A stretch of 64,000 nt of DNA from Alphaproteobacteria bacterium (GTDB taxonomy: Bacteria; Pseudomonadota; Alphaproteobacteria; Caulobacterales; Maricaulaceae), in assembly GCA_024742735.1 (NCBI GenBank), contig JANSXV010000001.1:186001-250000 (forward strand), written 5' to 3'. Shown here in pieces: positions 1 to 64,000 of the stretch. Each line of letters begins with the position of its first letter. Position 1 is the first letter of the stretch. The position numbers and the translations under genes were made by a program. The notes beneath the pieces were generated by a model that saw only the letters and a program-made list of their open reading frames with translations, made no database searches and had not been told where the DNA came from.

Positions 1-12
1 GCAGCGCTGAAT

Positions 13-45
13 CCGGACATGACCGGCGCGTCTGGTCACGTCCGG
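13..45. other. Imperfect inverted repeat downstream of lexA
   Basis: Twelve-base arms at 13-24 (CCGGACATGACC) and 34-45 (GGTCACGTCCGG) pair with one mismatch around a 9-base loop. The repeat lies 33 bp beyond the lexA stop codon, so it could end lexA transcription, but no T-run follows on the minus strand. The rest of 1-77 shows no gene I can support. Confidence 0.4.
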
Positions 46-77
46 CCGAGCTCTAGCGGCGGCAGGGCGCTGAAGCG

Positions 78-761
78 CTAGTGATAGCGCCGGATCAGGC
101 CGACCAGCTTGCCCTGAACCTTCACTTCGCCGGGGCCGAAGATGCGGGTCTCATAGGCCGGGTTGGCCGCTTCCAGGGCGATGGACCCGCCCTTCTTGCG
201 CAGGGTCTTCAGCGTGGCTTCCTCGTCGCGCACCAGCGCCACGACAATCTGGCCGTTATCGGCCGTGTCGGAGCGGCGGATGATCACCGTATCGCCATCC
301 AGAATGCCGGCTTCGATCATGGAGTCGCCGTGGACCTCCAGGGCGAAGTGTTCGCCGCCAGCGACCATGGCGCTGGGCACGCTCAACCGGTCGGTCTCGT
401 GCTGGATGGCTTCGATCGGCACGCCGGCGGCGATGCGGCCGAGCACCGGCACTTCGATATTGCGCTCCTCACCTGACGCCTGGGACCGTCCGAAGGACGC
501 CTCGACCACGTTCGAGCCCACTTCGGCGGGCGCGGCGGGTTGGGACCCGCCGGGCATTTTCAGGACTTCCAGAGCCCGGGCCCTATGAGCGAGCCGGCGG
601 ATGAAGCCGCGCTCCTCCAGCGCGCTGACCAGCCGGTGAACGCCGGACTTCGACGCCAGACCCAGCGCCTCCTTCATTTCATCGAAGGACGGGGAGACGC
701 CGTCTTCCGACAGGCGCTTGTTGATGAACAGCAAAAGTTCGTGCTGCTTCCTGGTGAGCAT
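78..761 (-). CDS. lexA: LexA SOS-response repressor / autoprotease
   Basis: LexA represses DNA-damage genes and cleaves itself when bound to the RecA filament. The 227-residue protein has an N-terminal winged helix (about 1-65) beginning [10 protein letters not shown], an Ala/Gly/Ser-rich linker, and an S24-type protease domain. The cleavage site Ala112-Gly113 lies in GRIAAGVP. The catalytic serine is Ser147 in GDSM, and the lysine is Lys185 in ATLKTL. The linker is long, as is usual in alphaproteobacteria. The gene lies directly downstream of trpC on the same strand, 81 bp away, but has its own operator (779-818), which indicates independent autoregulated expression. In some related genomes moaC and moeA lie between trpC and lexA; they are absent here. 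Confidence 0.97.
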
Positions 762-778
762 GGCGTCCTCGACGTCTG

Positions 779-818
779 GAACAAAACCGGAAACTGTACC
801 GGTGTTCTATAACTGTTC
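779..818 (-). promoter_or_regulatory. Tandem LexA operators (SOS boxes)
   Basis: A perfect alphaproteobacterial SOS box, GTTC-TATAACT-GTTC, occupies 804-818. A second site, GAAC-AAAACCG-GAAA (779-793), differs from the GAAC-N7-GAAC consensus at one position. Both lie 18-57 bp upstream of the lexA start codon, as expected for autorepression by LexA. Confidence 0.88.
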
Positions 819-842
819 CGGAGTTAACGTCAAGTGAAGGGC

Positions 843-1634
843 TCAAGCTCCCAGCAGGGTCCGTGTGGCGGCGGCCACATCGTCCTGCCGCATCAGGCTT
901 TCACCCACCAACAGGCCTTGTGCGCCGGACTTGCGGACCCGCGCCACGTCGTCAGGGGTGAAGATGCCGCTTTCCGCGACAAGGAATCGGTCTGCGCCCG
1001 CCATGGGGGCGAGGCGTTCGAACGTCGCCAGGGATGTGTCGAACGTGCGCAGATTGCGATTATTCACGCCGACCAGGGGCGAAGGCAGGGCGAGGGCGCG
1101 GCGCATCTCGTCTTCGTCATGGACTTCGACCAGTGCATCCATGTCCCAGCGAAAGGCCTCCTCGATGAGGGCGCCGGCCGTCGGGTCATCCACGGCGGCG
1201 AGAATCACCAGAATGCAGTCTGCTCCCAGCGCGCGCGATTCGGCGACCTGCCAGGGCTCGTAGAGGAAATCCTTGCGCAGGACCGGCAGGCTGACCGCGG
1301 CGCGCGCCGCGATCAGAAACTCCTCATGGCCCTGAAAACTGGGTCCGTCGGTCAGCACGGACAGGCACGCCGCGCCGCCGTCTGAATAGGCTTCAGCGAG
1401 CGCCGGCGGATCAAAGTCGGCGCGGATCAGGCCTTTGGAGGGGCTGGCCTTCTTCACTTCGGCGATCAGCGCGACGCCGGTCTCCTCCGCCTTGCGGCGT
1501 AGCGCGCCCAGAAAGCCGCGCGGCGCATCGGCGCGTTCAGCCGCTTCGGCGACGGCGTCATAGGCGCGCTCGGCCTTGCGCGCGGCGATCTCCTCGCGCT
1601 TGTAGGCTTCGATGCGTTTGAGCGCGTCGCTCAT
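843..1634 (-). CDS. trpC: Indole-3-glycerol phosphate synthase
   Basis: TrpC closes the ring of carboxyphenylaminodeoxyribulose phosphate to form indole-3-glycerol phosphate in tryptophan synthesis. The 263-residue protein is a single TIM barrel of normal length. It has the catalytic [10 protein letters not shown] segment (Glu59, Lys61), LRKDFLYEP with a further catalytic lysine, GVNNRNL, and the phosphate-binding ends VAESGI and LLVGES. It is not fused to TrpF. Its ATG overlaps the trpD stop codon by 4 bp (ATGA), so trpG-trpD-trpC is one translationally coupled operon. Confidence 0.97.
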
Positions 1635-2656
1635 ACCGTCTCTCCATGGCTGGCTGCGGCGAGGCGCTCCAGCGCCTGTTTCGCGCGGCCGTCATCAATC
1701 GCGGCGGCGGCGAGCGCTGCGCCGGATTTCAGATCGTCCGCCAGCCCCGCCAGCTTCAGCGCCGCCGCAGCGTTCAGCACCACGATATCGCGATAGGCGC
1801 CCGGCGCGCCGTCGAGCAGGGTGCGGATGGCCGCTGCGTTCTCGTCCGGCTCCCCGCCTTTGAGATCATCCAGCGCTGCGCGGGCCAGGCCCGCATCCTC
1901 CGGGGTGATCTCATATTCGGTGACGGCGCCGTCGGGATGCAGCTCGGCGGCATATGTGACGCCTGTCGTCGTGATCTCGTCCAGCCCGTCGGAGCCGTGA
2001 ACGATCAGGGCCGCCTCCGCGCCGAGATCGCGCAGGGCTTCGGCCATGGGGACCAGCCATTTGCGATCGAACACGCCCAGGAGCTGCCGCTTCGCGCCAG
2101 CCGGGTTGGAAAGCGGGCCCAGCAGGTTGAAGATGGTGCGCACGCCCAGCGTCTTGCGGGCGGGACCCACATGGCGCACGGCTCCGTGATGGGCTTGTGC
2201 GAACAGGAAGGCGACGTTCGCCTCGGCAAGCGCGCGTTCAATCTGGGCCGGGCTGGCGAACAGATTGACGCCCAGGCTCTCCAGCACTTCAGCGGAGCCT
2301 GACTTCGAACTGGCGGCCTTGTTGCCATGCTTGGCCACGATCGCGCCCGCGCCGGCGGCGACCAGGGCGGCGGCGGTGGAGATGTTCCAGGTCCCGCGCG
2401 CATCCCCGCCGGTGCCGCAGGTGTCGACCGCGCCGGCGGGCGCGGCGATCCGGGTCATGCGATCGCGCATGGCGCGGGCCCCCACGGCCAGCGCGGCCGG
2501 GCTTTCTCCCACAGCGGCGAGGCCCACGAGGAAGGCGCCGATCTCGACGGGATCAGCCTCGCCCTCCATCAGCGCGTTGAAGGCGGCTTTCAGCGTATCG
2601 GGGACAGGCTCGCGCCCTGCGGCGAGGGCGGTGATGGCCGGCTTCAGCGCGCTCAT
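1631..2656 (-). CDS. trpD: Anthranilate phosphoribosyltransferase
   Basis: TrpD transfers the phosphoribosyl group of PRPP to anthranilate. The 341-residue protein has the PRPP-binding glycine-rich motif DTCGTGGD, followed by NIST, KHGN and the [13 protein letters not shown] segment, all typical of the family. The start codon overlaps the trpG stop by one base (TGATG) and the 3' end overlaps trpC by four. This is the middle gene of the trpGDC unit. Confidence 0.97.
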
Positions 2657-3252
2657 CAGGCCGGCTCTGCGCGGCGTGCGGTTTCAAGACCCGTCAGGGC
2701 CAGGAAATTCGCCAGCAGGGCGTGGCCATGTTCAGAGGCGATGCTCTCAGGATGGAACTGGACGCCGTGGATGGGCCGGGTCTTGTGGCGCAGGCCCATG
2801 ATCTCGCCGTCCGGCGTCGTGGCGTTGACCGCCAGCTCGGTCCCTTCCGGCAGGTCCACCGACAGCGAGTGATAGCGCGTCGCGGTGTAGGGCGAGGGCA
2901 GGCCGGCGAAGACGCCGGTTCCGTCATGCTCGATCGCGCTGGTCTTGCCGTGCATGATGGCCTTGGCCTGAACGACCTTGCCGCCGAAATGCTGACCGAT
3001 GGCCTGATGGCCCAGACACACGCCCAGGATCGGCAGATCGTCGGGCGCGGCGGCCAGCAGATCCAGGCAGATGCCCGCCCGGTCCGGGTCGCAGGGTCCG
3101 GGGCTGATGAGCAGACCGGAGGGTTTGAGGTCCAGCGCCTCGTCCACGCTCAGCGCGTCATTGCGCACCACCTTCACGCCTGCGCCCAGCTCCTGGACGT
3201 AGTGCACGAGGTTGAAGGTGAAGCTGTCATAATTGTCGATGATCAGCAGCAT
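2656..3252 (-). CDS. trpG: Anthranilate synthase glutaminase subunit
   Basis: TrpG releases ammonia from glutamine for TrpE. It is a class I glutamine amidotransferase: [10 protein letters not shown] carries the nucleophilic Cys79 (numbered from this start), and GVQFHPES carries the catalytic His and Glu. The start at 3252 ([14 protein letters not shown]) is chosen because family members begin there; an in-frame ATG 11 codons upstream would add a basic tail of no known function. The protein is 198 residues. It heads trpGDC and diverges from the YibQ-like gene across about 85 bp. No leader peptide with tandem Trp codons was seen in that gap. Confidence 0.95.
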
Positions 3253-3337
3253 GGCGCGTCCCTGTCGTGTTGCAGTGCGGGACAATAGGGCGGCGAAGGC
3301 GTCCGCGCCAACACCGACTCACGCTAATGACAGCGCC

Positions 3338-4258
3338 ATGAGCGGATTATCCTCCTTCGCCCCCCATCTGGGCGCCGCGCTCGGCGCGGGCCTCATGCTG
3401 GCGGCCAGCCTGGCGTTCAACGCGGGGGCGGGCGGGGCTGATGCGCCGCCGCGAGCCGCGAACGAGCCCGCCGCATCGGTCTTCGAGCTCCGCACGGCGG
3501 CGCCTGCCCCGGCTTCGGCCGAGGAAGCGCCGCAGGCCGTGGCGGCCGCGCCTGACGAGCCGGGGCAGGCGGTCCGCGACGCGGCGGTCGAGGGCGCTCC
3601 CAGGCTCGCGGTCATCATGGATGACATTGCAGATCTATCCGCGGCACGACGCGCGCTCGCGCTGCCCATGCCGGTGACGCTCTCCGTACTGCCTTATGCC
3701 GACGACGCGCCCGATATCGCCGCTCTGGTGACCGCGGCCGGCGGGGAATTGTTCATTCACCTGCCCATGGAGCCCGTGGGGCTTGATGATCCCGGTCCCT
3801 ACGCCCTGACCAAGGCGCTGGACGCCGGCGCGCTCGCCGCACGGCTGAACTTCGCCCTTGCGCGGACCCCCGGCGCGGTCGGCTTCAACAATCACATGGG
3901 CAGCCGGATGACGGCTGACCGGGCCGCCATGGACGCGGTGTTCGCGGCCATGGATGAGCGCTGGGCGGGCCTGGTTTTCGTGGACTCGCTCACCCATCCG
4001 GGGTCCCAGGCTGCGTCCGCCGCCGAGGCCGCCGGGCTGGCCGCCCTGAAGCGCGATGTGTTCCTGGACCATGACCGGGACCCCGTCGCCATCGACGCCC
4101 AGATCGAGGCCGCGTTGCGGCAGGCGCTGGAGACCGGGCAGGCCATCGCCATCGCCCATCCAAGGCCGGAGACCTTCGAGGCGCTTGAAGGGCTGGCGGC
4201 GCGCGCCGAGGCCGCCGGCGTCCGTATCGTCACGGTCCGGGCGCTTTCGAACGATTAG
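3338..4258 (+). CDS. YibQ-type divergent polysaccharide deacetylase family protein (DUF610)
   Basis: The 306-residue protein has a short N-terminal membrane anchor or signal segment (about 9-30), an Ala/Pro-rich linker, then a divergent polysaccharide deacetylase-like barrel. Family signatures include VIMDDIAD, TLSVLPYA, ELFIHLPMEP, GFNNHMGSRMT and FVDSLTHP. Members are periplasmic and of uncertain activity. The start at 3338 places the hydrophobic segment at the N terminus; an earlier in-frame ATG at 3233 would run into trpG. It lies head-to-head with trpG, and its stop overlaps the trpE stop tail-to-tail. It therefore interrupts what would otherwise be adjacent trpE and trpG genes. Confidence 0.85.
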   Translation: MSGLSSFAPHLGAALGAGLMLAASLAFNAGAGGADAPPRAANEPAASVFELRTAAPAPASAEEAPQAVAAAPDEPGQAVRDAAVEGAPRLAVIMDDIADLSAARRALALPMPVTLSVLPYADDAPDIAALVTAAGGELFIHLPMEPVGLDDPGPYALTKALDAGALAARLNFALARTPGAVGFNNHMGSRMTADRAAMDAVFAAMDERWAGLVFVDSLTHPGSQAASAAEAAGLAALKRDVFLDHDRDPVAIDAQIEAALRQALETGQAIAIAHPRPETFEALEGLAARAEAAGVRIVTVRALSND

Positions 4259-5757
4259 GAAAACCGCCAGGCTTCCGCCGCCGCGCGGAACAGGGCGCGG
4301 GCCTTGTTCACGCTCTCCATGCGTTCGGCTTCAGGATCGGAATCCAGCACGACCCCGCCGCCGGCCTGCACATTCATGCGGCCGTCCTTGATGACAGCGG
4401 TGCGCAGCGCGATGCAGACGTCCATGTCGCCGTCGGCGCCGAAATAGCCCACGGCGCCGGCGTAGACACCGCGCCGGTGGGGTTCCAGCTCGTCGATGAT
4501 CTCCATCGCGCGCACTTTCGGGGCGCCCGACACCGTGCCGGCTGGAAAGCCCGCCATGAGCGCGCTGACCGCGTCCTCGCCGTCGGCGAGCTCGCCCTCG
4601 ACGTTGGAGACCAGATGCATGACATGGCTGTAGCGCTCGATGATCTCGCGCTCGGTCACGCGCACGGTTCCAGGCTTGGCGACGCGGCCCACATCATTGC
4701 GTCCCAGGTCGAGCAGCATCAGATGCTCGGCGCGCTCCTTGGGATCGGCCTTCAGGTCGGCTTCGAAGGACAGGTCGGCATCCTCGGTCTGGCCGCGCGG
4801 CCGGGTGCCGGCGATGGGCCGGACCGTCACCTTGCCCTGGCGCAGGCGGACCAGGATCTCCGGGCTGGACCCGGCGATGGAAAAGCCCGGCATGTTGAAG
4901 AAATAAAGGAAGGGCGAGGGGTTGGTCCGCCGCAGCGAGCGATAGAGTGAGAAGGGCGGGAGCGAGAACGGGGCGGAAAAGCGCTGGCTGGGTACGACCT
5001 GGAAGATATCGCCGGCCTTGATATAGGCCTTGGCCTTTTCGACGTTTGCGCGAAACGCGTCGTCGCTCATGTTGGAGACCGGTTGTTCCGGCGGGACTTT
5101 CACGCCCTCGGCATGGCCCGGAGCAGGCCGGTCGAGGCGAGCAAAGACCTGTTCGATGCGACGGCGCGCCGCTTCGACCTGAAGGACCGGGTCTTCACCG
5201 TCACGCGGACGCACCGGAGCCGCAGCAAGAATTTCCTGACGGATCGCGTCGAAGATCAGCATGACGCGCGGGCGGATCAGCAGGCCGTCAGGCGTGCCCA
5301 GCGGATCAGGAGCAGCGCGCTCCGGCAAACGCTCGACCTGACGGACCAGGTCATACCCCAGATAGCCGAAAAGGCCCGCCGCGATGGGCGGCGTGCCCGA
5401 GGGCAGGGGCATGCGGCTTTCATTGATCAGGGTGCGCAGCGTGTCGAGCGGCGCCCTGGAGCAGGGTTCGAAAGCCCCCGGCGCCATACCGGCCGCCGGG
5501 GCCCGGGCGATCGCGGCCTCGCCGTCCTGGCAGCGCCAGATCAGGTCGGGATCCATCCCGATGGCCGAGTAGCGGCCACGATAGGCGCCGCCTTCCACAC
5601 TCTCCAGCAGGAAGGTGTTTACACCGTCTCCAGCCAGTTTCAGATAGGCGGAAACCGGCGTTTCAAGGTCATCGACCCGCCGTGCGGTCAGCAGCACCGG
5701 CGAGCCCGCCGCCACCGCTTCCGCAGCGGCTGCGGGATCGGGAGCGAAGTCGGCCAT
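4255..5757 (-). CDS. trpE: Anthranilate synthase component I
   Basis: TrpE converts chorismate and ammonia to anthranilate. The 500-residue protein shows the chorismate-binding C-terminal domain with IKAGDIFQVVPSQRF, PIAGTRPRG, AEHLMLLDLGRNDVGRV and GTVSGAPKVRAMEII. The start at 5757 (MADFAPDP) lies 4 bp after the ppiD stop codon. An ATG 12 codons earlier would overlap ppiD and is less likely. It is co-transcribed with ppiD and separated from trpGDC by the inverted YibQ gene. With only 4 bp to ppiD there is no room for a classical trp attenuator at this gene. Confidence 0.96.
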   Translation of the reverse strand: MADFAPDPAAAAEAVAAGSPVLLTARRVDDLETPVSAYLKLAGDGVNTFLLESVEGGAYRGRYSAIGMDPDLIWRCQDGEAAIARAPAAGMAPGAFEPCSRAPLDTLRTLINESRMPLPSGTPPIAAGLFGYLGYDLVRQVERLPERAAPDPLGTPDGLLIRPRVMLIFDAIRQEILAAAPVRPRDGEDPVLQVEAARRRIEQVFARLDRPAPGHAEGVKVPPEQPVSNMSDDAFRANVEKAKAYIKAGDIFQVVPSQRFSAPFSLPPFSLYRSLRRTNPSPFLYFFNMPGFSIAGSSPEILVRLRQGKVTVRPIAGTRPRGQTEDADLSFEADLKADPKERAEHLMLLDLGRNDVGRVAKPGTVRVTEREIIERYSHVMHLVSNVEGELADGEDAVSALMAGFPAGTVSGAPKVRAMEIIDELEPHRRGVYAGAVGYFGADGDMDVCIALRTAVIKDGRMNVQAGGGVVLDSDPEAERMESVNKARALFRAAAEAWRFS

Positions 5758-5761
5758 GGTT

Positions 5762-7663
5762 CTACTGGAAGTCGTTGGGATCGATCCGGCCAAGCGCCAG
5801 ATCGATCAGGCGCTGGTCCTGACGCACCTCGTATCCGGTCAGGAGCGCGTTCTCCAGCGCGATGGCGACGTCATTGCCCAGCTCTTGATTCAGCGCCGCC
5901 AGGCGCTCGGGAGAGACCGGGCGGTCCTGCGGCGCGATCACGGCGTCCACGATCACAACTGCGCGCGTGCGTTGGTCGCCGGCACGGGCCGGGAAGGGCT
6001 GACCCTGTTCGACGCTGAAAGCCTGGCCGACCAGCTGCCGATTGAACGGCCCGGCGGTCTCGGTCCGTCCCAAAGTCGCGGATTCGACCCGTGCGCCGTC
6101 CAGACCCGCCGCGATGTCGTTCAGGCTTTCGCCGGCTTCCGCGCGGGCGAGGGCGTCATCCACCAGGGCCTGGAGCTGGTTGTCGACCTCGCGCAGGCGC
6201 CAGAACGTGCTGGCCTGGTCGCGCACCTCATCGACTTCGGGAAGGCGGGAGGGATCGATGGCGTCCACCCGGGCGACGAAATAGCCTGTATCGCCGAAAT
6301 TCGTCAGATCGCCAGCGAAGCCGACCGGCAGGGAGAATACGTTCTCCAGCACTTCCGGCGATTCCCCAAGCGTGAACGCGCGGAACCCGTTCGGGCTGGA
6401 TCCATCCGAGGCCAGCCAGTCAAATCGCTCGGCCGGAATACCGGCCTGGCTGGCGGCGTCCTCCAGCGTCGCGCCGGCGCCGCGGGCCTCTTCAAACACG
6501 GCCACGGCGTCCAGCATCATGCCTTCGGCCTGGTCGCCGGCGAGCTCGGTGACGAGGAGGGTCCGCTGCTCTTCAAAGGTCGGGGCGACCGGGTCGACGG
6601 CGGAGTCGATGCGCAGCACACGCCAGCCAAGACGGCCTTCGACGGCTTCGACCGCGCCCTGTCCCAACGCGAACGCCGCTTCGGCGATTTGAGCGTCTGG
6701 CACCTCAAAGGCCTCGACCGTCTCCAGCGCGACCGGTTCGCCCAGGCCCAGCTCGGCGACCACGGCGGCGGCGTCTTCGCCGGCGGCGATGCGCGCGGCG
6801 GCGGCTTCAGCCGTCGCCTGATCGGGCGCCAGCCACTGGGTGAGACTGCGCGTGGGCGGATCGCTGAGCTCACCGTTCTCCAGCCGGAACGTGTACAGCT
6901 CGCGCAGGTCCTCCTCGCTGACATCCACGTCGCGCTCGAAAAGCTCCGGGCTGGCGCGCACAAGGGTGAAGCGGCGGCGCTCGGGTTGCCGGAAGACCTG
7001 GGCGTTCTCGCTGATGAAACCCGAAAGGTCCTCGTCGGTCGGCTCGGCTACATCACCGGCGAGACTCGGGGGTATGAGCAGGGCCCGAACCGTCCGGCGC
7101 TCCTCTTCATATGCGCGGCGGGTCCGAGCGAGCATTTCCGGGGCGGCGACGCCGCCCAGAATGGCGTTCAGATACTGGGCCCGGGTCATCTCTTCGCTCA
7201 GATCAGCTTCGAAAAGCCTTTCAGTCGCGTAGCCGTTCTCGCGCAAGAGCGAGGCGTAGGTCTGTGGGTCGAAGTCGCCGCTGAATGGGTTCTGGAAGGC
7301 TTCGATCGCGCGAACCGCTTCAAACAGGCGCTGGTCGGACAAAGACAGGCCCAGCTCGCCGGTCTTGGCGTCGATCGCCGCCATGGCGGTCATTTCCTGC
7401 ACGACCTGCTCGCCAAGGCCGAACTGCTCGGCCTGCTCGCGGGTGAAGCGCGGGTTCTCCCGCTGGATCTGCTGCAAGCGGCGATCATAGGCGCGGCCCA
7501 GCTCCTGGACGCTCACTCGCTCCTGTCCCACCAGAACCGCAGCATTGCCTCCGCCGGTGAACACGTCGGTGACGCCGAAGAGAGCGAAGGCCGCGATCAG
7601 AAGCGCGACGATGATGCCGCCGACGATTGGGTTGCGGGCCAGGGCGCGGATGAATGTCAGCAT
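5762..7663 (-). CDS. ppiD: Membrane-anchored periplasmic peptidyl-prolyl isomerase / chaperone (PpiD/SurA-N type)
   Basis: The 633-residue protein starts MLTFIRALARNP, with one transmembrane helix (about 10-32) followed by a large periplasmic region. It has the SurA_N-type segment VGQERVSVQELGRAYD typical of PpiD and a parvulin-like central domain, and folds or releases outer-membrane and exported proteins. The start at 7663 is chosen because an upstream ATG at 7741 would add an arginine-rich stretch before the anchor. The gene diverges from tpiA and is followed by trpE after 4 bp. This ppiD-trpE linkage is known from alphaproteobacteria. The catalytic competence of the parvulin domain cannot be judged by eye. 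Confidence 0.88.
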   Translation of the reverse strand: MLTFIRALARNPIVGGIIVALLIAAFALFGVTDVFTGGGNAAVLVGQERVSVQELGRAYDRRLQQIQRENPRFTREQAEQFGLGEQVVQEMTAMAAIDAKTGELGLSLSDQRLFEAVRAIEAFQNPFSGDFDPQTYASLLRENGYATERLFEADLSEEMTRAQYLNAILGGVAAPEMLARTRRAYEEERRTVRALLIPPSLAGDVAEPTDEDLSGFISENAQVFRQPERRRFTLVRASPELFERDVDVSEEDLRELYTFRLENGELSDPPTRSLTQWLAPDQATAEAAAARIAAGEDAAAVVAELGLGEPVALETVEAFEVPDAQIAEAAFALGQGAVEAVEGRLGWRVLRIDSAVDPVAPTFEEQRTLLVTELAGDQAEGMMLDAVAVFEEARGAGATLEDAASQAGIPAERFDWLASDGSSPNGFRAFTLGESPEVLENVFSLPVGFAGDLTNFGDTGYFVARVDAIDPSRLPEVDEVRDQASTFWRLREVDNQLQALVDDALARAEAGESLNDIAAGLDGARVESATLGRTETAGPFNRQLVGQAFSVEQGQPFPARAGDQRTRAVVIVDAVIAPQDRPVSPERLAALNQELGNDVAIALENALLTGYEVRQDQRLIDLALGRIDPNDFQ

Positions 7664-7832
7664 TGAGGGTTCGCCGGTATGCCTGAGAGCGTGGATGGAA
7701 TGGATGCGCCGGACCCTAGCCGCGCGCCTTCGAAGCGGCAAGCGCGGGCGCCTGTGCGTTGCCGCGCCGCGTCAGCATTGCTATGCCGCGCTACCCGCTG
7801 CTTGCGCAGTGGTCTGATGAAGGGGGACCTCC

Positions 7833-8564
7833 ATGCGCCAGACTCTGATCGTCGGCAATTGGAAAATGAATGGGCTGACGGCGGACCTGGCCTGGTCTGA
7901 AGCGATGATCGCCGCCCTGCCGGACGGTCCCGGCGTGCGCGCGGTGGCGCTGTGTCCTCCCTTTACGCTGATCTCGTCCTTTGCGGCGCGTCTGCCTGGT
8001 TGGATCAGCCTCGGCGGTCAGGATTGCGCAACGGCCGTGTCCGGCGCCCATACCGGTGACGTGTCCGCGCCGATGCTGGCCGATCTGGGTTGCCGTTATG
8101 TCATCGCCGGACATTCCGAACGCCGGGCCGATCATGGTGAGGCGGACGCTGTTGTCCGGTCCAAAGCCGAAGCGGCGTTGAAAGCCGGTCTGACGCCGAT
8201 CCTGTGCGTCGGCGAAACGCTCGAGGAACGCGAGAGCGGAGCAGCCGAGGCGGTCGTCACCGCGCAGCTCGAGGCGAGCCTGCCTGAGTGCGAGCCGGGC
8301 TCGCTGGTCATCGCCTATGAGCCGGTCTGGGCCATCGGGACCGGGCGCACCGCCAGCGCCGCAGACGCCCAGGCCATGCATCGAGCGCTGCGCTCCGCCC
8401 TGCCGGGTGGCCATGGGGACGTCACGGCGATCCTGTATGGCGGCTCGGTCAAGCCGGCCAACGCCGCCGAACTCCTCGCCCAGGACGATATTGACGGCGC
8501 TCTGGTCGGTGGAGCGAGCCTGAAGGCGGAGGACTTCGCAGCGATCATCGCGGCGGGTCAGTAA
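7833..8564 (+). CDS. tpiA: Triose-phosphate isomerase
   Basis: TpiA interconverts dihydroxyacetone phosphate and glyceraldehyde 3-phosphate. The 243-residue TIM barrel contains the substrate-binding GNWKMNG (Asn9, Lys11), the catalytic His94 in AGHSERR and Glu163 in AYEPVWAIGTG, followed by the flexible-loop sequence. Length is normal for the family. It diverges from ppiD across 169 bp and precedes the receiver-like gene and secG on the same strand. A GGGGGA purine run about 6 nt before the ATG can serve as the ribosome-binding site. Confidence 0.97.
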   Translation: MRQTLIVGNWKMNGLTADLAWSEAMIAALPDGPGVRAVALCPPFTLISSFAARLPGWISLGGQDCATAVSGAHTGDVSAPMLADLGCRYVIAGHSERRADHGEADAVVRSKAEAALKAGLTPILCVGETLEERESGAAEAVVTAQLEASLPECEPGSLVIAYEPVWAIGTGRTASAADAQAMHRALRSALPGGHGDVTAILYGGSVKPANAAELLAQDDIDGALVGGASLKAEDFAAIIAAGQ

Positions 8565-8645
8565 TCCGATCTCAAGGAATTTGTCTCACCCTGTCTGTTG
8601 ATAAGCCGAAATGCGGGCCGCAAGAGCCTGCGGCGGGGTGGTGAG

Positions 8646-9650
8646 ATGGCTGACAGCGATTACGGACGCGCCAGCATTGCGCTCTATGATCCGGTTCATG
8701 TGAACCTCCGCACGACACGCTATGCCCTGCAGCAGCTGGGTTTTCGCGACATTGCTTCGTTCACGGCGTTCAGAGAGCTCAAGCGCGCTCTGCAGGATGA
8801 CGCGCCGCACCTGATCATTGCGGAAACCTCCGATCACGAGGCTGAAGTGTTTCGCCTGGTGCGCGCCATCCGGTCCGGGGAGATGTCCAACAACCCGTTC
8901 TGCTCAATCCTGCTGACCAGCTGGAGGCGCGATACCGGTCTCGTGCGTGAGGCGGTCGGCTGCGGCGCGGACGACGTGGTCATCCGCCCGTTCTCCACCA
9001 GCTTCGCCGAAGAGCGCATCCGCACGCTGGTCAAGGCGCGCAAGCCCTTCATCGTGACCAGTGACTATATCGGCCCTGATCGGCGCAAGGACGCCAGCCG
9101 CGGCGGAAGTTCAGCGCCGCCGATCGTCGCGCCGAACATGCTCAAGGCGGTCGTCGAAGATGACGCCGATGCGCTGAACAAGGCCCGCGCCTGGATCGAT
9201 GAGGCGCGCCGGACGGTCGATTCCGAGCGCCTGCGCCGCCTGTGCCTGCGGGTAATCGTCGGCGCGGAAGCCGCCGAGCGGGAGCTGAAGGCGGGCCGGA
9301 CCCCGGCCATGGACCTGTCCGAGTTTGAAAAAGGCGCGCGCGAGGTGCGCATGCGCCTGTCGCACATGCGGTCCAGCGAGGCGACACGGGTCGCCCGGGC
9401 GCTGTGCGAAGTGTGCGCGGAGCTGCGGGAACGCGACGGGCTGACCGTCGCAAACCTTTCGCTCGCGCGCGAACTGGCCATGGCGGCTTATGTGGCCTAC
9501 GCCGGAGATGACGGCATCGAGCGCTCGGCCGAGGAGATCGAACGCGCCGCGCAGATGCTGCAGAAGCGCATGGCGCAGGCTGGAAGCAGCCAAGCGCAGA
9601 CAGATGGTGGCGCTAAGGATCAGGCTGAGCTAAAACGCGCGGCCAGTTAG
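8646..9650 (+). CDS. Degenerate response-regulator receiver protein with helical C-terminal region
   Basis: The 334-residue protein starts MADSDYGRAS after a GGGGTGG purine run. Residues 8-130 resemble a CheY-like receiver: IALYDP, LIIAETSDHE, ILLTSWRRD, then GADDVVIRPFS. At the usual phospho-acceptor position there is Glu60 instead of Asp, and the conserved lysine after strand 5 is Arg. The domain is therefore probably not phosphorylated and may mimic a permanently active state. Residues about 150-334 are predicted mostly helical and match nothing I recognise. There is no output HTH. It sits between tpiA and secG. The start at 8646 is preferred over an ATG at 8598, which lacks a ribosome-binding site. 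Confidence 0.75.
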   Translation: MADSDYGRASIALYDPVHVNLRTTRYALQQLGFRDIASFTAFRELKRALQDDAPHLIIAETSDHEAEVFRLVRAIRSGEMSNNPFCSILLTSWRRDTGLVREAVGCGADDVVIRPFSTSFAEERIRTLVKARKPFIVTSDYIGPDRRKDASRGGSSAPPIVAPNMLKAVVEDDADALNKARAWIDEARRTVDSERLRRLCLRVIVGAEAAERELKAGRTPAMDLSEFEKGAREVRMRLSHMRSSEATRVARALCEVCAELRERDGLTVANLSLARELAMAAYVAYAGDDGIERSAEEIERAAQMLQKRMAQAGSSQAQTDGGAKDQAELKRAAS

Positions 9651-9699
9651 CGCGGCGGAGGTCCGCTGCGTGTTCATTTCAGCCTAGCGCGGATCCGCC

Positions 9700-10107
9700 A
9701 TGACAGCCGTCCTTCTCGTCATCCATGTGCTCGTGGCCGCCGGCCTCGTCGCAACGATCCTCATGCAGCGCTCCGAAGGCGGCGCGCTCGGCATTGGTGG
9801 GGGGCAGGGCGGCGCCATGAGCGGACGCGGAGCCGGCAATCTTCTGACTCGCACCACCATGATCCTGGGTGCGGTGTTCATGGGCAACTCCATCCTGCTG
9901 GCCATCATCGCTAATGTGAGCACCGAAAATCAGTCGGTGATCGAGCGTGTGGGCGGTGACGACGCCGACGGGTCCGGCCTGCCGTTGAACTTTGACGACG
10001 TGCCTTCAGATGACGGCGATGCGCCTTCGGATGCGACGTCCGAAGAGCCGGCCCCGGCCGATGGCGAGCCCCCCGCCGAGGACGAGCCGGAAATCCCGGG
10101 CCGCTAG
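9700..10107 (+). CDS. secG: Preprotein translocase subunit SecG
   Basis: SecG is the small accessory subunit of the SecYEG inner-membrane channel. The first 75 residues carry two transmembrane helices with the family core ILMQRSEGGALGIGGG and a Gly/Arg loop (MSGRGAGNLLTRTT). The remaining 60 residues form an acidic, proline-rich cytoplasmic or periplasmic tail, longer than in enteric SecG but common in alphaproteobacteria. The gene follows the receiver-like gene by 49 bp and precedes a MAPEG gene and pyrG; tpiA-secG-pyrG order is typical of the group. Confidence 0.95.
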   Translation: MTAVLLVIHVLVAAGLVATILMQRSEGGALGIGGGQGGAMSGRGAGNLLTRTTMILGAVFMGNSILLAIIANVSTENQSVIERVGGDDADGSGLPLNFDDVPSDDGDAPSDATSEEPAPADGEPPAEDEPEIPGR

Positions 10108-10119
10108 AGCAGAGCCGTG

Positions 10120-12262
<2,143 letters not shown>

Positions 12263-12373
12263 TTTTGCCGACGGAAGGCTTGTCTCGGCGCGCTGAAGCG
12301 AGTATCACCCGCCGCTCAGCCGCGCCGGTTTCCGGTGCGCGATCGGTTTCGCATTCGAATTCAGGAGAGACCC

Positions 12374-12556
12374 ATGGCGGTCCCCAAGCGTAAAACGACC
12401 CCGTCCAAGCGCGGCATGCGCCGCGGCCATGACGCCATCTCCACGACGGCGTACATCGAGGACAAGGACTCCGGCGAGCTGCGCCGTCCGCACCATGTCG
12501 ACCTGAAGTCGGGCATGTATCGCGGCAAGCAGATCCTGACGCCGAAAGACGACTGA
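12374..12556 (+). CDS. rpmF: Large-subunit ribosomal protein bL32
   Basis: The 60-residue basic protein starts [20 protein letters not shown], the universal bL32 N terminus. A strong AGGAG ribosome-binding site lies 7 bp before the ATG. It lacks the paired cysteines of zinc-binding L32 forms. An in-frame upstream ATG at 12335 is rejected because the canonical protein begins at 12374. A strong terminator follows 33 bp after the stop, so rpmF is the end of its unit. Confidence 0.97.
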
Positions 12557-12588
12557 GCCTTACCGCTTCGTCGGCCTTGAGACATGAC

Positions 12589-12620
12589 AAACCCCGCAGC
12601 GCCGCCGCTGCGGGGTTTTT
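12589..12620 (+). terminator. Rho-independent terminator of rpmF
   Basis: Stem AACCCCGCAGC (12590-12600) pairs perfectly with GCTGCGGGGTT (12607-12617) across a 6-base loop, followed by a run of T residues (TTTTT at 12616-12620). This is a textbook intrinsic terminator. Confidence 0.93.
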
Positions 12621-12664
12621 GTGTTGCTGGCGCAGCCGGGTGACCGGCTGAAGGAGGCGCGATC

Positions 12665-13276
12665 ATGGACCGGAAGGCGATTCGAGAGGGCATGCAGGCG
12701 GTCTATGAGCGCCAGGCCGCCCATTTTGATGCCGAGCGGAACAAGTCCGGCCTGGAGGCCGCCTGGCTGGCGCGCTTCGCAGAACACCTGCCCGCCGGCG
12801 CCTCGGTCCTCGACGCAGGGTGCGGGACAGGCGATCCGGTCTCACGCTGGTTCATTGAGCGGGGTTACGCGCTGACCGGCGTAGATTACGCCGCGCCCAT
12901 GATCGCCATCGCCGCCGAGCGATTCCCGACCGCACGCTGGCGCGTGGCGGACATGCGCGTGCTGGATCTCGAGGAGAGCTTCGACGCCGTGCTGAGCTGG
13001 CACGGCTTCTTTCACCTCAGCCCGGCCGAGCAGCGGATAGGACTGGAGCGCCTGTGCGCGCACCTCAAGCCGGGCGGTCCGTTGATGCTGACCGTCGGGC
13101 CGCGCGCCGGGGAGGCGATCGGCCATGTGGGCGGCGAGCCGGTCTACCACGCCAGCTTCAGCAAGGAGTCCTACGCCGACAAGCTCGACGCGCTGGGCGT
13201 CGAGCTTGAGGCGTTCGTGATCAGCGACCCCGAGGCCGGCGGGGCGAGCGTCCTGCTCGCCCGCAAGCGCGCCTAG
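12665..13276 (+). CDS. Class I SAM-dependent methyltransferase
   Basis: The 203-residue protein has the SAM-binding motif I VLDAGCGTGDP, an acidic residue ending strand 2 in TGVDYAAPM, the motif IV region DAVLSWHGFFHL, and LKPGGPLML. This is a complete single-domain Rossmann methyltransferase with no recognisable substrate domain. An AAGGAGG ribosome-binding site precedes the ATG. It is a stand-alone gene after the rpmF terminator, and its stop codon overlaps that of the M14 peptidase gene tail-to-tail by 4 bp. The substrate is unknown. Confidence 0.88.
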   Translation: MDRKAIREGMQAVYERQAAHFDAERNKSGLEAAWLARFAEHLPAGASVLDAGCGTGDPVSRWFIERGYALTGVDYAAPMIAIAAERFPTARWRVADMRVLDLEESFDAVLSWHGFFHLSPAEQRIGLERLCAHLKPGGPLMLTVGPRAGEAIGHVGGEPVYHASFSKESYADKLDALGVELEAFVISDPEAGGASVLLARKRA

Positions 13277-15867
13277 TCCTGCGCCTCGTAATCGCCGCGC
13301 GGCCGGTCGATCAGCCCTGAGAAGAAGATGGCGTTCATCAAGAGCTTCTCGGTTCCAGGATAGGTGCCCCGGAACACAGGGTTGTCGGCCATGAGGATCA
13401 CGGCGCCCCGGCCCATGCGCTGCGAGACGACGGAGGGCGTGCCTGCGATCTCCTCCTGGCGGCGCTGCGACGCGTAGCCGGTCAGCAGCGGGTCGTTCGT
13501 GTATTGCACCGGCACGGCGTAAGGGTCGCCCTCAGGGCGCATCAGCGTGAAGCTCTCATTGCGGTGGACCGGAAGCTCCCGGTTCGCAAAGCCGAAGCCC
13601 AGCGGGTGGGTGATGTCGAGGTCAGCGGCGAAGATCGCTCCGCCGATGACATGCTCGGCGTCGCGCAGGTCCATCTCGGCGAAGTCGAGGCGCTCAGGCG
13701 CGTCGTTGTCCGCCTCGTCCTCGTCGTCCTCCTCCCGCTCACGGCCCAGGATCTCGCCTTCGACCCAGCGGGCGCCGTCGCGCGTGGCGATCAGCGTGCC
13801 GCCGCCCCGGATCCAGTCCTGGACCGCCTCGGTCATGCGTTCGGAGAGAGCGGCGTTCCCGCCGACGAGAACCAGGTGCGTGTACTCAGTCCAGTCCAGA
13901 CGTCCCAGATCGTCCTTGTGGACGATGGTGACTGGCATGCGGTGGCGATAATCCAGCGTCCACCAGACTTCGCCCACATCATAGCGAGACAGCCCGCCAT
14001 CATAGGCCAGCACCACGCGGGGCTCCTCCAGAGTGCGGAACGAGGCGCCACCCAGATCGCGCCCGCTGACCGGGGTGAGGCCGGACGTGGCGGCGAAGAC
14101 CGGCACGCCGTCCTCGGCCGCGATCGTCTCCATGATGGCGTGAATCTCCGCCGGCGTCGCGTCCTGGCGAGCCAGCGGCACGAAGATCGCCCCGCGGCCC
14201 AGCGTGACCTCGCCCTGGGTCGTATCGACCGCGCTCTCGTCCATGGCCGCGCGGGCCATGATATCGGCGGCCAGAACCCGGTTCAGCGCGCGCGGCGCAT
14301 AGGTGTGCGACCAGTCGAAGACATAGCCGTAGGGCGCGCGGTCCGGGGCCGGTGCGCTTTCAAATTCGCCGTCGGCCGGTTCGCCGGCCGGGGCGGAGCG
14401 GAACATGCCGCTGCGCACTTCGGCGTAGTCCAGGTCATAGGCCAGCGGCAGCGTCCATCCGGAGACATCGTAGAAGATGTTCTCCTCAAACTCGGTGACC
14501 CGTTCGAAGATGCCGCGGATCATGCGATTATTGGTTTGAGCGGTGGGGACGTAGTAGCTGGACCCCGCCTCATAGGTGCGTCCGTCTACGGTCATGTCGG
14601 CAGTCAGGCGGGTCACCTCGATGTCATGCATGCGCAGAAGGCGCACGAACCGCGCGGCGCGCTCAGGGTCGCCCTCGGCGGAAAAGACCCAGCCGGTGCG
14701 TCCGCCGCGCTCGGCCTGGCGGGCGTTCTCGGCGAAGAAGTCGCGCTGATAGGCGGTGATCTCCTCACGCAGGTCCAGCGAACCCTCGATGGTCGTCAGC
14801 GCCGTGCGGACCTGGGTGCGCACATTGTCGGCGGTCTCCACCAGGCCGCGCTCGGTCATCACCGCGCCGCCGCGCGCGGCGCCGGCCTCGAAAAGGATGC
14901 CCAGAGAGCCGTTGATCTGGGGATAGGTCGAGCCCTTGCCGATGTAGAAATTGTCGAAGCCCTGTTCGCTCCAGTAAAGCCGCGCCTCGCTGTCCAGAAA
15001 GGCGGCGTGGCGCTCCGCGATCGCCTGCGTCAACTCGCGGGCGCGTTCAGGAATCAGCGGATTACGGCGCAGCTCCTCGCCGGGGTGGAAGTAGTACGGG
15101 CTGGACGAGCCCATCTCGTGATAATCGGCTGAAACCATGGGCTTCCAGCGGTGCCATTCCTGGATCCAGGCCTGGCTTTCCGGCTGGGTCAGCAACAGCC
15201 ACTGACGATTCAGGTCGAACCAGTAATGGTTCGTGCGCGCCTCGACCCAAAGGTTATGGGCTTCATCATTGATGTCGGTGTTGTCAGCGTAGGACCAGAA
15301 GGTCTCCACATGGTCGATCCGGCGGGCATGGCCATCGGGATTGAACACGACGGTGAAGATCATCACGGCGTCATTCAGTTGGGCTTCGACCTCTGGCCCC
15401 TGAGCGGCTGCATAGTGATAGAGCAGCGGGATCGCGGCATCCATGGAGGACGTCTCCGCCCCGTGGACGCCGAAATTGATCCACAGGACCATGGGGGCCG
15501 CATCCGGCGCGGCCCGGCCTTCCAGCCGGTCAAGGTGGGTCTGGCGGATCGTCTCCAGGTTCGCGTGATTGTCCGGGCTGGTGACCGTGAAGGTCAGGAT
15601 TGGCCGGCGTTCATGGGAGTAGCCGATGGTTTCCACGCTGATCCGGTCGGAACCCGCCTCGATCTCGCGCAGATAGGCGATCATATCGGAGAAGCGCACC
15701 GGCCGCTCGCCGATCTCGTATCCGGCATGGTCCTCGAAGGCGGGAACAGAAGCGTCGTAGGTGACGCCGTCCACCTGGAAGAACTCCACAGATTCGGCCG
15801 GGGCCGGAGCCGCTGCGGCGGCGCTCAGGGACAGGGCGGCGAGGGCGGTGAAGACAGGGCGCAGCAT
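13273..15867 (-). CDS. Secreted M14 family zinc carboxypeptidase, large form
   Basis: The 864-residue protein has a signal peptide (about 1-24, MLRPVFTALAALSL). The M14 peptidase domain follows, with zinc ligands His135 and Glu138 in VHGAE and a third ligand His250 in DYHEM. Substrate-binding residues lie in NPDGH and FDLNRQW, and a candidate catalytic Glu in ILFEAGAARGG. After about residue 400 come 460 residues of unassigned extracytoplasmic sequence including a class-I-amidotransferase-like fold region (HLVLVGGNAALSE). M14 members of this size in marine alphaproteobacteria are exported peptidases. The gene diverges from typA across 141 bp. Confidence 0.87.
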   Translation of the reverse strand: MLRPVFTALAALSLSAAAAAPAPAESVEFFQVDGVTYDASVPAFEDHAGYEIGERPVRFSDMIAYLREIEAGSDRISVETIGYSHERRPILTFTVTSPDNHANLETIRQTHLDRLEGRAAPDAAPMVLWINFGVHGAETSSMDAAIPLLYHYAAAQGPEVEAQLNDAVMIFTVVFNPDGHARRIDHVETFWSYADNTDINDEAHNLWVEARTNHYWFDLNRQWLLLTQPESQAWIQEWHRWKPMVSADYHEMGSSSPYYFHPGEELRRNPLIPERARELTQAIAERHAAFLDSEARLYWSEQGFDNFYIGKGSTYPQINGSLGILFEAGAARGGAVMTERGLVETADNVRTQVRTALTTIEGSLDLREEITAYQRDFFAENARQAERGGRTGWVFSAEGDPERAARFVRLLRMHDIEVTRLTADMTVDGRTYEAGSSYYVPTAQTNNRMIRGIFERVTEFEENIFYDVSGWTLPLAYDLDYAEVRSGMFRSAPAGEPADGEFESAPAPDRAPYGYVFDWSHTYAPRALNRVLAADIMARAAMDESAVDTTQGEVTLGRGAIFVPLARQDATPAEIHAIMETIAAEDGVPVFAATSGLTPVSGRDLGGASFRTLEEPRVVLAYDGGLSRYDVGEVWWTLDYRHRMPVTIVHKDDLGRLDWTEYTHLVLVGGNAALSERMTEAVQDWIRGGGTLIATRDGARWVEGEILGREREEDDEDEADNDAPERLDFAEMDLRDAEHVIGGAIFAADLDITHPLGFGFANRELPVHRNESFTLMRPEGDPYAVPVQYTNDPLLTGYASQRRQEEIAGTPSVVSQRMGRGAVILMADNPVFRGTYPGTEKLLMNAIFFSGLIDRPRGDYEAQD

Positions 15868-16008
15868 GGCGTCTCCTCAAGGGCTTATGTTGAAACGGAC
15901 ACTAGCGGAGGCTTTGCTGCGCTTCCAGCGCTAGCCGAACGGCCCGCACCCCTGTATGACGCGCGCAAATAGAAACAGACGCCTCCCCGTATTCAAAGGA
16001 CATCGCCC

Positions 16009-17835
16009 ATGACCGCTCCGGTCGAGCGCATTCGCAATATCGCCATCGTGGCCCACGTGGACCACGGCAAGACCACCCTGGTGGACAAGCTGCTCAAGCA
16101 GTCCGGAACCCTGGGCGACCGGGCCGGCGAGATCGAGCGGGTCATGGACTCCAATGATCTGGAGAAAGAGCGCGGGATTACGATCCTCGCCAAGAACACG
16201 GCCGTGACCTGGGGCGAGTACGCGATCAATATCGTGGATACGCCCGGCCACGCCGATTTCGGCGGCGAGGTGGAGCGAGTCCTGTCCATGGTCGATTGCG
16301 TGTTGCTGCTGGTCGACGCGGTCGACGGGCCCATGCCCCAGACGACCTTCGTGACCAAGAAGGCGCTGGCGCTGGGCCTCAAACCCATCGTGGTGGTCAA
16401 CAAGGTCGACCGTCCCGGCGCGCGCCCGGACTGGGTCGTGGATCAGACCTTTGATCTGTTCGACCGGCTGGGCGCCGATGACGAGCAGATGGACTTCCCG
16501 GTCGTGTACGCCAGCGCCCTGCAGGGCTGGGCGAGCCTTGATGCGGACAGTCATGGCGAGGACCTGACCCCGCTGTTCCAGACCATTGTGGACCGGGTCT
16601 CTCCGCCGGAGGTCGCGCCCGATGCGCCGCTCCAGCTGCAGGTCTCCGCGCTGGATTATTCCAGCTATACCGGCGTGATCGGCCTGGGCCGGATCCGGCG
16701 CGGCACGCTGCGCAAGAACCAGCAGGTCACGGTGGTCGGCGCCGACGGCGCGACGCGCAAGGCCAAGGTGCTGCAGGTCTTCGGCTTCCACGGGCTTGAA
16801 AAGGTGGAGCGTGAGTCCGCCAGCGCCGGCGACATTATCACCTTCAACGGTGTTGACCCGCTGAACATCTCCGACACGCTGTGCGACCCGGAGACGGTCG
16901 AGGCGCTGCCGCCGCTGACCGTGGATGAGCCGACCATCTCCATGACCTTCCAGGTCAATGACAGCCCGTTCGCGGGCCGGGAAGGCAAGTTCGTCACCTC
17001 CCGCCAGATCAAGGAACGCCTGGACCGGGAACTGATCCACAACGTCGCCCTGCGCGTGGTCCAGCAGGATAACGCCGACAAGTTCACCGTCTCGGGCCGG
17101 GGCGAGCTGCACCTGTCGGTGCTGATCGAGACCATGCGCCGGGAAGGTTTCGAGCTGGCGGTCGGTCGTCCGCAGGTGATCACCAAGGAGATCGACGGCG
17201 TCGTGTGCGAGCCGTTCGAGACCCTGACCATCGACGTGGAGGAAGACCACCAGGGCGGCGTCATGGAGAAGCTCGGCGTGCGCAAGGCCGAGCTGAAGAA
17301 CATGGTTCCCGACGGCAATGGCCGGGTGCGCCTGGAGTATATGGCCCCGACGCGCGGCCTGATCGGCTTCCGGTCGGAATTCCTGACGCTCACGCAGGGC
17401 TCAGGCCTGATGTTCCATGCTTTCGACCACTATGCGCCGAAGACGCCCGGGGAAGTCGGACAACGGCCCAAGGGCGCCATCATCTCCATGGATTCCGGCA
17501 AGGCGTTGGCCTTCGCCCTGTGGAATATCCAGGAGCGCGGCAAGCTGTTCATCGGCCACGGCGTGGAAGTCTATGAAGGCATGATCGTCGGCGTGAACGC
17601 GCGCGAAGAGGACATGATCGTCAACCCGCTCAAGGGCAAGAAGCTGACCAACATGCGCGCCTCGGGCTCGGACGAAGCCGTGGTGCTGACCCCGCCCATC
17701 CGCCTGACGCTGGAATACGCGCTGGAATTCATCAATGACGACGAACTCGTCGAGGTGACGCCCCAGTCCATCCGAGTGCGCAAGAAGCTCCTGCTGGAAC
17801 ACGAGCGCAAGAAGGCCAGCCGCGCGGCGGGGTAG
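16009..17835 (+). CDS. typA: Ribosome-associated translational GTPase TypA/BipA
   Basis: TypA is an EF-G-like GTPase that aids ribosome assembly and stress or low-temperature growth. The 608-residue protein contains G1 [11 protein letters not shown]2 RGITI, G3 [10 protein letters not shown] and G4 NKVD, then EF-G-like domains and the BipA-specific C-terminal domain with [12 protein letters not shown]. Length and motif order are normal. An AAAGGA ribosome-binding site lies 9 bp upstream of the ATG. It ends 20 bp from the convergent coiled-coil gene, with a small hairpin between them. Confidence 0.97.
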
Positions 17836-17849
17836 GGGCATGATGCCCC
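17835..17849. terminator. Short hairpin between convergent typA and the coiled-coil gene
   Basis: GGGGCA (17835-17840) and TGCCCC (17844-17849) form a perfect stem with a 3-base loop, immediately after the typA stop and 7 bp from the opposing stop. It may end transcription from both sides, but no T-run follows on either strand. Confidence 0.4.
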
Positions 17850-17855
17850 GCCGAC

Positions 17856-19832
17856 TTACTTGCCCTTCTTCGGGGGCTCGCCGTCCTCGTCCATGTTGGC
17901 GAGCAGGTCACGCCAGCGCCATCCGCCTTCGCGGCGGGGGCGGGCGTCTTCGTCTGGCTCGGGCGTGGGCTCGGGACGGGTCGTGTCCTCGGGCTCGACG
18001 TCAGGGGCCGGATCGCCGAGCGGTGAAGACGCTTCAGCCTCGGCGTCATCCTGGTCGTTCTTCGGACGGCGCAGGACCTTGCGTTCGGACTTGCGGCCCA
18101 TGAGGGGATCGGGGACTTCGTTGACCGCCAGGTCGATCGGCTTGCGCCCGCCCGCGACGCCGCCCATGCGCAGGATGAAGTCGGACAGAAGCTCGTAATT
18201 CTGCCGGATCCGCGCCTGGAACTGCGCGTCGATCTCACGGGCCTGATCGGTGGCGTCCGCAGCGCTGCGATTGAGGGTCTCAAGGCCTTCGCTGATCATG
18301 CGCTCCATGGCCTGGACATGCTCTCGGGCCGCCTTCGGCGCCTCCTCCATGCGCTCGCGCAGGGCGTTGAGTTGAGCCTCGACGCGCTCGGTTTCTTCCT
18401 TCGCGCTGCGCAGGGTCTCCGACAGGTGGGTCTTCACGGCGGCAGATGCGTTTTCGGCGGCGCGGGCGGCCTTTTCGGTCAGCTCCTCGGCTTCGCGCAG
18501 GCGGGCCTGGAAGGCCTCGTCGGAGCGTCGCGCCGCCTCGAACCCGGCTTCGCTGACGCGCTCCAGCGCCGCTTCGGCGGCGTCAGCCTGACCGGTGAAG
18601 GTCTGGCCGGCTTCTTCCGCGGTCTGGCGCGCGGCCATGGCGGCCGAGCGCAGGCGATCCAGCGCGGCTTCCTGCGCCTTCGCCGCCTCCTCGCTTTCGG
18701 TGTTGATCACCTGAGCCAGATTCTGGGCGCGCGAGAGCGCCTCCTCGACGGCGGTTTCGAAGACTTCGCTGGAGGTCTTCGCCGCGCTTTTGAGAGATTC
18801 AGCGCCGTCACGCGCAGTGCGCGACATGGTCTCCAGCTCGGCCTTGTGGAAGTCCAGCGCCGCGGCGATCTTCTCCTGCTCCTTGCGCAGGGTCTCGCTG
18901 GCTTCGCCCAGCCGGTCGCGATGCTTCAGATAGGACGCTTCCAGCCCGTCGGTGCGCTCCTTCAGCCGGTCGGAGAAGTCGCGCAGCTCCGTGGCGCGGG
19001 CATCCAGCGCGAGCGCGACACGGTCGCCGGCCTCTTCAGCGGCCCTGCCGGCTGCGGCGAGGCGGTCGGCGCCGGCGCGGATTCGCTGTTCGCCTTCGCC
19101 GGCCTTGGCCTCGGCGAGCTCCGCCGCGGCGGCGACCATTTTCGACTGATCCTGGATGGCCGCAGCAATAAGGGCCGCCTTGTCGTCGAGCCCGTCGGAG
19201 ACGTCGGACAGGCGTTCGCGCTCGGCGCGCAGCGCCTTGACCATCTCTGAGGTCTTCGCCTGGGCCCGTCCGGAGCTGTCCTCCAGCGTCTCGGCATGGT
19301 GGCCGATGACTTCTTCCATGGCGGCCAGGCGCGCCAGGGCGCTTTCCATGGCGGCGTTCACCCGGTCGACCTGCAGCGTGATCGCATCGGCCAGGCGCGC
19401 CGCGTCGGCGTCGGCATGCGCGGACGGAGAGGTGAGGCGCGCCACGGCCGCATCCAGGCGCCGCGAGCGGGCGCCGGACCGGGCGACCTCGCGGCCCAGC
19501 AGGCCGCACAGCATGAAGAGCAGGGCGGGCGCAACGGCGAAGACCGAAAGGCCTGCAAGCTGAGCCGGGGTGATCGTGGTGAGGTCGCTATAGCCGGCCA
19601 GATAGGCGCCCGCGCCGCCCAACCACAAAACGCCGAACGCGATGCCGGCGAAAGCGATCCAGCCGCCACCCCCGCCGCCGGACGGCGCCTCGGGAACGGG
19701 GTGGGCGGCTGGCGGCGACCGGCGCACGGTGTCCAGCGCGCCGCCGGAGCTTTCGGAGAAGCCGGTCTCGTCCGAGGCCGCGGCGTCAGCCGGGGTGTCG
19801 TCGGTTTCGGCGGTCTTGGAGGTGCCGGACAT
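17856..19832 (-). CDS. Membrane-anchored long coiled-coil protein, TipN-like architecture
   Basis: The 658-residue protein has an acidic N-terminal tail (1-55), two transmembrane helices (about 58-80 and 92-113), then a roughly 420-residue Ala/Glu/Arg-rich coiled coil (about 125-545), a short conserved-looking block with RIRQNYELLSDFILRMGG, and an acidic, proline-rich C terminus. TipN of Caulobacter, a new-pole marker that places the division and flagellar machinery, has the same order of two N-terminal membrane helices and a long coiled coil. The assignment rests on architecture only, so no symbol is given. It could instead be another septum or pole scaffold. It converges on typA. Confidence 0.6.
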   Translation of the reverse strand: MSGTSKTAETDDTPADAAASDETGFSESSGGALDTVRRSPPAAHPVPEAPSGGGGGGWIAFAGIAFGVLWLGGAGAYLAGYSDLTTITPAQLAGLSVFAVAPALLFMLCGLLGREVARSGARSRRLDAAVARLTSPSAHADADAARLADAITLQVDRVNAAMESALARLAAMEEVIGHHAETLEDSSGRAQAKTSEMVKALRAERERLSDVSDGLDDKAALIAAAIQDQSKMVAAAAELAEAKAGEGEQRIRAGADRLAAAGRAAEEAGDRVALALDARATELRDFSDRLKERTDGLEASYLKHRDRLGEASETLRKEQEKIAAALDFHKAELETMSRTARDGAESLKSAAKTSSEVFETAVEEALSRAQNLAQVINTESEEAAKAQEAALDRLRSAAMAARQTAEEAGQTFTGQADAAEAALERVSEAGFEAARRSDEAFQARLREAEELTEKAARAAENASAAVKTHLSETLRSAKEETERVEAQLNALRERMEEAPKAAREHVQAMERMISEGLETLNRSAADATDQAREIDAQFQARIRQNYELLSDFILRMGGVAGGRKPIDLAVNEVPDPLMGRKSERKVLRRPKNDQDDAEAEASSPLGDPAPDVEPEDTTRPEPTPEPDEDARPRREGGWRWRDLLANMDEDGEPPKKGK

Positions 19833-19952
19833 ATCGCCTCATCTGGAAACGCAAAACATCAGGCCATGACGGATCACGACCGCGCCGGGCGCGCACCTGT
19901 GACGGGCGCAGCGTTGCGGCAAGCGACAGTTCTACGATTCAATGAGACGAAT

Positions 19953-20171
19953 TTAAAGCGCCGGGAACCGCACGGTCCCGCGGGAGCTTTCGCAGTCGGA
20001 GGCTTCGATCACAACCGCGTCGTCGCGCTGGGCGGCAGCGTCCGCCATCTGCACTTCAGCGGCGGGCTGGAAGCGCACCGGGGGGCATTCTTCCTCGCGC
20101 TCGTATCCGATCCCGATGATCGCCAACAGGGCGGCGACGGCGAGATGAAGAATGTCGAACACCAAGCTCAT
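19953..20171 (-). CDS. Small single-pass membrane protein
   Basis: The 72-residue protein starts MSLVFDILHLAVAALLAIIG, giving one transmembrane helix (about 4-24), then an acidic and hydrophilic tail with two cysteines. A strong GGGAGG ribosome-binding site lies 9 bp before the ATG at 20171, which favours this start over an ATG at 20198. It diverges from the DUF418 gene. The 120 bp between its stop and the coiled-coil start contain no further gene. I do not recognise the family. Size and composition suggest an accessory membrane subunit or regulator. Confidence 0.55.
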   Translation of the reverse strand: MSLVFDILHLAVAALLAIIGIGYEREEECPPVRFQPAAEVQMADAAAQRDDAVVIEASDCESSRGTVRFPAL

Positions 20172-20355
20172 GACCCGCGCCTCCCACGCGATATGCAATC
20201 TCTTATGTCCGGCGTCCCGTGGGCGCGCAAGCGTGGTCGTGTGAAATCTTGGTAATGGACAGCCCCGGTCAGGCCATCGGACGCGCGGCCGGGCTTGCCC
20301 GCCGGGCCGCGACAGGAAAAAGTGTCATGGGCGTTTCATCATCGGGGAGCGGGCG

Positions 20356-21615
20356 ATGACCAGCACAGACCAGACAGTCGACCAGAGCGGGCCTCAGGCG
20401 GATCCGCAGGCGGACGCCAAGCGGGCGCCGGTGTCGGCCGGTGACCGGTACGAGAGCCTGGACGTGCTGCGTGGGTTGGCGGTCATGGGCATCTTGATGG
20501 TCAATGCCGCCTTTTTCTTCATGTACTGGGGCGTCCAGAGCTATCCGCCCGCCCATATGAGCGTGGAGGGCGCCAACGGGCTGGCGTGGCTTGGGATGCA
20601 CGTCTTCTTCGAGCTGAAATTCGTCACCCTGTTCTCCTGCCTGTTCGGGGCGGGGATCATGCTCATGGTCGGCGACGAGCCCGGCGCCTCGCTGAAGCTG
20701 CATTACAGCCGCATGCGCTGGCTGCTCGTCATCGGCCTGATCCACGGCTTCGTGCTCTGGTTCGGCGACATTCTGACCTCCTACGCCATCATCGGCATGA
20801 TCGCGGTGATGTTCCGGCGCATGTCCGTCCCCAAGCTGCTGATCTGGGGCGTGGTGGGGATCGGTCTGACCAACGCCCTTATCGTGGTGCAGGGCTGGGC
20901 CTCGACCCTCAGCCCGCAAATGTATGAACCCGCCCCCTTCGGACCTGTGCCCGACGCCGACACGCTGGAGATGTGGGTCGGCGCCTATCAGGCCGGATTC
21001 CTGGAGAGCCGGGTGTTCAACGCGATCGGCAACGCCGTCGCGCTCCTGAGCTCCCTGATCGCCTTCACGCCGCGTCTTCTGGGCGTGATGCTGATCGGCA
21101 TGGCGCTGTTCAAGTCCGGCTTCCTGCTGGCGCGCTGGAGCGCGGGCGCCTATGCAATCAGCGCCGCGATCACGCTGGTCCCGGGCCTGGGCGCGCTGTG
21201 GTGGTCCGGCTCGGCGGCGCTGGCGGCCGGGTTCACGCCGGAGACCATCTTCACCACCCAGGCCGTCAACGCCTTCGCCAGCGTGGCCGTGGCGTTCGGT
21301 TACGCCAGCGTGATCATGCTGGTCTGCAAGGCGCCCTGGATGAAGCTGATCCGGACGCCCTTCGCGGCGGCCGGGCGCATGGCCTTCACCAACTATCTCT
21401 CCCAGACCACGATCATGCTGGTCCTGGGCGTCGGGTTGGGCCTGTACGGCACGCTGGAGCGCGTCGAGCAGGTCCAGATCGTGGTCGCGGTCTGGATCGC
21501 CCAGCTGATCATCTCGCCGATCTGGCTCGCCCTGTTCCGCTTCGGTCCGGCCGAATGGCTGTGGCGTTCGCTGAGCTATGGCAAGTTCCAGCCGATCTTC
21601 AAAGGCGGGCGGTGA
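20356..21615 (+). CDS. DUF418 family polytopic membrane protein (YeiB-like)
   Basis: The 419-residue protein has a 30-residue polar leader, then ESLDVLRGLAVMGILMVN, the acyltransferase-3/DUF418 entry motif, and about ten hydrophobic helices. The C-terminal half has PFAAAGRMAFTNYLSQT and PAEWLWRSLSYGKFQP, the signature block of DUF418. These proteins are related to membrane acyltransferases, but their substrate is not established. The stop codon overlaps the GTG start of the following GGCT-like gene by 3 bases, implying translational coupling. Confidence 0.88.
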   Translation: MTSTDQTVDQSGPQADPQADAKRAPVSAGDRYESLDVLRGLAVMGILMVNAAFFFMYWGVQSYPPAHMSVEGANGLAWLGMHVFFELKFVTLFSCLFGAGIMLMVGDEPGASLKLHYSRMRWLLVIGLIHGFVLWFGDILTSYAIIGMIAVMFRRMSVPKLLIWGVVGIGLTNALIVVQGWASTLSPQMYEPAPFGPVPDADTLEMWVGAYQAGFLESRVFNAIGNAVALLSSLIAFTPRLLGVMLIGMALFKSGFLLARWSAGAYAISAAITLVPGLGALWWSGSAALAAGFTPETIFTTQAVNAFASVAVAFGYASVIMLVCKAPWMKLIRTPFAAAGRMAFTNYLSQTTIMLVLGVGLGLYGTLERVEQVQIVVAVWIAQLIISPIWLALFRFGPAEWLWRSLSYGKFQPIFKGGR

Positions 21616-22001
21616 CGCAGGTCCGCGCCGGCGACGCCATCGCCGTTTACGGCCTTTTGCGCAGCGGGGAGAGCGGGTTTGAGCGCTTCGGCCTGGCCAG
21701 CGCCTTCGCGCCGCTGGGTCCATGCGTGATACCCGGCTTGCTCTACGATCTGGGCGCCTATCCCGGGCTTGTGATCAGCGAGGGCGAAGTGACCGGCGAG
21801 CTGTTCGAAGTGCGCGACGCCGGCGTCATGCCGGCGCTCGACGCCTTCGAGGGCTATTGGCCGGGCGACCCGCAACGATCGCGGTACCAACGCATCCAGA
21901 TACCGCTGATCAAGCCTGACCGGCGTGCGTGGGTGTATGTGTGGCGGCTTGATCTTGACGAAGCGCGCCTGATCGAGAGCGGCGACTGGTTCAGGCGCTA
22001 G
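21612..22001 (+). CDS. Gamma-glutamylcyclotransferase (AIG2/GGCT-like) family protein
   Basis: The 129-residue protein begins at GTG 21612, overlapping the DUF418 stop (GTGA). The N-terminal AIAVYGLLRSGESG corresponds to the substrate-binding YGxLR loop of the GGCT fold. ALDAFEGYWPG carries the likely catalytic glutamate, and YQRIQIPL is the usual following strand. Members cleave gamma-glutamyl amines or peptides, releasing 5-oxoproline. Which substrate applies here is unknown. The C terminus overlaps the maiA stop by 4 bp on the opposite strand. Confidence 0.75.
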   Translation: MTQVRAGDAIAVYGLLRSGESGFERFGLASAFAPLGPCVIPGLLYDLGAYPGLVISEGEVTGELFEVRDAGVMPALDAFEGYWPGDPQRSRYQRIQIPLIKPDRRAWVYVWRLDLDEARLIESGDWFRR

Positions 22002-22642
22002 CCGGCGTCCGGCTGGTTTTCCGGCAGCGCGCGCTGGAATTCAGGCAGGGCGTTGCAGGCTTCTTCCACCGCCAAGAGGCGGGGGTAGGCGCTGAGATCC
22101 ACGCCGAAGCGGCGCGCATTGAGCATCTGCGGGATCAGGTAGATCTCCGCCATTGTCGGTGCATCGGTGAACAGGAACCCGTTCTGGCCCGGCGCGTCTG
22201 CGGCCAGTGTCTCCAGCGCGTCATAGCCCGCCTCGATCCAGTGCTTGCCCCAGGCTTTTGCGGCGTCGGACTGAACGCCTTGGTCCCCGCCCACGGCTTT
22301 CAGTATTCGCAGGTTCTGCACCGGATGGATGTCGCAACCGATCACCGCAGCAAAGGCCCGGACGCGCGCCCGGAGGGTGGGATCGGCCGGCAGGAGCGGG
22401 CGATCCGGCCAGGTCTCCTCGATCCACTCCAGAATCGCCGGGCTCTGGGTGAGGATGTCGCCTCCGGCCTCCAGGGCAGGAACGAGGCCCTGCGGGTTTG
22501 TGGCCAGATACGCGGCCTCGCGCTGGCCGCCCGCGACCAGATTGACCGGGACATAGTCGTAATCCAGCCCCTTCCAGTTCAGCGCGAGGCGTACGCGATA
22601 GGTCGTCCCGGATCGGAAATAACCGTGCAAAACCAGTTTCAT
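21998..22642 (-). CDS. maiA: Maleylacetoacetate isomerase (zeta-class GST)
   Basis: MaiA converts maleylacetoacetate to fumarylacetoacetate with glutathione in tyrosine breakdown. The 214-residue protein starts MKLVLHGYFRSGTTYRVRLA, the GST-zeta N-terminal motif with the catalytic Ser/Thr stretch. It continues with NPQGLVPAL, the cis-Pro region, and CDIHPVQNLRIL, a zeta-class hallmark. The start at 22642 has GGAG 8 bp upstream. The open frame extends further upstream but that part is antisense to hppD. The gene is divergent from hppD, consistent with joint control of the pathway. Homogentisate dioxygenase and fumarylacetoacetase are not in the window. Confidence 0.9.
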   Translation of the reverse strand: MKLVLHGYFRSGTTYRVRLALNWKGLDYDYVPVNLVAGGQREAAYLATNPQGLVPALEAGGDILTQSPAILEWIEETWPDRPLLPADPTLRARVRAFAAVIGCDIHPVQNLRILKAVGGDQGVQSDAAKAWGKHWIEAGYDALETLAADAPGQNGFLFTDAPTMAEIYLIPQMLNARRFGVDLSAYPRLLAVEEACNALPEFQRALPENQPDAG

Positions 22643-22781
22643 GGGCGCATCTCCACAAGTCACTCGCACAGAAGGGGTGAAATTAGTTGCAAATGATACT
22701 ATTTTCCTCCAGCAACGATGACGGTGCGGCGCTGTTTGATCAAGCCGCCCGCCGCCGCCCCCGCCGCAAAAGGAGCCCGCC
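22643..22781. promoter_or_regulatory. A+T-rich divergent promoter region of maiA and hppD
   Basis: This 139-bp gap is noticeably more A+T-rich around 22678-22705 than its flanks. It contains TAGT (22684-22687) and ACTA (22698-22701) as short inverted arms 10 bp apart, and GTTGC (22686-22690) with GCAAC (22712-22716). Either could be an operator for the nearby MarR regulator. No promoter boxes are assigned with confidence. Confidence 0.35.
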
Positions 22782-23852
22782 ATGGCTGATCTGTTCAAAA
22801 ACCCGCTCGGCACCGACGGATTCGAATTCGTCGAATACACCTCGCCGGAGCCGGAGAAGCTCGCCCAGCTCTTCACGCTTCTGGGCTTCACGCCGTTGGC
22901 CAGGCACAAGACGAAGGACATCGTCCGCTTCAAGCAGGGCGATATCAACTTCCTGGTCAATCGCGAAGAAACCGGCCAGGCGGCCGAGTTCCGCGCCGCT
23001 CATGGGCCGAGCGCGAACGCCATGGCGTTTCGGGTGAAGGATGCCAAGAAGGCCTATGCCGACGCGCTGGAGCGCGGCGCCGAACCATTCGGCGAGGGCA
23101 TCTGGACTGACGGCGAGACGATCCCGGCCATCAAGGGCATCGGCGGGTCGGTGCTGTATCTCGTCGACAAATACGGCGAACAGACAATCTACGATGATCA
23201 TTTCGAGCCCATCGCCGGCGCGGAAGACAAGGGCGGTGTGGGCCTGGAAGTCCTCGACCACCTGACCCACAACGTGTTCAACGGCAATATGGACACCTGG
23301 GCGGGCTTCTATGAGCGCGTCTTCAATTTCCGTGAGATCCGCTATTTCGACATCAAGGGCCAGCACACCGGTCTCCTGTCGCGCGCCATGACCGGGCCGT
23401 GCGGCAAGCTGCGCATCCCGCTGAACGAAAGCTCCGACGACCAGTCCCAGATCAGCGAATATCTGCGCGAATACAACGGCGAGGGCATCCAGCACATCGC
23501 CCTGACGACCTCGGACATCTACGCCACGATCGAGCAGCTGCGCGAACATGGCGTGATCTTCCAGTCCACGCCGGAGACCTATTACGAGCTCGTCGACGAG
23601 CGCGTGCCCGGCCATGGCGAGGACCTGGCCCGCCTGAAGAAGAACAACATCCTGGTCGACGGTGATCCGGAGAACGGCGACGGCCTGCTGCTGCAGATCT
23701 TCACCACGACCAATATCGGGCCGATCTTCTTCGAGATCATCCAGCGCAAGGGCAATCAAGGCTTCGGTGAAGGCAACTTCAAGGCCCTGTTTGAATCCAT
23801 CGAGCTCGACCAGATTCGCCGCGGCGTGATCAAGACCGAACCGGCCGAGTAG
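22782..23852 (+). CDS. hppD: 4-hydroxyphenylpyruvate dioxygenase
   Basis: The enzyme converts 4-hydroxyphenylpyruvate to homogentisate using Fe(II) and O2. The 356-residue protein has two vicinal-oxygen-chelate halves. The three iron ligands sit in DHLTHNV (His), IQHIALTT (His) and FFEIIQRKG (Glu), and the C-terminal gate helix segment FGEGNFKALFESIE is present. A strong AAAGGAG ribosome-binding site precedes the ATG. It pairs divergently with maiA, and a MarR regulator lies downstream, so this is a tyrosine/phenylalanine degradation locus. Confidence 0.96.
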   Translation: MADLFKNPLGTDGFEFVEYTSPEPEKLAQLFTLLGFTPLARHKTKDIVRFKQGDINFLVNREETGQAAEFRAAHGPSANAMAFRVKDAKKAYADALERGAEPFGEGIWTDGETIPAIKGIGGSVLYLVDKYGEQTIYDDHFEPIAGAEDKGGVGLEVLDHLTHNVFNGNMDTWAGFYERVFNFREIRYFDIKGQHTGLLSRAMTGPCGKLRIPLNESSDDQSQISEYLREYNGEGIQHIALTTSDIYATIEQLREHGVIFQSTPETYYELVDERVPGHGEDLARLKKNNILVDGDPENGDGLLLQIFTTTNIGPIFFEIIQRKGNQGFGEGNFKALFESIELDQIRRGVIKTEPAE

Positions 23853-23884
23853 GGTTTGCGGCCGGTGAGCGGTCCGGGGAGGGC

Positions 23885-24024
23885 GCCTCACCCCACCCCG
23901 ACCCTCCCCTCGAGGGGAGGGAGGAGGCCGCAGCTTCTGCAGCGATCCGAGAGCTTGGCTTTTCAGCCACAATAGTCGCCCCGTAATTTCACCCTCCCCC
24001 TCGGGGGAGGGCCGGGGTGGGGGG
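23885..24024. repeat. REP-like intergenic inverted repeat
   Basis: Two near-mirror G/C-run blocks flank about 70 bp. The left (23888-23921) reads ACCCCACCCCG then ACCCTCCCCTCGAGGGGAGGG in two parts. The right (23990-24024) reads CACCCTCCCC, TCGGGGGAGGG, CCGGGGTGGGG. Each block has its own hairpin (CCCTCCCC/GGGGAGGG), and the outer arms pair with each other imperfectly. This resembles the mobile palindromic elements scattered in alphaproteobacterial genomes. It may end hppD transcription and abuts the marR start. Confidence 0.75.
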
Positions 24025-24034
24025 ATGCGCCGAC

Positions 24035-24520
24035 ATGGACGACAAGCCGGCAACGCGTACCGCTGGTCCGGATTCCCGAGCCCTTAGCCTTCCCGAATAC
24101 CTGCCCTATCGCCTGAGCGTGGTCTCCAACAAGGCCTCTGGCCTGATCGCGCGCGCCTATCAAGCCCGCTTCGGGTTGACCATCCAGGAATGGCGCATCA
24201 TCGCAGTGCTGGGCGCCGGCGCTGCGTTGACGGCGCAAGGCCTGTGCGAAGCGACCGCCATGGACAAGGTCACGGTCAGCCGCGCCGTTCGCCGGCTGGA
24301 CACGCGCGGCCTGGTGACCCGCCGGCCCAACCCATCCGACAAGCGCGCCAGCGATATTACGCTGACGGGCGAGGGGGAAGCCATCTACGCCGAGGTCGCG
24401 CCGCTCGCGCTGCAGTACGAGCAGGCGATGGTTGATGAGCTCACACGGGCGGAGCGTGACCAGCTCATGACGCTTCTGGCGAAGCTGGAGGCGCGGCTGG
24501 ACAAGGGCGGGCTCAGCTAG
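24035..24520 (+). CDS. MarR family transcriptional regulator
   Basis: The 161-residue winged-helix protein has the MarR core: LTIQEWRIIAVLG, recognition helix KVTVSRAVRRLDTRGLV, and the wing TRRPNPSDKRASDITLTGEG. MarR proteins usually repress divergent or adjacent catabolic genes and release DNA on binding an aromatic ligand. Its position just downstream of hppD suggests control of hppD/maiA by a tyrosine catabolite, but this is inference. The ATG at 24035 is preferred over a GTG at 24017, which would lie inside the repeat. The ribosome-binding region is the G-run at the repeat edge. Confidence 0.88.
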   Translation: MDDKPATRTAGPDSRALSLPEYLPYRLSVVSNKASGLIARAYQARFGLTIQEWRIIAVLGAGAALTAQGLCEATAMDKVTVSRAVRRLDTRGLVTRRPNPSDKRASDITLTGEGEAIYAEVAPLALQYEQAMVDELTRAERDQLMTLLAKLEARLDKGGLS

Positions 24521-24609
24521 AGCAAGGCTCCGTCGCCGCCATCTAAGCGCACTCAGTACGCCTGCGACATAAATGCGCTCGTCTGGGCCGGAGCCGGGCG
24601 GACGCTATC

Positions 24610-24640
24610 TCCAGATCCACGAAAACCGACTGGATCTGGA
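24610..24640 (+). promoter_or_regulatory. Inverted repeat in the 5' leader of the alternative oxidase gene
   Basis: TCCAGATCC (24610-24618) and GGATCTGGA (24632-24640) are perfect 9-bp arms with a 13-base loop. The right arm ends just before the purine-rich ribosome-binding stretch AAGAGAGAG. It may be an operator or an mRNA hairpin that affects access to the start codon. Confidence 0.5.
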
Positions 24641-24649
24641 AAGAGAGAG

Positions 24650-25306
24650 ATGGAACCGCGTCCCCAAGTCGATTTGCGCGCCCGCCGCGCCCCTGAAAAT
24701 CTGCGCGACCGCATCGCGCTGGGCATGGTGCGTTTCATGCGCGTTTTCGCCGATCTGTTCTTCCGCAAGCGCTACGGGCACCGCGCCGTCGTGCTGGAGA
24801 CGGTCGCCGCCGTGCCGGGCATGGTTGGCGGCCTTCTGCAGCACCTGAAAGCGCTGCGCCATATCCGCGATGATCAGGGCTGGATCCGCGAGCTCCTGGA
24901 CGAGGCGGAGAATGAGCGCATGCACCTGATGACCTTCATCAAGGTCGCCCAACCCAGCGCGCTCGAGCGCGGGCTGATCATGATCGCGCAAGGCCTGTTC
25001 TATAACGCCTATTTCTTCCTCTATCTGTTCGCGCCGCGCACCGCGCACCGCTTCGTGGCCTATCTCGAGGAAGAGGCGGTGATCAGCTATACCGGCTATC
25101 TCGCAGCCATCGACGCCGGGGATCTGGAAGACGGTCCTGCGCCGCAGATCGCGCGCGATTACTGGGACCTGCCTGCGGACGCCAGCTTGCGTGACGTGGT
25201 GCTGCGGGTGCGTGAGGACGAGGCGGGGCACCGCGACACGAACCACCGCTTCGCGGACGCTCTGGCGCGGGATCGCCGCGCTCCGGCCGGCGCAACCGAG
25301 ATATAG
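24650..25306 (+). CDS. aox: Alternative (cyanide-insensitive) ubiquinol oxidase, di-iron
   Basis: AOX oxidises ubiquinol and reduces O2 to water without pumping protons. The 218-residue interfacial membrane protein has all diagnostic di-iron motifs: LET (Glu50), NERMHL (Glu89, His92), LEEEA (about 139-143) and REDEAGHRD (Glu191, His194). It lacks the plant regulatory N-terminal extension with its cysteine. Bacterial AOX is patchily distributed, known for example in Novosphingobium, and is the lineage thought to be ancestral to mitochondrial AOX. It follows marR by 129 bp in the same direction and has its own leader hairpin, so it is probably separately controlled. Confidence 0.93.
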   Translation: MEPRPQVDLRARRAPENLRDRIALGMVRFMRVFADLFFRKRYGHRAVVLETVAAVPGMVGGLLQHLKALRHIRDDQGWIRELLDEAENERMHLMTFIKVAQPSALERGLIMIAQGLFYNAYFFLYLFAPRTAHRFVAYLEEEAVISYTGYLAAIDAGDLEDGPAPQIARDYWDLPADASLRDVVLRVREDEAGHRDTNHRFADALARDRRAPAGATEI

Positions 25307-25307
25307 C

Positions 25308-25398
25308 GCCTATCCCGGACGCGCATTTGCGCGCTCCGGGACCTTTGGCGGGTATCGCGAACCGGTCCCGGATCGCTCTTCGAACGTCCGGGATAGGT
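25308..25398. repeat. Nested palindromic intergenic element after the oxidase gene
   Basis: Perfect 13-bp arms CCTATCCCGGACG (25309-25321) and CGTCCGGGATAGG (25385-25397) enclose further CCCGGA-type hairpins, notably 25313-25341 (TCCCGGAC-GCGCA and TGCGC-TCCGGGA). The density of CCCGGA/TCCGGG units suggests a REP/BIME-like repeat that may also end AOX transcription. Confidence 0.7.
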
Positions 25399-25417
25399 CT
25401 TAATTCAGCTATGGAAA

Positions 25418-25435
25418 TCGTCACATCGCCGTCAC
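25418..25435 (+). promoter_or_regulatory. Possible PhoB box upstream of the phosphoesterase gene
   Basis: TCGTCAC-ATCG-CCGTCAC shows two 7-bp direct repeats spaced by 4 bp, the geometry of the Pho box (CTGTCAT-N4-CTGTCAT), matching 4/7 and 5/7 with GTCA in both. It lies 50 bp before the start codon of a secreted phosphatase-fold protein, which is a sensible target for phosphate control. The match is imperfect. Confidence 0.35.
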
Positions 25436-25484
25436 GGGCGGCTGCTAAGCGCGAATGGTTATCAGCCTAGCCCCGGGGTCAGCC

Positions 25485-27425
25485 ATGATCGTTCGCCTGT
25501 TCGCCGCCGTCTCGCTTGCGTCCATGTCCGCACCCGCGCTGGCCGACCCTTATATCGGCGCGCCCGAGGTGGTTCGCGGCGGCGGCGGGGACACCATCAC
25601 CGGCGTGGTTTTCCACGACGAGAACCGCAATTCCCGCCGCGACCGGCAGGAGGCGGGCATACCCGGCGTGCTGGTCACGAACGGGCTTGATGTTGTTCGC
25701 ACCAGCGAGGATGGGACCTATCAGCTCGCTGTACGCGAGGACATGGACCTGTCGGTGATCCAGCCCGCAGGCTGGCGCGTGCCGACGGATCGCAATCTGG
25801 TTCCGCAATTCTCCTACACCCACAAGCCCGGCGGGACGGGCTATGAGATGCGTTATGGCGGCCTGCCGGATACCGGTCCGGCGCCGGCGGCGGTGAACTT
25901 TCCGCTGATCCAGGACGGCGCGGCGGGCGCGGACTTCACCTGCGCGGTGATCGGCGACAGCCAGACCTATTCCAATCAGGAGATCAGCTGGCTGCGCGAC
26001 GGGGTGATCACCGATGTCGCGAACGCCGGTCTCGGCGCTGACGACTGCCTTTTGTATGTCGGCGACGTCGTCGGGGATGATCTGGGCATCCTGCCGCGCC
26101 TGATCGAGGTCGGCGCCATGGCCGGCGCGCCCCAATGGATGGTCCATGGCAATCATGATTATGATTTCGACGCCCGCTCGGACGACGATTCCGCGGACAG
26201 CTGGCGGCGCATCTGGGGCCCGAACTACTACGCGTTCGAGATGGGCCAGGCGCTCTTCGTGGTTCTGGATAACGTCATCTATCCGTGCGGACCGGAGGAC
26301 GCGGCGACCGGCCATGCGTTCTGCGCCGAGGGCGAGCGGCCGACCTATAACGGCCGTGTGACCGAGACCCAGCTGACCTGGCTGGAGACTCTGCTGGCGC
26401 ACACGCCTGAGGACCGCCTCATCGTGCTGGCCCATCACATCCCGTTCGTCAGTTTCGTGGATGCAGGCTCGGACAAGCACCAGACCGACAATCTGGACCG
26501 CATCCACGCCCTGGTGGAGGGGCGACCCGCCCTGTCGCTGTCAGGCCATACCCACACGATCGAAAACCATGCGCCGGGCCAGATCTTCGAGGGCTGGGCC
26601 GAGAACACCGGGACCGGACCGCTGCCCTTCCGCCACATCATCGCCGGGGCGGCGTCGGGCGCCTGGTATCAGGGCGACTTCAACGTGGACGGCAATCCCA
26701 TGGCGCTCCAGCGCATGGGCGCGCCGAACGGCTATCTCCACCTGGACTTTACCGGGACTAATTATGCCGAGCGCTATCTGGGCCAGCGTATTGATCCGGA
26801 GCGTGGACAGTGGGCGGGCCTGTCCACACCGGCGTTCCGCAACTGGTATGAGGCGATCATGGCCTGGCGCGCGGAAGACTGGCAGACGCGCGATCCCTTG
26901 CCGCCGCTCACTGTCAACGACCTGCCGGATACGGGAATCATCACCCCTCCCGAGCTGGCTGAAGGCGTACTGGTCACCGCCAATGTCTGGGCCGGCTCTG
27001 CGGAGACCATCGTCGCTGCGACGCTTCCTGATGGCCGCCAGCTCGCCATGACCCGCACGCAGGAGGGCGCAGGCGAAGCGCCGCGCATCGGGTCGGCATA
27101 TGCGGATCCGGCGTCTGTGGAGCGTCAGCTCACAGTCGGGCGCTACGCCTACCAGAGCCGGTCCGGCGATCCGCGTGCGCAGGGCTTCGAGCTGTATCAG
27201 GGCGCGACGTTCGGGCCCGCCATGCCGCAGCCTCAGCGCGTCGTCGCTGATCGCAACATGCATTTGTGGACGGTGCAGCTTCCGCAGGACCTTCCCCTCG
27301 GCGTTCACCGGATTACGGTGAGCAGTACGGACCGCAATGGCCTGACCTTCACCGACGCGGTGATCGTCGAGGTCCGTGAGGAGCGCCCGCAGATGCGATT
27401 CCGCTCCGAACTCTGGGAGGAGTAG
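25485..27425 (+). CDS. Secreted calcineurin-like metallophosphoesterase with N-terminal SdrD/B-like domain
   Basis: The 646-residue protein has a signal peptide (MIVRLFAAVSLASM to about 21) and an SdrD/Cna-B-like beta-sandwich (about 35-110: GVVFHDENRNSRRD, GVLVTNG, DGTYQL). The metallophosphatase core follows with the metal motifs GDSQ (in place of the usual GDxH), VGDVVGDD, GNHDYDF, AHHIPF and SGHTHT. About 220 C-terminal residues form further beta domains. The substrate is unknown. The start at 25485 places the signal peptide at the N terminus; an ATG/GTG ten codons earlier is less suitable. A putative Pho box lies upstream. Confidence 0.87.
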   Translation: MIVRLFAAVSLASMSAPALADPYIGAPEVVRGGGGDTITGVVFHDENRNSRRDRQEAGIPGVLVTNGLDVVRTSEDGTYQLAVREDMDLSVIQPAGWRVPTDRNLVPQFSYTHKPGGTGYEMRYGGLPDTGPAPAAVNFPLIQDGAAGADFTCAVIGDSQTYSNQEISWLRDGVITDVANAGLGADDCLLYVGDVVGDDLGILPRLIEVGAMAGAPQWMVHGNHDYDFDARSDDDSADSWRRIWGPNYYAFEMGQALFVVLDNVIYPCGPEDAATGHAFCAEGERPTYNGRVTETQLTWLETLLAHTPEDRLIVLAHHIPFVSFVDAGSDKHQTDNLDRIHALVEGRPALSLSGHTHTIENHAPGQIFEGWAENTGTGPLPFRHIIAGAASGAWYQGDFNVDGNPMALQRMGAPNGYLHLDFTGTNYAERYLGQRIDPERGQWAGLSTPAFRNWYEAIMAWRAEDWQTRDPLPPLTVNDLPDTGIITPPELAEGVLVTANVWAGSAETIVAATLPDGRQLAMTRTQEGAGEAPRIGSAYADPASVERQLTVGRYAYQSRSGDPRAQGFELYQGATFGPAMPQPQRVVADRNMHLWTVQLPQDLPLGVHRITVSSTDRNGLTFTDAVIVEVREERPQMRFRSELWEE

Positions 27426-27429
27426 CCGC

Positions 27430-28515
27430 TTAGGCGGCCGCGGCGTTGGTGCGCATCTTCCAGAAGCGCAGCGCACGCTGCGCATCGTCGAGCGTCAGCG
27501 CCTCATAGACCTGGCCGATCTCGCGCGCGTTGTTGAACGCGTCGTTCGTGGCGCCGTCGCGCAGAACCGCGATGGTGACGAACAACGCCTTCTCGATCCC
27601 TGCGGCCTTGCACACCAGCGCGAGACCATCCGGGCTCTCGTGCTCAAGAGCGCGGCGCGCGGCGTTGTAATCGATGCCGGTCAGCTCTGCGAAGCCGACG
27701 CAGAAATGCACCTTCTTCTTCTCCCGCAGGAGCCGGACCAGCAGCGCGCCGTCGAGCTCCCTGCGGACCTTGCGGGCCTGAATGAACTTGCGAGCTTCAG
27801 CGACATCACGGTCTTCGGCGAGACGGGACTCCAGGCGCTGGTGGGAGGCGGCGAGGGCGGCTTCAAGCACGCCCGGCTCAAGCCGGTCGAAGCGCTCCAT
27901 GATCTTTTCGCGCAGCGTGCTCTCCACGACCATCATCAGGTCATTGAGCAGGTCTGCAGGCGTATCCGCGCGGTCGACCAGCGGACCTTGCAGCACTTCG
28001 CTCTCTTCGGCGCGGCGGGTCACGGTCTCGAACGTCTGGCGGGACAGCTTCGCGCCGGGGTTCTGCACCAGACCGGCCACGGTCGCGTCGTCGCCGCGCT
28101 CCACGATGGCGTGGGAGACCCGCTCCGGCACGGTTTCGCGCTCGGCGATGGCGCGCATATGTTCCTGGCCGCGTTCGTGAACGATAGTGACCAGGTCTTC
28201 CTCGGTCAGGACGCCGGACTTCGACAGGATCGGGCCGGCCACCTCGATGGCGTCGCGCGCCAGCTGCATCACAAGGCCCTTGGGAGCCAGGGGCGCATCG
28301 GCGAAGCGGCGGGACAGCTCTTCGCGCGCGTCCTGGGCGGTCTGGCTGGCGAGGGTCTGCAGCACGGCGTCGAACTGGCGCATCTCGCCGCCGCCGGCCT
28401 TCGGCGGGGCGTCGAAAAACAGGTCGGTGACTTCGCGCAGCAAGGCGCGCCGGCGCTCGGAGCTTTTCTCCTTGGCCAGTTCGGTCAGCTTGTGCAGCTT
28501 GCTGGTGACAGCCAT
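27430..28515 (-). CDS. DUF2336 family protein
   Basis: The 361-residue all-helical protein matches the DUF2336 pattern: an N-terminal SSERRRALLREVTDLFF, HEAT-like repeats with AIVERGDDATVAGLVQNP, then a C-terminal domain with VHFCVGFAELTGIDYNAARRA split here as CVGFAELTG and DYNAARRAL. The family is nearly confined to alphaproteobacteria and has no established biochemical role. There is no signal peptide, so it is likely cytoplasmic. GGAG lies 7 bp before the ATG. It converges on the phosphoesterase gene with only 4 bp between stops. The 122-bp gap on its 5' side contains a 12-bp palindrome TGCACGCGTGCA at 28612-28623 and no gene. Confidence 0.85.
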   Translation of the reverse strand: MAVTSKLHKLTELAKEKSSERRRALLREVTDLFFDAPPKAGGGEMRQFDAVLQTLASQTAQDAREELSRRFADAPLAPKGLVMQLARDAIEVAGPILSKSGVLTEEDLVTIVHERGQEHMRAIAERETVPERVSHAIVERGDDATVAGLVQNPGAKLSRQTFETVTRRAEESEVLQGPLVDRADTPADLLNDLMMVVESTLREKIMERFDRLEPGVLEAALAASHQRLESRLAEDRDVAEARKFIQARKVRRELDGALLVRLLREKKKVHFCVGFAELTGIDYNAARRALEHESPDGLALVCKAAGIEKALFVTIAVLRDGATNDAFNNAREIGQVYEALTLDDAQRALRFWKMRTNAAAA

Positions 28516-28637
28516 CGGTTTCTCCGCATCACGGGATCGAAACCAGCATGACCGGGAGCAGTAAAGAAACCGTGCCTGAACGCGCTTACCAATAGGTTTT
28601 TGCGAATTCAGTGCACGCGTGCAGCGGGAGCTGCGTT

Positions 28638-29054
28638 TCAGCCGCCCGCGAGCTCGTCATCTTCAGCGTCCTCGACCGGCGCCGGGGCGGGTCCGCCTTC
28701 CGTAGCGCGGGCCGCCGCGCGTTCGCGCGCCGTCAGCGGCCGATCCATGGCGGCGTTGATCTGCGCCACGAAGGCTGTCGAAAGGCCGGTCGCCGCGCCT
28801 GGCCTGGGGCTCGGCGCAGTCACGTGGGCCTGGAGGTCGCAGCGGGCCGCGCGATAGGAATCGCCCGCGCGCCAGGTCCAGGCGCGGCAACTCATGTTCA
28901 GGTCGCAGGCCGCCGCGCACGCGGGCGCGCTTTCAGCCGCCAGACCGTCCATGCGAGTCAGCAGCGCACCGCGCCGCTCATGGCCCTCGCGGATCTGCAG
29001 GTTGGGTTCGCCTGCGCCCTGAAGCGCAGCCAGGATCAACGCCAGCATCATCAT
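28638..29054 (-). CDS. Small secreted PAN/Apple-like domain protein
   Basis: The 138-residue protein starts MMMLALILAALQGAGEP, a short signal peptide, followed by a cysteine-bearing domain with ACAAACDLNMSCRAWTW and ARCDLQA. This spacing is typical of the bacterial PAN_4 (Apple-like) domain, a disulphide-stabilised carbohydrate- or protein-binding module. The C terminus is acidic and low-complexity. The open frame extends upstream past the channel gene on the other strand, but the signal peptide fixes the start near 29054. It diverges from the sodium-channel gene. The ligand is unknown. Confidence 0.7.
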   Translation of the reverse strand: MMMLALILAALQGAGEPNLQIREGHERRGALLTRMDGLAAESAPACAAACDLNMSCRAWTWRAGDSYRAARCDLQAHVTAPSPRPGAATGLSTAFVAQINAAMDRPLTARERAAARATEGGPAPAPVEDAEDDELAGG

Positions 29055-29174
29055 GGATCCAGTATCCGCGCCCGGGAGTTTCTGAAAGCTTGCAGCGTCG
29101 AAGCGATTGCACCCGACCGCCGGTGCGGCTAACGGTTCGCGTTCACCGCTTCCGACCGCAAAAGGACCGGCTCC

Positions 29175-30041
29175 ATGGCCGACGCCGCCCCATCCCGTTC
29201 CGAAGGCAAGCTCGCGCGCTTCATCCAGTCGGCCGCATTCCGCAACGCCATCACAGGCCTGATCCTGATCAACGCGGCGATCCTGGGGCTTCAGACCTAT
29301 GACTGGCCGGCGCAGGTCCAGGAGGTGCTCACCTATGCCGACAAGGCCATCATCGCGGTCTTCGTGGTGGAGATCTTTCTGAAGCTGGTCGTGCAGCGCC
29401 TGCGCTTCTTCACCTCGCCGTGGAACCTGTTCGACTTCGCAGTGGTGGCGATTTCGGTGGTCCCGGCGGCGGGATCGTTCTCGGTCCTGCGCGCGCTGCG
29501 CGTACTGCGCCTGTTCCGCCTGTTCTCGGTCGTCCCTGAGATGCGCTCGGTCGTGGAGGCTCTGGCCAGGGCGATCCCCGGCATGGGCGCGATCATGCTG
29601 GTGCTGGGCGTGATCTTTTATGTGGCCGCGGTGATGGGCGCGAAGCTGTTCGCTGGAACACACCCGGAATTCTTCAACAATCTGGGCGGGTCAGCCTTCA
29701 CCCTGTTCCAGATCATGACGCTGGAGAGCTGGTCCATGGGCGTGGCCCGCCCGGTGATCGAGCAGCACCCGTTTGCGTGGATCTTCTTCGTCGGCTTCAT
29801 CATCCTGACCAGCTTCGCGGTCCTGAACCTGTTCATCGCGGTGATTGTGGACTCCATGCAGTCCAAGCATTTCGACGCCGAGACCGAGCGCCAGAACGAA
29901 GCCCATGGAGAGCGTGAGCATCTGCTGGAAGAGGTCCGCGCCATGCGCGCCGAGCTCTCAGAGCTCAAGGCGCTGCTTTCGGCTCAGGGCGATGACGCCC
30001 CGGATGCGACCGCTTCAAAGCGCGCCGACAAGTCCGAGTAG
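29175..30041 (+). CDS. Bacterial voltage-gated sodium channel (NaChBac/NavAb family)
   Basis: The 288-residue protein has six transmembrane helices. S4 (about 104-118) carries Arg106, Arg109, Arg112 and Arg115 at every third position, the voltage sensor. The pore selectivity filter at 182-188 reads TLESWSM, identical to that of NavAb. S6 (LNLFIAVIVDSM) is followed by a C-terminal helical coiled coil (about 235-272), as in known tetrameric BacNav channels. In bacteria these channels serve motility, chemotaxis or pH responses. An AAAGGA ribosome-binding site precedes the ATG. The last 58 bp overlap the convergent PBP gene. Confidence 0.95.
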   Translation: MADAAPSRSEGKLARFIQSAAFRNAITGLILINAAILGLQTYDWPAQVQEVLTYADKAIIAVFVVEIFLKLVVQRLRFFTSPWNLFDFAVVAISVVPAAGSFSVLRALRVLRLFRLFSVVPEMRSVVEALARAIPGMGAIMLVLGVIFYVAAVMGAKLFAGTHPEFFNNLGGSAFTLFQIMTLESWSMGVARPVIEQHPFAWIFFVGFIILTSFAVLNLFIAVIVDSMQSKHFDAETERQNEAHGEREHLLEEVRAMRAELSELKALLSAQGDDAPDATASKRADKSE

Positions 30042-31867
30042 AACGCCGCCAGGGTTTCCTCGCGCTCGGTCCTGCGCTGGGGCGCTGGGGCGCTGAGAGG
30101 CGCAGCCGGCAGGCCGCGATGGGCTTCGGTCATGAACCGCCGCCAGATCTCGGCCGGCAGTTGTCCGCCCGTGACGGAGTCCGTGGGCGTGTCGTCATCA
30201 TTGCCGACCCAGACCCCGGCGGCGAGCTGGGCGGTATACCCCACGAACCAGGCGTCGCGGCTCTGCTGGCTGGTGCCTGTCTTGCCTGCCGCCTGACGCC
30301 CGGGGAGACGCGCGCGCGTGCCTGTGCCGTCGATCAGCACGCTCTGCATCATGGTGGACATCCACCGCGCATGCTCTTCCTCGATTGCTGGCTGGCCCGG
30401 TGCGGGCTCCGGGGCGGCCCACAGCAGATCCCCGCGCGCATTGCGCACCTCGGTCAGCAGCACCGGCGCCGTGCGCCGGCCGTCATTGGCGAAGGCCGCA
30501 TAGACGGCCACCAGATCGATAAGGCGCACTTCGCCTGTACCCAGTGATAGCGCGGGAACCGGGTTGAGCGGGGTGGTGATGCCCAGGCGCGCGGCCATCT
30601 CTGCAATCGCATCTGCGCCGGTCTCGGCGCCGGCCTGGGCGGCGACGGTGTTGACCGAGCGCTTTAGAGCATCAGCGATCGTGATCCGGCCGCGATAGCC
30701 GCCGCCATAATTCTCCGGGCTCCACCCCTCGATTTCGATGGGGCGGTCCCGAAAGGCCGTCGCCGGGTCCATCCCGGCTTCAAACGCCGCCGCAAAGACG
30801 ATCGGCTTGAAGGCGGAGCCGGGTTGGCGCAGCGCCTGGGTCGTCCGGTTGAACTGGCTGTCCTGATAGTCCCGCCCGCCGATCATCGCGCGCACCGATC
30901 CGCCCATGTCGATCGCCAGCAGGGCCGCCTCACCGGCGTTTCGCGCGTCGCCCTGCTCATCCATGACGGCGGTGAGTGCGGTCTGCGCTGAGGACTGGAG
31001 GTCAGCGTCGATCGTAGTGTGCAGGGTGATTACGTCCGGCAGGTCTTCGCCCAACTCGGCTTCGGCCTGCGCCAGGGCGTGATCGAACACATAGCCGAAC
31101 AGGCCCGGGTCCCGCGGATCAGCTTCCGGCTCGGCCAGCGTCGCCGGCTCGGCCACAGCTCCGATATAGTCCAGGGAAGTGATGAACCCGGCCTCCACCA
31201 TCGCCAGAAGGACGGAGCGCGCCCGGGCTCGGGCTTCTTCCAGGTTGACGGTCGGCGCCAAACGGCTGGGCGCCTTGGGCAGGGCGGCCAGAAGGGCGGC
31301 TTCCGCCAGGGTCAGCTCGGAGGCGGGCTTGTTGAAATAGCGATACGAGGCTGCTTCGATCCCGAAGGCGCGTTCGCCCAGATAGACCCGGTTCAGGTAG
31401 AGCTCGAGGATTTCCTGCTTGCTCAGGCGTTCTTCCAGCGCCAGCGCCAGGCGGATCTCCTGCACCTTGCGGCGGATCGTTCGCTCCGGCGACAGCACCA
31501 GGTTCTTGATCAGCTGCATGGTCAGGGTCGAGCCGCCCTGGACCGCAGAGCCGGCCTGGATGTTGGCGACCATGGCGCGCGCCAGCCCGCGCCGGTCCAC
31601 CCCGTCATGCTCGTAGAAACGGACATCCTCGATGGCGATGAAGGCCTGGGGCACGTGGGGCGGCAGCTCGTCCAGCGTCACCGGCCGGGCGTAGCGCGGT
31701 CCTCGGACCGCCAGCTCTGAACCGTCGGCGGCCAGAAGGGTGACAGAGCGCTCGCGGCGCACCTCCCACAAATCGGCGCTGTTCTCCGGCAGGCTTGGGA
31801 GGTCGTGAAACGCCCAGCGCCACGCGATGGCTCCGCCGACAGCGCTCCCGATCAGCACGATCACCAC
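29984..31867 (-). CDS. Class A penicillin-binding protein (bifunctional transglycosylase/transpeptidase)
   Basis: The protein polymerises and cross-links peptidoglycan. It has an N-terminal membrane helix, a GT51 domain (EDVRFYEHDGVD with catalytic Glu, GGSTLTMQLIKN, RKVQEIRLALALE) and a transpeptidase domain with SAFK in QPGSAFKP, SVN and KTGTS. It is 627 residues from the GTG at 31867 and shorter than MrcA in this window. The true start may lie upstream: the frame stays open for 34 codons, giving a basic N terminus before the membrane helix. AGGAG (31953-31957) is spaced 7 nt from an ATC codon at 31943-31945. The 3' end overlaps the sodium-channel gene. Confidence 0.9.
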   Translation of the reverse strand: MVIVLIGSAVGGAIAWRWAFHDLPSLPENSADLWEVRRERSVTLLAADGSELAVRGPRYARPVTLDELPPHVPQAFIAIEDVRFYEHDGVDRRGLARAMVANIQAGSAVQGGSTLTMQLIKNLVLSPERTIRRKVQEIRLALALEERLSKQEILELYLNRVYLGERAFGIEAASYRYFNKPASELTLAEAALLAALPKAPSRLAPTVNLEEARARARSVLLAMVEAGFITSLDYIGAVAEPATLAEPEADPRDPGLFGYVFDHALAQAEAELGEDLPDVITLHTTIDADLQSSAQTALTAVMDEQGDARNAGEAALLAIDMGGSVRAMIGGRDYQDSQFNRTTQALRQPGSAFKPIVFAAAFEAGMDPATAFRDRPIEIEGWSPENYGGGYRGRITIADALKRSVNTVAAQAGAETGADAIAEMAARLGITTPLNPVPALSLGTGEVRLIDLVAVYAAFANDGRRTAPVLLTEVRNARGDLLWAAPEPAPGQPAIEEEHARWMSTMMQSVLIDGTGTRARLPGRQAAGKTGTSQQSRDAWFVGYTAQLAAGVWVGNDDDTPTDSVTGGQLPAEIWRRFMTEAHRGLPAAPLSAPAPQRRTEREETLAAFYSDLSARFEAVASGASSP

Positions 31868-32012
31868 GACGCCCGCGATCGCCGCTGGAACAAGGCGGAT
31901 CAGGCGCCGGGTCAGGCTTTCGCGTTGGTCGGCACGGTAGGTGATGGCGGTGCTCCTGTGAGGGCTGGGTTATCGCCTGTCTAGACGGGCCGATCACGGC
32001 TAAATTCAGGCC

Positions 32013-32453
32013 ATGAGCGATCAGCCTCCCTTTTACGAAACCAAGCGCCTGCACGAAATGACCTCCCATGAGTGGGAGTCGCTGTGCGATGGCTGCGGGA
32101 AGTGTTGTGTGGTCCTGCTGCAGGACGAGGGCGACGACACGGTCTATCGCACCAATGTCGGTTGCAGGCTGCTGGACCTGAAGACGGTGCGCTGCAGCGA
32201 CTATGAAAACCGCCACGCCCGCGTTCCGTCCTGCGTGCGCTTGAGCGCGGATAATATCGGCGAGCTCACCTGGATGCCTGACACTTGCGCCTACCGCCTG
32301 CTCCATGAGGGCAAGCCGCTGCCCGCGTGGCACCCGCTGAAAACCGGCGATCCAGGAAGCGTCGAGCGCGCGGGGATCAGCGTGAAGGGCGGCCTCGTCA
32401 GCGAAACCGAAGTCGCCGACGAGGATCTGGAGGACCACATCGTGGAGGGGTGA
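32013..32453 (+). CDS. YcgN/YkgJ family cysteine-cluster protein (UPF0260)
   Basis: The 146-residue protein is soluble and cysteine-rich. Cys25, Cys28, Cys31 and Cys32 lie in LCDGCGKCC, with further cysteines at 51, 61, 74 and 92. This is the UPF0260/YkgJ pattern, suggested to bind zinc or an Fe-S cluster, with no established function. Spacing and length are normal for YcgN. It diverges from the class A PBP gene and is followed by the higBA locus after 99 bp. Confidence 0.88.
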   Translation: MSDQPPFYETKRLHEMTSHEWESLCDGCGKCCVVLLQDEGDDTVYRTNVGCRLLDLKTVRCSDYENRHARVPSCVRLSADNIGELTWMPDTCAYRLLHEGKPLPAWHPLKTGDPGSVERAGISVKGGLVSETEVADEDLEDHIVEG

Positions 32454-32500
32454 CCTCCCATCGAGACGGCTGCAGCGTAACGACCATCGGTACATTCGGG

Positions 32501-32529
32501 TTGCGCTGCGTAACGCTCTGCGTTACACT
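32501..32529 (+). promoter_or_regulatory. higBA promoter with embedded palindromic operator
   Basis: A -35-like TTGCGC (32501-32506) and -10-like TACACT (32524-32529) are 17 bp apart. Between and overlapping them is a palindrome, GTAACGC-TCT-GCGTTAC (32510-32526). A further half site GCGTAACG lies at 32475-32482. HigA antitoxins repress their own operon by binding such palindromes. Confidence 0.65.
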
Positions 32530-32552
32530 CGGGGCCTGGATGCTTGGGGTCG

Positions 32553-32837
32553 ATGGTGATCCGTTCGTTCGCTGACAAGAAGACCGAGGGCCTTGCCGGA
32601 GGTCAAGCGCCGAAGGGCATGCCGTCGGAGTTGGCGCCTCGAGCCTACCGGGTTCTCAGCCGGATCGCGGCCGCGACGCGAATTGAGGATCTCAGAACGC
32701 CGCCGTCGCACCGCCTCCATCAGCTGAAAGGCCATATGGCCGGGCGGTGGTCGGTCAGTGTGAACATGCAATACCGGGTGACATTCCGGTTCGAGAATGG
32801 CGACGCGTTTGATGTGAAGTTTGAGGACTATCACTAA
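32553..32837 (+). CDS. higB: HigB/RelE-type toxin (mRNA interferase)
   Basis: The 94-residue protein starts MVIRSFADKKTEGLAGG, the HigB N terminus. It continues with RAYRVLSRIAAATRIEDLR, HRLHQLKGHMAGRWSVSVN and the C-terminal YRVTFRF...VKFEDYH. These are the conserved blocks of host-inhibition-of-growth toxins that cleave ribosome-bound mRNA. The toxin gene precedes the antitoxin, as in all higBA systems. The ATG at 32553 is chosen over an in-frame TTG three codons upstream. All regions expected for activity appear intact. Confidence 0.92.
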   Translation: MVIRSFADKKTEGLAGGQAPKGMPSELAPRAYRVLSRIAAATRIEDLRTPPSHRLHQLKGHMAGRWSVSVNMQYRVTFRFENGDAFDVKFEDYH

Positions 32838-32880
32838 GGGGAACGGGCTGGACACCCGACAACGGCATTAGGAGCCGACC

Positions 32881-33183
32881 ATGGATGGATATGTACGGAT
32901 TACGCCGCAAAGCGTCGGCGATCACCTTCGCGAAGACTTTCTGCCCGACTATGACCTGAAAGCGCCGACATTCGCCAAACGGCTTGGTGTCGACCGCCAG
33001 CGTGTCGTGCGCCTGCTCAAGGGTGCGCGCTGTGACGCGGACATGGCGCTCAGGCTCGCCGCCTTCTTCGGCACGACGCCGGAATTCTGGATGAATCTGC
33101 AATCCGCCTACGAGCTGGGGATCGCCGAACGCGATGCCGGCGACAAGATCCGGGGCGAGGTCGAGCCGCCCGACTCGGCCTAG
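32881..33183 (+). CDS. higA: HigA antitoxin, XRE-type HTH
   Basis: The 100-residue protein has the HigA helix-turn-helix: [37 protein letters not shown], then the hallmark [20 protein letters not shown]. HigA neutralises HigB and represses the operon. AGGAG lies 8 bp before the ATG, and 43 bp separate it from higB. The stop codon overlaps the convergent accC stop by 4 bp. The pair appears complete and probably functional. Confidence 0.93.
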
Positions 33184-34535
33184 CCCTTCGCCTTCGCCCG
33201 CTCGGCCAGCCAGCCTTCCAGCCAGCGAATGTGATAATCGCCGGAGATAAAGGCCGGCTCCTCCAACAGAGCGAGGTGCAGCGGGATGGTCGTCTCGACC
33301 CCCGTCACCACCATCTCGCCCAGCGCGCGTTTCAGGCGCATCAGCGCTTCCGGGCGGTCACGGCCCTGGACGATGAGCTTGCCGATCATGGAGTCGTAAT
33401 AGGGCGGGATCTGGTATCCGGCGTAGAGCGCTGAATCCAGGCGCACGCCGAGGCCGCCGGGGGCGTGGAACTCGGTGACCTTGCCCGGCGAGGGCGTGAA
33501 GGTTTCCGGGTTCTCCGCATTGATGCGGCACTCGATGGCCCAGCCTTCGAACTGGATCTGGTCCTGGGTGAATTCCAGCTCCTGACCGGCGGCGACCCGG
33601 ATCTGCTCACGCACAAGGTCCACCCCGGTGATTCCTTCAGTGACCGGGTGCTCCACCTGCAGGCGGGTATTCATCTCGATGAAATAGAACTCGCCGTTCT
33701 CGTACAGGAATTCCACCGTGCCCGCGCCGCGATAGCCGATATTGCGCACGGCGGTCGTGACGATCTCGCCGATCTTCGCGCGCGCCTCGGCGTCCAGCGC
33801 CACCGAAGGCGCTTCTTCCAGCACTTTCTGGTGGCGGCGCTGCAGCGAGCAGTCCCGCTCGCCCAGATGGATCACATTGCCGTGCTCGTCGGCCATGACC
33901 TGGATTTCGATATGGCGGGGCTGGCCCAGATACTTCTCGATATAGACCGCGCCGTCGCCGAACGCGGCCTTGGCTTCCGAAGACGCGGTCTGCAGCGCGC
34001 TCTCCAGAGACGCTTCGTCCTGGGCGACCTTCATGCCGCGCCCGCCGCCGCCGGAAGCGGCCTTGATCAGGACCGGAAAGCCGCACTCTTTCGCCACGCG
34101 GCGGGCTTCGCCCATGTCGCTGATGGCGCCGTCGGAGCCAGGCACGACCGGGATGCCCGCCTCGGCGGCGGCCTGCTTGGCGGTGATCTTGTCGCCCATG
34201 AGGCGGATGGTCTCTGGCTTGGGACCGATGAAGGTCATGCCGTGCGCTTCGACAATCTCGGCGAAGCGCGCGTTTTCCGACAGGAAGCCGTAGCCGGGGT
34301 GGATCGCCTGGGCGCCGGTGACTTCGGCGGCCGCGATGATCTGGGGGATGTTCAGATAGGAGCGCCCGGCCGGCGGCGGTCCGATGCACACGCTCTCATC
34401 GGCGAGCTTGACGTGCATGGCGTTCGCGTCGGCCTCGGAGTGGACCGCCACGGTGCGGATGCCCATCTCCTTGCAGGCCCGGTGGACGCGCAGGGCGATC
34501 TCGCCGCGATTGGCGATGAGGATCTTGTCGAACAT
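33180..34535 (-). CDS. accC: Acetyl-CoA carboxylase, biotin carboxylase subunit
   Basis: AccC carboxylates biotin on AccB with ATP and bicarbonate, the first half reaction of fatty-acid synthesis. The 451-residue protein has [17 protein letters not shown], the ATP-grasp glycine-rich loop [12 protein letters not shown], the catalytic region [14 protein letters not shown] and [10 protein letters not shown]. Length is normal. It lies 18 bp downstream of accB in the aroQ-accB-accC operon. The convergent higA gene abuts its 3' end. Confidence 0.97.
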
Positions 34536-34553
34536 GGCGCGCTCCGCGGCTTC

Positions 34554-35045
34554 TTACGAGATCACGAAGAGCGCTTCGCCGTATTCCACCGGCTGGGCGT
34601 CTTCGACCAGGAGCTCGGTGAGCGTGCCGGACTTGGGGGCGGTGATGGGGTTGAAGGTCTTCATGGCCTCGACCAGCAGAATGGTCTCGCCTTCCTTCAC
34701 CGCATCGCCGGGCTTCTTGAACTGATCGGCGTCAGGGGAGGGGCGCAGGTAAGCCGTACCGACCATGGGCGAGGTGATCGCACCCGCTTTCGACTTGGTT
34801 TCACCTGACGCGGGCGCTTCAGGGGCGCTCGAGGCAGCCGGGGCGGGAGCAGCGGCGGGCGCGGGCGCAGCGGCGGGAGCCGGGGCGTAATAGGCTGCCG
34901 GGGCGGCTTCCATCTTGCGGGCGACGCGAATCTTCAGCTCGCCTCTCTCCACCTCGATCTCGGTCAGCTCGGTGTCCTTGAGGATGTCGGCGAGCTCGCG
35001 CACGAGCTTGGAATCGATCTGGGGGCGGGACGTGTTCGACGCCAT
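34554..35045 (-). CDS. accB: Acetyl-CoA carboxylase biotin carboxyl carrier protein
   Basis: AccB carries the biotin that shuttles CO2 between AccC and AccAD. The 163-residue protein has an N-terminal helical region (VRELADILKDTELTEIEVE), a flexible Ala/Pro linker (about 47-80) and the biotinyl domain, with biotin attachment on Lys129 in EAMKTFN. SPMVGTAYLRPSPD is the usual thumb-bearing region. It sits between aroQ and accC, an arrangement common in alphaproteobacteria. Confidence 0.96.
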   Translation of the reverse strand: MASNTSRPQIDSKLVRELADILKDTELTEIEVERGELKIRVARKMEAAPAAYYAPAPAAAPAPAAAPAPAASSAPEAPASGETKSKAGAITSPMVGTAYLRPSPDADQFKKPGDAVKEGETILLVEAMKTFNPITAPKSGTLTELLVEDAQPVEYGEALFVIS

Positions 35046-35063
35046 GGGGTTAAACCCTTCCTT

Positions 35064-35537
35064 CTAGTCCTGTTGCGCCCGGGCCTTGGCCAGGCGGGCG
35101 GCGGCCTGCACGCCCAGCACGTAGCTGTAGGCGCCGAAGCCGGATATTGATCCCGCTGCGGCGCGCGCGACGAACGAGATCTCGCGGAACGCTTCACGGG
35201 CTGCAGGCTGGGACAGATGCACTTCCACGCAAGGCGCGTCCACCCCTTTAATCGCGTCGTGCAGCGCGATCGAGGTGTGGGTGTAGGCGCCAGCGTTCAG
35301 CACGAAGGCTGAACTGTCCGTACCCGCACGCTGGATCAGATCGACCAGCACGCCTTCGTGGTTGGTTTGCTCGAACGCGAGGTCGAATCCCAGACCCTGC
35401 GCGGTTTCCCGGCACAGCGCCTCGATATCCTTCAGGGTCTCGCGGCCATAGATTTCAGGCTCGCGGGTCCCCAGAAGGTTCAGATTCGGTCCGTTTAGAA
35501 CGTGTAGGGGCTTCAAATTCTGCGCTCCGGCGTGCAT
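35064..35537 (-). CDS. aroQ: Type II 3-dehydroquinate dehydratase
   Basis: AroQ dehydrates 3-dehydroquinate in the shikimate pathway. The 157-residue protein has VLNGPNLNLLGTREPEIYG with the catalytic Tyr and the mobile loop, EGVLVDLIQRA, LNAGAYTHTS and VEVHLSQP. Two starts are possible. The ATG at 35537 has AAGG upstream. A TTG at 35516 would give the more usual N terminus (Met-Lys-Pro-Leu-His-Val) and has GGAG 8 bp upstream. The gene heads the aroQ-accB-accC unit and diverges from thiS with only about 42-63 bp between them. Confidence 0.95.
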   Translation of the reverse strand: MHAGAQNLKPLHVLNGPNLNLLGTREPEIYGRETLKDIEALCRETAQGLGFDLAFEQTNHEGVLVDLIQRAGTDSSAFVLNAGAYTHTSIALHDAIKGVDAPCVEVHLSQPAAREAFREISFVARAAAGSISGFGAYSYVLGVQAAARLAKARAQQD

Positions 35538-35579
35538 GACGCCTTGACTGACCTGTCCGGTTCTACGACGTGACTGACC

Positions 35580-35828
35580 ATGGAAACAAGCAATCCCCGC
35601 GCCAACTGTTCAGCTCCGGCCTCCGCGGTCGACGTTTACGTGAACGGTGAGCTGCGCTCGCTGCCTGCCGGGCTGACCCTGTCCTCGGCGCTGGAGCATC
35701 TCGGCCTTGATCCGCGCAAGGTGGCGGTGGAGCGCAATTTGGAGATCGCGCCGCGCTCAGGCTACGACCAGATATCCATCGAAACTGGCGACCGGCTGGA
35801 AATCGTGCACTTCGTGGGAGGAGGCTGA
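35580..35828 (+). CDS. thiS: Thiamine biosynthesis sulfur carrier protein ThiS
   Basis: ThiS carries sulfur as a C-terminal thiocarboxylate for thiazole synthesis. The 82-residue protein has a 15-residue N-terminal extension, then a ubiquitin-like fold ([36 protein letters not shown]) ending in the required Gly-Gly. thiG follows after 4 bp. No TPP riboswitch could fit in the 42-bp gap upstream. Confidence 0.92.
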
Positions 35829-35832
35829 GGCC

Positions 35833-36624
35833 ATGGACGACCGGACCCCGATTCAGGACACGCCTCTCACCGTCGCCGGGCGCACGCTGCATTCCCGGCT
35901 GATCATAGGGACCGGCAAGTATCAAAGCTACGAGCAGAACGCCCGGGCGCTCGAAGCCTCTGGCGCGCAGATGATCACCGTGGCCCTGCGCCGGGTGAAC
36001 CTGTCCGATCCCTCCCAGCCGCGCCTGGTCGATCACATCGACCCGCAGAAATACGTCTTCCTGCCCAATACTGCGGGCTGCTTCACCGGCGAGGATGCCG
36101 TGCGCACGCTGCGCCTCGCGCGCGAAGCGGGCGGGTGGAGCCTTGTGAAGCTGGAGGTGCTGTCCGATCCAAAGCACCTCTATCCGGACATGGCCGAGAC
36201 GCTACGCGCCACGGACATGCTGGTGAAGGAGGGGTTCGACGTGATGGTCTACTGCTCTGACGACCCGGTCTACGCCAGGAAGCTCGAGGACGCCGGCGCC
36301 TGCGCGATCATGCCGCTCGGCGCGCCCATCGGCTCAGGTCTGGGCATCCAGAACCCGGTCAATATCCGACTGATCATCGAAGAGGCGAAGGTTCCGGTGA
36401 TCGTCGACGCCGGGGTCGGCACGGCCTCGGACGCGGCGGTGGCCATGGAGCTGGGCTGTGACGGCGTCCTGATGAACACCGCCATCGCCGAGGCGAAGGA
36501 CCCGGTTCGAATGGCTCGCGCCATGAAGCACGCCGTCATCGCCGGCCGCGAAGCCTATCTGGCCGGCCGCATGGCGAAGAAGCGCTACGCCGATCCCTCC
36601 AGCCCGCTGGCGGGGCTGATCTGA
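35833..36624 (+). CDS. thiG: Thiazole synthase ThiG
   Basis: ThiG condenses deoxyxylulose phosphate, dehydroglycine and ThiS-thiocarboxylate into the thiazole phosphate. The 263-residue TIM barrel contains [10 protein letters not shown], the Schiff-base Lys106 in [31 protein letters not shown] and [10 protein letters not shown]. The start at 35833 directly follows thiS. The frame is open upstream, but that part overlaps thiS in another frame. The 106-bp gap after the stop holds a short inverted repeat CTGACC-N5-GGTCAG (36659-36675) and no gene. Confidence 0.96.
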
Positions 36625-36730
36625 GAGCTCTCCCGCGCCACGACGTGCCACGCTTGACCTGACCGGTTTGGTCAGTTGCTGGTGGGCGTGCTCAGCGGCA
36701 CCCTGCCTCTGACAAAGCAAGGGGTGGGCG

Positions 36731-37231
36731 ATGCAGGAAATGCGGCGGGCGCGACCGGTAGGACTTGTCGGAGCCTTGATCCTGGCGCCGGGGCAGGCTG
36801 GCCTGATCGGCGGCCTACTGGTGTTTCTTGGACTTTTGCCCCTTGTCTTCAGCGGCGGTTATAGCGCTGGCCCGGAGGGCGATCTGCTGACCGGCGTCAT
36901 AGGAGGCGGGATCCTGTCCATGATCGTGGGCGGGTTTGTCAGCTATGTGATCGGCACGCCCTTCATTCTGGCGGCCTGGCTTGGCGTGCATCTGTTCACC
37001 GCGCGAAGGACTGTTCATTTCGTTCCAGCGCTCGCTGTGGCGGGGGCGGCGTTTTCATGGATTCTGTTCGGCGGCTTTCTGAAGCAGCTGGATGCCGCCG
37101 CCTCGCTGCCCAGCGTCGCGCTCGCTGTCGCGCCATTAGTTTCCGGCGCGTTCGCCGGCGCGAGTGTGGGATTGGTTCTTTCCGGTCTTGGTTACCAGCC
37201 TGTCCCGCAGGCAGGGCTGGCGCCGCAATGA
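36731..37231 (+). CDS. Uncharacterised polytopic membrane protein
   Basis: The 166-residue protein starts MQEMRRARPVGLVGAL and is almost entirely hydrophobic, with about four transmembrane segments (roughly 10-40, 50-65, 70-90, 95-155). A purine-rich AGGGGTGGG precedes the ATG. I do not recognise the family. It opens a three-gene unit: its stop codon overlaps the ATG of the next gene (ATGA), suggesting that the proteins are made together. Confidence 0.65.
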   Translation: MQEMRRARPVGLVGALILAPGQAGLIGGLLVFLGLLPLVFSGGYSAGPEGDLLTGVIGGGILSMIVGGFVSYVIGTPFILAAWLGVHLFTARRTVHFVPALAVAGAAFSWILFGGFLKQLDAAASLPSVALAVAPLVSGAFAGASVGLVLSGLGYQPVPQAGLAPQ

Positions 37232-37740
37232 CGAAGGGCCGGGGGGGCAAGCCGGTCGGGCTGATCTGGGTCCTTTCGGCTCTGGCGGCCGGGTGCGGAG
37301 GCCCGCTGATTGACCGTGCTGACATCGAGGCGGCCGCCGACGCCTATGGCGACTGGGGCTGGGATCGGGGCGCCGGGTGCCGCGATCTAAACGACGTCGT
37401 ACGCGTGGGCGAGGGGACCATCACCTACATCAAGGATGGTGTTGCGATATTCGAGGGAAGGCTCCACAGCCGCGAATTTCAGTACCAGGAAGATGTCGGC
37501 GGCGCAGGCAACAGCCGGCTCATCGCCAGTGACTGGCTCTATAGTTTTCAGGACCCGCAGACCGGAGAGCGCATCGTGCGTCAGGACCGCATGCATTTTC
37601 GGTATACGTCTGTTGCGTTCAGAGGTCTCCAGCTCGCTTACAGGATGGAGCGGCGCGGCGACGGAGACTGGGCGCGGGTTCGCCCGGATGACGCCGAGCG
37701 CTGGGACTGGTTGGTGCATTGCGAAGCTGGGCAGGCCTGA
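37228..37740 (+). CDS. Uncharacterised putative lipoprotein
   Basis: The 170-residue protein starts MTKGRGGKPVGLIWVLSALA and has a lipobox-like LAAGC at Cys23, preceded by a hydrophobic stretch and basic residues. The mature part is acidic and aromatic-rich (DAYGDWGWDRG) with two further cysteines (in AGCRD and VHCEAG) and looks like a small beta-rich domain. No family recognised. It is coupled to the upstream membrane protein by an ATGA overlap and followed after 4 bp by another membrane protein. Confidence 0.6.
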   Translation: MTKGRGGKPVGLIWVLSALAAGCGGPLIDRADIEAAADAYGDWGWDRGAGCRDLNDVVRVGEGTITYIKDGVAIFEGRLHSREFQYQEDVGGAGNSRLIASDWLYSFQDPQTGERIVRQDRMHFRYTSVAFRGLQLAYRMERRGDGDWARVRPDDAERWDWLVHCEAGQA

Positions 37741-37744
37741 TGTG

Positions 37745-38347
37745 ATGGAGACCACTGCGCGCTTTTCGTTCCGGCCCGCAGCGGCGCGCGGCCACCTTTC
37801 GTTTGAGCTCACCAGCGACGGGATCGCGCGCGTTGATGCAGCGGGCGAGGATTGCGAGAGCATCGTATGGAGCGATATCCAATCGGTCCGCTTTTCGCGG
37901 CGTGATGTGCGCCTTATCCGGTTTGCGTACCTTGATATTTGTAGCATTCGTGGATCGAGGATGCGCATCTCCTGCAGCGCGCCCTCCGCCAGCTGGGATC
38001 ACGAGCCGGATTCACGGGCGTTTTGTGATCTCGTCGAAGCCGTTGTCCGGCGCCTGGCTGAACTTGGCCATGCGTCGCCGGTGGTGCTGGGCGATGGGCT
38101 GGGCTGGCGCATCGCCTGGTTTGTGATGGGGCTCGCCATGGCAAGCTTCGGGGCCAGTTTGCCGATCGTCGCCTATCTGGAGAACGTGGACGCGGACCGG
38201 CTGCTCGTTGTTGCGCCTGTGATGGCGATAATGGCCCTACTCGGCGTGGTTCTGGCATGGACCAACCGGCCATGGCGGCGTCCACCCGCGCTAAAGGCGG
38301 ATGACTTCCTGACCCGGAGCGACCAGATCCTCTTGCGGTCGACCTAA
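37745..38347 (+). CDS. Uncharacterised two-helix membrane protein
   Basis: The 200-residue protein has a cytoplasmic-looking N-terminal half (SFELTSDGIARVD, SIVWSDIQSVRFSRRDVRLIRF) resembling a small PH-like beta domain, then two transmembrane helices (about 123-148 and 152-175) and a basic C terminus. The start at 37745 (or a GTG one codon earlier) follows the previous stop by 4 bp. The function is unknown. The stop codon overlaps that of the convergent DsbA-like gene. Its neighbours suggest an envelope role. Confidence 0.6.
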   Translation: METTARFSFRPAAARGHLSFELTSDGIARVDAAGEDCESIVWSDIQSVRFSRRDVRLIRFAYLDICSIRGSRMRISCSAPSASWDHEPDSRAFCDLVEAVVRRLAELGHASPVVLGDGLGWRIAWFVMGLAMASFGASLPIVAYLENVDADRLLVVAPVMAIMALLGVVLAWTNRPWRRPPALKADDFLTRSDQILLRST

Positions 38348-39099
38348 CCAGCCGCCTCCAGTGCGGCGTTCAGGGCGCGATCCAGCGCATCGAGGTCCGC
38401 GCCGGGAATGATGGTTCCACCGACGATGAAGAAGGGCGTGCCGCGCACGCCGATCTCGCGGCCGAGCGCGCGGATCTCATCGAGCTGTTCAGTGATCGCC
38501 TCGTCCTCCATGGCCGTGCGCATGGCCGCGACGTCGATACCGACTTCGCCGGCGATCTCGTCGATGCGCTGGGAGGGCAGGGGGCCGTTGGCGTCGAACA
38601 GGGCGTTGTGAAAGTCCATGTAGAGGTCGGGCTGATTGCGCCAGACCGCCAGCCCGGCGCGTGAGGCCTCCAGCGCGTCGGGGCCGCGCAGCGGGAATTC
38701 CTTGAAGATCACGCGCACATCGTCGCCATGCTCCTCCATCGTGGCCTGCAGCCAGGTGTTCGACAGGGCGCAGAAGCTGCAGCGATAGTCGACGAACTCC
38801 ACAATCGTCACGGGCGCGTCCTCCGACCCAGCGGACGGGTCGCGGGCGTCGCCATAGATGCGATCGGCCATGGCGTCGACGGCGTCCGCCTGCGCGGTGC
38901 GCTCAGCCTCGCGCCGCCGCCGCTGCAGCTCGATCAGGGCTTCCTCGATCACCTCGGGATTTTCCACCAGGTATTCGCGCACGATCTGCTCGATCGCCTC
39001 GCGGTCCGGATCAGCCGACTGGCGCGCCTCGGCGCCGTCTCCGGGCGCGCAGGCGGACAGGCCGAGGGCGAAGGCGAGGGCGAGGAAAGTACGGGGCAT
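38344..39099 (-). CDS. DsbA-family thiol:disulfide oxidoreductase lipoprotein
   Basis: The 251-residue protein has a lipoprotein signal (MPRTFLALAFALGLSAC, lipid-modified Cys17), a helical N-terminal stretch (about 33-80, REYLVENPEVIEEAL) like the oligomerisation region of ScsC/Com1 proteins, and a thioredoxin-like DsbA domain. The active site is Cys107-Ser-Phe-Cys110, and the cis-Pro loop lies in RGTPFF. It likely forms or isomerises disulfides in exported proteins; the helical N-terminus favours an isomerase-like oligomer, but this is inference. It precedes the M48 protease in the opposite sense of transcription order, 73 bp away. Confidence 0.88.
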   Translation of the reverse strand: MPRTFLALAFALGLSACAPGDGAEARQSADPDREAIEQIVREYLVENPEVIEEALIELQRRRREAERTAQADAVDAMADRIYGDARDPSAGSEDAPVTIVEFVDYRCSFCALSNTWLQATMEEHGDDVRVIFKEFPLRGPDALEASRAGLAVWRNQPDLYMDFHNALFDANGPLPSQRIDEIAGEVGIDVAAMRTAMEDEAITEQLDEIRALGREIGVRGTPFFIVGGTIIPGADLDALDRALNAALEAAG

Positions 39100-39172
39100 G
39101 GGGGTTCCTGAAGCTGGGTCTATGACGCGGCGTTCTAGCGGCCGCAGCGCGGGTGCGCCATAGCCGCGCGGC

Positions 39173-40576
39173 TCACAGTTGTGTCATGAAATTGGGCCGG
39201 CGTTCGCGCTCGCGCCGGTTCCATTCGCGCAGTTCCCGGTCCGTTGGCTGGGTCACCGCCAGAATCTCCGAGGCGCGAATCCAGGCCTCCGTTCCACGCT
39301 CAAGAGCGTCCTGGGCGCGCTGGGCGAAGATATGAGCCTGCATCTCGTCCCCCACGGCGTAGTACCGCTCCGCGGTCGCCAGCTCAGCCATGGCGACTTC
39401 TCCAAGAGCCTGGTGAGCGAGCGACTTCTGGAACCAGCCGAAGGAATTATCAGGCTCGGCGACGAGGGCCTGGGACAGAAGCGTCACCGCTTCGCGCAGG
39501 CCCTCATCGTCGCCCTCGGCGATCAGGGAGCGGGACAGGTAGATCTTGAAGAGCGGCGCATCGGGCAGGAATTCCAGCGCGCGGCGCTGCGGCGCGATGG
39601 AGTCCGCGATCCGGCCGCTCTCAAACAGGATCTGACCTTGCAGTTCGTGGAAGAAGGGGTTGTCAGGCTCCATCTGCAAAAGCGCGTCGACCTCCTGGAT
39701 CGCGCGATCTGTCCTGCCTTGCTTGAACCAGGCGACCGACCGGGCGTAGTGAGCCGGCAGGCTCGTATCGGTCTCGGGGTAGCGGTCGAAGGTCTGGCCG
39801 GGCGGCGCCATGAAGCCGATGATCTTGGCCTGGATGCGCTGCAACTCGGCGATCTCCTCCGGGCTGTCTGGCACGTCGGCATAGGGGCTCGCCTCCACAT
39901 TGCGCCGCAAGGCCGCGACCCGGTCGGTGGAGAGCGGGTGAGACCGGAAATACTCCCAGCGCCGCGCGAACGAGAGCCGCTCCTGGTAGGCCAGCCGTTC
40001 GAAGGTGGAGACCAGACCCCGGCCGGACTGCTCCGTTGCGGTCAGAAGGCGCACCGCAGCCTGGTCGGCGGCGGCCTCCTGGCCGCGCGAGTAGCGCAGC
40101 ATGTCCAGCGTGGCGAATTGAGGCCCTGAGGCCATGATCGCCGCGCCGGCGTCCGGCGCGCCTGCGAGCGCGGCGATGATCCCGATGCCCAGCGAGGCGG
40201 CCATCGTCGCCATGCCGCCGCGTTGCGCATCCCCCATGCGCGCCAGGTGAGCGCCCTGGATGTGGCCGATTTCGTGGGCGATGACACCCTTGATCTCGCC
40301 AGGGTTCTCGGCGCGGATGATCAGGCCGGTATGCAGGAAGATGTTCTGTCCCTGCGTCACGAAGGCGTTAAAGGACATATCCCCGATCAGATAGACATCG
40401 ACGGCCTCGGGATCGAGATCGGCCGCCACCAGCATGGGGTCGGTGTATTCGCGCATGACCGCTTCGATCTCGGTGTCCCGGATCAGGCCCTGCGCCAAGG
40501 CGGGGGCGGCGGCGAGCATCACCGTGATCGCGGCCAAGGCTGCGATTCGCAAAACGGATTGGAATTGTCTCGTCAT
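39173..40576 (-). CDS. Periplasmic M48 metalloprotease with TPR repeats (BepA/YfgC-like)
   Basis: The 467-residue protein has a signal peptide (about 1-28), an M48 domain with the zinc motif HEIGH (His101, Glu102, His105) and a third ligand in GQEAAADQAA, then TPR-like repeats from about 270 (ARSVAWFKQGRTDRAIQEVD, ELQGQILFESGRIADS). BepA degrades misassembled LptD and assists BAM in outer-membrane assembly. The architecture matches. It probably has its own promoter in the 150-bp gap to rne. Confidence 0.9.
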   Translation of the reverse strand: MTRQFQSVLRIAALAAITVMLAAAPALAQGLIRDTEIEAVMREYTDPMLVAADLDPEAVDVYLIGDMSFNAFVTQGQNIFLHTGLIIRAENPGEIKGVIAHEIGHIQGAHLARMGDAQRGGMATMAASLGIGIIAALAGAPDAGAAIMASGPQFATLDMLRYSRGQEAAADQAAVRLLTATEQSGRGLVSTFERLAYQERLSFARRWEYFRSHPLSTDRVAALRRNVEASPYADVPDSPEEIAELQRIQAKIIGFMAPPGQTFDRYPETDTSLPAHYARSVAWFKQGRTDRAIQEVDALLQMEPDNPFFHELQGQILFESGRIADSIAPQRRALEFLPDAPLFKIYLSRSLIAEGDDEGLREAVTLLSQALVAEPDNSFGWFQKSLAHQALGEVAMAELATAERYYAVGDEMQAHIFAQRAQDALERGTEAWIRASEILAVTQPTDRELREWNRRERERRPNFMTQL

Positions 40577-40640
40577 GGGTGCGCCTCCTGGCGTTCCACG
40601 AGCCCCCTCAAGCCCGCAGCTTCAGTTCAAATCTAGACAA

Positions 40641-40714
40641 GACTGCGGCGCAGCGCACCCCGATCCGCCGCAGTCACTGGACCCAGGCCCACAGCGCATA
40701 CGGCTGCGGGCCTG
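40641..40714 (-). terminator. Two tandem hairpins downstream of rne
   Basis: The first hairpin past the rne stop is CAGGCCCACAGC (40684-40695) with GCTGCGGGCCTG (40703-40714), 11 of 12 pairs, loop 7. The second is GACTGCGGCG (40641-40650) with CGCCGCAGTC (40666-40675), perfect, loop 15, followed on the minus strand by TTGTCTAGATTT. Together they probably end rne transcription. Confidence 0.6.
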
Positions 40715-40726
40715 ATCGTCCGTCGT

Positions 40727-43282
40727 TCAAAGCCCCAGAAACTTGCCGGAGCGTTGCCACCAGCCGCGCTTGCGCGGCTTGCCGTCATCTTCCCCGGTTT
40801 CGCCGGTCGCCCCGGCCTTGCCAGGCTCGTCCTGGGTTTCCGCACCGCTATCGGCTTTGGCCGGCGCAGGCTCAGGTGCAGGTTCCGGCTTCGTATCCGC
40901 TGAGGGTGTTTCCGCGCCCGCCTCAGGCGCTTCGGCCGTCTCGCCGTCAGCATCAGCCGTCTTGCGCCGAGTGCGGCGCTTGGGTTTGGGCTTCTCGTCT
41001 TCCGCCGGAGTCTCAGCGTCCGCAGCAGCTTCGGCCGGAGCGTCAGCGGCAGGCGCCCCTGCATCCTCAGGCTGCACGGGCGCATCCTCGTCGGTCGTCT
41101 TCCGGCGGCGGCGGCGGGTCTTGGGCTTCGCCTCAGCCTCAGCCTTCTCCACCACTGCGGGTTCAGCCGCCTCAACGGTCTCAGCCTCGGTCGCCTCGGC
41201 GGCCTGCGCGTTGGAGTCTTCTGCGCTCTTGCGCCGCCGCGACGGGCGCTTGCGCTTGGGCGCGGCTTCGCTGGGGTCAGCTTCGAAGGCGTCGCCGCCG
41301 GTGGGGTTGATCACCGGCAGGACGCCGCCGGAGTCGTCAACGCTTGCGTCCGAGGCGTCATCAGCCGACACAGCGTCGGACGGGCCGTCGCCGGCTTCGT
41401 CCTGCGTCTCGCTGCGGTCGTCGTCTCGGCGCCGGCGATTGCGGCCGCCGCGGCGTCCGCGCCGGCGGCGCTTCTTGCCGCTGTCTCCATCACCGTCGTC
41501 AGGCCGGCTCTCGGACTTGCGCTCGGATCGTTCCTGCGTTTCGCCGCCGTCAACATCGTCGTCACCGCCATCGTCCGACGGCGCCTGGGCCGGCGCGGCC
41601 CGCTGGACGACGTCAGCGGTCACTGCGGGGCCGTCGCTGGCGGCCGCAGCTTCGGCCCGAGCCGCTTCGCGGCGAGTCTCCAGCCGCTCCGTGTTGCAGG
41701 CCGGGCGAACCAGAGAAGCATCCGCGTCCACGGTCACGCGCATGTCGTAGCGCGCCTCGATGGCGTTGAGGTGATCGCGCTTCTCGTTCAGAAGGTAGAG
41801 CGCCACATCCGGCGCGCAGGCGATCTTGATATGGGCGGTGCGCCCGCGCACGCCTTCTTCCTCCAGCGTGCGCAGAGCGACGAGCGCGCTGGACTCGATC
41901 GAGCGCACATGGCCTGCGCCCTGGCAGTGAGGGCAGATGTCCGTGGATCCTTCCACCAGCGAGGTGCGCCGGCGCTGGCGGCTCATCTCCATCAGGCCGA
42001 ACTGGGAAATCTTGCCCACCTGCAGGCGCGCCCGGTCGCGCTTGAGCGCATCCTTCATCTTCTTTTCGACGGCGCGAACATTCTTGCTCTCGTCCATGTC
42101 GATGAAGTCGATGACCAGAAGGCCGGCCAGGTCCCGCAGGCGCATCTGGCGGGCAGCTTCCTCGGCGGCCTCCAGATTGGTGCGCACGGCGGTCTGCTCG
42201 ATATTGCGCTCCTTGGTCGACTTGCCCGAGTTCACGTCGATGGAGACCAGCGCCTCGGTCGGATTGATGACCAGGTAGCCGCCGGACTTCAGCTGGGCGA
42301 CCGGCGAGTGGATCGCTTCGAGCTGGCTTTCCACCTGGTGCCGCAGGAAGAGCGGCGTGTCGTCCTTGTAGTGCTTCACCTTCGTGGCGTGACTGGGCAT
42401 CAGCATCTTCATGAAGGCCTTGGCCTCCTTGTAGGCGGGCTCGCCTTCGATCTGAACTTCCTCGATATCCTTGTCATACAGGTCGCGAATGACCCGTTTG
42501 ACCAGATTGCCTTCCTCATAGATCAGCGATGGCGCGGAGCTCTCCAGCGTCGTGGTGCGGATATTCTCCCACAGGCGGATCAGGTAGTCGTAGTCGCGCT
42601 TGATCTCGGTCTTGGTGCGGTCCGCGCCGGCGGTGCGGATGATCAGGCCCATGCCGCCCGGCACAGACAGTTCGGACACCGCGCCCTTCAGGCGCTTGCG
42701 GTCAGCGGCGTTGGTGATCTTGCGTGAAATCCCGCCGCCTCTCGCCGTGTTCGGCATTAGCACCGAGTAGCGGCCGGCCAGCGACAGATAGGTGGTCAGG
42801 GCCGCGCCCTTGTTGCCACGCTCTTCCTTGGCGACCTGGACCAGCAGGACCTGGCGGCGCTTGATGACTTCCTGGATCTTGTACTTGCGCAGGAAGTTGC
42901 GGCGCTTGCGGGCCTGCTCCTCGACCAGATCGTCCTCGTCGACCGCGCTTTCCTCTTCGCCCTCTTCGGTGGGCTCGGAAGCGGTTTCTTCAACGATTTT
43001 CTCTTCCTGCTCGCGCAAGGCCACGCGATCAGCATACGGGATCTGGTAGTAATCGGGATGGATCTCGTTGAAGGCGAGGAAGCCGTGCTTGTTGCCGCCA
43101 TATTCCACGAAGGCGGCCTGAAGCGACGGTTCGACCCGGGTTACCCGGGCCAGATAGATATTACCGCGAATGGGCTTTTTGCTGGCGGATTCGTAATCGA
43201 ATTCTTCAATGCGGTTGTTGTCGACGACCACGACCCGGGTCTCTTCCGGGTGGGCCGCGTCGATCAGCATTTTGCGGGACAT
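40727..43282 (-). CDS. rne: Ribonuclease E
   Basis: RNase E is the main endonuclease for mRNA decay and rRNA processing. The 851-residue protein has the S1/5'-sensor N-terminal half (KKPIRGNIYLARVTRVEPSL split across GNIYLARV and EPSLQAAFVEYG), the catalytic DVNSGKST, and the zinc-link CPHCQG. There is an insertion (about 85-135) rich in acidic residues within the S1 region, usual in alphaproteobacteria. The C-terminal 300 residues are disordered, alternating acidic and Arg-rich blocks, and end in GWWQRSGKFLGL, a short conserved terminal motif likely to bind a degradosome partner. It diverges from amiC. Confidence 0.96.
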   Translation of the reverse strand: MSRKMLIDAAHPEETRVVVVDNNRIEEFDYESASKKPIRGNIYLARVTRVEPSLQAAFVEYGGNKHGFLAFNEIHPDYYQIPYADRVALREQEEKIVEETASEPTEEGEEESAVDEDDLVEEQARKRRNFLRKYKIQEVIKRRQVLLVQVAKEERGNKGAALTTYLSLAGRYSVLMPNTARGGGISRKITNAADRKRLKGAVSELSVPGGMGLIIRTAGADRTKTEIKRDYDYLIRLWENIRTTTLESSAPSLIYEEGNLVKRVIRDLYDKDIEEVQIEGEPAYKEAKAFMKMLMPSHATKVKHYKDDTPLFLRHQVESQLEAIHSPVAQLKSGGYLVINPTEALVSIDVNSGKSTKERNIEQTAVRTNLEAAEEAARQMRLRDLAGLLVIDFIDMDESKNVRAVEKKMKDALKRDRARLQVGKISQFGLMEMSRQRRRTSLVEGSTDICPHCQGAGHVRSIESSALVALRTLEEEGVRGRTAHIKIACAPDVALYLLNEKRDHLNAIEARYDMRVTVDADASLVRPACNTERLETRREAARAEAAAASDGPAVTADVVQRAAPAQAPSDDGGDDDVDGGETQERSERKSESRPDDGDGDSGKKRRRRGRRGGRNRRRRDDDRSETQDEAGDGPSDAVSADDASDASVDDSGGVLPVINPTGGDAFEADPSEAAPKRKRPSRRRKSAEDSNAQAAEATEAETVEAAEPAVVEKAEAEAKPKTRRRRRKTTDEDAPVQPEDAGAPAADAPAEAAADAETPAEDEKPKPKRRTRRKTADADGETAEAPEAGAETPSADTKPEPAPEPAPAKADSGAETQDEPGKAGATGETGEDDGKPRKRGWWQRSGKFLGL

Positions 43283-43802
43283 TCAGCGCTCCATGCCGCA
43301 GCCGGGAGCGGCCGGGCGCGAAGCGCCGGAGCATCCCTGTGCGGCTGTTGTGAAGGCGCGCGCCGGGACGGTTCGTCAGCGATGTTGAAACACGCAATGT
43401 CGAAACGGTCGTCTGCGCCGCGCGCATGGGTCTTGATCCTTCAGGCGCGTCCGGCGGGCCGGGGTGAGCACCTGTTCGTGTTCGGGTCGGCGCCGGCGCG
43501 TCCGCCTTTGGCGGAGAATCGCGCGTCAGCCGTTAAACTCTTGTCGCGCCGTGCTTTCGAGAGGTCGAAGATGGCTCCTCGAACCAGCACTGCGAGATGC
43601 ACCTTGCACCATATCCACGGCGATGAAAAGCGAGCGAGTCCGTGGTAGGACATCATAAACGTCTTGCTAACCGAATCGAAAGGCGGGCGCGCTAGGATTG
43701 GATCTCAAAGCCCATGGAGAAACGCCTGCGAAAAATGACAGGCCCGGGGCGGTGGAACGCTTTGGAAGAAGCGAGACGAACGCGATGGTGACGGTGGTCT
43801 CA
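43283..43802. promoter_or_regulatory. Intergenic region between divergent rne and amiC
   Basis: About 520 bp without a supported gene, unusually long for this window. It should hold the rne promoter and 5' leader on the minus strand, the leader being where RNase E usually autoregulates, and the amiC promoter. A direct repeat ATGTTGAAAC (43382-43391) and ATGTCGAAAC (43397-43406), spaced one and a half helical turns, stands out. No promoter boxes could be fixed. Confidence 0.4.
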
Positions 43803-45014
43803 ATGATGAAGACGCTCCTTTGCGCGCTTGCGGCGGCCGCCAGCGCCAGCGCGGCGGCGCTGGCCGGAGATATTACGGCGGTGCGCTTCGGCGAGCACCC
43901 GGACTACACGCGCATCGTCATCGAAACCGACCAACCGGTTGAGTTTCGCGCTTTTGCTCTGTCCGAGCCTGCTGCGCGCCTGGTTGTGCAGTTTGATCAA
44001 GCCGGATGGGACGTCGGCGCTCTGCCCGCCGGCGCCGGGCGCGGCGTGGGGCCTGTGGGCAGTTTCCGCTTTGACGAGAACGCCAGCGCACCGCGCCTCG
44101 TATTCACGCTCACCCGGCCGTTCATGGTGCGGGAAAGCTTCGGGCTCGATCCGGCCGATGGCGGCTACCGCACGGTCATCGATATCGAGCCGGTCAGTGA
44201 AGCGGCGTTCGAGCGCACCTCCGGCTTTCCGGCCCAGACCCTGACGCTGGATGACATCATTATGGAAGAGGTCGGCGCCGCGCCCCAGTGCGAGGTCGCG
44301 CGGATCGTCATCGACCCCGGCCATGGCGGGCGTGATCCAGGCGCGACCGCCCGCTTCGGCGGCGGCCACGAGAAGGACGTCAACCTGGCCGCCGGTCTGA
44401 TCCTGCGCGACCTGCTGAATGCGACCGGGCGCTACGAAGTCATCATGACCCGCGACACAGACGTGTTCGTGGAGCTTGAAGACCGTGTGGGAATTGCTAG
44501 GGAAGCGCGCGCCGACCTGTTCATCTCGCTCCATGCCGACAGCGCCGGGGACAATTCCGGTCCGCGCGGAGCCACCGTCTACTCCATGAATCACCGGGCG
44601 GCGGACCGCTCGCGCACCCGGGCGATCCGGGAAGGCGACTGGGTCGACACCAATCGCCCGGAAGAAGTCACGCGCATTCTTGTGGAGATGGCCCTCGCCA
44701 ACAAGGAGGGCGAGTCCGAAGTTTTCGCCGAAGCGCTGCGCACCGAGGTCGGGCGGACTGCGCGTCTGTGGCGGGACCAGCCCATGCAGGCCAATTTCGC
44801 GGTGCTGACTGATGGCAGCACCCCGTCGGTCCTGTTCGAGATGGGCTTCCTGACCAACCGTGAGGACGCTCAGCGCCTGAACGATCCGCGCGAGCAGCGC
44901 CGGCTGATGCAGGCCGCCATGGCCGCCATCGAGAGCCGTTTCGGACGCTGCGCCGACGGTGAGCCGTCTCCGCGCTACATCGCCCAGGCCGGCGGATCAC
45001 GGTCCACGCGTTGA
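43803..45014 (+). CDS. amiC: N-acetylmuramoyl-L-alanine amidase with AMIN domain (AmiC-type)
   Basis: AmiC removes stem peptides from septal peptidoglycan to let daughter cells separate. From the ATG at 43803 (GGTGG 5 bp upstream) the protein has 403 residues. It comprises a signal peptide, an AMIN domain (about 20-140, TAVRFGEHPDYTRIVIE) and an Amidase_3 domain. Zinc ligands lie in IDPGHGGRDPGA (His), HEKDVNL (Glu) and ISLHAD (His), with a catalytic Glu in LFEMGFLTN. Upstream ATG codons at 43698 and 43785 are possible but would put a long polar stretch before the signal peptide. It precedes mrcA by 110 bp. Confidence 0.93.
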   Translation: MMKTLLCALAAAASASAAALAGDITAVRFGEHPDYTRIVIETDQPVEFRAFALSEPAARLVVQFDQAGWDVGALPAGAGRGVGPVGSFRFDENASAPRLVFTLTRPFMVRESFGLDPADGGYRTVIDIEPVSEAAFERTSGFPAQTLTLDDIIMEEVGAAPQCEVARIVIDPGHGGRDPGATARFGGGHEKDVNLAAGLILRDLLNATGRYEVIMTRDTDVFVELEDRVGIAREARADLFISLHADSAGDNSGPRGATVYSMNHRAADRSRTRAIREGDWVDTNRPEEVTRILVEMALANKEGESEVFAEALRTEVGRTARLWRDQPMQANFAVLTDGSTPSVLFEMGFLTNREDAQRLNDPREQRRLMQAAMAAIESRFGRCADGEPSPRYIAQAGGSRSTR

Positions 45015-45124
45015 ACAAACCAGCCGCCGCGCTGGTAATCGCGGCGTTCAGGCCATAATGTCGCCGCTGACGAGGGGCACTGCCCGTCCGGAGCAGCTCT
45101 GCACCCGGCGGTGATGAGGACGTC

Positions 45125-47647
45125 ATGAAGCTTTTGACCTGGCGCAATGCAATGCGCGCCGTGATCTGGGGCGGCGGCGCCGCCGTGGTTCTCGCGTTTG
45201 TCGGCGTGATCGCCGCGGCCGTTTACGTCGTGCGCGTGACCGAGGATCTGCCCGAATACCAGCAGCTGGCCGAATACAGCCCGCCGATCATGAGCCGGGT
45301 CCACGCCGGCGACGGACGCCTGATCGCCGAGTACGCCCGCGAGCATCGCGTCTTCGTGCCCATCGAGAACATTCCTCCGTCAGTCATCGAGGCCTTTCTG
45401 TCCGCCGAGGACAAGAACTTCTATGAGCATGGCGGCGTCGATTACATCGGCATGATCCGGGGCGGCATCCGCTCGATCCTCACCCGTTTGCGCAATCCCG
45501 GCGCGCCGCTGCAGTCCGGCTCCACAATCACCCAGCAGGTCGCCAAGAATTTCCTGTTCACCTCCGACCAGCGCATCGAGCGCAAGGTTCGCGAGATCGT
45601 CATCGCCCGCCGCATGGAGCGGGCTTTTACCAAGGACCAGATTCTCGAGCTCTATCTGAACGAGATCTATCTGGGGAACCGCTCCTACGGCATTGCGGCG
45701 GCCGCTCTGAACTATTTCGACAAATCCCTTGATGAGCTGGAGCTGCACGAGGTCGCGTACCTTGCGGCTCTGCCCAAGGGGCCGAACAATTACCACCCCA
45801 CCCGGCGCACGGAAGCGGCGATCGGGCGGCGAAATTACGTGCTCTCGCGCATGGTCGCCAACGGCTACATCACTCAGGCCCAGGCCGAGCAGGCCATGGC
45901 GCTTCCGCTGGAAACGGTCGACCGTCTGGAGGGCGAGCAGTATCTGGCCGCGGAGTATTTCGTCGAGCAGGTGCGCCGTGAAGTGTTCGATCTCTATGGC
46001 GAGGAAGAGCTTTACGAAAACGGGCTGTCCATCCGGACGACGCTGGACACCTCCATGCAGCTCGCCGCCCGCGCCGCCCTGCGTTCCGGGCTGGAGGATT
46101 ATGACCGCCGCCACGGCTATCGCGGGCCTCTCACGACGCTTGAAGGCTTCGAAGACTGGCCGGTGCAGCTTGCGGAGGTCGAGACCCCGCCAGACCTGGA
46201 CGAGGGCTGGCGTGCGGCTGTCGTCCTCGAGGTCACTGATTCAGAGGCCTCGATAGGGTTCGAGGACCGTTCGCGCGGCGTCATTCCGTTCTATGCCCTG
46301 ACCTGGGCCCGTGAGCCGGGGCGGGACGAGGACGGCTTCCCGACGCTCGGTCCGCGTATCGAGCGCGCCTCCGACGTGCTGGAGCTGGGCGATGTGGTCC
46401 TGGTCGAGCCGCTGGCCGCCGCAGATGCGCCGGACGAGACGGTCGAGGACGACCATTACGGCCTGCGCCAGGTGCCTGAGGTGAATGGCGGCATCATCGC
46501 CATCGACCCGTTCACCGGGCGCATCCTGTCCATGGTGGGCGGGTATTCCTTCGCCCAGAGCCAGTTCAACCGCGCCGTTCAGGCCCGGCGTCAGCCGGGC
46601 TCGTCCTTCAAGCCCTTTGTTTACGCTGCGGCGCTGGACAACGGCTACACCCCGGTCTCGATCATTCTGGACGCGCCCTTCGTGGCCTCCGGCGATGCCG
46701 ACATGCGTTTCTACCGTCCCCAGAACTACTCCGAAGTCTTCTATGGACCGTCCACCCTGCGGCGCGGGCTGGAGCTGTCGCGCAACGTGATGACGGTGCG
46801 TCTGGCCCAGGAGATGGGCATGGGACCGATCTCCGCCTACGGCGAGCGCTTCGGCATTTATGACAATCTTGAACCGACGCTGGCCATGTCGCTGGGAGCA
46901 GGCGAGACCACGCTCATGGATCTGGTCGGCGGCTATGCTGCTCTGGTCAATGGCGGCCGCCTGATCGAGCCGTCCATCGTCGACCGTGTTCAGGGCCGCT
47001 CCGGCGAGACGATTTACCGCCACGACCAGCGTGAATGCACCGGCTGCGACGTGGAGGAGTGGACGCCGGGTCTGGCCGAGCCGGATCTTCCGGAGCTCGG
47101 CGAGGACGTGATCAGTCCCGTCACCGCCTATCAGGTCGTGCACATGCTGGAGGGCGCGGTGGAGCGCGGCACCGGCACGGCGCTGCGCGCGCTCGGCCGG
47201 CCGCTGGGCGGCAAGACCGGCACCACCAACGATTTCCGCGACGCCTGGTTCGTCGGCTTCTCTCCGGATCTGATCGTGGGGGTCTATGTGGGCTTCGACA
47301 CGCCATTCCCGCTGGGCTCCGGCGAGGCGGGCGGCCGCGTGGCCGCGCCCATCGCCGCCGGGTTCCTGGGGCCGGTGCTCGAGAGCTATCCTGTCGCGCC
47401 CTTCCGCGTGCCCGACGGCGTCGCCTTCGCCCCGGTCGATCGGGAGACAGGCGAACCGTCCGTGATCGGCCGGCCCGGCACGATCCTTGAGGCCTTCCAG
47501 CCCGGCACCCAGCCTCAGCGCGGCGCGACCGCCATGGAAGAGGCGTTGAGCTTCGGTTCCGGCGCCCTGGGCGGTGGTCAGAGCACTTCAGGCGCCCAGG
47601 ACGAGGACGACGAGGACGAGGACGACGAGCTGGGCGGTCTTTACTGA
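45125..47647 (+). CDS. mrcA: Penicillin-binding protein 1A
   Basis: The principal bifunctional peptidoglycan synthase. The 840-residue protein has a membrane helix (about 14-36), a GT51 domain (EDKNFYEHGGVD with catalytic Glu, GGSTITQQ-type SGSTITQQVAKN), the PBP1A-specific OB-like insertion, and a transpeptidase domain with SSFK in QPGSSFKP, SRN and KTGTT. The last 15 residues are an acidic run (DEDDEDEDDE) ending GGLY. TGAGGA precedes the ATG. The order rne, amiC, mrcA, prfB is conserved in related alphaproteobacteria. Confidence 0.96.
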   Translation: MKLLTWRNAMRAVIWGGGAAVVLAFVGVIAAAVYVVRVTEDLPEYQQLAEYSPPIMSRVHAGDGRLIAEYAREHRVFVPIENIPPSVIEAFLSAEDKNFYEHGGVDYIGMIRGGIRSILTRLRNPGAPLQSGSTITQQVAKNFLFTSDQRIERKVREIVIARRMERAFTKDQILELYLNEIYLGNRSYGIAAAALNYFDKSLDELELHEVAYLAALPKGPNNYHPTRRTEAAIGRRNYVLSRMVANGYITQAQAEQAMALPLETVDRLEGEQYLAAEYFVEQVRREVFDLYGEEELYENGLSIRTTLDTSMQLAARAALRSGLEDYDRRHGYRGPLTTLEGFEDWPVQLAEVETPPDLDEGWRAAVVLEVTDSEASIGFEDRSRGVIPFYALTWAREPGRDEDGFPTLGPRIERASDVLELGDVVLVEPLAAADAPDETVEDDHYGLRQVPEVNGGIIAIDPFTGRILSMVGGYSFAQSQFNRAVQARRQPGSSFKPFVYAAALDNGYTPVSIILDAPFVASGDADMRFYRPQNYSEVFYGPSTLRRGLELSRNVMTVRLAQEMGMGPISAYGERFGIYDNLEPTLAMSLGAGETTLMDLVGGYAALVNGGRLIEPSIVDRVQGRSGETIYRHDQRECTGCDVEEWTPGLAEPDLPELGEDVISPVTAYQVVHMLEGAVERGTGTALRALGRPLGGKTGTTNDFRDAWFVGFSPDLIVGVYVGFDTPFPLGSGEAGGRVAAPIAAGFLGPVLESYPVAPFRVPDGVAFAPVDRETGEPSVIGRPGTILEAFQPGTQPQRGATAMEEALSFGSGALGGGQSTSGAQDEDDEDEDDELGGLY

Positions 47648-47749
47648 CCCCGGCTCAGCTCAAGCGCGCGCCGGTCTGTACGCCCGCGCACAGCGTTGCT
47701 ATCTCCTCGTTCTGTAACCTCGAATCCGACCTGCTTCAGGAGTCTTCCC

Positions 47750-48878
47750 ATGCGCACTGAAATCGCCGACCTCAAGGCCGCCGTCGAACAGTCCGCCGCG
47801 CTCCTACGGAGGCGTCTTTGACTGGGATACCGCTCAGAAACGCCTCGACGAGCTGAACGCCAAGGCTGAAGACCCCACGCTGTGGGACGATCCCACCCAC
47901 GCCCAGAGCCTGATGCGCGAGCGCAACCGGCTTGAGTCGGCCATGACCGACGTGACCGAGATCGAGGCCGAACTCAGCGACAATCTCGAAGTCGCCGAAC
48001 TCGCCGAGATGGAGGGCGATGAGGAGCTGGAGGCCGAGGCGACTGAAGCCCTCAAGGCATTGAAAGTCCGCGCCCAGCGCGCCGAGCTGCAGGCGCTTCT
48101 GTCCGGCGAGGCCGACGGCAATGACGCCTATGTGGAGATCCACCCCGGCGCGGGCGGCACCGAAGCCCAGGACTGGGCCGCCATGCTGGCGCGCATGTAC
48201 ACCCGCTGGGCGGAAAGCTCCGGCTTCAAGGTGGAGGTGGTCGAGGCTCAGGGCGGGGAGGAGGCCGGGCTGAAATCCTTCACCATGCTGGTCAAAGGCG
48301 AGAACGCCTATGGCTGGCTGAAGACCGAAGCCGGCGTCCATCGCCTGGTGCGCATCTCGCCCTTTGACAGTTCAGGCCGGCGCCATACCAGCTTCGCCAG
48401 CGTGTGGACCTATCCGCTGGTGGACGACTCCATCAACGTGGAGATCGATGAAAAGCTGGTGCGCACCGACACCTACCGGGCCTCAGGCGCGGGCGGTCAG
48501 CACGTCAACAAGACCGATTCCGCCGTGCGCCTGACCTACGACATGCCCGGTGAGGACAGCCCCATCGTCGTGCAGTGTCAGAACGAGCGCTCCCAGCACA
48601 AGAACCGGGCGAACGCCTGGGACATGCTGCGCGCGCGGGTCTACGAGATCGAGCTTCAGCGCCGTGAAGCCGCCGCACAGGCTCAGGCCGAAAGCAAGAC
48701 CGATATCGGCTGGGGACACCAGATCCGCTCCTACGTCCTGCAGCCCTATCAGATGGTCAAGGACCTGCGCACCAACGTGGAGACCTCCGACACAGGCGGC
48801 GTCCTCGACGGTGATCTCGATCCGTTCATGGCCGCGGCGCTGGCTCAGCGCGTGGGCGCCGAGACCGAGGCGGGGTAG
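47750..48878 (+). CDS. prfB: Peptide chain release factor 2, with programmed +1 frameshift
   Basis: RF2 terminates translation at UGA and UAA. Reading starts at ATG 47750 ([16 protein letters not shown]) and reaches an in-frame TGA at codon 24 (47819-47821). Skipping the T at 47819 continues as [13 protein letters not shown] to the stop at 48876-48878, giving 375 residues. The RF2 specificity motif SPF is in [11 protein letters not shown], and the catalytic GGQ is in [12 protein letters not shown]. The frameshift makes synthesis depend on low RF2 levels. This is not a pseudogene: the shift signal is intact. An ATG at 47943 inside the second frame is not the true start. Confidence 0.95.
47808..47822 (+). 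promoter_or_regulatory. RF2 autoregulatory frameshift signal
   Basis: An internal Shine-Dalgarno-like GGAGG (47808-47812) lies 3 nt before the slippery CTT codon (47816-47818), followed by TGA C (47819-47822). This matches the known bacterial prfB recoding site in order and spacing. Confidence 0.93.
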
Positions 48879-48888
48879 GGTCCCAGTC

Positions 48889-48998
48889 CCTAAGCTTATC
48901 CTGAGGGACTCTTGGGTCAGCAGGATCCTCGAAGGAGCGCCCCAGCGGGCGACTGACCCTTCGAGGCTCGCCTTCGGCTCGCACCTCAGGGTGAGGCG
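48889..48998. repeat. Palindromic intergenic repeat downstream of prfB
   Basis: Outer arms CTTATCCTGAGG (48895-48906) and CCTCAGGGTGAG (48984-48995) pair at 10 of 12 positions. Inner pairs are GGGTCAG (48914-48920) with CTGACCC (48953-48959), and CCTCGAAGG (48927-48935) with CCTTCGAGG (48958-48966). The two inner pairings exclude one another. Similar CTTATCCTGAGG-type elements are common between genes in Caulobacterales and sphingomonads. Confidence 0.7.
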
Positions 48999-49011
48999 TG
49001 AAGCCATTTAG

Positions 49012-49042
49012 AAAAAAGGGCGGCTCGTGAGAGCCGCCCTTT
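49012..49042 (-). terminator. Strong intrinsic terminator, mainly for the bactofilin operon
   Basis: AAAGGGCGGCTC (49015-49026) and GAGCCGCCCTTT (49031-49042) form a perfect 12-bp stem with a 4-base loop. On the minus strand the stem is followed by TTTTTT, ending the bactofilin transcript. On the plus strand the TTTCC tail is weak but could also stop prfB. Confidence 0.85.
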
Positions 49043-49064
49043 CCATTGCATACGTCTTGAAAAC

Positions 49065-49640
49065 CTACGACTTCGCCGCGAAGGGGTCCTTCATGGCGGT
49101 GGCGGGCTTGGCTTCGCTGCTCGGGCCGGGCGGCGGCGCAGCGGGAGGCTCAGCCTTTTTCTCGGCCGGCTTTTCAGCAGGCTTGTCGTTGCTGGCGACC
49201 GGGCTCGGCGCGGCTTTCACAGTGGAGCCGGACTTGGTTTCGCTCAGCGGGTCGCTGGAGCGCTTGCAGTGGCCGTCGAAATAGGCGCCGCTCTCGATGG
49301 CGAGGCTGGCGTGAACGACGTCGCCTTCGACACGGGCGGTCGCGGCGAGCTGGACCTGGCGGGCCCGCACCGAGCCCTCCACGCGGCCGCGCACGACGAC
49401 GTTCTCAGCGACGACTTCGCCTTTCACCGTGGCCTCTTCGCCGATGGTCAGCGAACTGGCGCGCACATCGCCTTCAACGGTTCCGTCCAGCTGAACCTCG
49501 CCGTCGGAGACGATGGAGCCGGTGACGGTCAGGTCGGCGGACAGGATCGATGGAGCTTTGGACTTCATGGCGGACCTCTTTGAGGGGGCGGCGGATGCGC
49601 CGGCGGCGTCAGGGGAGGAGGGGTCTTTTTTAGTGAACAT
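49065..49640 (-). CDS. bacA: Bactofilin
   Basis: Bactofilins polymerise into membrane-associated filaments that place cell-wall enzymes, for example at the Caulobacter stalk base. The 191-residue protein has a short N-terminal tail, the right-handed beta-helix core (about 30-125) of repeated six-residue turns (DLTVTGSIVSDGEVQLDG split as TVTGSIV, EVQLDGTVEG, VVVRGRVEGSV), and a Pro/Ala/Lys-rich C-terminal tail. Its start overlaps the M23 gene by 11 bp, so the two are expressed together. Bactofilin-M23 pairs (for example BacA-LmdC in Hyphomonas) are known morphogenetic modules. Confidence 0.95.
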   Translation of the reverse strand: MFTKKDPSSPDAAGASAAPSKRSAMKSKAPSILSADLTVTGSIVSDGEVQLDGTVEGDVRASSLTIGEEATVKGEVVAENVVVRGRVEGSVRARQVQLAATARVEGDVVHASLAIESGAYFDGHCKRSSDPLSETKSGSTVKAAPSPVASNDKPAEKPAEKKAEPPAAPPPGPSSEAKPATAMKDPFAAKS

Positions 49641-50865
49641 AGCGACCAGCTCTAATGTAATCTTCAGGGTCTACGTGGGCGCCGCGGAACCACACTTCGT
49701 AGTGCAGGTGCGTGGCGGTCGAACGGCCGGTCGAGCCCATGCCCCCGAGGCGCTGACCTGTGTCCACGGCGTCACCGCGGCGCACATCGATCGAGTGCAG
49801 GTGACCGAAGCGCGTACGGTATCCATAGCCGTGATCGATTTCGACCGTGCGACCATACCCGGCGCGCCAGCCCGCGTAAACGACCCGTCCCGGCGCCGGG
49901 GCGATGATGGGCGCATTGCGGTAGGCTGCGAAGTCCGAGCCGGCATGGAAGGCGAGCCGCCGTGTGAATGGGTCGATGCGCCGGCCATAGGGCGAAGTGC
50001 GGCGGTAGGGTCCATCCACCGGAACCGCAAGCGGCGCGGCGGTCAGCAGCATTTCAAGGCGCTCGGCCTCCACAAGGCGGGACGCGATGCGCGCGACGCG
50101 CGCGTTGAACGGGTCTTCCAGGTCCAGCGCTTCGGTGAACATGGGCGCCGCGTCCAGCTCGATCAGCGGGCCGCCGGTGCCGCCCTCGGCGTCGAGCGGG
50201 CCGGCTTCCTCGGCCTCCTCGACCCGCATCCCGGTCAGGCGCAGCACGGCGCGCAGGTTTTCAAGGCGCCGTTCGGCGGAGTCTTCCGCTTCAGCCAGGG
50301 CGGCTTCCTGGTCGGCGAGCAGGCCCTGGACCCGATCCTCGGCGAGGTCATCGCTGACCGAAGCTGCGGCGGGGTCATAGAGCGAGGCGCGCGGATCAGG
50401 ATCGGCCGGATTGGCGGCCATGAGAATGCGGCCGTCTTCCATGCTTGGGCTCTGATCGGTGTCGCCGACCCCCAGATCGTCAGCGAAATCGAGCAGTCGG
50501 CGCAGCGTGTCATGGCGCAGCTGGAACTCGCCGGCGGTGCGGTCGAAGGCGCTGGTGCGCGATTCCACGTAGGCCAGGGCCGCCGCTTCAGAGGCGCGCG
50601 CTTCCTCCAGCTCCTCGCGATGGCGCTCGGCGATCGCGGCCAGCTCGGCGCGCATCTGGTTTTTCTCGGTATCGACCAGGAGCATGTTCACCGAGGTGAT
50701 CGCCAGCCACACCGCCAGGACGCAAACGCCCGCGATGGCGGTCAGCTGCATTTCCGTGGTCACGGCGAAATAACGCACCTGACCTTCGGTGCGGTGGTAG
50801 ATCTGCCGATCCGGAAAACGCTCTTTGATATGGGCCCAGGGCCCTTCGAGTAGCCGTTTCACCAT
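49630..50865 (-). CDS. Membrane-anchored M23 (LytM) peptidoglycan endopeptidase, LmdC-like
   Basis: The 411-residue protein has a cytoplasmic N terminus (1-38) that could contact bactofilin, one transmembrane helix (about 40-64), a coiled coil (about 66-105, NQMRAELAAIAERHREELEE split), an acidic linker and a C-terminal LytM domain. Zinc ligands lie in HAGSDF (His, Asp) and HLHYEV (His), with an additional catalytic His in FGHLHS. All are present, so it should be active, unlike EnvC-type regulators. The protein and its overlap with bacA match the LmdC-BacA pair studied in Hyphomonas neptunium. Confidence 0.92.
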   Translation of the reverse strand: MVKRLLEGPWAHIKERFPDRQIYHRTEGQVRYFAVTTEMQLTAIAGVCVLAVWLAITSVNMLLVDTEKNQMRAELAAIAERHREELEEARASEAAALAYVESRTSAFDRTAGEFQLRHDTLRRLLDFADDLGVGDTDQSPSMEDGRILMAANPADPDPRASLYDPAAASVSDDLAEDRVQGLLADQEAALAEAEDSAERRLENLRAVLRLTGMRVEEAEEAGPLDAEGGTGGPLIELDAAPMFTEALDLEDPFNARVARIASRLVEAERLEMLLTAAPLAVPVDGPYRRTSPYGRRIDPFTRRLAFHAGSDFAAYRNAPIIAPAPGRVVYAGWRAGYGRTVEIDHGYGYRTRFGHLHSIDVRRGDAVDTGQRLGGMGSTGRSTATHLHYEVWFRGAHVDPEDYIRAGRYVH

Positions 50866-50973
50866 CCGCGCCAGCCAGCCAAAATTTCCAGGTGCCCCTC
50901 AGCGCCAGCAAAGTGGCACGAAGACGCGGCGAATATCAACATTTTCGCAGCCTGAGCTGCGTTTCTTTCCATA

Positions 50974-50992
50974 CGGTTGATACGCTCAACCG
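50974..50992. promoter_or_regulatory. Perfect palindrome upstream of the M23-bactofilin operon
   Basis: CGGTTGA-TACGC-TCAACCG gives 7-bp arms around a 5-base centre. It lies about 110 bp upstream of the M23 start codon and 31 bp past the DUF455 stop. The 157-bp gap is the likely promoter region, and this may be an operator. There is no T-run to suggest a terminator. Confidence 0.4.
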
Positions 50993-51022
50993 GCATGCAG
51001 ATGCAAACCGGGCGCCGTTCTT

Positions 51023-51853
51023 TCAGATTTCGGCGCCGGCGAGCGGCCCGTACCAGTCGGCCGGCAGGCCTGCAGCGCCGCGCGCCTCTTCATTGAAAGG
51101 CCGTTTCAGATCGCCCTTGAAGAACTGGCTGACCAGAGCCTGGAACTGCGTCTTCGGATCCGCGCCCCGGGTGGCGCAAACCGCTTCGAACCAGCGCCGC
51201 CCGGCGGCCACATGGCCGACTTCCTCGGTGTAGATCACGGTCAGCACGTCAACGCTGTCACCGTCGCCGACGCTTCGCAGCCGCTCGATCATCCCGGGCG
51301 TCACATCCAGGCCCCGCGCTTCCAGCACCATGGGCGCGACTGCAAGGCGCGCGGCGAGATCCCCAGCGGTGTCTTCCGCCGCGTTCCAGAGACCGTCATG
51401 GGCGGGCAGGTCGCCATAATCCCCGCCCAGCGCCTGCAGGCGGGCGCGCACCATCTCGAAATGACGCGCTTCATCATCGCCGACGCTGATCCAGTCTGAG
51501 ATGAAGGCGGCGCGCTTCGTTTCGCCGATCTGCTCATCGCCGCCGAAGCGGGCCACCAGGTCGAACGCAAGATCAATGGCGTTGAATTCGATATGCGCCA
51601 CGGCATGCAGAAGGGCGAAACGCCCAGCTGTGGTCCCAAGGCGCCGGCGTGGAACCTGGCCAGGCGGTTTCAGTTCGGGACGGTCAGGCCGCGCAGGGCG
51701 CTGCGGCGCCTGGGACGGCGCACCCGGCGCCGGCGTCGCCAGGTCACCCGCCCGCCAGGCGGCTGCGCAGGCCCGTGCCGCCTTCACCTTGGCGGCCGGA
51801 TCGCCCTGGCTGAGGACGCCGGCGGCCGCCGCCTGCACGCCGGGTCGGGTCAC
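51023..51853 (-). CDS. DUF455 ferritin-like protein
   Basis: The 276-residue protein has an N-terminal Ala/Pro-rich region and a four-helix ferritin-like core with candidate di-metal ligands in HIEFNAIDLA, SDWISVGDDEARHFE and VIYTEEVGHVAAG. The family is widespread in proteobacteria without an established reaction. The C terminus PFNEEARGAAGLPADWY is a family signature. The ATG overlaps the bcp stop by 4 bp, so it is coupled to a peroxiredoxin; a redox or oxidative-stress role is a reasonable guess. Confidence 0.88.
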   Translation of the reverse strand: MTRPGVQAAAAGVLSQGDPAAKVKAARACAAAWRAGDLATPAPGAPSQAPQRPARPDRPELKPPGQVPRRRLGTTAGRFALLHAVAHIEFNAIDLAFDLVARFGGDEQIGETKRAAFISDWISVGDDEARHFEMVRARLQALGGDYGDLPAHDGLWNAAEDTAGDLAARLAVAPMVLEARGLDVTPGMIERLRSVGDGDSVDVLTVIYTEEVGHVAAGRRWFEAVCATRGADPKTQFQALVSQFFKGDLKRPFNEEARGAAGLPADWYGPLAGAEI

Positions 51854-52317
51854 AGGGCTTTGACCGCCTCAAGCACGGCCTCGACGTGGCCGGGCACCTT
51901 CACCTTGCGCCAGACTTCTTTCAGGGAGCCGTCAGGACCGATCAGAAAGGTCGCGCGTTCAATTCCCATATAGGTTTTGCCGTACATGTTCTTCTCGACC
52001 CAGGTTCCGTACCGTTCGCAGACATCCCCGTCCGCGTCGGAGGCCAGGATCACCTTCAGCCCGTGCTTGTCGCGGAACTTGTCGTGCTTGGCTACGGTGT
52101 CCTTGGACACGCCGATCACCACTGCGCCGGCGGCGTCGAACGCGTCAGCGGCCTCTGTGAAGCCGATGGCTTCTTTCGTGCATCCCGGGGTGTCGTCTTT
52201 GGGATAGAAGTAAAGGACCACCGCCTTGCCGCCGAATTCAGACAGAGACGCCGTCCGGCCGCCGTCAGCGGGCAGGGTGAAGTCGGGGGCCTTGTCACCG
52301 GGCTTCAGTTCGCTCAT
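51850..52317 (-). CDS. bcp: Bcp/PrxQ-type thioredoxin-dependent peroxiredoxin
   Basis: The protein reduces H2O2 and organic peroxides. From the ATG at 52317 (AAGGAG 9 bp upstream) it has 155 residues: MSELKPGDKAPDFTLPA, the peroxidatic Cys in YPKDDTPGCTKEA, and GVSKDTVAKHDKF. The resolving cysteine usual five residues later is absent (Ala-Ile instead), leaving one other cysteine in GDVCERYG. It may therefore act as a 1-Cys or atypical enzyme. An in-frame ATG at 52416 would add a 33-residue tail and is rejected. It diverges from the AsmA-like gene. Confidence 0.92.
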   Translation of the reverse strand: MSELKPGDKAPDFTLPADGGRTASLSEFGGKAVVLYFYPKDDTPGCTKEAIGFTEAADAFDAAGAVVIGVSKDTVAKHDKFRDKHGLKVILASDADGDVCERYGTWVEKNMYGKTYMGIERATFLIGPDGSLKEVWRKVKVPGHVEAVLEAVKAL

Positions 52318-52428
52318 CACGCACTCCTTCGTTGATGGATCCGGCGTGGCGCCGGGCAAGCGAGGGCGAACATTGTCCGCCGAACGCGTCTCGTCCAGTC
52401 CCGCCGCCATGGGCATTGTCTGATCACC

Positions 52429-55400
52429 ATGCGCCGCGTAGCCCGCCTTGCTGTCCTGTATGTGCTGGAAGCGCTCGCTGCGCTTCTGGCTCTGGCGATC
52501 TTCGGCGGCGCTGCGCTTCTGTGGCGGCTCGCCGAAGGTCCGCTGGACGCCGAGGCCTTCAGACCGGCCGCGACGGAAGCGCTGTTGAGCGCCGTGGACG
52601 CCGACATCGCCTCGATCGGCTCGCTCGAGGTCAGCTTTGATCCCGCCGCAGCCGCTCTGGTCGTCACGGCGCTCGATGTCAGCGCGGCGCGTGCGGGCGG
52701 CGAGGTCGTCGTTTCCGCGCCGCGTGTCGAGACGGCGCTGGCGCTTGACCTGTTGATGACCGGCCGCGCCGCGCCGGTGCGGATCACGGCGAGCGGGGGA
52801 TCCTTCACGCTGCTGCGGGCGGTAGACGGACGGCTGTACGCGGGTCTGGGCGGACCGGATGCGGTGCGTGGACAGAACTCCGGTGAGGGCCCAGGCGGAG
52901 GACGGCTCGGTGCCTTCGCCAGCGGCCTTGATTCTCAGGGGTCAGGACCCTTGTCGCGCCTTCGGGAGATCGATCTGAGGGACGTGGACCTCAGGGTCAT
53001 CGACGAAGCCAGCGACCTGTCCCTGATCTTTCAGGACGCGCGCGCTCAGCTCACGCTCGATGAAACCGGCCTGGCGGCCGATCTGTCCGGCGGGTTGATC
53101 ACAGGCGCCGGCCTGTCTCCCGTGGCGTTGCGCCTTGAAGCGGGGCGCGACCTTGCATCGGTTTTTGTCGACCTGCGGATCCGCGATCTGGTGCCGGCTA
53201 CGGCTGCGCCTTTGCGCGGGGCGTTCGCACGGCTGGCGGCCGTCGACGCGCCGATGGCGCTGGATCTGGTCCTGGACGCCTCGGCTGAGCAGGGCCTTCG
53301 CACCGCGCTCGTTGAACTGCGGGCCGAGCCGGGAACGCTGCGCGCAGGCGGGCGGAGTTTCGCGTTGAACGCGGCTCAGCTGAGCGTCGTCCTGGATGCC
53401 GATGCGGGCGCGCTCGACATCAACAAGGTCCGCATTGAGTCAGATCTGATCGATCTCGACATCACGGGGCGCATCTTTGACCTCTCGAGGTTCGACGGCG
53501 CGCTGCCGACCCAGGCCGCTTATGAGATCGAGTCGGCGGCCGGCGCCTTCGACTGGCCGGGCCTGTTTCCCGAAAGCCTTGTCTGGAACGCCGCCTCGAT
53601 CGCAGGCCGTCTCGACAGCGCGGCGCCGCGGATCGAGTTTGATCGTCTGGACATCGACCTGCCCAGCGCCCGCGCCGAGCTGGAGGGCCGGATCGCCCTC
53701 TCTCAGACCGACGCCGGCCTGCTTCCCGACATCCAGCTCACCGGCCCGATCCGCGGAATGCTCACCAAGGCGGACATCTTGCGCCACTGGCCGGTGGACT
53801 TCGCCCTCGGGGCGCGGGACTGGGTGCGCGACAGCATTCTTGCAGGCGATCTCAGCAATGCGCGTCTCGATCTGAACATCCCCGTTTCGGCCCTCGCGGC
53901 GCGGGCGCTTGAGGATGAGCACCTCAATCTCAGCTTCGCCTTCTCTGACGCCGATGTGCGCTACATGTCGACCATGACGCCGCTGACCGGCCTGTCTGGA
54001 GAGGCGGTCCTGCGCGGCAACTCTCTCTCCTTGACCGGGCGCGACGGGGCGATCGGTGATCTGCAGATCGACACGATCTTCGTCGAGGCGCCCCGCCTTA
54101 ATCCCAAGGGAGCACCGGCGCGGTTCGGTGGGACGGGGCGGGGGCCGGTCCAGGCGGTGCTCGGCCTGCTCGCCCAGCCGCCGCTCAATCTGGACGACAA
54201 TTACGGCATCGACCCGTCCGCCTTCGAGGGCGAGGGGACGATGAGCTTTGAAATCAGCAGGCCCATGCTGCGCTCGGTTCCGCCTGAGGATCTGGGCTAT
54301 TCGGCGTCGGGGCGGTTTGAAAGCGTCTCCGCGCCCTCGGGGTTTGAGGGAGTGCGGCTGCAGAACGGCGTTGTGGAGATTGAGGCCGATGAGCAGGGCC
54401 TGACAGCGGACGGCGTCGCCGATCTGGCCGGCGCGCGCACGCAGATCCAATGGCGCGAGACGTTCGGCCTCGGTGATGACGCCGACTCAAGCCAGGTCAC
54501 CCTGTCCACTTTGATGACCGCGCGCGGCCTGGATCAGCTCGGTCTGCCGCTGCGGCGCTTTCTGGACGGCGCGGTGGGTGTTGAGGGCGTCGTGACCGGG
54601 CGCGGCTTCGACTTCCGCACGGTGTCTCTGGCCCTGGACCTGGAGCAGGCCGCCGTCGCCCTGCCGGCTGATCTCTGGGAGAAAGCGCCCGGTGAGCCGG
54701 GCGCCGCCGCCTTCGAGGCCGAGTTCCCGGACGAAGGCGGTGTGGCGCTGCGATCCCTGAGCGTTGACGCGGCTGCGTTGACCTTGAGGGCTGACGCCGA
54801 GATCGCCGCTGACGGCCGGCTTGCGGCGGCCAATGTGCAGACGCTGGATATTCCCGGCCGCATGGATCTCGCCTTCACCGCCGACCGGCCGGAGGGGCTT
54901 GACGGCGTATTGAGGCTCCAGCTGACCGGCGACTATCTCGACGCTGGCGAGCTTTTCAGCATCGGCGCGCCGGGCGCCGGGCTGGCCATCAATGCTCCAG
55001 TGGCGCTTGAAGCGGCCATCGCCCGCGTTCTGGTGCGCGATGTGGGCTTTACAGGGGTCGGTCTGACCGCCCGTCTGGGGCCGGACGGTCTTGAACAGGC
55101 GAGCCTGTCGGCGCGAACCCAGGACAGCGAGGCGCCGGTTGAGCTGTCCTTCGCGCCGGAGCCGGACGCACCTGGAGGGCCGCGCCGCCTCCGTGTCGAG
55201 ACCGGCGACGCCGGCGCCGTCCTGACGGCGCTCGCCGGATATGACAATGCGGCTGGCGGCAATCTGCGCATCGACGCCATGGCGCCGCCCGCAGGCGGCG
55301 AAGGTCCCATTGAAGGCGAGTTGATCGCCGATGCGTTCGTCCTGGAGCGCATGCCGTTGCTGGCGAGGGTCCTGGCGGCCGGGTCTCTGGAGGGGCTGGC

Positions 55401-55929
55401 GGGCCTGCTGGGAGGTCAGGGCATCGGGTTTGACCAGCTCGACGGCCGTTTCGTCTGGCAGGACAGCACGCTGGAGATGCGTGACGGCCGCGTCGTCGGC
55501 CCGGCGCTGGGCGTGACCTGGACCGGGATCGTCGACTTTGAAGATCCGCGCATCGAGGTGGACGGCACGATCCTGCCTTCTTACGGCGTGAACTCGGTTC
55601 TGGGCTCGCTTCCGGTTTTCGGCGAACTGTTCACCGGGCGACAGGGCGAGGGCGTCATCGGCGTGACCTTCACCGCATCCGGCCCGTTCGATCAGACCCG
55701 TGTGACCGCCAATCCGCTCTCGGCCCTGGCGCCGGGCGTCTTCCGGCGCATGTTTGAAGGCACGTCGGCCGAACGCGAGCTCGAAGCGCTCGAGGCGCGC
55801 CGGCGTGAACTGCAGCCTGGACCGGACGCGGTCGATGACCCCGACGCTCCAAAACCCAATGAGGATGCGCCCGCCAACGCGGAGCTGGAGCCTGAAGGCG
55901 ACGGGCCGCCGCCGGACGAGGAAGGATGA
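52429..55929 (+). CDS. Large AsmA-like / DUF3971 protein (YhdP-like envelope lipid-transport candidate)
   Basis: The 1166-residue protein has one N-terminal transmembrane helix (about 6-30) and over 1,000 residues of beta-rich periplasmic repeats. The segments LPSARAELEGRIALSQTDAG split as LPSARAELEG and the C-terminal LDGRFVWQDSTLEMRDGRV, IEVDGTILPSYGVNSVLG and PVFGELFTG match the conserved end of DUF3971/YhdP proteins. The acidic Pro-rich tail is low-complexity. YhdP and its relatives TamB and YdbH bridge the periplasm and move phospholipids to the outer membrane. The stop overlaps the anmK start (ATGA). Confidence 0.88.
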   Translation: MRRVARLAVLYVLEALAALLALAIFGGAALLWRLAEGPLDAEAFRPAATEALLSAVDADIASIGSLEVSFDPAAAALVVTALDVSAARAGGEVVVSAPRVETALALDLLMTGRAAPVRITASGGSFTLLRAVDGRLYAGLGGPDAVRGQNSGEGPGGGRLGAFASGLDSQGSGPLSRLREIDLRDVDLRVIDEASDLSLIFQDARAQLTLDETGLAADLSGGLITGAGLSPVALRLEAGRDLASVFVDLRIRDLVPATAAPLRGAFARLAAVDAPMALDLVLDASAEQGLRTALVELRAEPGTLRAGGRSFALNAAQLSVVLDADAGALDINKVRIESDLIDLDITGRIFDLSRFDGALPTQAAYEIESAAGAFDWPGLFPESLVWNAASIAGRLDSAAPRIEFDRLDIDLPSARAELEGRIALSQTDAGLLPDIQLTGPIRGMLTKADILRHWPVDFALGARDWVRDSILAGDLSNARLDLNIPVSALAARALEDEHLNLSFAFSDADVRYMSTMTPLTGLSGEAVLRGNSLSLTGRDGAIGDLQIDTIFVEAPRLNPKGAPARFGGTGRGPVQAVLGLLAQPPLNLDDNYGIDPSAFEGEGTMSFEISRPMLRSVPPEDLGYSASGRFESVSAPSGFEGVRLQNGVVEIEADEQGLTADGVADLAGARTQIQWRETFGLGDDADSSQVTLSTLMTARGLDQLGLPLRRFLDGAVGVEGVVTGRGFDFRTVSLALDLEQAAVALPADLWEKAPGEPGAAAFEAEFPDEGGVALRSLSVDAAALTLRADAEIAADGRLAAANVQTLDIPGRMDLAFTADRPEGLDGVLRLQLTGDYLDAGELFSIGAPGAGLAINAPVALEAAIARVLVRDVGFTGVGLTARLGPDGLEQASLSARTQDSEAPVELSFAPEPDAPGGPRRLRVETGDAGAVLTALAGYDNAAGGNLRIDAMAPPAGGEGPIEGELIADAFVLERMPLLARVLAAGSLEGLAGLLGGQGIGFDQLDGRFVWQDSTLEMRDGRVVGPALGVTWTGIVDFEDPRIEVDGTILPSYGVNSVLGSLPVFGELFTGRQGEGVIGVTFTASGPFDQTRVTANPLSALAPGVFRRMFEGTSAERELEALEARRRELQPGPDAVDDPDAPKPNEDAPANAELEPEGDGPPPDEEG

Positions 55930-57047
55930 GCGCCATGCTGTGCGCCGGACTGATGAGCGGCACCTCGCTTGACGGGGTGGACGCCGCGCTGATCGAGACT
56001 GACGGCGAGCGAGTCCTGCGCTTCGGGCCGGGTGCGGAGACCGCCTACACCAGAGAGGAGCGCGCCGTGCTGCAGCGCGCCGTGGACGCCGCGCTCGCCT
56101 GGCGTTTCGACGGGCCGGAGCCTGAGGTATTCGCCGAGGCCGAGGCGGTTCTGACCGAGACCCATGCCCGCGCCATCGGCGCGCTGTGCGAGAAGGCCGG
56201 AATCGCCTCGGCGCAGCTCGACCTGGTCGGGTTCCACGGTCAGACCGTCATCCACATCCCGCCCGAAGGCGATCAGAGCGGCCGCACGCGCCAGCTTGGC
56301 GATGGCGAGGCCTTGGCGAACCGGCTCGGTTGCGCCGTGGCGTTCGACTTCCGAACCGCCGACATGGGCGCCGGCGGGCAGGGCGCGCCGCTCGCCCCGG
56401 CCTGGCACCGGGCGCTGGTGGAGACCTCAGGCCTTGAAACGCCCATCGGCGTTCTGAATATCGGCGGCGTGGCGAACCTGACCCTGATCGGAAGCACCGG
56501 CGAGCTGACCGCCTTCGACACCGGACCGGGCAACGGCCTCATCGACGCCTGGGTGGCGGAAAAGACTGGCGGGGTGATGGACACGGACGGGGCGCTCAGT
56601 GCGCGCGGACGGATCCTGGAAGCCGGGCTCGCAGAGCTTCTCTCTCATCCCCATTTCGCCAAGATGGGCCCGAAATCTCTGGACCGCTGGGACTTCTCTC
56701 TAGACCCCGCGCGCAACCTGACCATCGAAGACGGCGCCGCAACGCTGGCCGAATTCACCGCGCGCACCGTCGCCATGGGGCTCGACGGCGCGCCGGAACG
56801 GCCGTCCCGGCTGATCGTCTGCGGCGGCGGTCGCAAGAACAAGGACCTCATGGCCCGCATCGCGCGGGCCTGCGCCCTGCCGCTGGTGACAGCCGAGGCC
56901 GTGGGCTGGCGCGGTGATCTGATCGAAGCCGAAGCCTTCGCCTTCCTCGCCGCCCGCACGGCGAAGGGCCTGCCCATCAGCTGGCCGGGCACGACCGGCG
57001 TGAAGCAGGCGCTGAGCGGGGGGCGGGTGGTCTCAAAACAATTTTGA
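55926..57047 (+). CDS. anmK: Anhydro-N-acetylmuramic acid kinase
   Basis: AnmK cleaves and phosphorylates 1,6-anhydroMurNAc from recycled peptidoglycan, giving MurNAc-6-phosphate. The 373-residue protein starts MSAMLCAGLMSGTSLDGVDA, the ASKHA phosphate-binding motif. It continues with VGFHGQTV, FDTGPGNGLIDAW, LIVCGGGRKN and EAEAFAFLAAR. Length is normal. It is translationally coupled to the AsmA-like gene. MurQ and the other recycling genes are not in the window. Just after the stop the base composition changes sharply. Confidence 0.95.
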   Translation: MSAMLCAGLMSGTSLDGVDAALIETDGERVLRFGPGAETAYTREERAVLQRAVDAALAWRFDGPEPEVFAEAEAVLTETHARAIGALCEKAGIASAQLDLVGFHGQTVIHIPPEGDQSGRTRQLGDGEALANRLGCAVAFDFRTADMGAGGQGAPLAPAWHRALVETSGLETPIGVLNIGGVANLTLIGSTGELTAFDTGPGNGLIDAWVAEKTGGVMDTDGALSARGRILEAGLAELLSHPHFAKMGPKSLDRWDFSLDPARNLTIEDGAATLAEFTARTVAMGLDGAPERPSRLIVCGGGRKNKDLMARIARACALPLVTAEAVGWRGDLIEAEAFAFLAARTAKGLPISWPGTTGVKQALSGGRVVSKQF

Positions 57048-57106
57048 AATGCAACCCGTTTTCCGAGCATGGGAATCAGCTGAGAGTTGCATCCGTATGT
57101 GTCTAA

Positions 57107-57478
57107 AGGTATTTAGAATACGAGTATGTAGGTAAAGTAGACGAGTTAAGAGTTCTCGCTACGCGGGACGGTGTTGCCAGTTTAGCAATCCATTCGAAGG
57201 TGCACGAGCTTAATCGCGCAGACTGGCGATTTTCGCAACACATCAATGTTTATGAACCTGCAGATATTAAAGAAGAAATAAAAGAAAAGATTTTCAAGTA
57301 TTTATATTATATGGGATTGGAGTATGGAGTCTTTGATTTTATAATGGACAGAGGTGGGGACATTGTCTTTTTGGAATGCAACTCCGACGGTCAATGGCTT
57401 GGTTATGCGCATAAGGCTGGCTGCGAAGACGATTTCGTTGGTCTTTTTGCATCGATGGTTCGCTCTATGCATATTTAG
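57107..57478 (+). pseudogene. C-terminal remnant of an ATP-grasp peptide ligase (graspetide/MvdD-type)
   Basis: The frame is open from a TAA at 57104 to the TAG at 57476. It encodes about 123 residues corresponding to the last third of an ATP-grasp ligase: EYVGKVDELRVLATRDGV, AIHSKVHELNRADWR, GLEYGVFDFIMDRGGD and VFLECNSDGQW. The pattern of ELRV, DWR, D-F and FLExNxxGQW is that of ATP-grasp enzymes that install ester or amide cross-links in graspetides (microviridin type). The N-terminal two thirds, including the ATP-binding lysines, are missing, and no full start is seen (a GTG at 57200 is internal). Codon use is A+T-rich compared with its neighbours, indicating transfer followed by decay. 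Confidence 0.7.
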
Positions 57479-58574
57479 CGTATTATCTTTAATTTCATGT
57501 AGGGCATGCGATGTTCAAGGTCAGGCGGTGTTTTCCGGCAGTGCCATTGCTCAAGCCGCAGAGCATATTCGCGCCTACGGGCCCAAATTCATTGTTTCCA
57601 ATGAGGCGCATTCAGACGGCGTGACGCGTTTTATTTCGGCCTGCTTTTATAGCGAGTTGACCGAGCTCCTACATGTGCCGATGTTAGCGGCGGAGACTCT
57701 GCGAGCGGCTGAAAGCATTGAACCGCATCCTTATGATCATACAAGGATACAAGGCTACTATATTTCAAGCCCGCATTTCGATGATCTTTTCCACGTTGCT
57801 GGTCAAAGTGCAGCGACGCTCCAGGGCTATGATCGGGTAGGGCCTGCGACGGTGGACCGGCGGTCCCTGGCCGAGGCGGGCTATCATCCCTCAAGGTGGA
57901 ATATTCGCGATCGATCAAGCGCCATGTTTCTCCTTGCCGCCCTGGATCGACAGGAATTGGACGGCGCGGTGTTCGTCCATGTCGGACCCGGCCATGCCGA
58001 CCGCGAGTTCCACACGCGCAATGGCGGTCTCACCACCGGCTTGGCCGGTCACCTGCAAGACCTGTCAGGCGCGCGAGTTGTCTCGATCGACAACGCGCTC
58101 TCGGAACTCTCCGATTTCTGGACCGACAAATTCTTCCCGTGCCCTTCGCATGTGGACTTCGAGGTGGTGTCGATAGTGGTTCAAGTGCGCGCCAATGTCG
58201 TTCATTGCATCCTTAAGTCAGATTTCAAACCGCATCGGCCGATCCATGACATTAATGTCGTGGATCGACCCGCCGCACGCAGCAACGGTTTCGTCGCGCC
58301 TGAAGGTTGGATTTGCAATCACCGCACCGTCTTTTCGGGGCCGATCCCCGAGGCGCTGGCCGACAGCGCCGCTTTGCGTGTGACGGTGATGCAGCGTGAC
58401 GGCGTGGGGCGGTATGTCCAGGGATGGCGAGAGCATGTTGAAAGGCCGCTGCCGGCACAGGTCAGCCTCTATCCGCTCGCGACCGATGAAATGACAGTCA
58501 TCTGGGAAGCCCTCGATGAGGACGGCCAGGTCGCCAACCGGATAACTGATGAGGTGACTTCATCTCGCCCCTGA
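57405..58574 (+). CDS. Secreted ChaN/EreA-superfamily-like protein of unknown function
   Basis: From ATG 57405 the 389-residue protein has a basic n-region (MRIRLAAK), a hydrophobic stretch ending FSVLSLISC (possible lipobox), then a domain with FIVSNEAHSDGVTRF, PMLAAETLRAAE, GYYISSPHFDDL and FVHVGPGHADREFH. The order of E-x-H, Ala-Glu-Thr, and G-H-A resembles the erythromycin-esterase/ChaN/TIKI superfamily of metal-dependent hydrolases or haem binders; no close family is recognised. The start overlaps the ATP-grasp remnant by 74 bp and is uncertain. The first 300 bp are A+T-rich, the remainder matches the host. Confidence 0.55.
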   Translation: MRIRLAAKTISLVFLHRWFALCIFSVLSLISCRACDVQGQAVFSGSAIAQAAEHIRAYGPKFIVSNEAHSDGVTRFISACFYSELTELLHVPMLAAETLRAAESIEPHPYDHTRIQGYYISSPHFDDLFHVAGQSAATLQGYDRVGPATVDRRSLAEAGYHPSRWNIRDRSSAMFLLAALDRQELDGAVFVHVGPGHADREFHTRNGGLTTGLAGHLQDLSGARVVSIDNALSELSDFWTDKFFPCPSHVDFEVVSIVVQVRANVVHCILKSDFKPHRPIHDINVVDRPAARSNGFVAPEGWICNHRTVFSGPIPEALADSAALRVTVMQRDGVGRYVQGWREHVERPLPAQVSLYPLATDEMTVIWEALDEDGQVANRITDEVTSSRP

Positions 58575-58603
58575 GGCGGGTTGCGAACCTCGGCAATCCG
58601 CCC

Positions 58604-59287
58604 CTAGCGCCGTGACCCCGCCGGCTGCTCGCGGCGCTCCACGACGACCTGGGGGATGCGCTTGTCGAGATAGGCCTTCGCGGAAGCCTGCAGCTGTTCC
58701 ACATGGTTGGAGAACAGGTGACCGGCGCCGGGGATGATGTCGGTGCTGATCGTGATGCCCTTCTGGGTGCGCACCTTGCTCATGGCGCGCTCCATCTCGT
58801 CATGGGGGACGATGGCGTCGGAATCGCCATGGACGATGAGGCCTGAGGCCGGGCAGGGCGCCAGGAAGGTGAAGTCGTACATGTTCGTCGGCGGCGCCAC
58901 CGCGACGAAGCCTGCGATCTCCGGCCGTCGCATGAGCAGCTGCATGGCGATCCACGCGCCGAAGGAGTGACCGGCCACCCAGCAGAACTGTGCGTTGGGA
59001 TTGTGCGCCTGGGCCCAGTCCAGCGCCGTGGCGGCGTCGGACAGTTCGCCCAGACCCTGGTCATAGGTTCCCTGGCTGCGGCCCACGCCCCGGAAATTGA
59101 AGCGCAGGACCGAGAAGCCGCGCTCCTTATAATCGTCATACATCATGACGTTGACCGGCGCTTCCATATGGCCGCCGCCCTTGGGGTGGGCGTGCAGGAC
59201 CAGCGCGATCGGCGCGGTCGGGTCCTTGGCGGGGCTGTACTTGCCTTCAAGACGGCCTGCGGGGCCGGGAATGATCACGTCGGGCAT
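58604..59287 (-). CDS. Alpha/beta hydrolase (serine hydrolase fold)
   Basis: The 227-residue cytoplasmic protein has the nucleophile elbow GHSFGAW (Ser108), the acid residue in HGDSDAIVP (Asp157) and the catalytic His190 in PGAGHLF, plus LHAHPKGGG and FNFRGVGRSQGTYD. This matches a conserved proteobacterial family near dienelactone hydrolases with unassigned substrate. It is divergent from iscR across 225 bp, a gap that contains the iscR promoter. The 29 bp between its stop and the ChaN-like gene end carry nothing notable. Confidence 0.87.
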   Translation of the reverse strand: MPDVIIPGPAGRLEGKYSPAKDPTAPIALVLHAHPKGGGHMEAPVNVMMYDDYKERGFSVLRFNFRGVGRSQGTYDQGLGELSDAATALDWAQAHNPNAQFCWVAGHSFGAWIAMQLLMRRPEIAGFVAVAPPTNMYDFTFLAPCPASGLIVHGDSDAIVPHDEMERAMSKVRTQKGITISTDIIPGAGHLFSNHVEQLQASAKAYLDKRIPQVVVERREQPAGSRR

Positions 59288-59383
59288 GGAGGGAGACGGT
59301 CCTGCTGGTCTTTTCCTGAGTCCTGCGCTCGGGTATTGATTGCCCCCGGAGACAGCACCAGATATAAAAAGCGATCCAAATTC

Positions 59384-59411
59384 TTGACCTGGCGGTATGG
59401 GAACCTAATTC
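59384..59411 (+). promoter_or_regulatory. Probable iscR-nifS-sufB promoter
   Basis: A -35 box TTGACC (59384-59389) and -10-like TAATTC (59406-59411) are separated by 16 bp. Over the -10 region lies GGGAA-CCTAA-TTCCC (59399-59413), a small inverted repeat followed by GTTCCC, a possible regulator site. It sits about 100 bp upstream of the iscR start. Confidence 0.5.
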
Positions 59412-59512
59412 CCGTTCCCGACGCCAGGTTCGTACGGCGAAACGGCCTCTTAGCACGGCAAGGCCCACCAGTGCGAGCGTGGCGTGCGGCTTTATCAGGG
59501 GAGGGACTGAAT

Positions 59513-59977
59513 ATGAAGCTGAGCACCAAAGGGCGTTACGCCGTCATGGCGATGGCCGACCTGGCGCGCAGCAGCGAGGACCGTCCGGTTCCGCTGGGCG
59601 ATATCGCCTCGCGCCAGGAAATTTCTTTGTCTTATCTCGAACAGCTGTTTGCGAAGCTGCGCCGCGCCGGGCTGGTGAAGTCCGTGCGAGGTCCAGGCGG
59701 CGGCTACCGCATGGCGCGCTCGCTGGCCGAGACGCGGGTGGCGGACATCATGCTGGCGGTTGAAGAGCCCGTCGACGTGACGCGCTGCCAGCATCAGAAC
59801 AAGGGCTGCATGGATGGCGGCCGGCGCTGCATCACCCACGATCTGTGGGATGAGCTGGGCCGGCACATTCATCTGTTCCTGAACGGCGTGACGCTGGAGG
59901 ACGTGGTGGAGCGCCGCGTGCTTGGCGCGTCTCTGCGTCATGCCGGCGAACCGGCGATGGAGGCTGCGGCGGAGTGA
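59513..59977 (+). CDS. iscR: Rrf2-family Fe-S cluster-sensing regulator IscR
   Basis: The 154-residue protein starts MKLSTKGRYAVMAMADLA and has the Rrf2 winged helix (ISLSYLEQLFAKLRRAGLVKSVRG split as SYLEQLFAKL, GLVKSVRGPGGGY). The [2Fe-2S] ligands are Cys92, Cys99 and Cys106, with His109 near. Spacing is C-x6-C-x6-C rather than the C-x5-C-x5-C of E. coli. IscR senses cluster supply and controls the downstream suf/isc genes. GGGAGGG lies 9 bp before the ATG. Its TGA overlaps the GTG start of the desulfurase. Confidence 0.93.
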   Translation: MKLSTKGRYAVMAMADLARSSEDRPVPLGDIASRQEISLSYLEQLFAKLRRAGLVKSVRGPGGGYRMARSLAETRVADIMLAVEEPVDVTRCQHQNKGCMDGGRRCITHDLWDELGRHIHLFLNGVTLEDVVERRVLGASLRHAGEPAMEAAAE

Positions 59978-61113
59978 GGGTCTATCTGGACCATAACGCC
60001 ACCGCTCCGGTGCGTTCCGAGGCGATTCAGACCGTCGCGGACGCCCTGCGCGCCGGGGGCAATGCCTCCTCGGTGCACGCAGCGGGCAGGGCGGCGCGGG
60101 CTTCCATGGAACGAGCCCGCGCCGCCATAGCCCGCCACGTGTGTGCGCGCGCAGAAGACCTCGTCTTCACCTCCGGCGGTTCCGAAGCGAACACGCTGGC
60201 CATCCACGCCGCCCGCCAGCTGGGCGTTGAGCGTCTCATCATCTCGGCGATCGAGCACGAGGCGGTGCGCGCGGCGGCCGAGGCCAGCGGCCTGCCCGTC
60301 GAAATCTGGCCGGTGGATACAAGCGGCCGGGTTGATTTGTCGTGGTTGGAAACCCGACTAAATGACTCAGGTAATGAGTCCCTCCTGATCGCCCTGATGG
60401 CCGCCAACAACGAGACCGGCGTGATCCAGCCCTACGCGGCGGCCGGGCGCCTGATTCGCGAGGCGGGGCATTACTTCCACATCGATGCGGTGCAGATGAC
60501 CGGCAAGGCCGACTTCGATTTCGCCGGCTCGCTCGCCCATTTCGCGGCGCTGTCCTCGCACAAGGCCGGTGGACCGCAGGGCGCCGGCGCGCTGATCGCG
60601 GCCTGCGACGCCCAGGTCGCCCCGCTGATCCATGGCGGCGGTCAGGAGAAGAACCGGCGTGGCGGTACTGAGAATGTCGCCGGCATTTGCGGCTTCGCGG
60701 CTGCGGTCGAAGCGGCTGCGGCGGACGCCGGTGAGGCGGATCGCCAGCGCGCCCTGCGCGACCGGCTTGAGCAGACCCTGAAGGCGAAGGCGCCAGAGGT
60801 GGTGATCTGGGGCGCGGAAGCTGAGCGCCTGCCCAACACCACCTGTCTGTCCGCGCCGGGCTGGCCCAGCGAAATTCAGGTCATCGCCCTGGATCTTGAA
60901 GGCTTTGAAGTGAGCGCCGGTTCGGCCTGCTCCTCGGGCAAGGTCCGCAAGAGCGCGGTGCTCGACGCCATGGGCGCCAGCGAGGAACACGCTAAAACCG
61001 CCCTGAGGATCAGCCTGGGCTGGACGACGACGCAGGACGATATCGACCGCTTCGCCAACGCCTGGCTGTCAAACTACGAACGCGTGCGGCCCAGAGCGGC
61101 CGCCGCCGTCTGA
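59974..61113 (+). CDS. Cysteine desulfurase (NifS/IscS class)
   Basis: The enzyme takes sulfur from cysteine for Fe-S assembly. The 379-residue PLP enzyme begins at GTG 59974 (MRVYLDHNATAPVR). It has Asp171 in HIDAVQ, PLP Lys197 in SSHKAGG and the active-site Cys319 in SAGSACSSGK (class I loop). The GTGA overlap with iscR ensures coupling. In alphaproteobacterial suf operons this gene accompanies a second desulfurase (sufS), which would lie beyond the window. Confidence 0.95.
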   Translation: MRVYLDHNATAPVRSEAIQTVADALRAGGNASSVHAAGRAARASMERARAAIARHVCARAEDLVFTSGGSEANTLAIHAARQLGVERLIISAIEHEAVRAAAEASGLPVEIWPVDTSGRVDLSWLETRLNDSGNESLLIALMAANNETGVIQPYAAAGRLIREAGHYFHIDAVQMTGKADFDFAGSLAHFAALSSHKAGGPQGAGALIAACDAQVAPLIHGGGQEKNRRGGTENVAGICGFAAAVEAAAADAGEADRQRALRDRLEQTLKAKAPEVVIWGAEAERLPNTTCLSAPGWPSEIQVIALDLEGFEVSAGSACSSGKVRKSAVLDAMGASEEHAKTALRISLGWTTTQDDIDRFANAWLSNYERVRPRAAAAV

Positions 61114-61133
61114 TACGACGAGGAAGGATGTAA

Positions 61134-62636
<1,503 letters not shown>

Positions 62637-62640
62637 ACTG

Positions 62641-63117
62641 ATGTTCGGTCGAATGATCGAGAATTGGGCGCGTGGCCAGCAGAGGAAAGATATCCAGAAT
62701 TGGGTGGACTCTCTGCGGGGAAGCGACGGTCATGAACTTGGGTTCGTTGTCGCGCAAGCCTCCGAATATCGACATGTGCTGCTTGAAAGCGGCATCAATC
62801 TTCTGAGGCCGTCAATAGAAGCTGAACTTGATCCAAACCTGACTGGCAGGTTGAGTAGGCAAATTGTCGATCTGCAGAAGCAAGGTCGGCAAGTAGCTGC
62901 GCCGGGCCTGATGGTTTGGGTCCATTCTTTGCGCGCAGTACAGGTCGCTGAGATTAGATATCTCGGGCGCGAAATGTGGGGGCATCTCTCGCGCGGGTTT
63001 CCTTTTGCTCACGAGGCGGCGTTCGATTTCTTGCAACAGACAGGCGTTCGGATGCGTTTGGAAAATCACGATATCTTCCCAGAGGGCCTCGCGCCTTTGG
63101 CGGAGCCGCAGCCATGA
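62641..63117 (+). CDS. Uncharacterised soluble protein inserted after sufB
   Basis: The 158-residue protein starts MFGRMIENWARGQQRKDIQN four bases after the sufB stop. It is mainly helical, without signal peptide or membrane segment, and its middle (ELDPNLTGRLSRQIVDLQKQG) reads like an amphipathic helix pair. Base composition is lower in GC than in its neighbours. I do not recognise the family. The ATGA overlap with the next gene and the position inside a suf operon suggest either a role in Fe-S metabolism or recent insertion. Confidence 0.6.
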   Translation: MFGRMIENWARGQQRKDIQNWVDSLRGSDGHELGFVVAQASEYRHVLLESGINLLRPSIEAELDPNLTGRLSRQIVDLQKQGRQVAAPGLMVWVHSLRAVQVAEIRYLGREMWGHLSRGFPFAHEAAFDFLQQTGVRMRLENHDIFPEGLAPLAEPQP

Positions 63118-63425
63118 CCCACCGCTACTGGTTCGCCCGCCGCAGCGCTGACAGCGCCGCGCGGCCCATGCCCCACACGGTACAGCCGGTGAGCTGGGAA
63201 GGCTGGGCGTGCATCGCGGCGTGCGCCTCGCTCATCGGCCTTGGCGCGCTCATGTGGGTGGATGTGGCGTCCCAAGGCCTTTCCGGCGGCTGGATGGGGC
63301 TGGTGTTTCTGGGCGTGATCGGCGGCGGGGCGCTGTTCGCCGCCGCCGGCGCGAAAACAGACCCTGAGCACACGGCGGCCGACTATCGCGCCGGCCGCGT
63401 GAAGGGGAGCGGGAAGAGCGCATGA
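63114..63425 (+). CDS. Uncharacterised two-helix membrane protein
   Basis: The 103-residue protein has a basic N terminus, two transmembrane helices (about 28-48 and 60-78) and a basic C-terminal tail (ADYRAGRVKGSGKSA). Its ATG overlaps the stop of the preceding gene and its stop overlaps the start of the next, so three genes are coupled. The family is not recognised. Confidence 0.6.
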   Translation: MTHRYWFARRSADSAARPMPHTVQPVSWEGWACIAACASLIGLGALMWVDVASQGLSGGWMGLVFLGVIGGGALFAAAGAKTDPEHTAADYRAGRVKGSGKSA

Positions 63426-64000
63426 TGGTGATTGCGGCCCTATCTGCATTGAGCCTTCAGGCCATGGTCTATCCGGACTGTTCCGAGCCGGAGCTGGAGC
63501 CACGGGTGGCCTGTGCGCTGGATGCCGGGGACGGAACTGGCTGGCGGCTGGTGTTCGAGTTCGATCCCGAAGGTCCCCGGGCGCGGGAGGTCGACATCCT
63601 CGTCGTCGCTGTGGACGGCGCGCCGGTTCAGCGCCTGTCCTATCCGCTGGAGCGCGGGTTTCTGCCGCCGGAGTTGACCGACCTCGACGGGGACGGTCTG
63701 GACGACCTGCTGCTGCCGCTATCGACGGGGATGGTGAACTCGGAGTGGCGGATCGCCTTCGGGACGGGCGACGGGTTCGCCGACGCTGAAGGCGAGCCTG
63801 TGTACGGTCACACGGTCGAGGCGGCGGCGCCGGGCCTGTTCGCCGTTCACGCGCGCGGATCAGCCGGCCGGCACGATGTCGCCTTCCATGCTCGCGACGG
63901 GCTCGCCATTCCGGTCGAGGCGACGGTGGCGATCACGTTTGACGAAGAGGGCGCGCAGTGCGCGCTGATCACGCAGGACGCCCCGCGTCCTGAAGAGGTT
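63422..64000 (+). CDS. Secreted protein with a calcium-binding-like DxDGDG motif, cut by the window end
   Basis: The frame starts at ATG 63422 and stays open through the last base, giving at least 193 residues. MMVIAALSALSLQAMVYPD is a short signal peptide. The motif TDLDGDGLDDLLLPL resembles the calcium-binding loop of FG-GAP/VCBS-type repeats or EF-hand-like loops. The remaining visible sequence is beta-rich. Its length and ending are unknown. It is coupled to the preceding membrane protein by ATGA. Confidence 0.6.
   Translation, partial: MMVIAALSALSLQAMVYPDCSEPELEPRVACALDAGDGTGWRLVFEFDPEGPRAREVDILVVAVDGAPVQRLSYPLERGFLPPELTDLDGDGLDDLLLPLSTGMVNSEWRIAFGTGDGFADAEGEPVYGHTVEAAAPGLFAVHARGSAGRHDVAFHARDGLAIPVEATVAITFDEEGAQCALITQDAPRPEEV

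Follow-up and report, generated by a model that had tools for sequence, protein, structure and literature searches.

Proteins of the Tiki and Ere families have been reported beside graspetide ligases. According to the accessible text of Makarova et al. (2022, PMC8939145), an Ere-like protein ('cluster 575'), for which resistance or modification was suggested, is encoded in two near-identical gammaproteobacterial graspetide loci, and Tiki/TraB proteins occur in graspetide loci of ATP-grasp branch 2; all graspetides characterised by then were protease inhibitors. The Tiki and Ere families were proposed to share a hydrolytic mechanism, and the authors of PMC6254334, in its accessible text, were undecided for their own enzyme.

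The locus described here lies in a 64,000-nt stretch of alphaproteobacterial DNA (the window), and, like the loci of PMC8939145, places a probable Tiki/Ere-superfamily gene next to a graspetide ligase. As far as the accessible description of those gammaproteobacterial loci goes, it differs from them in being alphaproteobacterial, in the overlap between the start of the second gene (the partner) and the end of the ligase, and in the partner having been left after loss of the ligase. When compared with the graspetide clusters of the MvdC/MvdD/MdnB/MdnC ligases, the ligase sequence in the window matches the C-terminal third of those enzymes; among its relatives there are precursor-like ORFs, full-length ligases, and, at some of the loci, transport genes of HlyD and C39 type (by eye), whereas the window has neither a precursor, nor the N-terminal two-thirds of the ligase, nor an adjacent transporter. 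With the PF04187 and PF05139 families the partner has in common a pattern of two histidines and two glutamates (2His/2Glu) and its spacing. A ChaN-like protein of the same genome passes PF04187, and a ligase-linked protein of genome G068 passes PF05139; the window partner, in contrast, matches neither model, carries N-E-x-H in place of G-E-x-H, and has a lipobox and a beta-rich C-terminal part. The association itself is already reported in gammaproteobacteria (PMC8939145, accessible text). Literature searches combining graspetides with alphaproteobacteria, and erythromycin esterase with RiPP and self-resistance, found no report, and, as far as these searches show, the alphaproteobacterial loci, the gene overlap, the variety of Tiki subfamilies (several within one order) that accompany ligases, and the recurrence of the scar are new.

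An insertion at the anmK junction

Directly after anmK (55926-57047, plus strand; placed from the ORF list and by comparison with congener ends), the GC content falls from ~0.70 in the gene to 0.43 at 57000-57600, and returns to 0.60-0.65 at 58200-58800, which bears out the low-GC patch described in the earlier note. The last codons of anmK read SKQF here, unlike the ends compared in 12 congeners, and the junction was therefore placed at ~57035-57047. A spacer (57048-57106, plus strand), ending in an in-frame TAG (57104-57106), leads into the ligase remnant and the partner gene, and an alpha/beta hydrolase gene (named by eye; 58604-59287, minus strand) forms the right flank.

The junction was compared between the window's genome and 14 more of the genus, and anmK was found in 14 of these 15 (G108 gave none). 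In 7 of the 14 others, no more than ~100 bp separate anmK from the convergent hydrolase gene, compared with ~1.56 kb in the window and ~0.86 kb in G044; the hydrolase gene was not in the anmK flank examined (1.5 kb; only 620 bp in G072) in G034, G062, G072, G103, and G118. Since anmK and the hydrolase gene are adjacent in seven of the 14 other genomes, the patch is an insertion between the two convergent genes, and the comparison with related genomes proposed in the earlier note thus revealed an empty site. Beyond one 48-bp stretch in G062, the 14 other genomes yielded no DNA like the patch, and no plasmid match was found. The contents of the junction vary among congeners: by eye, methylase- or restriction-like ORFs were seen in G034 and G118, flagellin-like ORFs in G062, a 131-aa ORF in G044, transmembrane-type ORFs with duplicated anmK fragments in G103, and a CRISPR-type array in G072. 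The anmK site therefore takes insertions repeatedly, and the anmK-hydrolase junction looks like a hotspot for accessory genes.

Several of these contents were located more closely. The array of G072, beyond anmK on contig C3 (L048 25-264), consists of four repeat copies of 36-42 bp at a 66-bp spacing; the methylase/restriction-like ORFs (by eye) lie at L047 3279-6077 in G034 and at L049 338-3036 in G118. Fragments of both anmK and the hydrolase gene are duplicated near the intact anmK of G103 (L046 9611-10351, and L044/L045), where one ORF is a chimera of the two.

Ligase remnant and partner protein

A frame encoding the C-terminal third of a graspetide-type ATP-grasp ligase (57107-57478, plus strand) starts ~60 bp after anmK, with ~200 N-terminal residues missing. 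It is open from 57107, right behind the TAG, up to its stop codon (57476-57478), and its 123 codons exceed the 92-aa GTG ORF of the ORF list. The remnant matched TIGR04187 at model positions 202-292 of 312 (E 2.9e-19), as well as other RiPP ATP-grasp models (MvdC, 1.2e-12; MvdD, 2.4e-12; grasp-with-spasm, 2.9e-8), with RimK at 0.073, so that RiPP-maturase models ranked above other ATP-grasp families. Only the ends of the RiPP models were matched, at scores far below the curated whole-protein cut-offs, as those of a fragment must be. Of the solved graspetide ligases, 7m4s (AMdnB) was matched at 2.2e-8 and 5ig8 at 3.2e-7; a Pfam search with the remnant gave no match. In a profile of full-length relatives, the remnant occupies positions 210-322 of 334. 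The HMM search suggested earlier (TIGR04187, MvdC, and MvdD being matched), together with the two structures, confirmed the reading of this fragment as the end of a graspetide-type enzyme. A complete ATP-grasp ligase of the MvdC/MvdD/GRASP type was not found at the window locus, where only positions 202-292 of 312 are covered, and a pattern scan of the window within 2.5 kb of the remnant found no precursor peptide. The patch is a remnant and not a working graspetide cluster, and it cannot make a peptide.

If the partner starts at ATG 57405, its gene (57405-58574, plus strand) overlaps the remnant by 74 bp (57405-57478, plus strand), in agreement with the overlap of about that length given in the earlier note; an alternative TTG start at 57447 would shorten both the signal peptide and the overlap. 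The gene encodes a complete protein of 389 residues, a probable lipoprotein with a lipobox L29-I30-S31-C32 (read by eye) and a beta-rich C-terminal part. E67-A68-H69 (57603-57611) would form the first half of the 2His/2Glu pattern, followed by E97 (57693-57695) and by H197 of a G-x-x-H motif (57993-57995), all on the plus strand, with residue roles taken from a relative (PMC6254334, accessible text). The distances H69-E97 and H69-H197 are 28 and 128 residues, equal to the spacing of 28 and 128 between the 2His/2Glu catalytic residues of a Tiki-family peptidase in the same source.

The E-x-H and GHA motifs of the earlier note are both present (57603-57611 and 57990-57998), and the E and H of the former and the G and H of G-x-x-H are unvarying in 17 aligned rows, window included; the A of GHA, however, varies in these rows. 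Across the 17 N-E-x-H rows, N56, E57, H59, R65, E87, Y132, R158, G184, H187, and D272 are unvarying, in an alignment numbering ten below that of the 389-aa protein, and the spacing ranges from 26 to 28 for H-to-E and from 118 to 132 for H-to-H, with 28 and 128 in the window. In an hhalign comparison of the N-E-x-H group with a ChaN-like group, the motifs were aligned (75%, E 2.5e-5). The partner thus probably belongs to the Tiki/ChaN/Ere superfamily, on the evidence of motif, spacing, and more distant relatives, much as its likeness to Tiki, ChaN, and EreA had been noted.

Direct searches were less informative. Searches of Pfam, NCBIfam, and PDB sequences gave the window partner no superfamily match, Pfam likewise gave none for its nearest relative (in G103), and PDB sequence searches with the partner and with the profiles of both groups gave no superfamily member. 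L020a reached PF04187 at E 0.0024, below the gathering score, while L022, the ChaN-like protein of the window's own genome, scored 38 bits (gathering score 27.7). Structure models of the partner were poor (pLDDT 46.9 at full length, 52.0 for the core); fold searches with these poor models listed no Tiki-superfamily entry among 50 PDB rows in either search, and the top Foldseek rows (FolD and FN3 domains; universal stress proteins and others) had E-values of 0.0065 or worse. A single-protein scan of genome contigs with the partner gave no relative, and a search of the genome contigs with alignment A5 gave one locus only, that of Euryhalocaulis caribicus (Maricaulaceae), which is the G003 locus discussed below. 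One promoter-like site was found against 1.1 expected, none being above chance, and no clear ribosome-binding site was seen by eye, so the partner gene may be silent. A 34-bp imperfect palindrome (58237-58270), 88% matching to its own reverse complement, lies inside this gene.

Related loci were reached from both genes. The partner protein and the ligase fragment were used in separate searches, each blind to the other; each search gave 5 of 119 family genomes, own included, and in G103 and G003 the matches of the two were neighbours. On the minus strand of G103 (L019), a precursor-like ORF, which shows a VAGA leader end but no start codon in frame, precedes a ligase interrupted by two stops (one TGA, one TAA); the lipoprotein gene that comes next is intact and shares 56 bp with the ligase frame. 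The G003 locus, in 12 kb, holds two ligases and two E-x-H proteins, together with, by eye, HlyD and a C39 peptidase transporter; a transposase-like ORF separates the second ligase from the second E-x-H gene, and the pattern scan gave a precursor-like ORF there as well. Contig C24 of the window's own genome carries a precursor-like ORF, an intact 340-aa ligase, and a secreted ChaN-like protein above the PF04187 gathering score, whose gene, with ATG 6793 of L022 as its start, overlaps the ligase by 59 bp, and with a later GTG not at all. The ligase and a GEMHG lipoprotein abut in G168, the E-x-H gene is divergent from the ligase in G208, and in G044, at another site, the end of an upstream gene is followed by a ligase tail only and then by a whole ChaN-like gene of uncertain start. 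Since G103 has the same pair, with a broken ligase, behind a precursor-like ORF, and since C24 in the own genome is an intact precursor-ligase-ChaN locus, the patch is the scar of a natural-product (graspetide) locus, the first of the two origins that the earlier note had offered.

The precursor pattern scan covered 20 regions, with one hit in 50 kb of control; it gave precursor-like ORFs at other loci besides those of G103, G003, and C24, and one hit each in L020, L027, L104, L109, L110, L113, and L114 was judged spurious. For two sets of ligases, of eight and ten, the best models were RiPP-maturase models, with L157 alone passing a curated cut-off. Other proteins were seen in graspetide loci. 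On contig C19 of the own genome, a 193-aa secreted protein (L023 5817-6398) overlaps the end of another intact graspetide-type ligase, and it matches Imm71 weakly (E 0.013). DUF6624-type proteins were found at L020 11423-11884 (3.7e-15, above the gathering score) and at L107 7407-8402 (6.8e-6, just below it). L112 and L113 (G192, G228) are alike in having a graspetide-type ligase, a second ATP-grasp-like ORF, and a large protein (by eye), and no Tiki gene was seen at these two loci.

Two other readings of the patch were weighed against that of a scar. The short ligase ORF could be a functional stand-alone C-terminal protein that was kept twice, in the window and in G044, as might be suggested by the presence in one genus of two short copies with a Tiki-superfamily gene directly downstream of each, and by the overlap of the genes in the window (in G044 only if the second gene starts at an upstream ATG). 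The two copies, however, begin at different model positions (210 and 257) and sit at different sites, the N-terminal and central parts of the ligase are absent, and the tail's survival in the window is accounted for by the gene overlap. Moreover, an open frame of 318-484 codons was seen in 21 of the 25 ligase matches, and shorter ones in the window (123 codons), in G044 (126), in G759 (141, where the contig ends), and in G103 (277, including two stops); a conserved short ORF, which by the earlier note would have refuted the remnant, was rejected on this count, and the fragment stands as a remnant, a stand-alone function being very unlikely. The second reading, raised by the earlier note, was that of a mosaic gene, in which a foreign 5′ part was joined to a resident 3′ part. 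The composition gradient on which it was based is real, GC rising along the partner gene, and the middle of the C-terminal part (residues ~235-300) is the least conserved; but the gradient crosses one conserved domain, the core (residues 40-230) spanning the composition boundary and matching the G103 protein with a Z of 22. The last 90 residues also match that protein (Z 4.3; 0 of 500 shuffles), the whole tail from 235 to 389 doing so more weakly (Z 2.6; 5 of 500 shuffles), and BLASTP aligned the core only. The empty site in 7 of the 14 other genus genomes holds no resident gene and leaves no room for one, which makes one foreign gene the simpler reading, and matching DNA in the 14 is limited to the 48 bp mentioned above. 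The domain across the boundary, the match of the last 90 residues, and the empty site led to rejection of the mosaic gene, which we hold to be the least credible of the readings considered.

Linkage of graspetide-type ligases with Tiki-superfamily genes

The frequency of the pairing was assessed in 21 graspetide-type ligase loci from 16 genomes of the order, with flanks of mostly ~6 kb (one side of G022 C54 was shorter), a locus being counted as linked if a Tiki-superfamily gene lay within 5 kb. The 16 genomes contain 17 Tiki-type genes by two profiles (9 + 8). Eight of the 21 loci were linked (the window, C24 of the own genome, G103, G044, G003 twice, G168, and G208), compared with 0.13 expected (P ~1e-12, or ~3e-11 without the window). 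The ChaN-like profile was built from linked proteins, and that part of the count is not blind; the blind pair of searches gave two linked loci against 0.03 expected (P 5e-4). Chance neighbourhood was rejected on the contrast of 8/21 with 0.13. Three candidate cases were left out of the counts: G304 (L115, E 6e-4) was dropped from the sample as RimK-type by eye, the ligases of L117 and L118 (510 and 515 aa), near stand-alone E-x-H genes, were likewise judged RimK-type by eye, and in G408 (L135), of another order, a ChaN-like ORF lies ~2.6 kb from the ligase with genes between.

A wider draw, with ligase matches in 19 of 398 genomes, added four loci, of which two are linked: those of G722 and the second locus of G068 are linked, that of G693 is not, and the G759 ligase lies at a contig end, with nothing seen on the side covered. 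The partner at the second G068 locus matches PF05139, erythromycin esterase, with 33 bits (cut-off 26.4); this Ere protein (L157) was seen by eye and missed by the profiles and the pattern scan, so that the linked counts are lower bounds. Its gene, predicted to encode a lipoprotein (L157 7447-8715, contig C14), lies beside a ligase of grasp-with-spasm type, with a C39 transporter seen by eye. Outside the order, no adjacent Tiki gene was found by profile in five class-sample genomes (6 of 337 with the own genome), the flanks being short in three of them.

Members of the N-E-x-H group were matched in 29 of 299 genomes of the order, but only 5 of 36 match rows (four proteins) have a ligase match nearby. 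A 20-row tree, which includes neither G722 nor G068, places the eight linked proteins in three groups without unlinked members: window, G103, and the first G003 protein (support 87/91), the second G003 protein and G208 (81/83), and three ChaN-like proteins (99/99), the support being modest for two of the three groups and several branches long. The ligase is broken in three of the eight linked loci and in none of the 13 unlinked ones (p 0.042, a small post hoc contrast that stands at ~0.06, by hand, with the later loci), and the partner ORF is open in all three.

Origin and proposed role of the partner

The history that we consider most plausible, at about an even chance, is that the patch is what remains of an inserted graspetide cluster, with a partner that served as a link-opening hydrolase for self-protection. 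The ancestral insert would have comprised a precursor peptide, an ATP-grasp ligase, and a secreted Tiki/Ere-like hydrolase. A deletion from the anmK side would then have taken away the precursor together with the N-terminal two-thirds of the ligase, the ligase tail being kept along with the whole partner gene because the partner starts within the end of the ligase. In the intact system, the ligase would form the cross-links in the precursor, the product would be exported, and the lipoprotein would be placed at the envelope; anchored in the membrane, the partner would open side-chain ester (or amide) links in the peptide by hydrolysis, much as erythromycin esterase opens the macrolide lactone. 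That an Ere/Tiki-type hydrolase occurs beside an enzyme that forms side-chain esters and amides points to these links as its likely target. The partner would thereby have protected the producer, and, kept alone, would be an orphan immunity gene. From the analysis we infer the course of the deletion, the hydrolase activity, its substrate, and retention by selection, and the immunity role from the association with the ligase combined with survival after ligase loss.

The same scar might instead have left a maturation enzyme, either a leader peptidase or a modifying hydrolase, whose intact ORF reflects recent decay, and the association would be accounted for just as well by such a role. There are peptidases among the Tiki-family enzymes (PMC6254334, accessible text), the accessible text of PMC8939145 suggests leader cleavage or further maturation for the Tiki/TraB proteins and lists 'additional modification' as one option for the Ere-like ones, and the remnant frame in the window is still open, as a recent event predicts; the truncation may indeed be recent, in which case the intact partner need not be under selection. 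Leader removal is, however, performed by C39-type transporters in some graspetide systems (PMC10885120, accessible text), and the linked loci of G003, G208, and G722 encode C39 peptidase transporters (by eye). That the partner is open where the ligase is broken, in all three decayed linked loci, fits self-protection better than maturation, although the number of loci is small and the age of the loss could also account for it; maturation we regard as possible but doubtful. It is improbable that the partner serves the envelope in general, or haem uptake as a ChaN-like protein, and has come to lie beside graspetide genes by chance: PF04187 is named after ChaN, and N-E-x-H members away from ligases are common in the order (29/299 genomes), yet 8 of 21 loci are linked against 0.13 expected, two of the four later loci are linked, several subfamilies are involved with genes that overlap or abut, and the linked proteins form groups of their own.

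If the partner is a link-opening immunity enzyme, graspetide producers would have a route to resistance that follows directly from the chemistry of their own peptide. It may tentatively be proposed, as one possibility for the family at large, that lipoproteins of the Tiki/Ere fold, recruited several times, are dedicated graspetide self-immunity hydrolases that open macrolactone or lactam links at the envelope. Loss of production would then leave a ligase tail with a whole immunity gene, as in the window and G044, or a broken ligase, as in G103, and what makes the scar recognisable would be that the start of the immunity gene falls within the end of the ligase. The C24 locus of the own genome and the G168 locus are intact ligase-Tiki pairs. 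If the proposal is true, a lineage that no longer produces the peptide but has kept the protection would be recognisable by its orphan Tiki gene behind a ligase tail.
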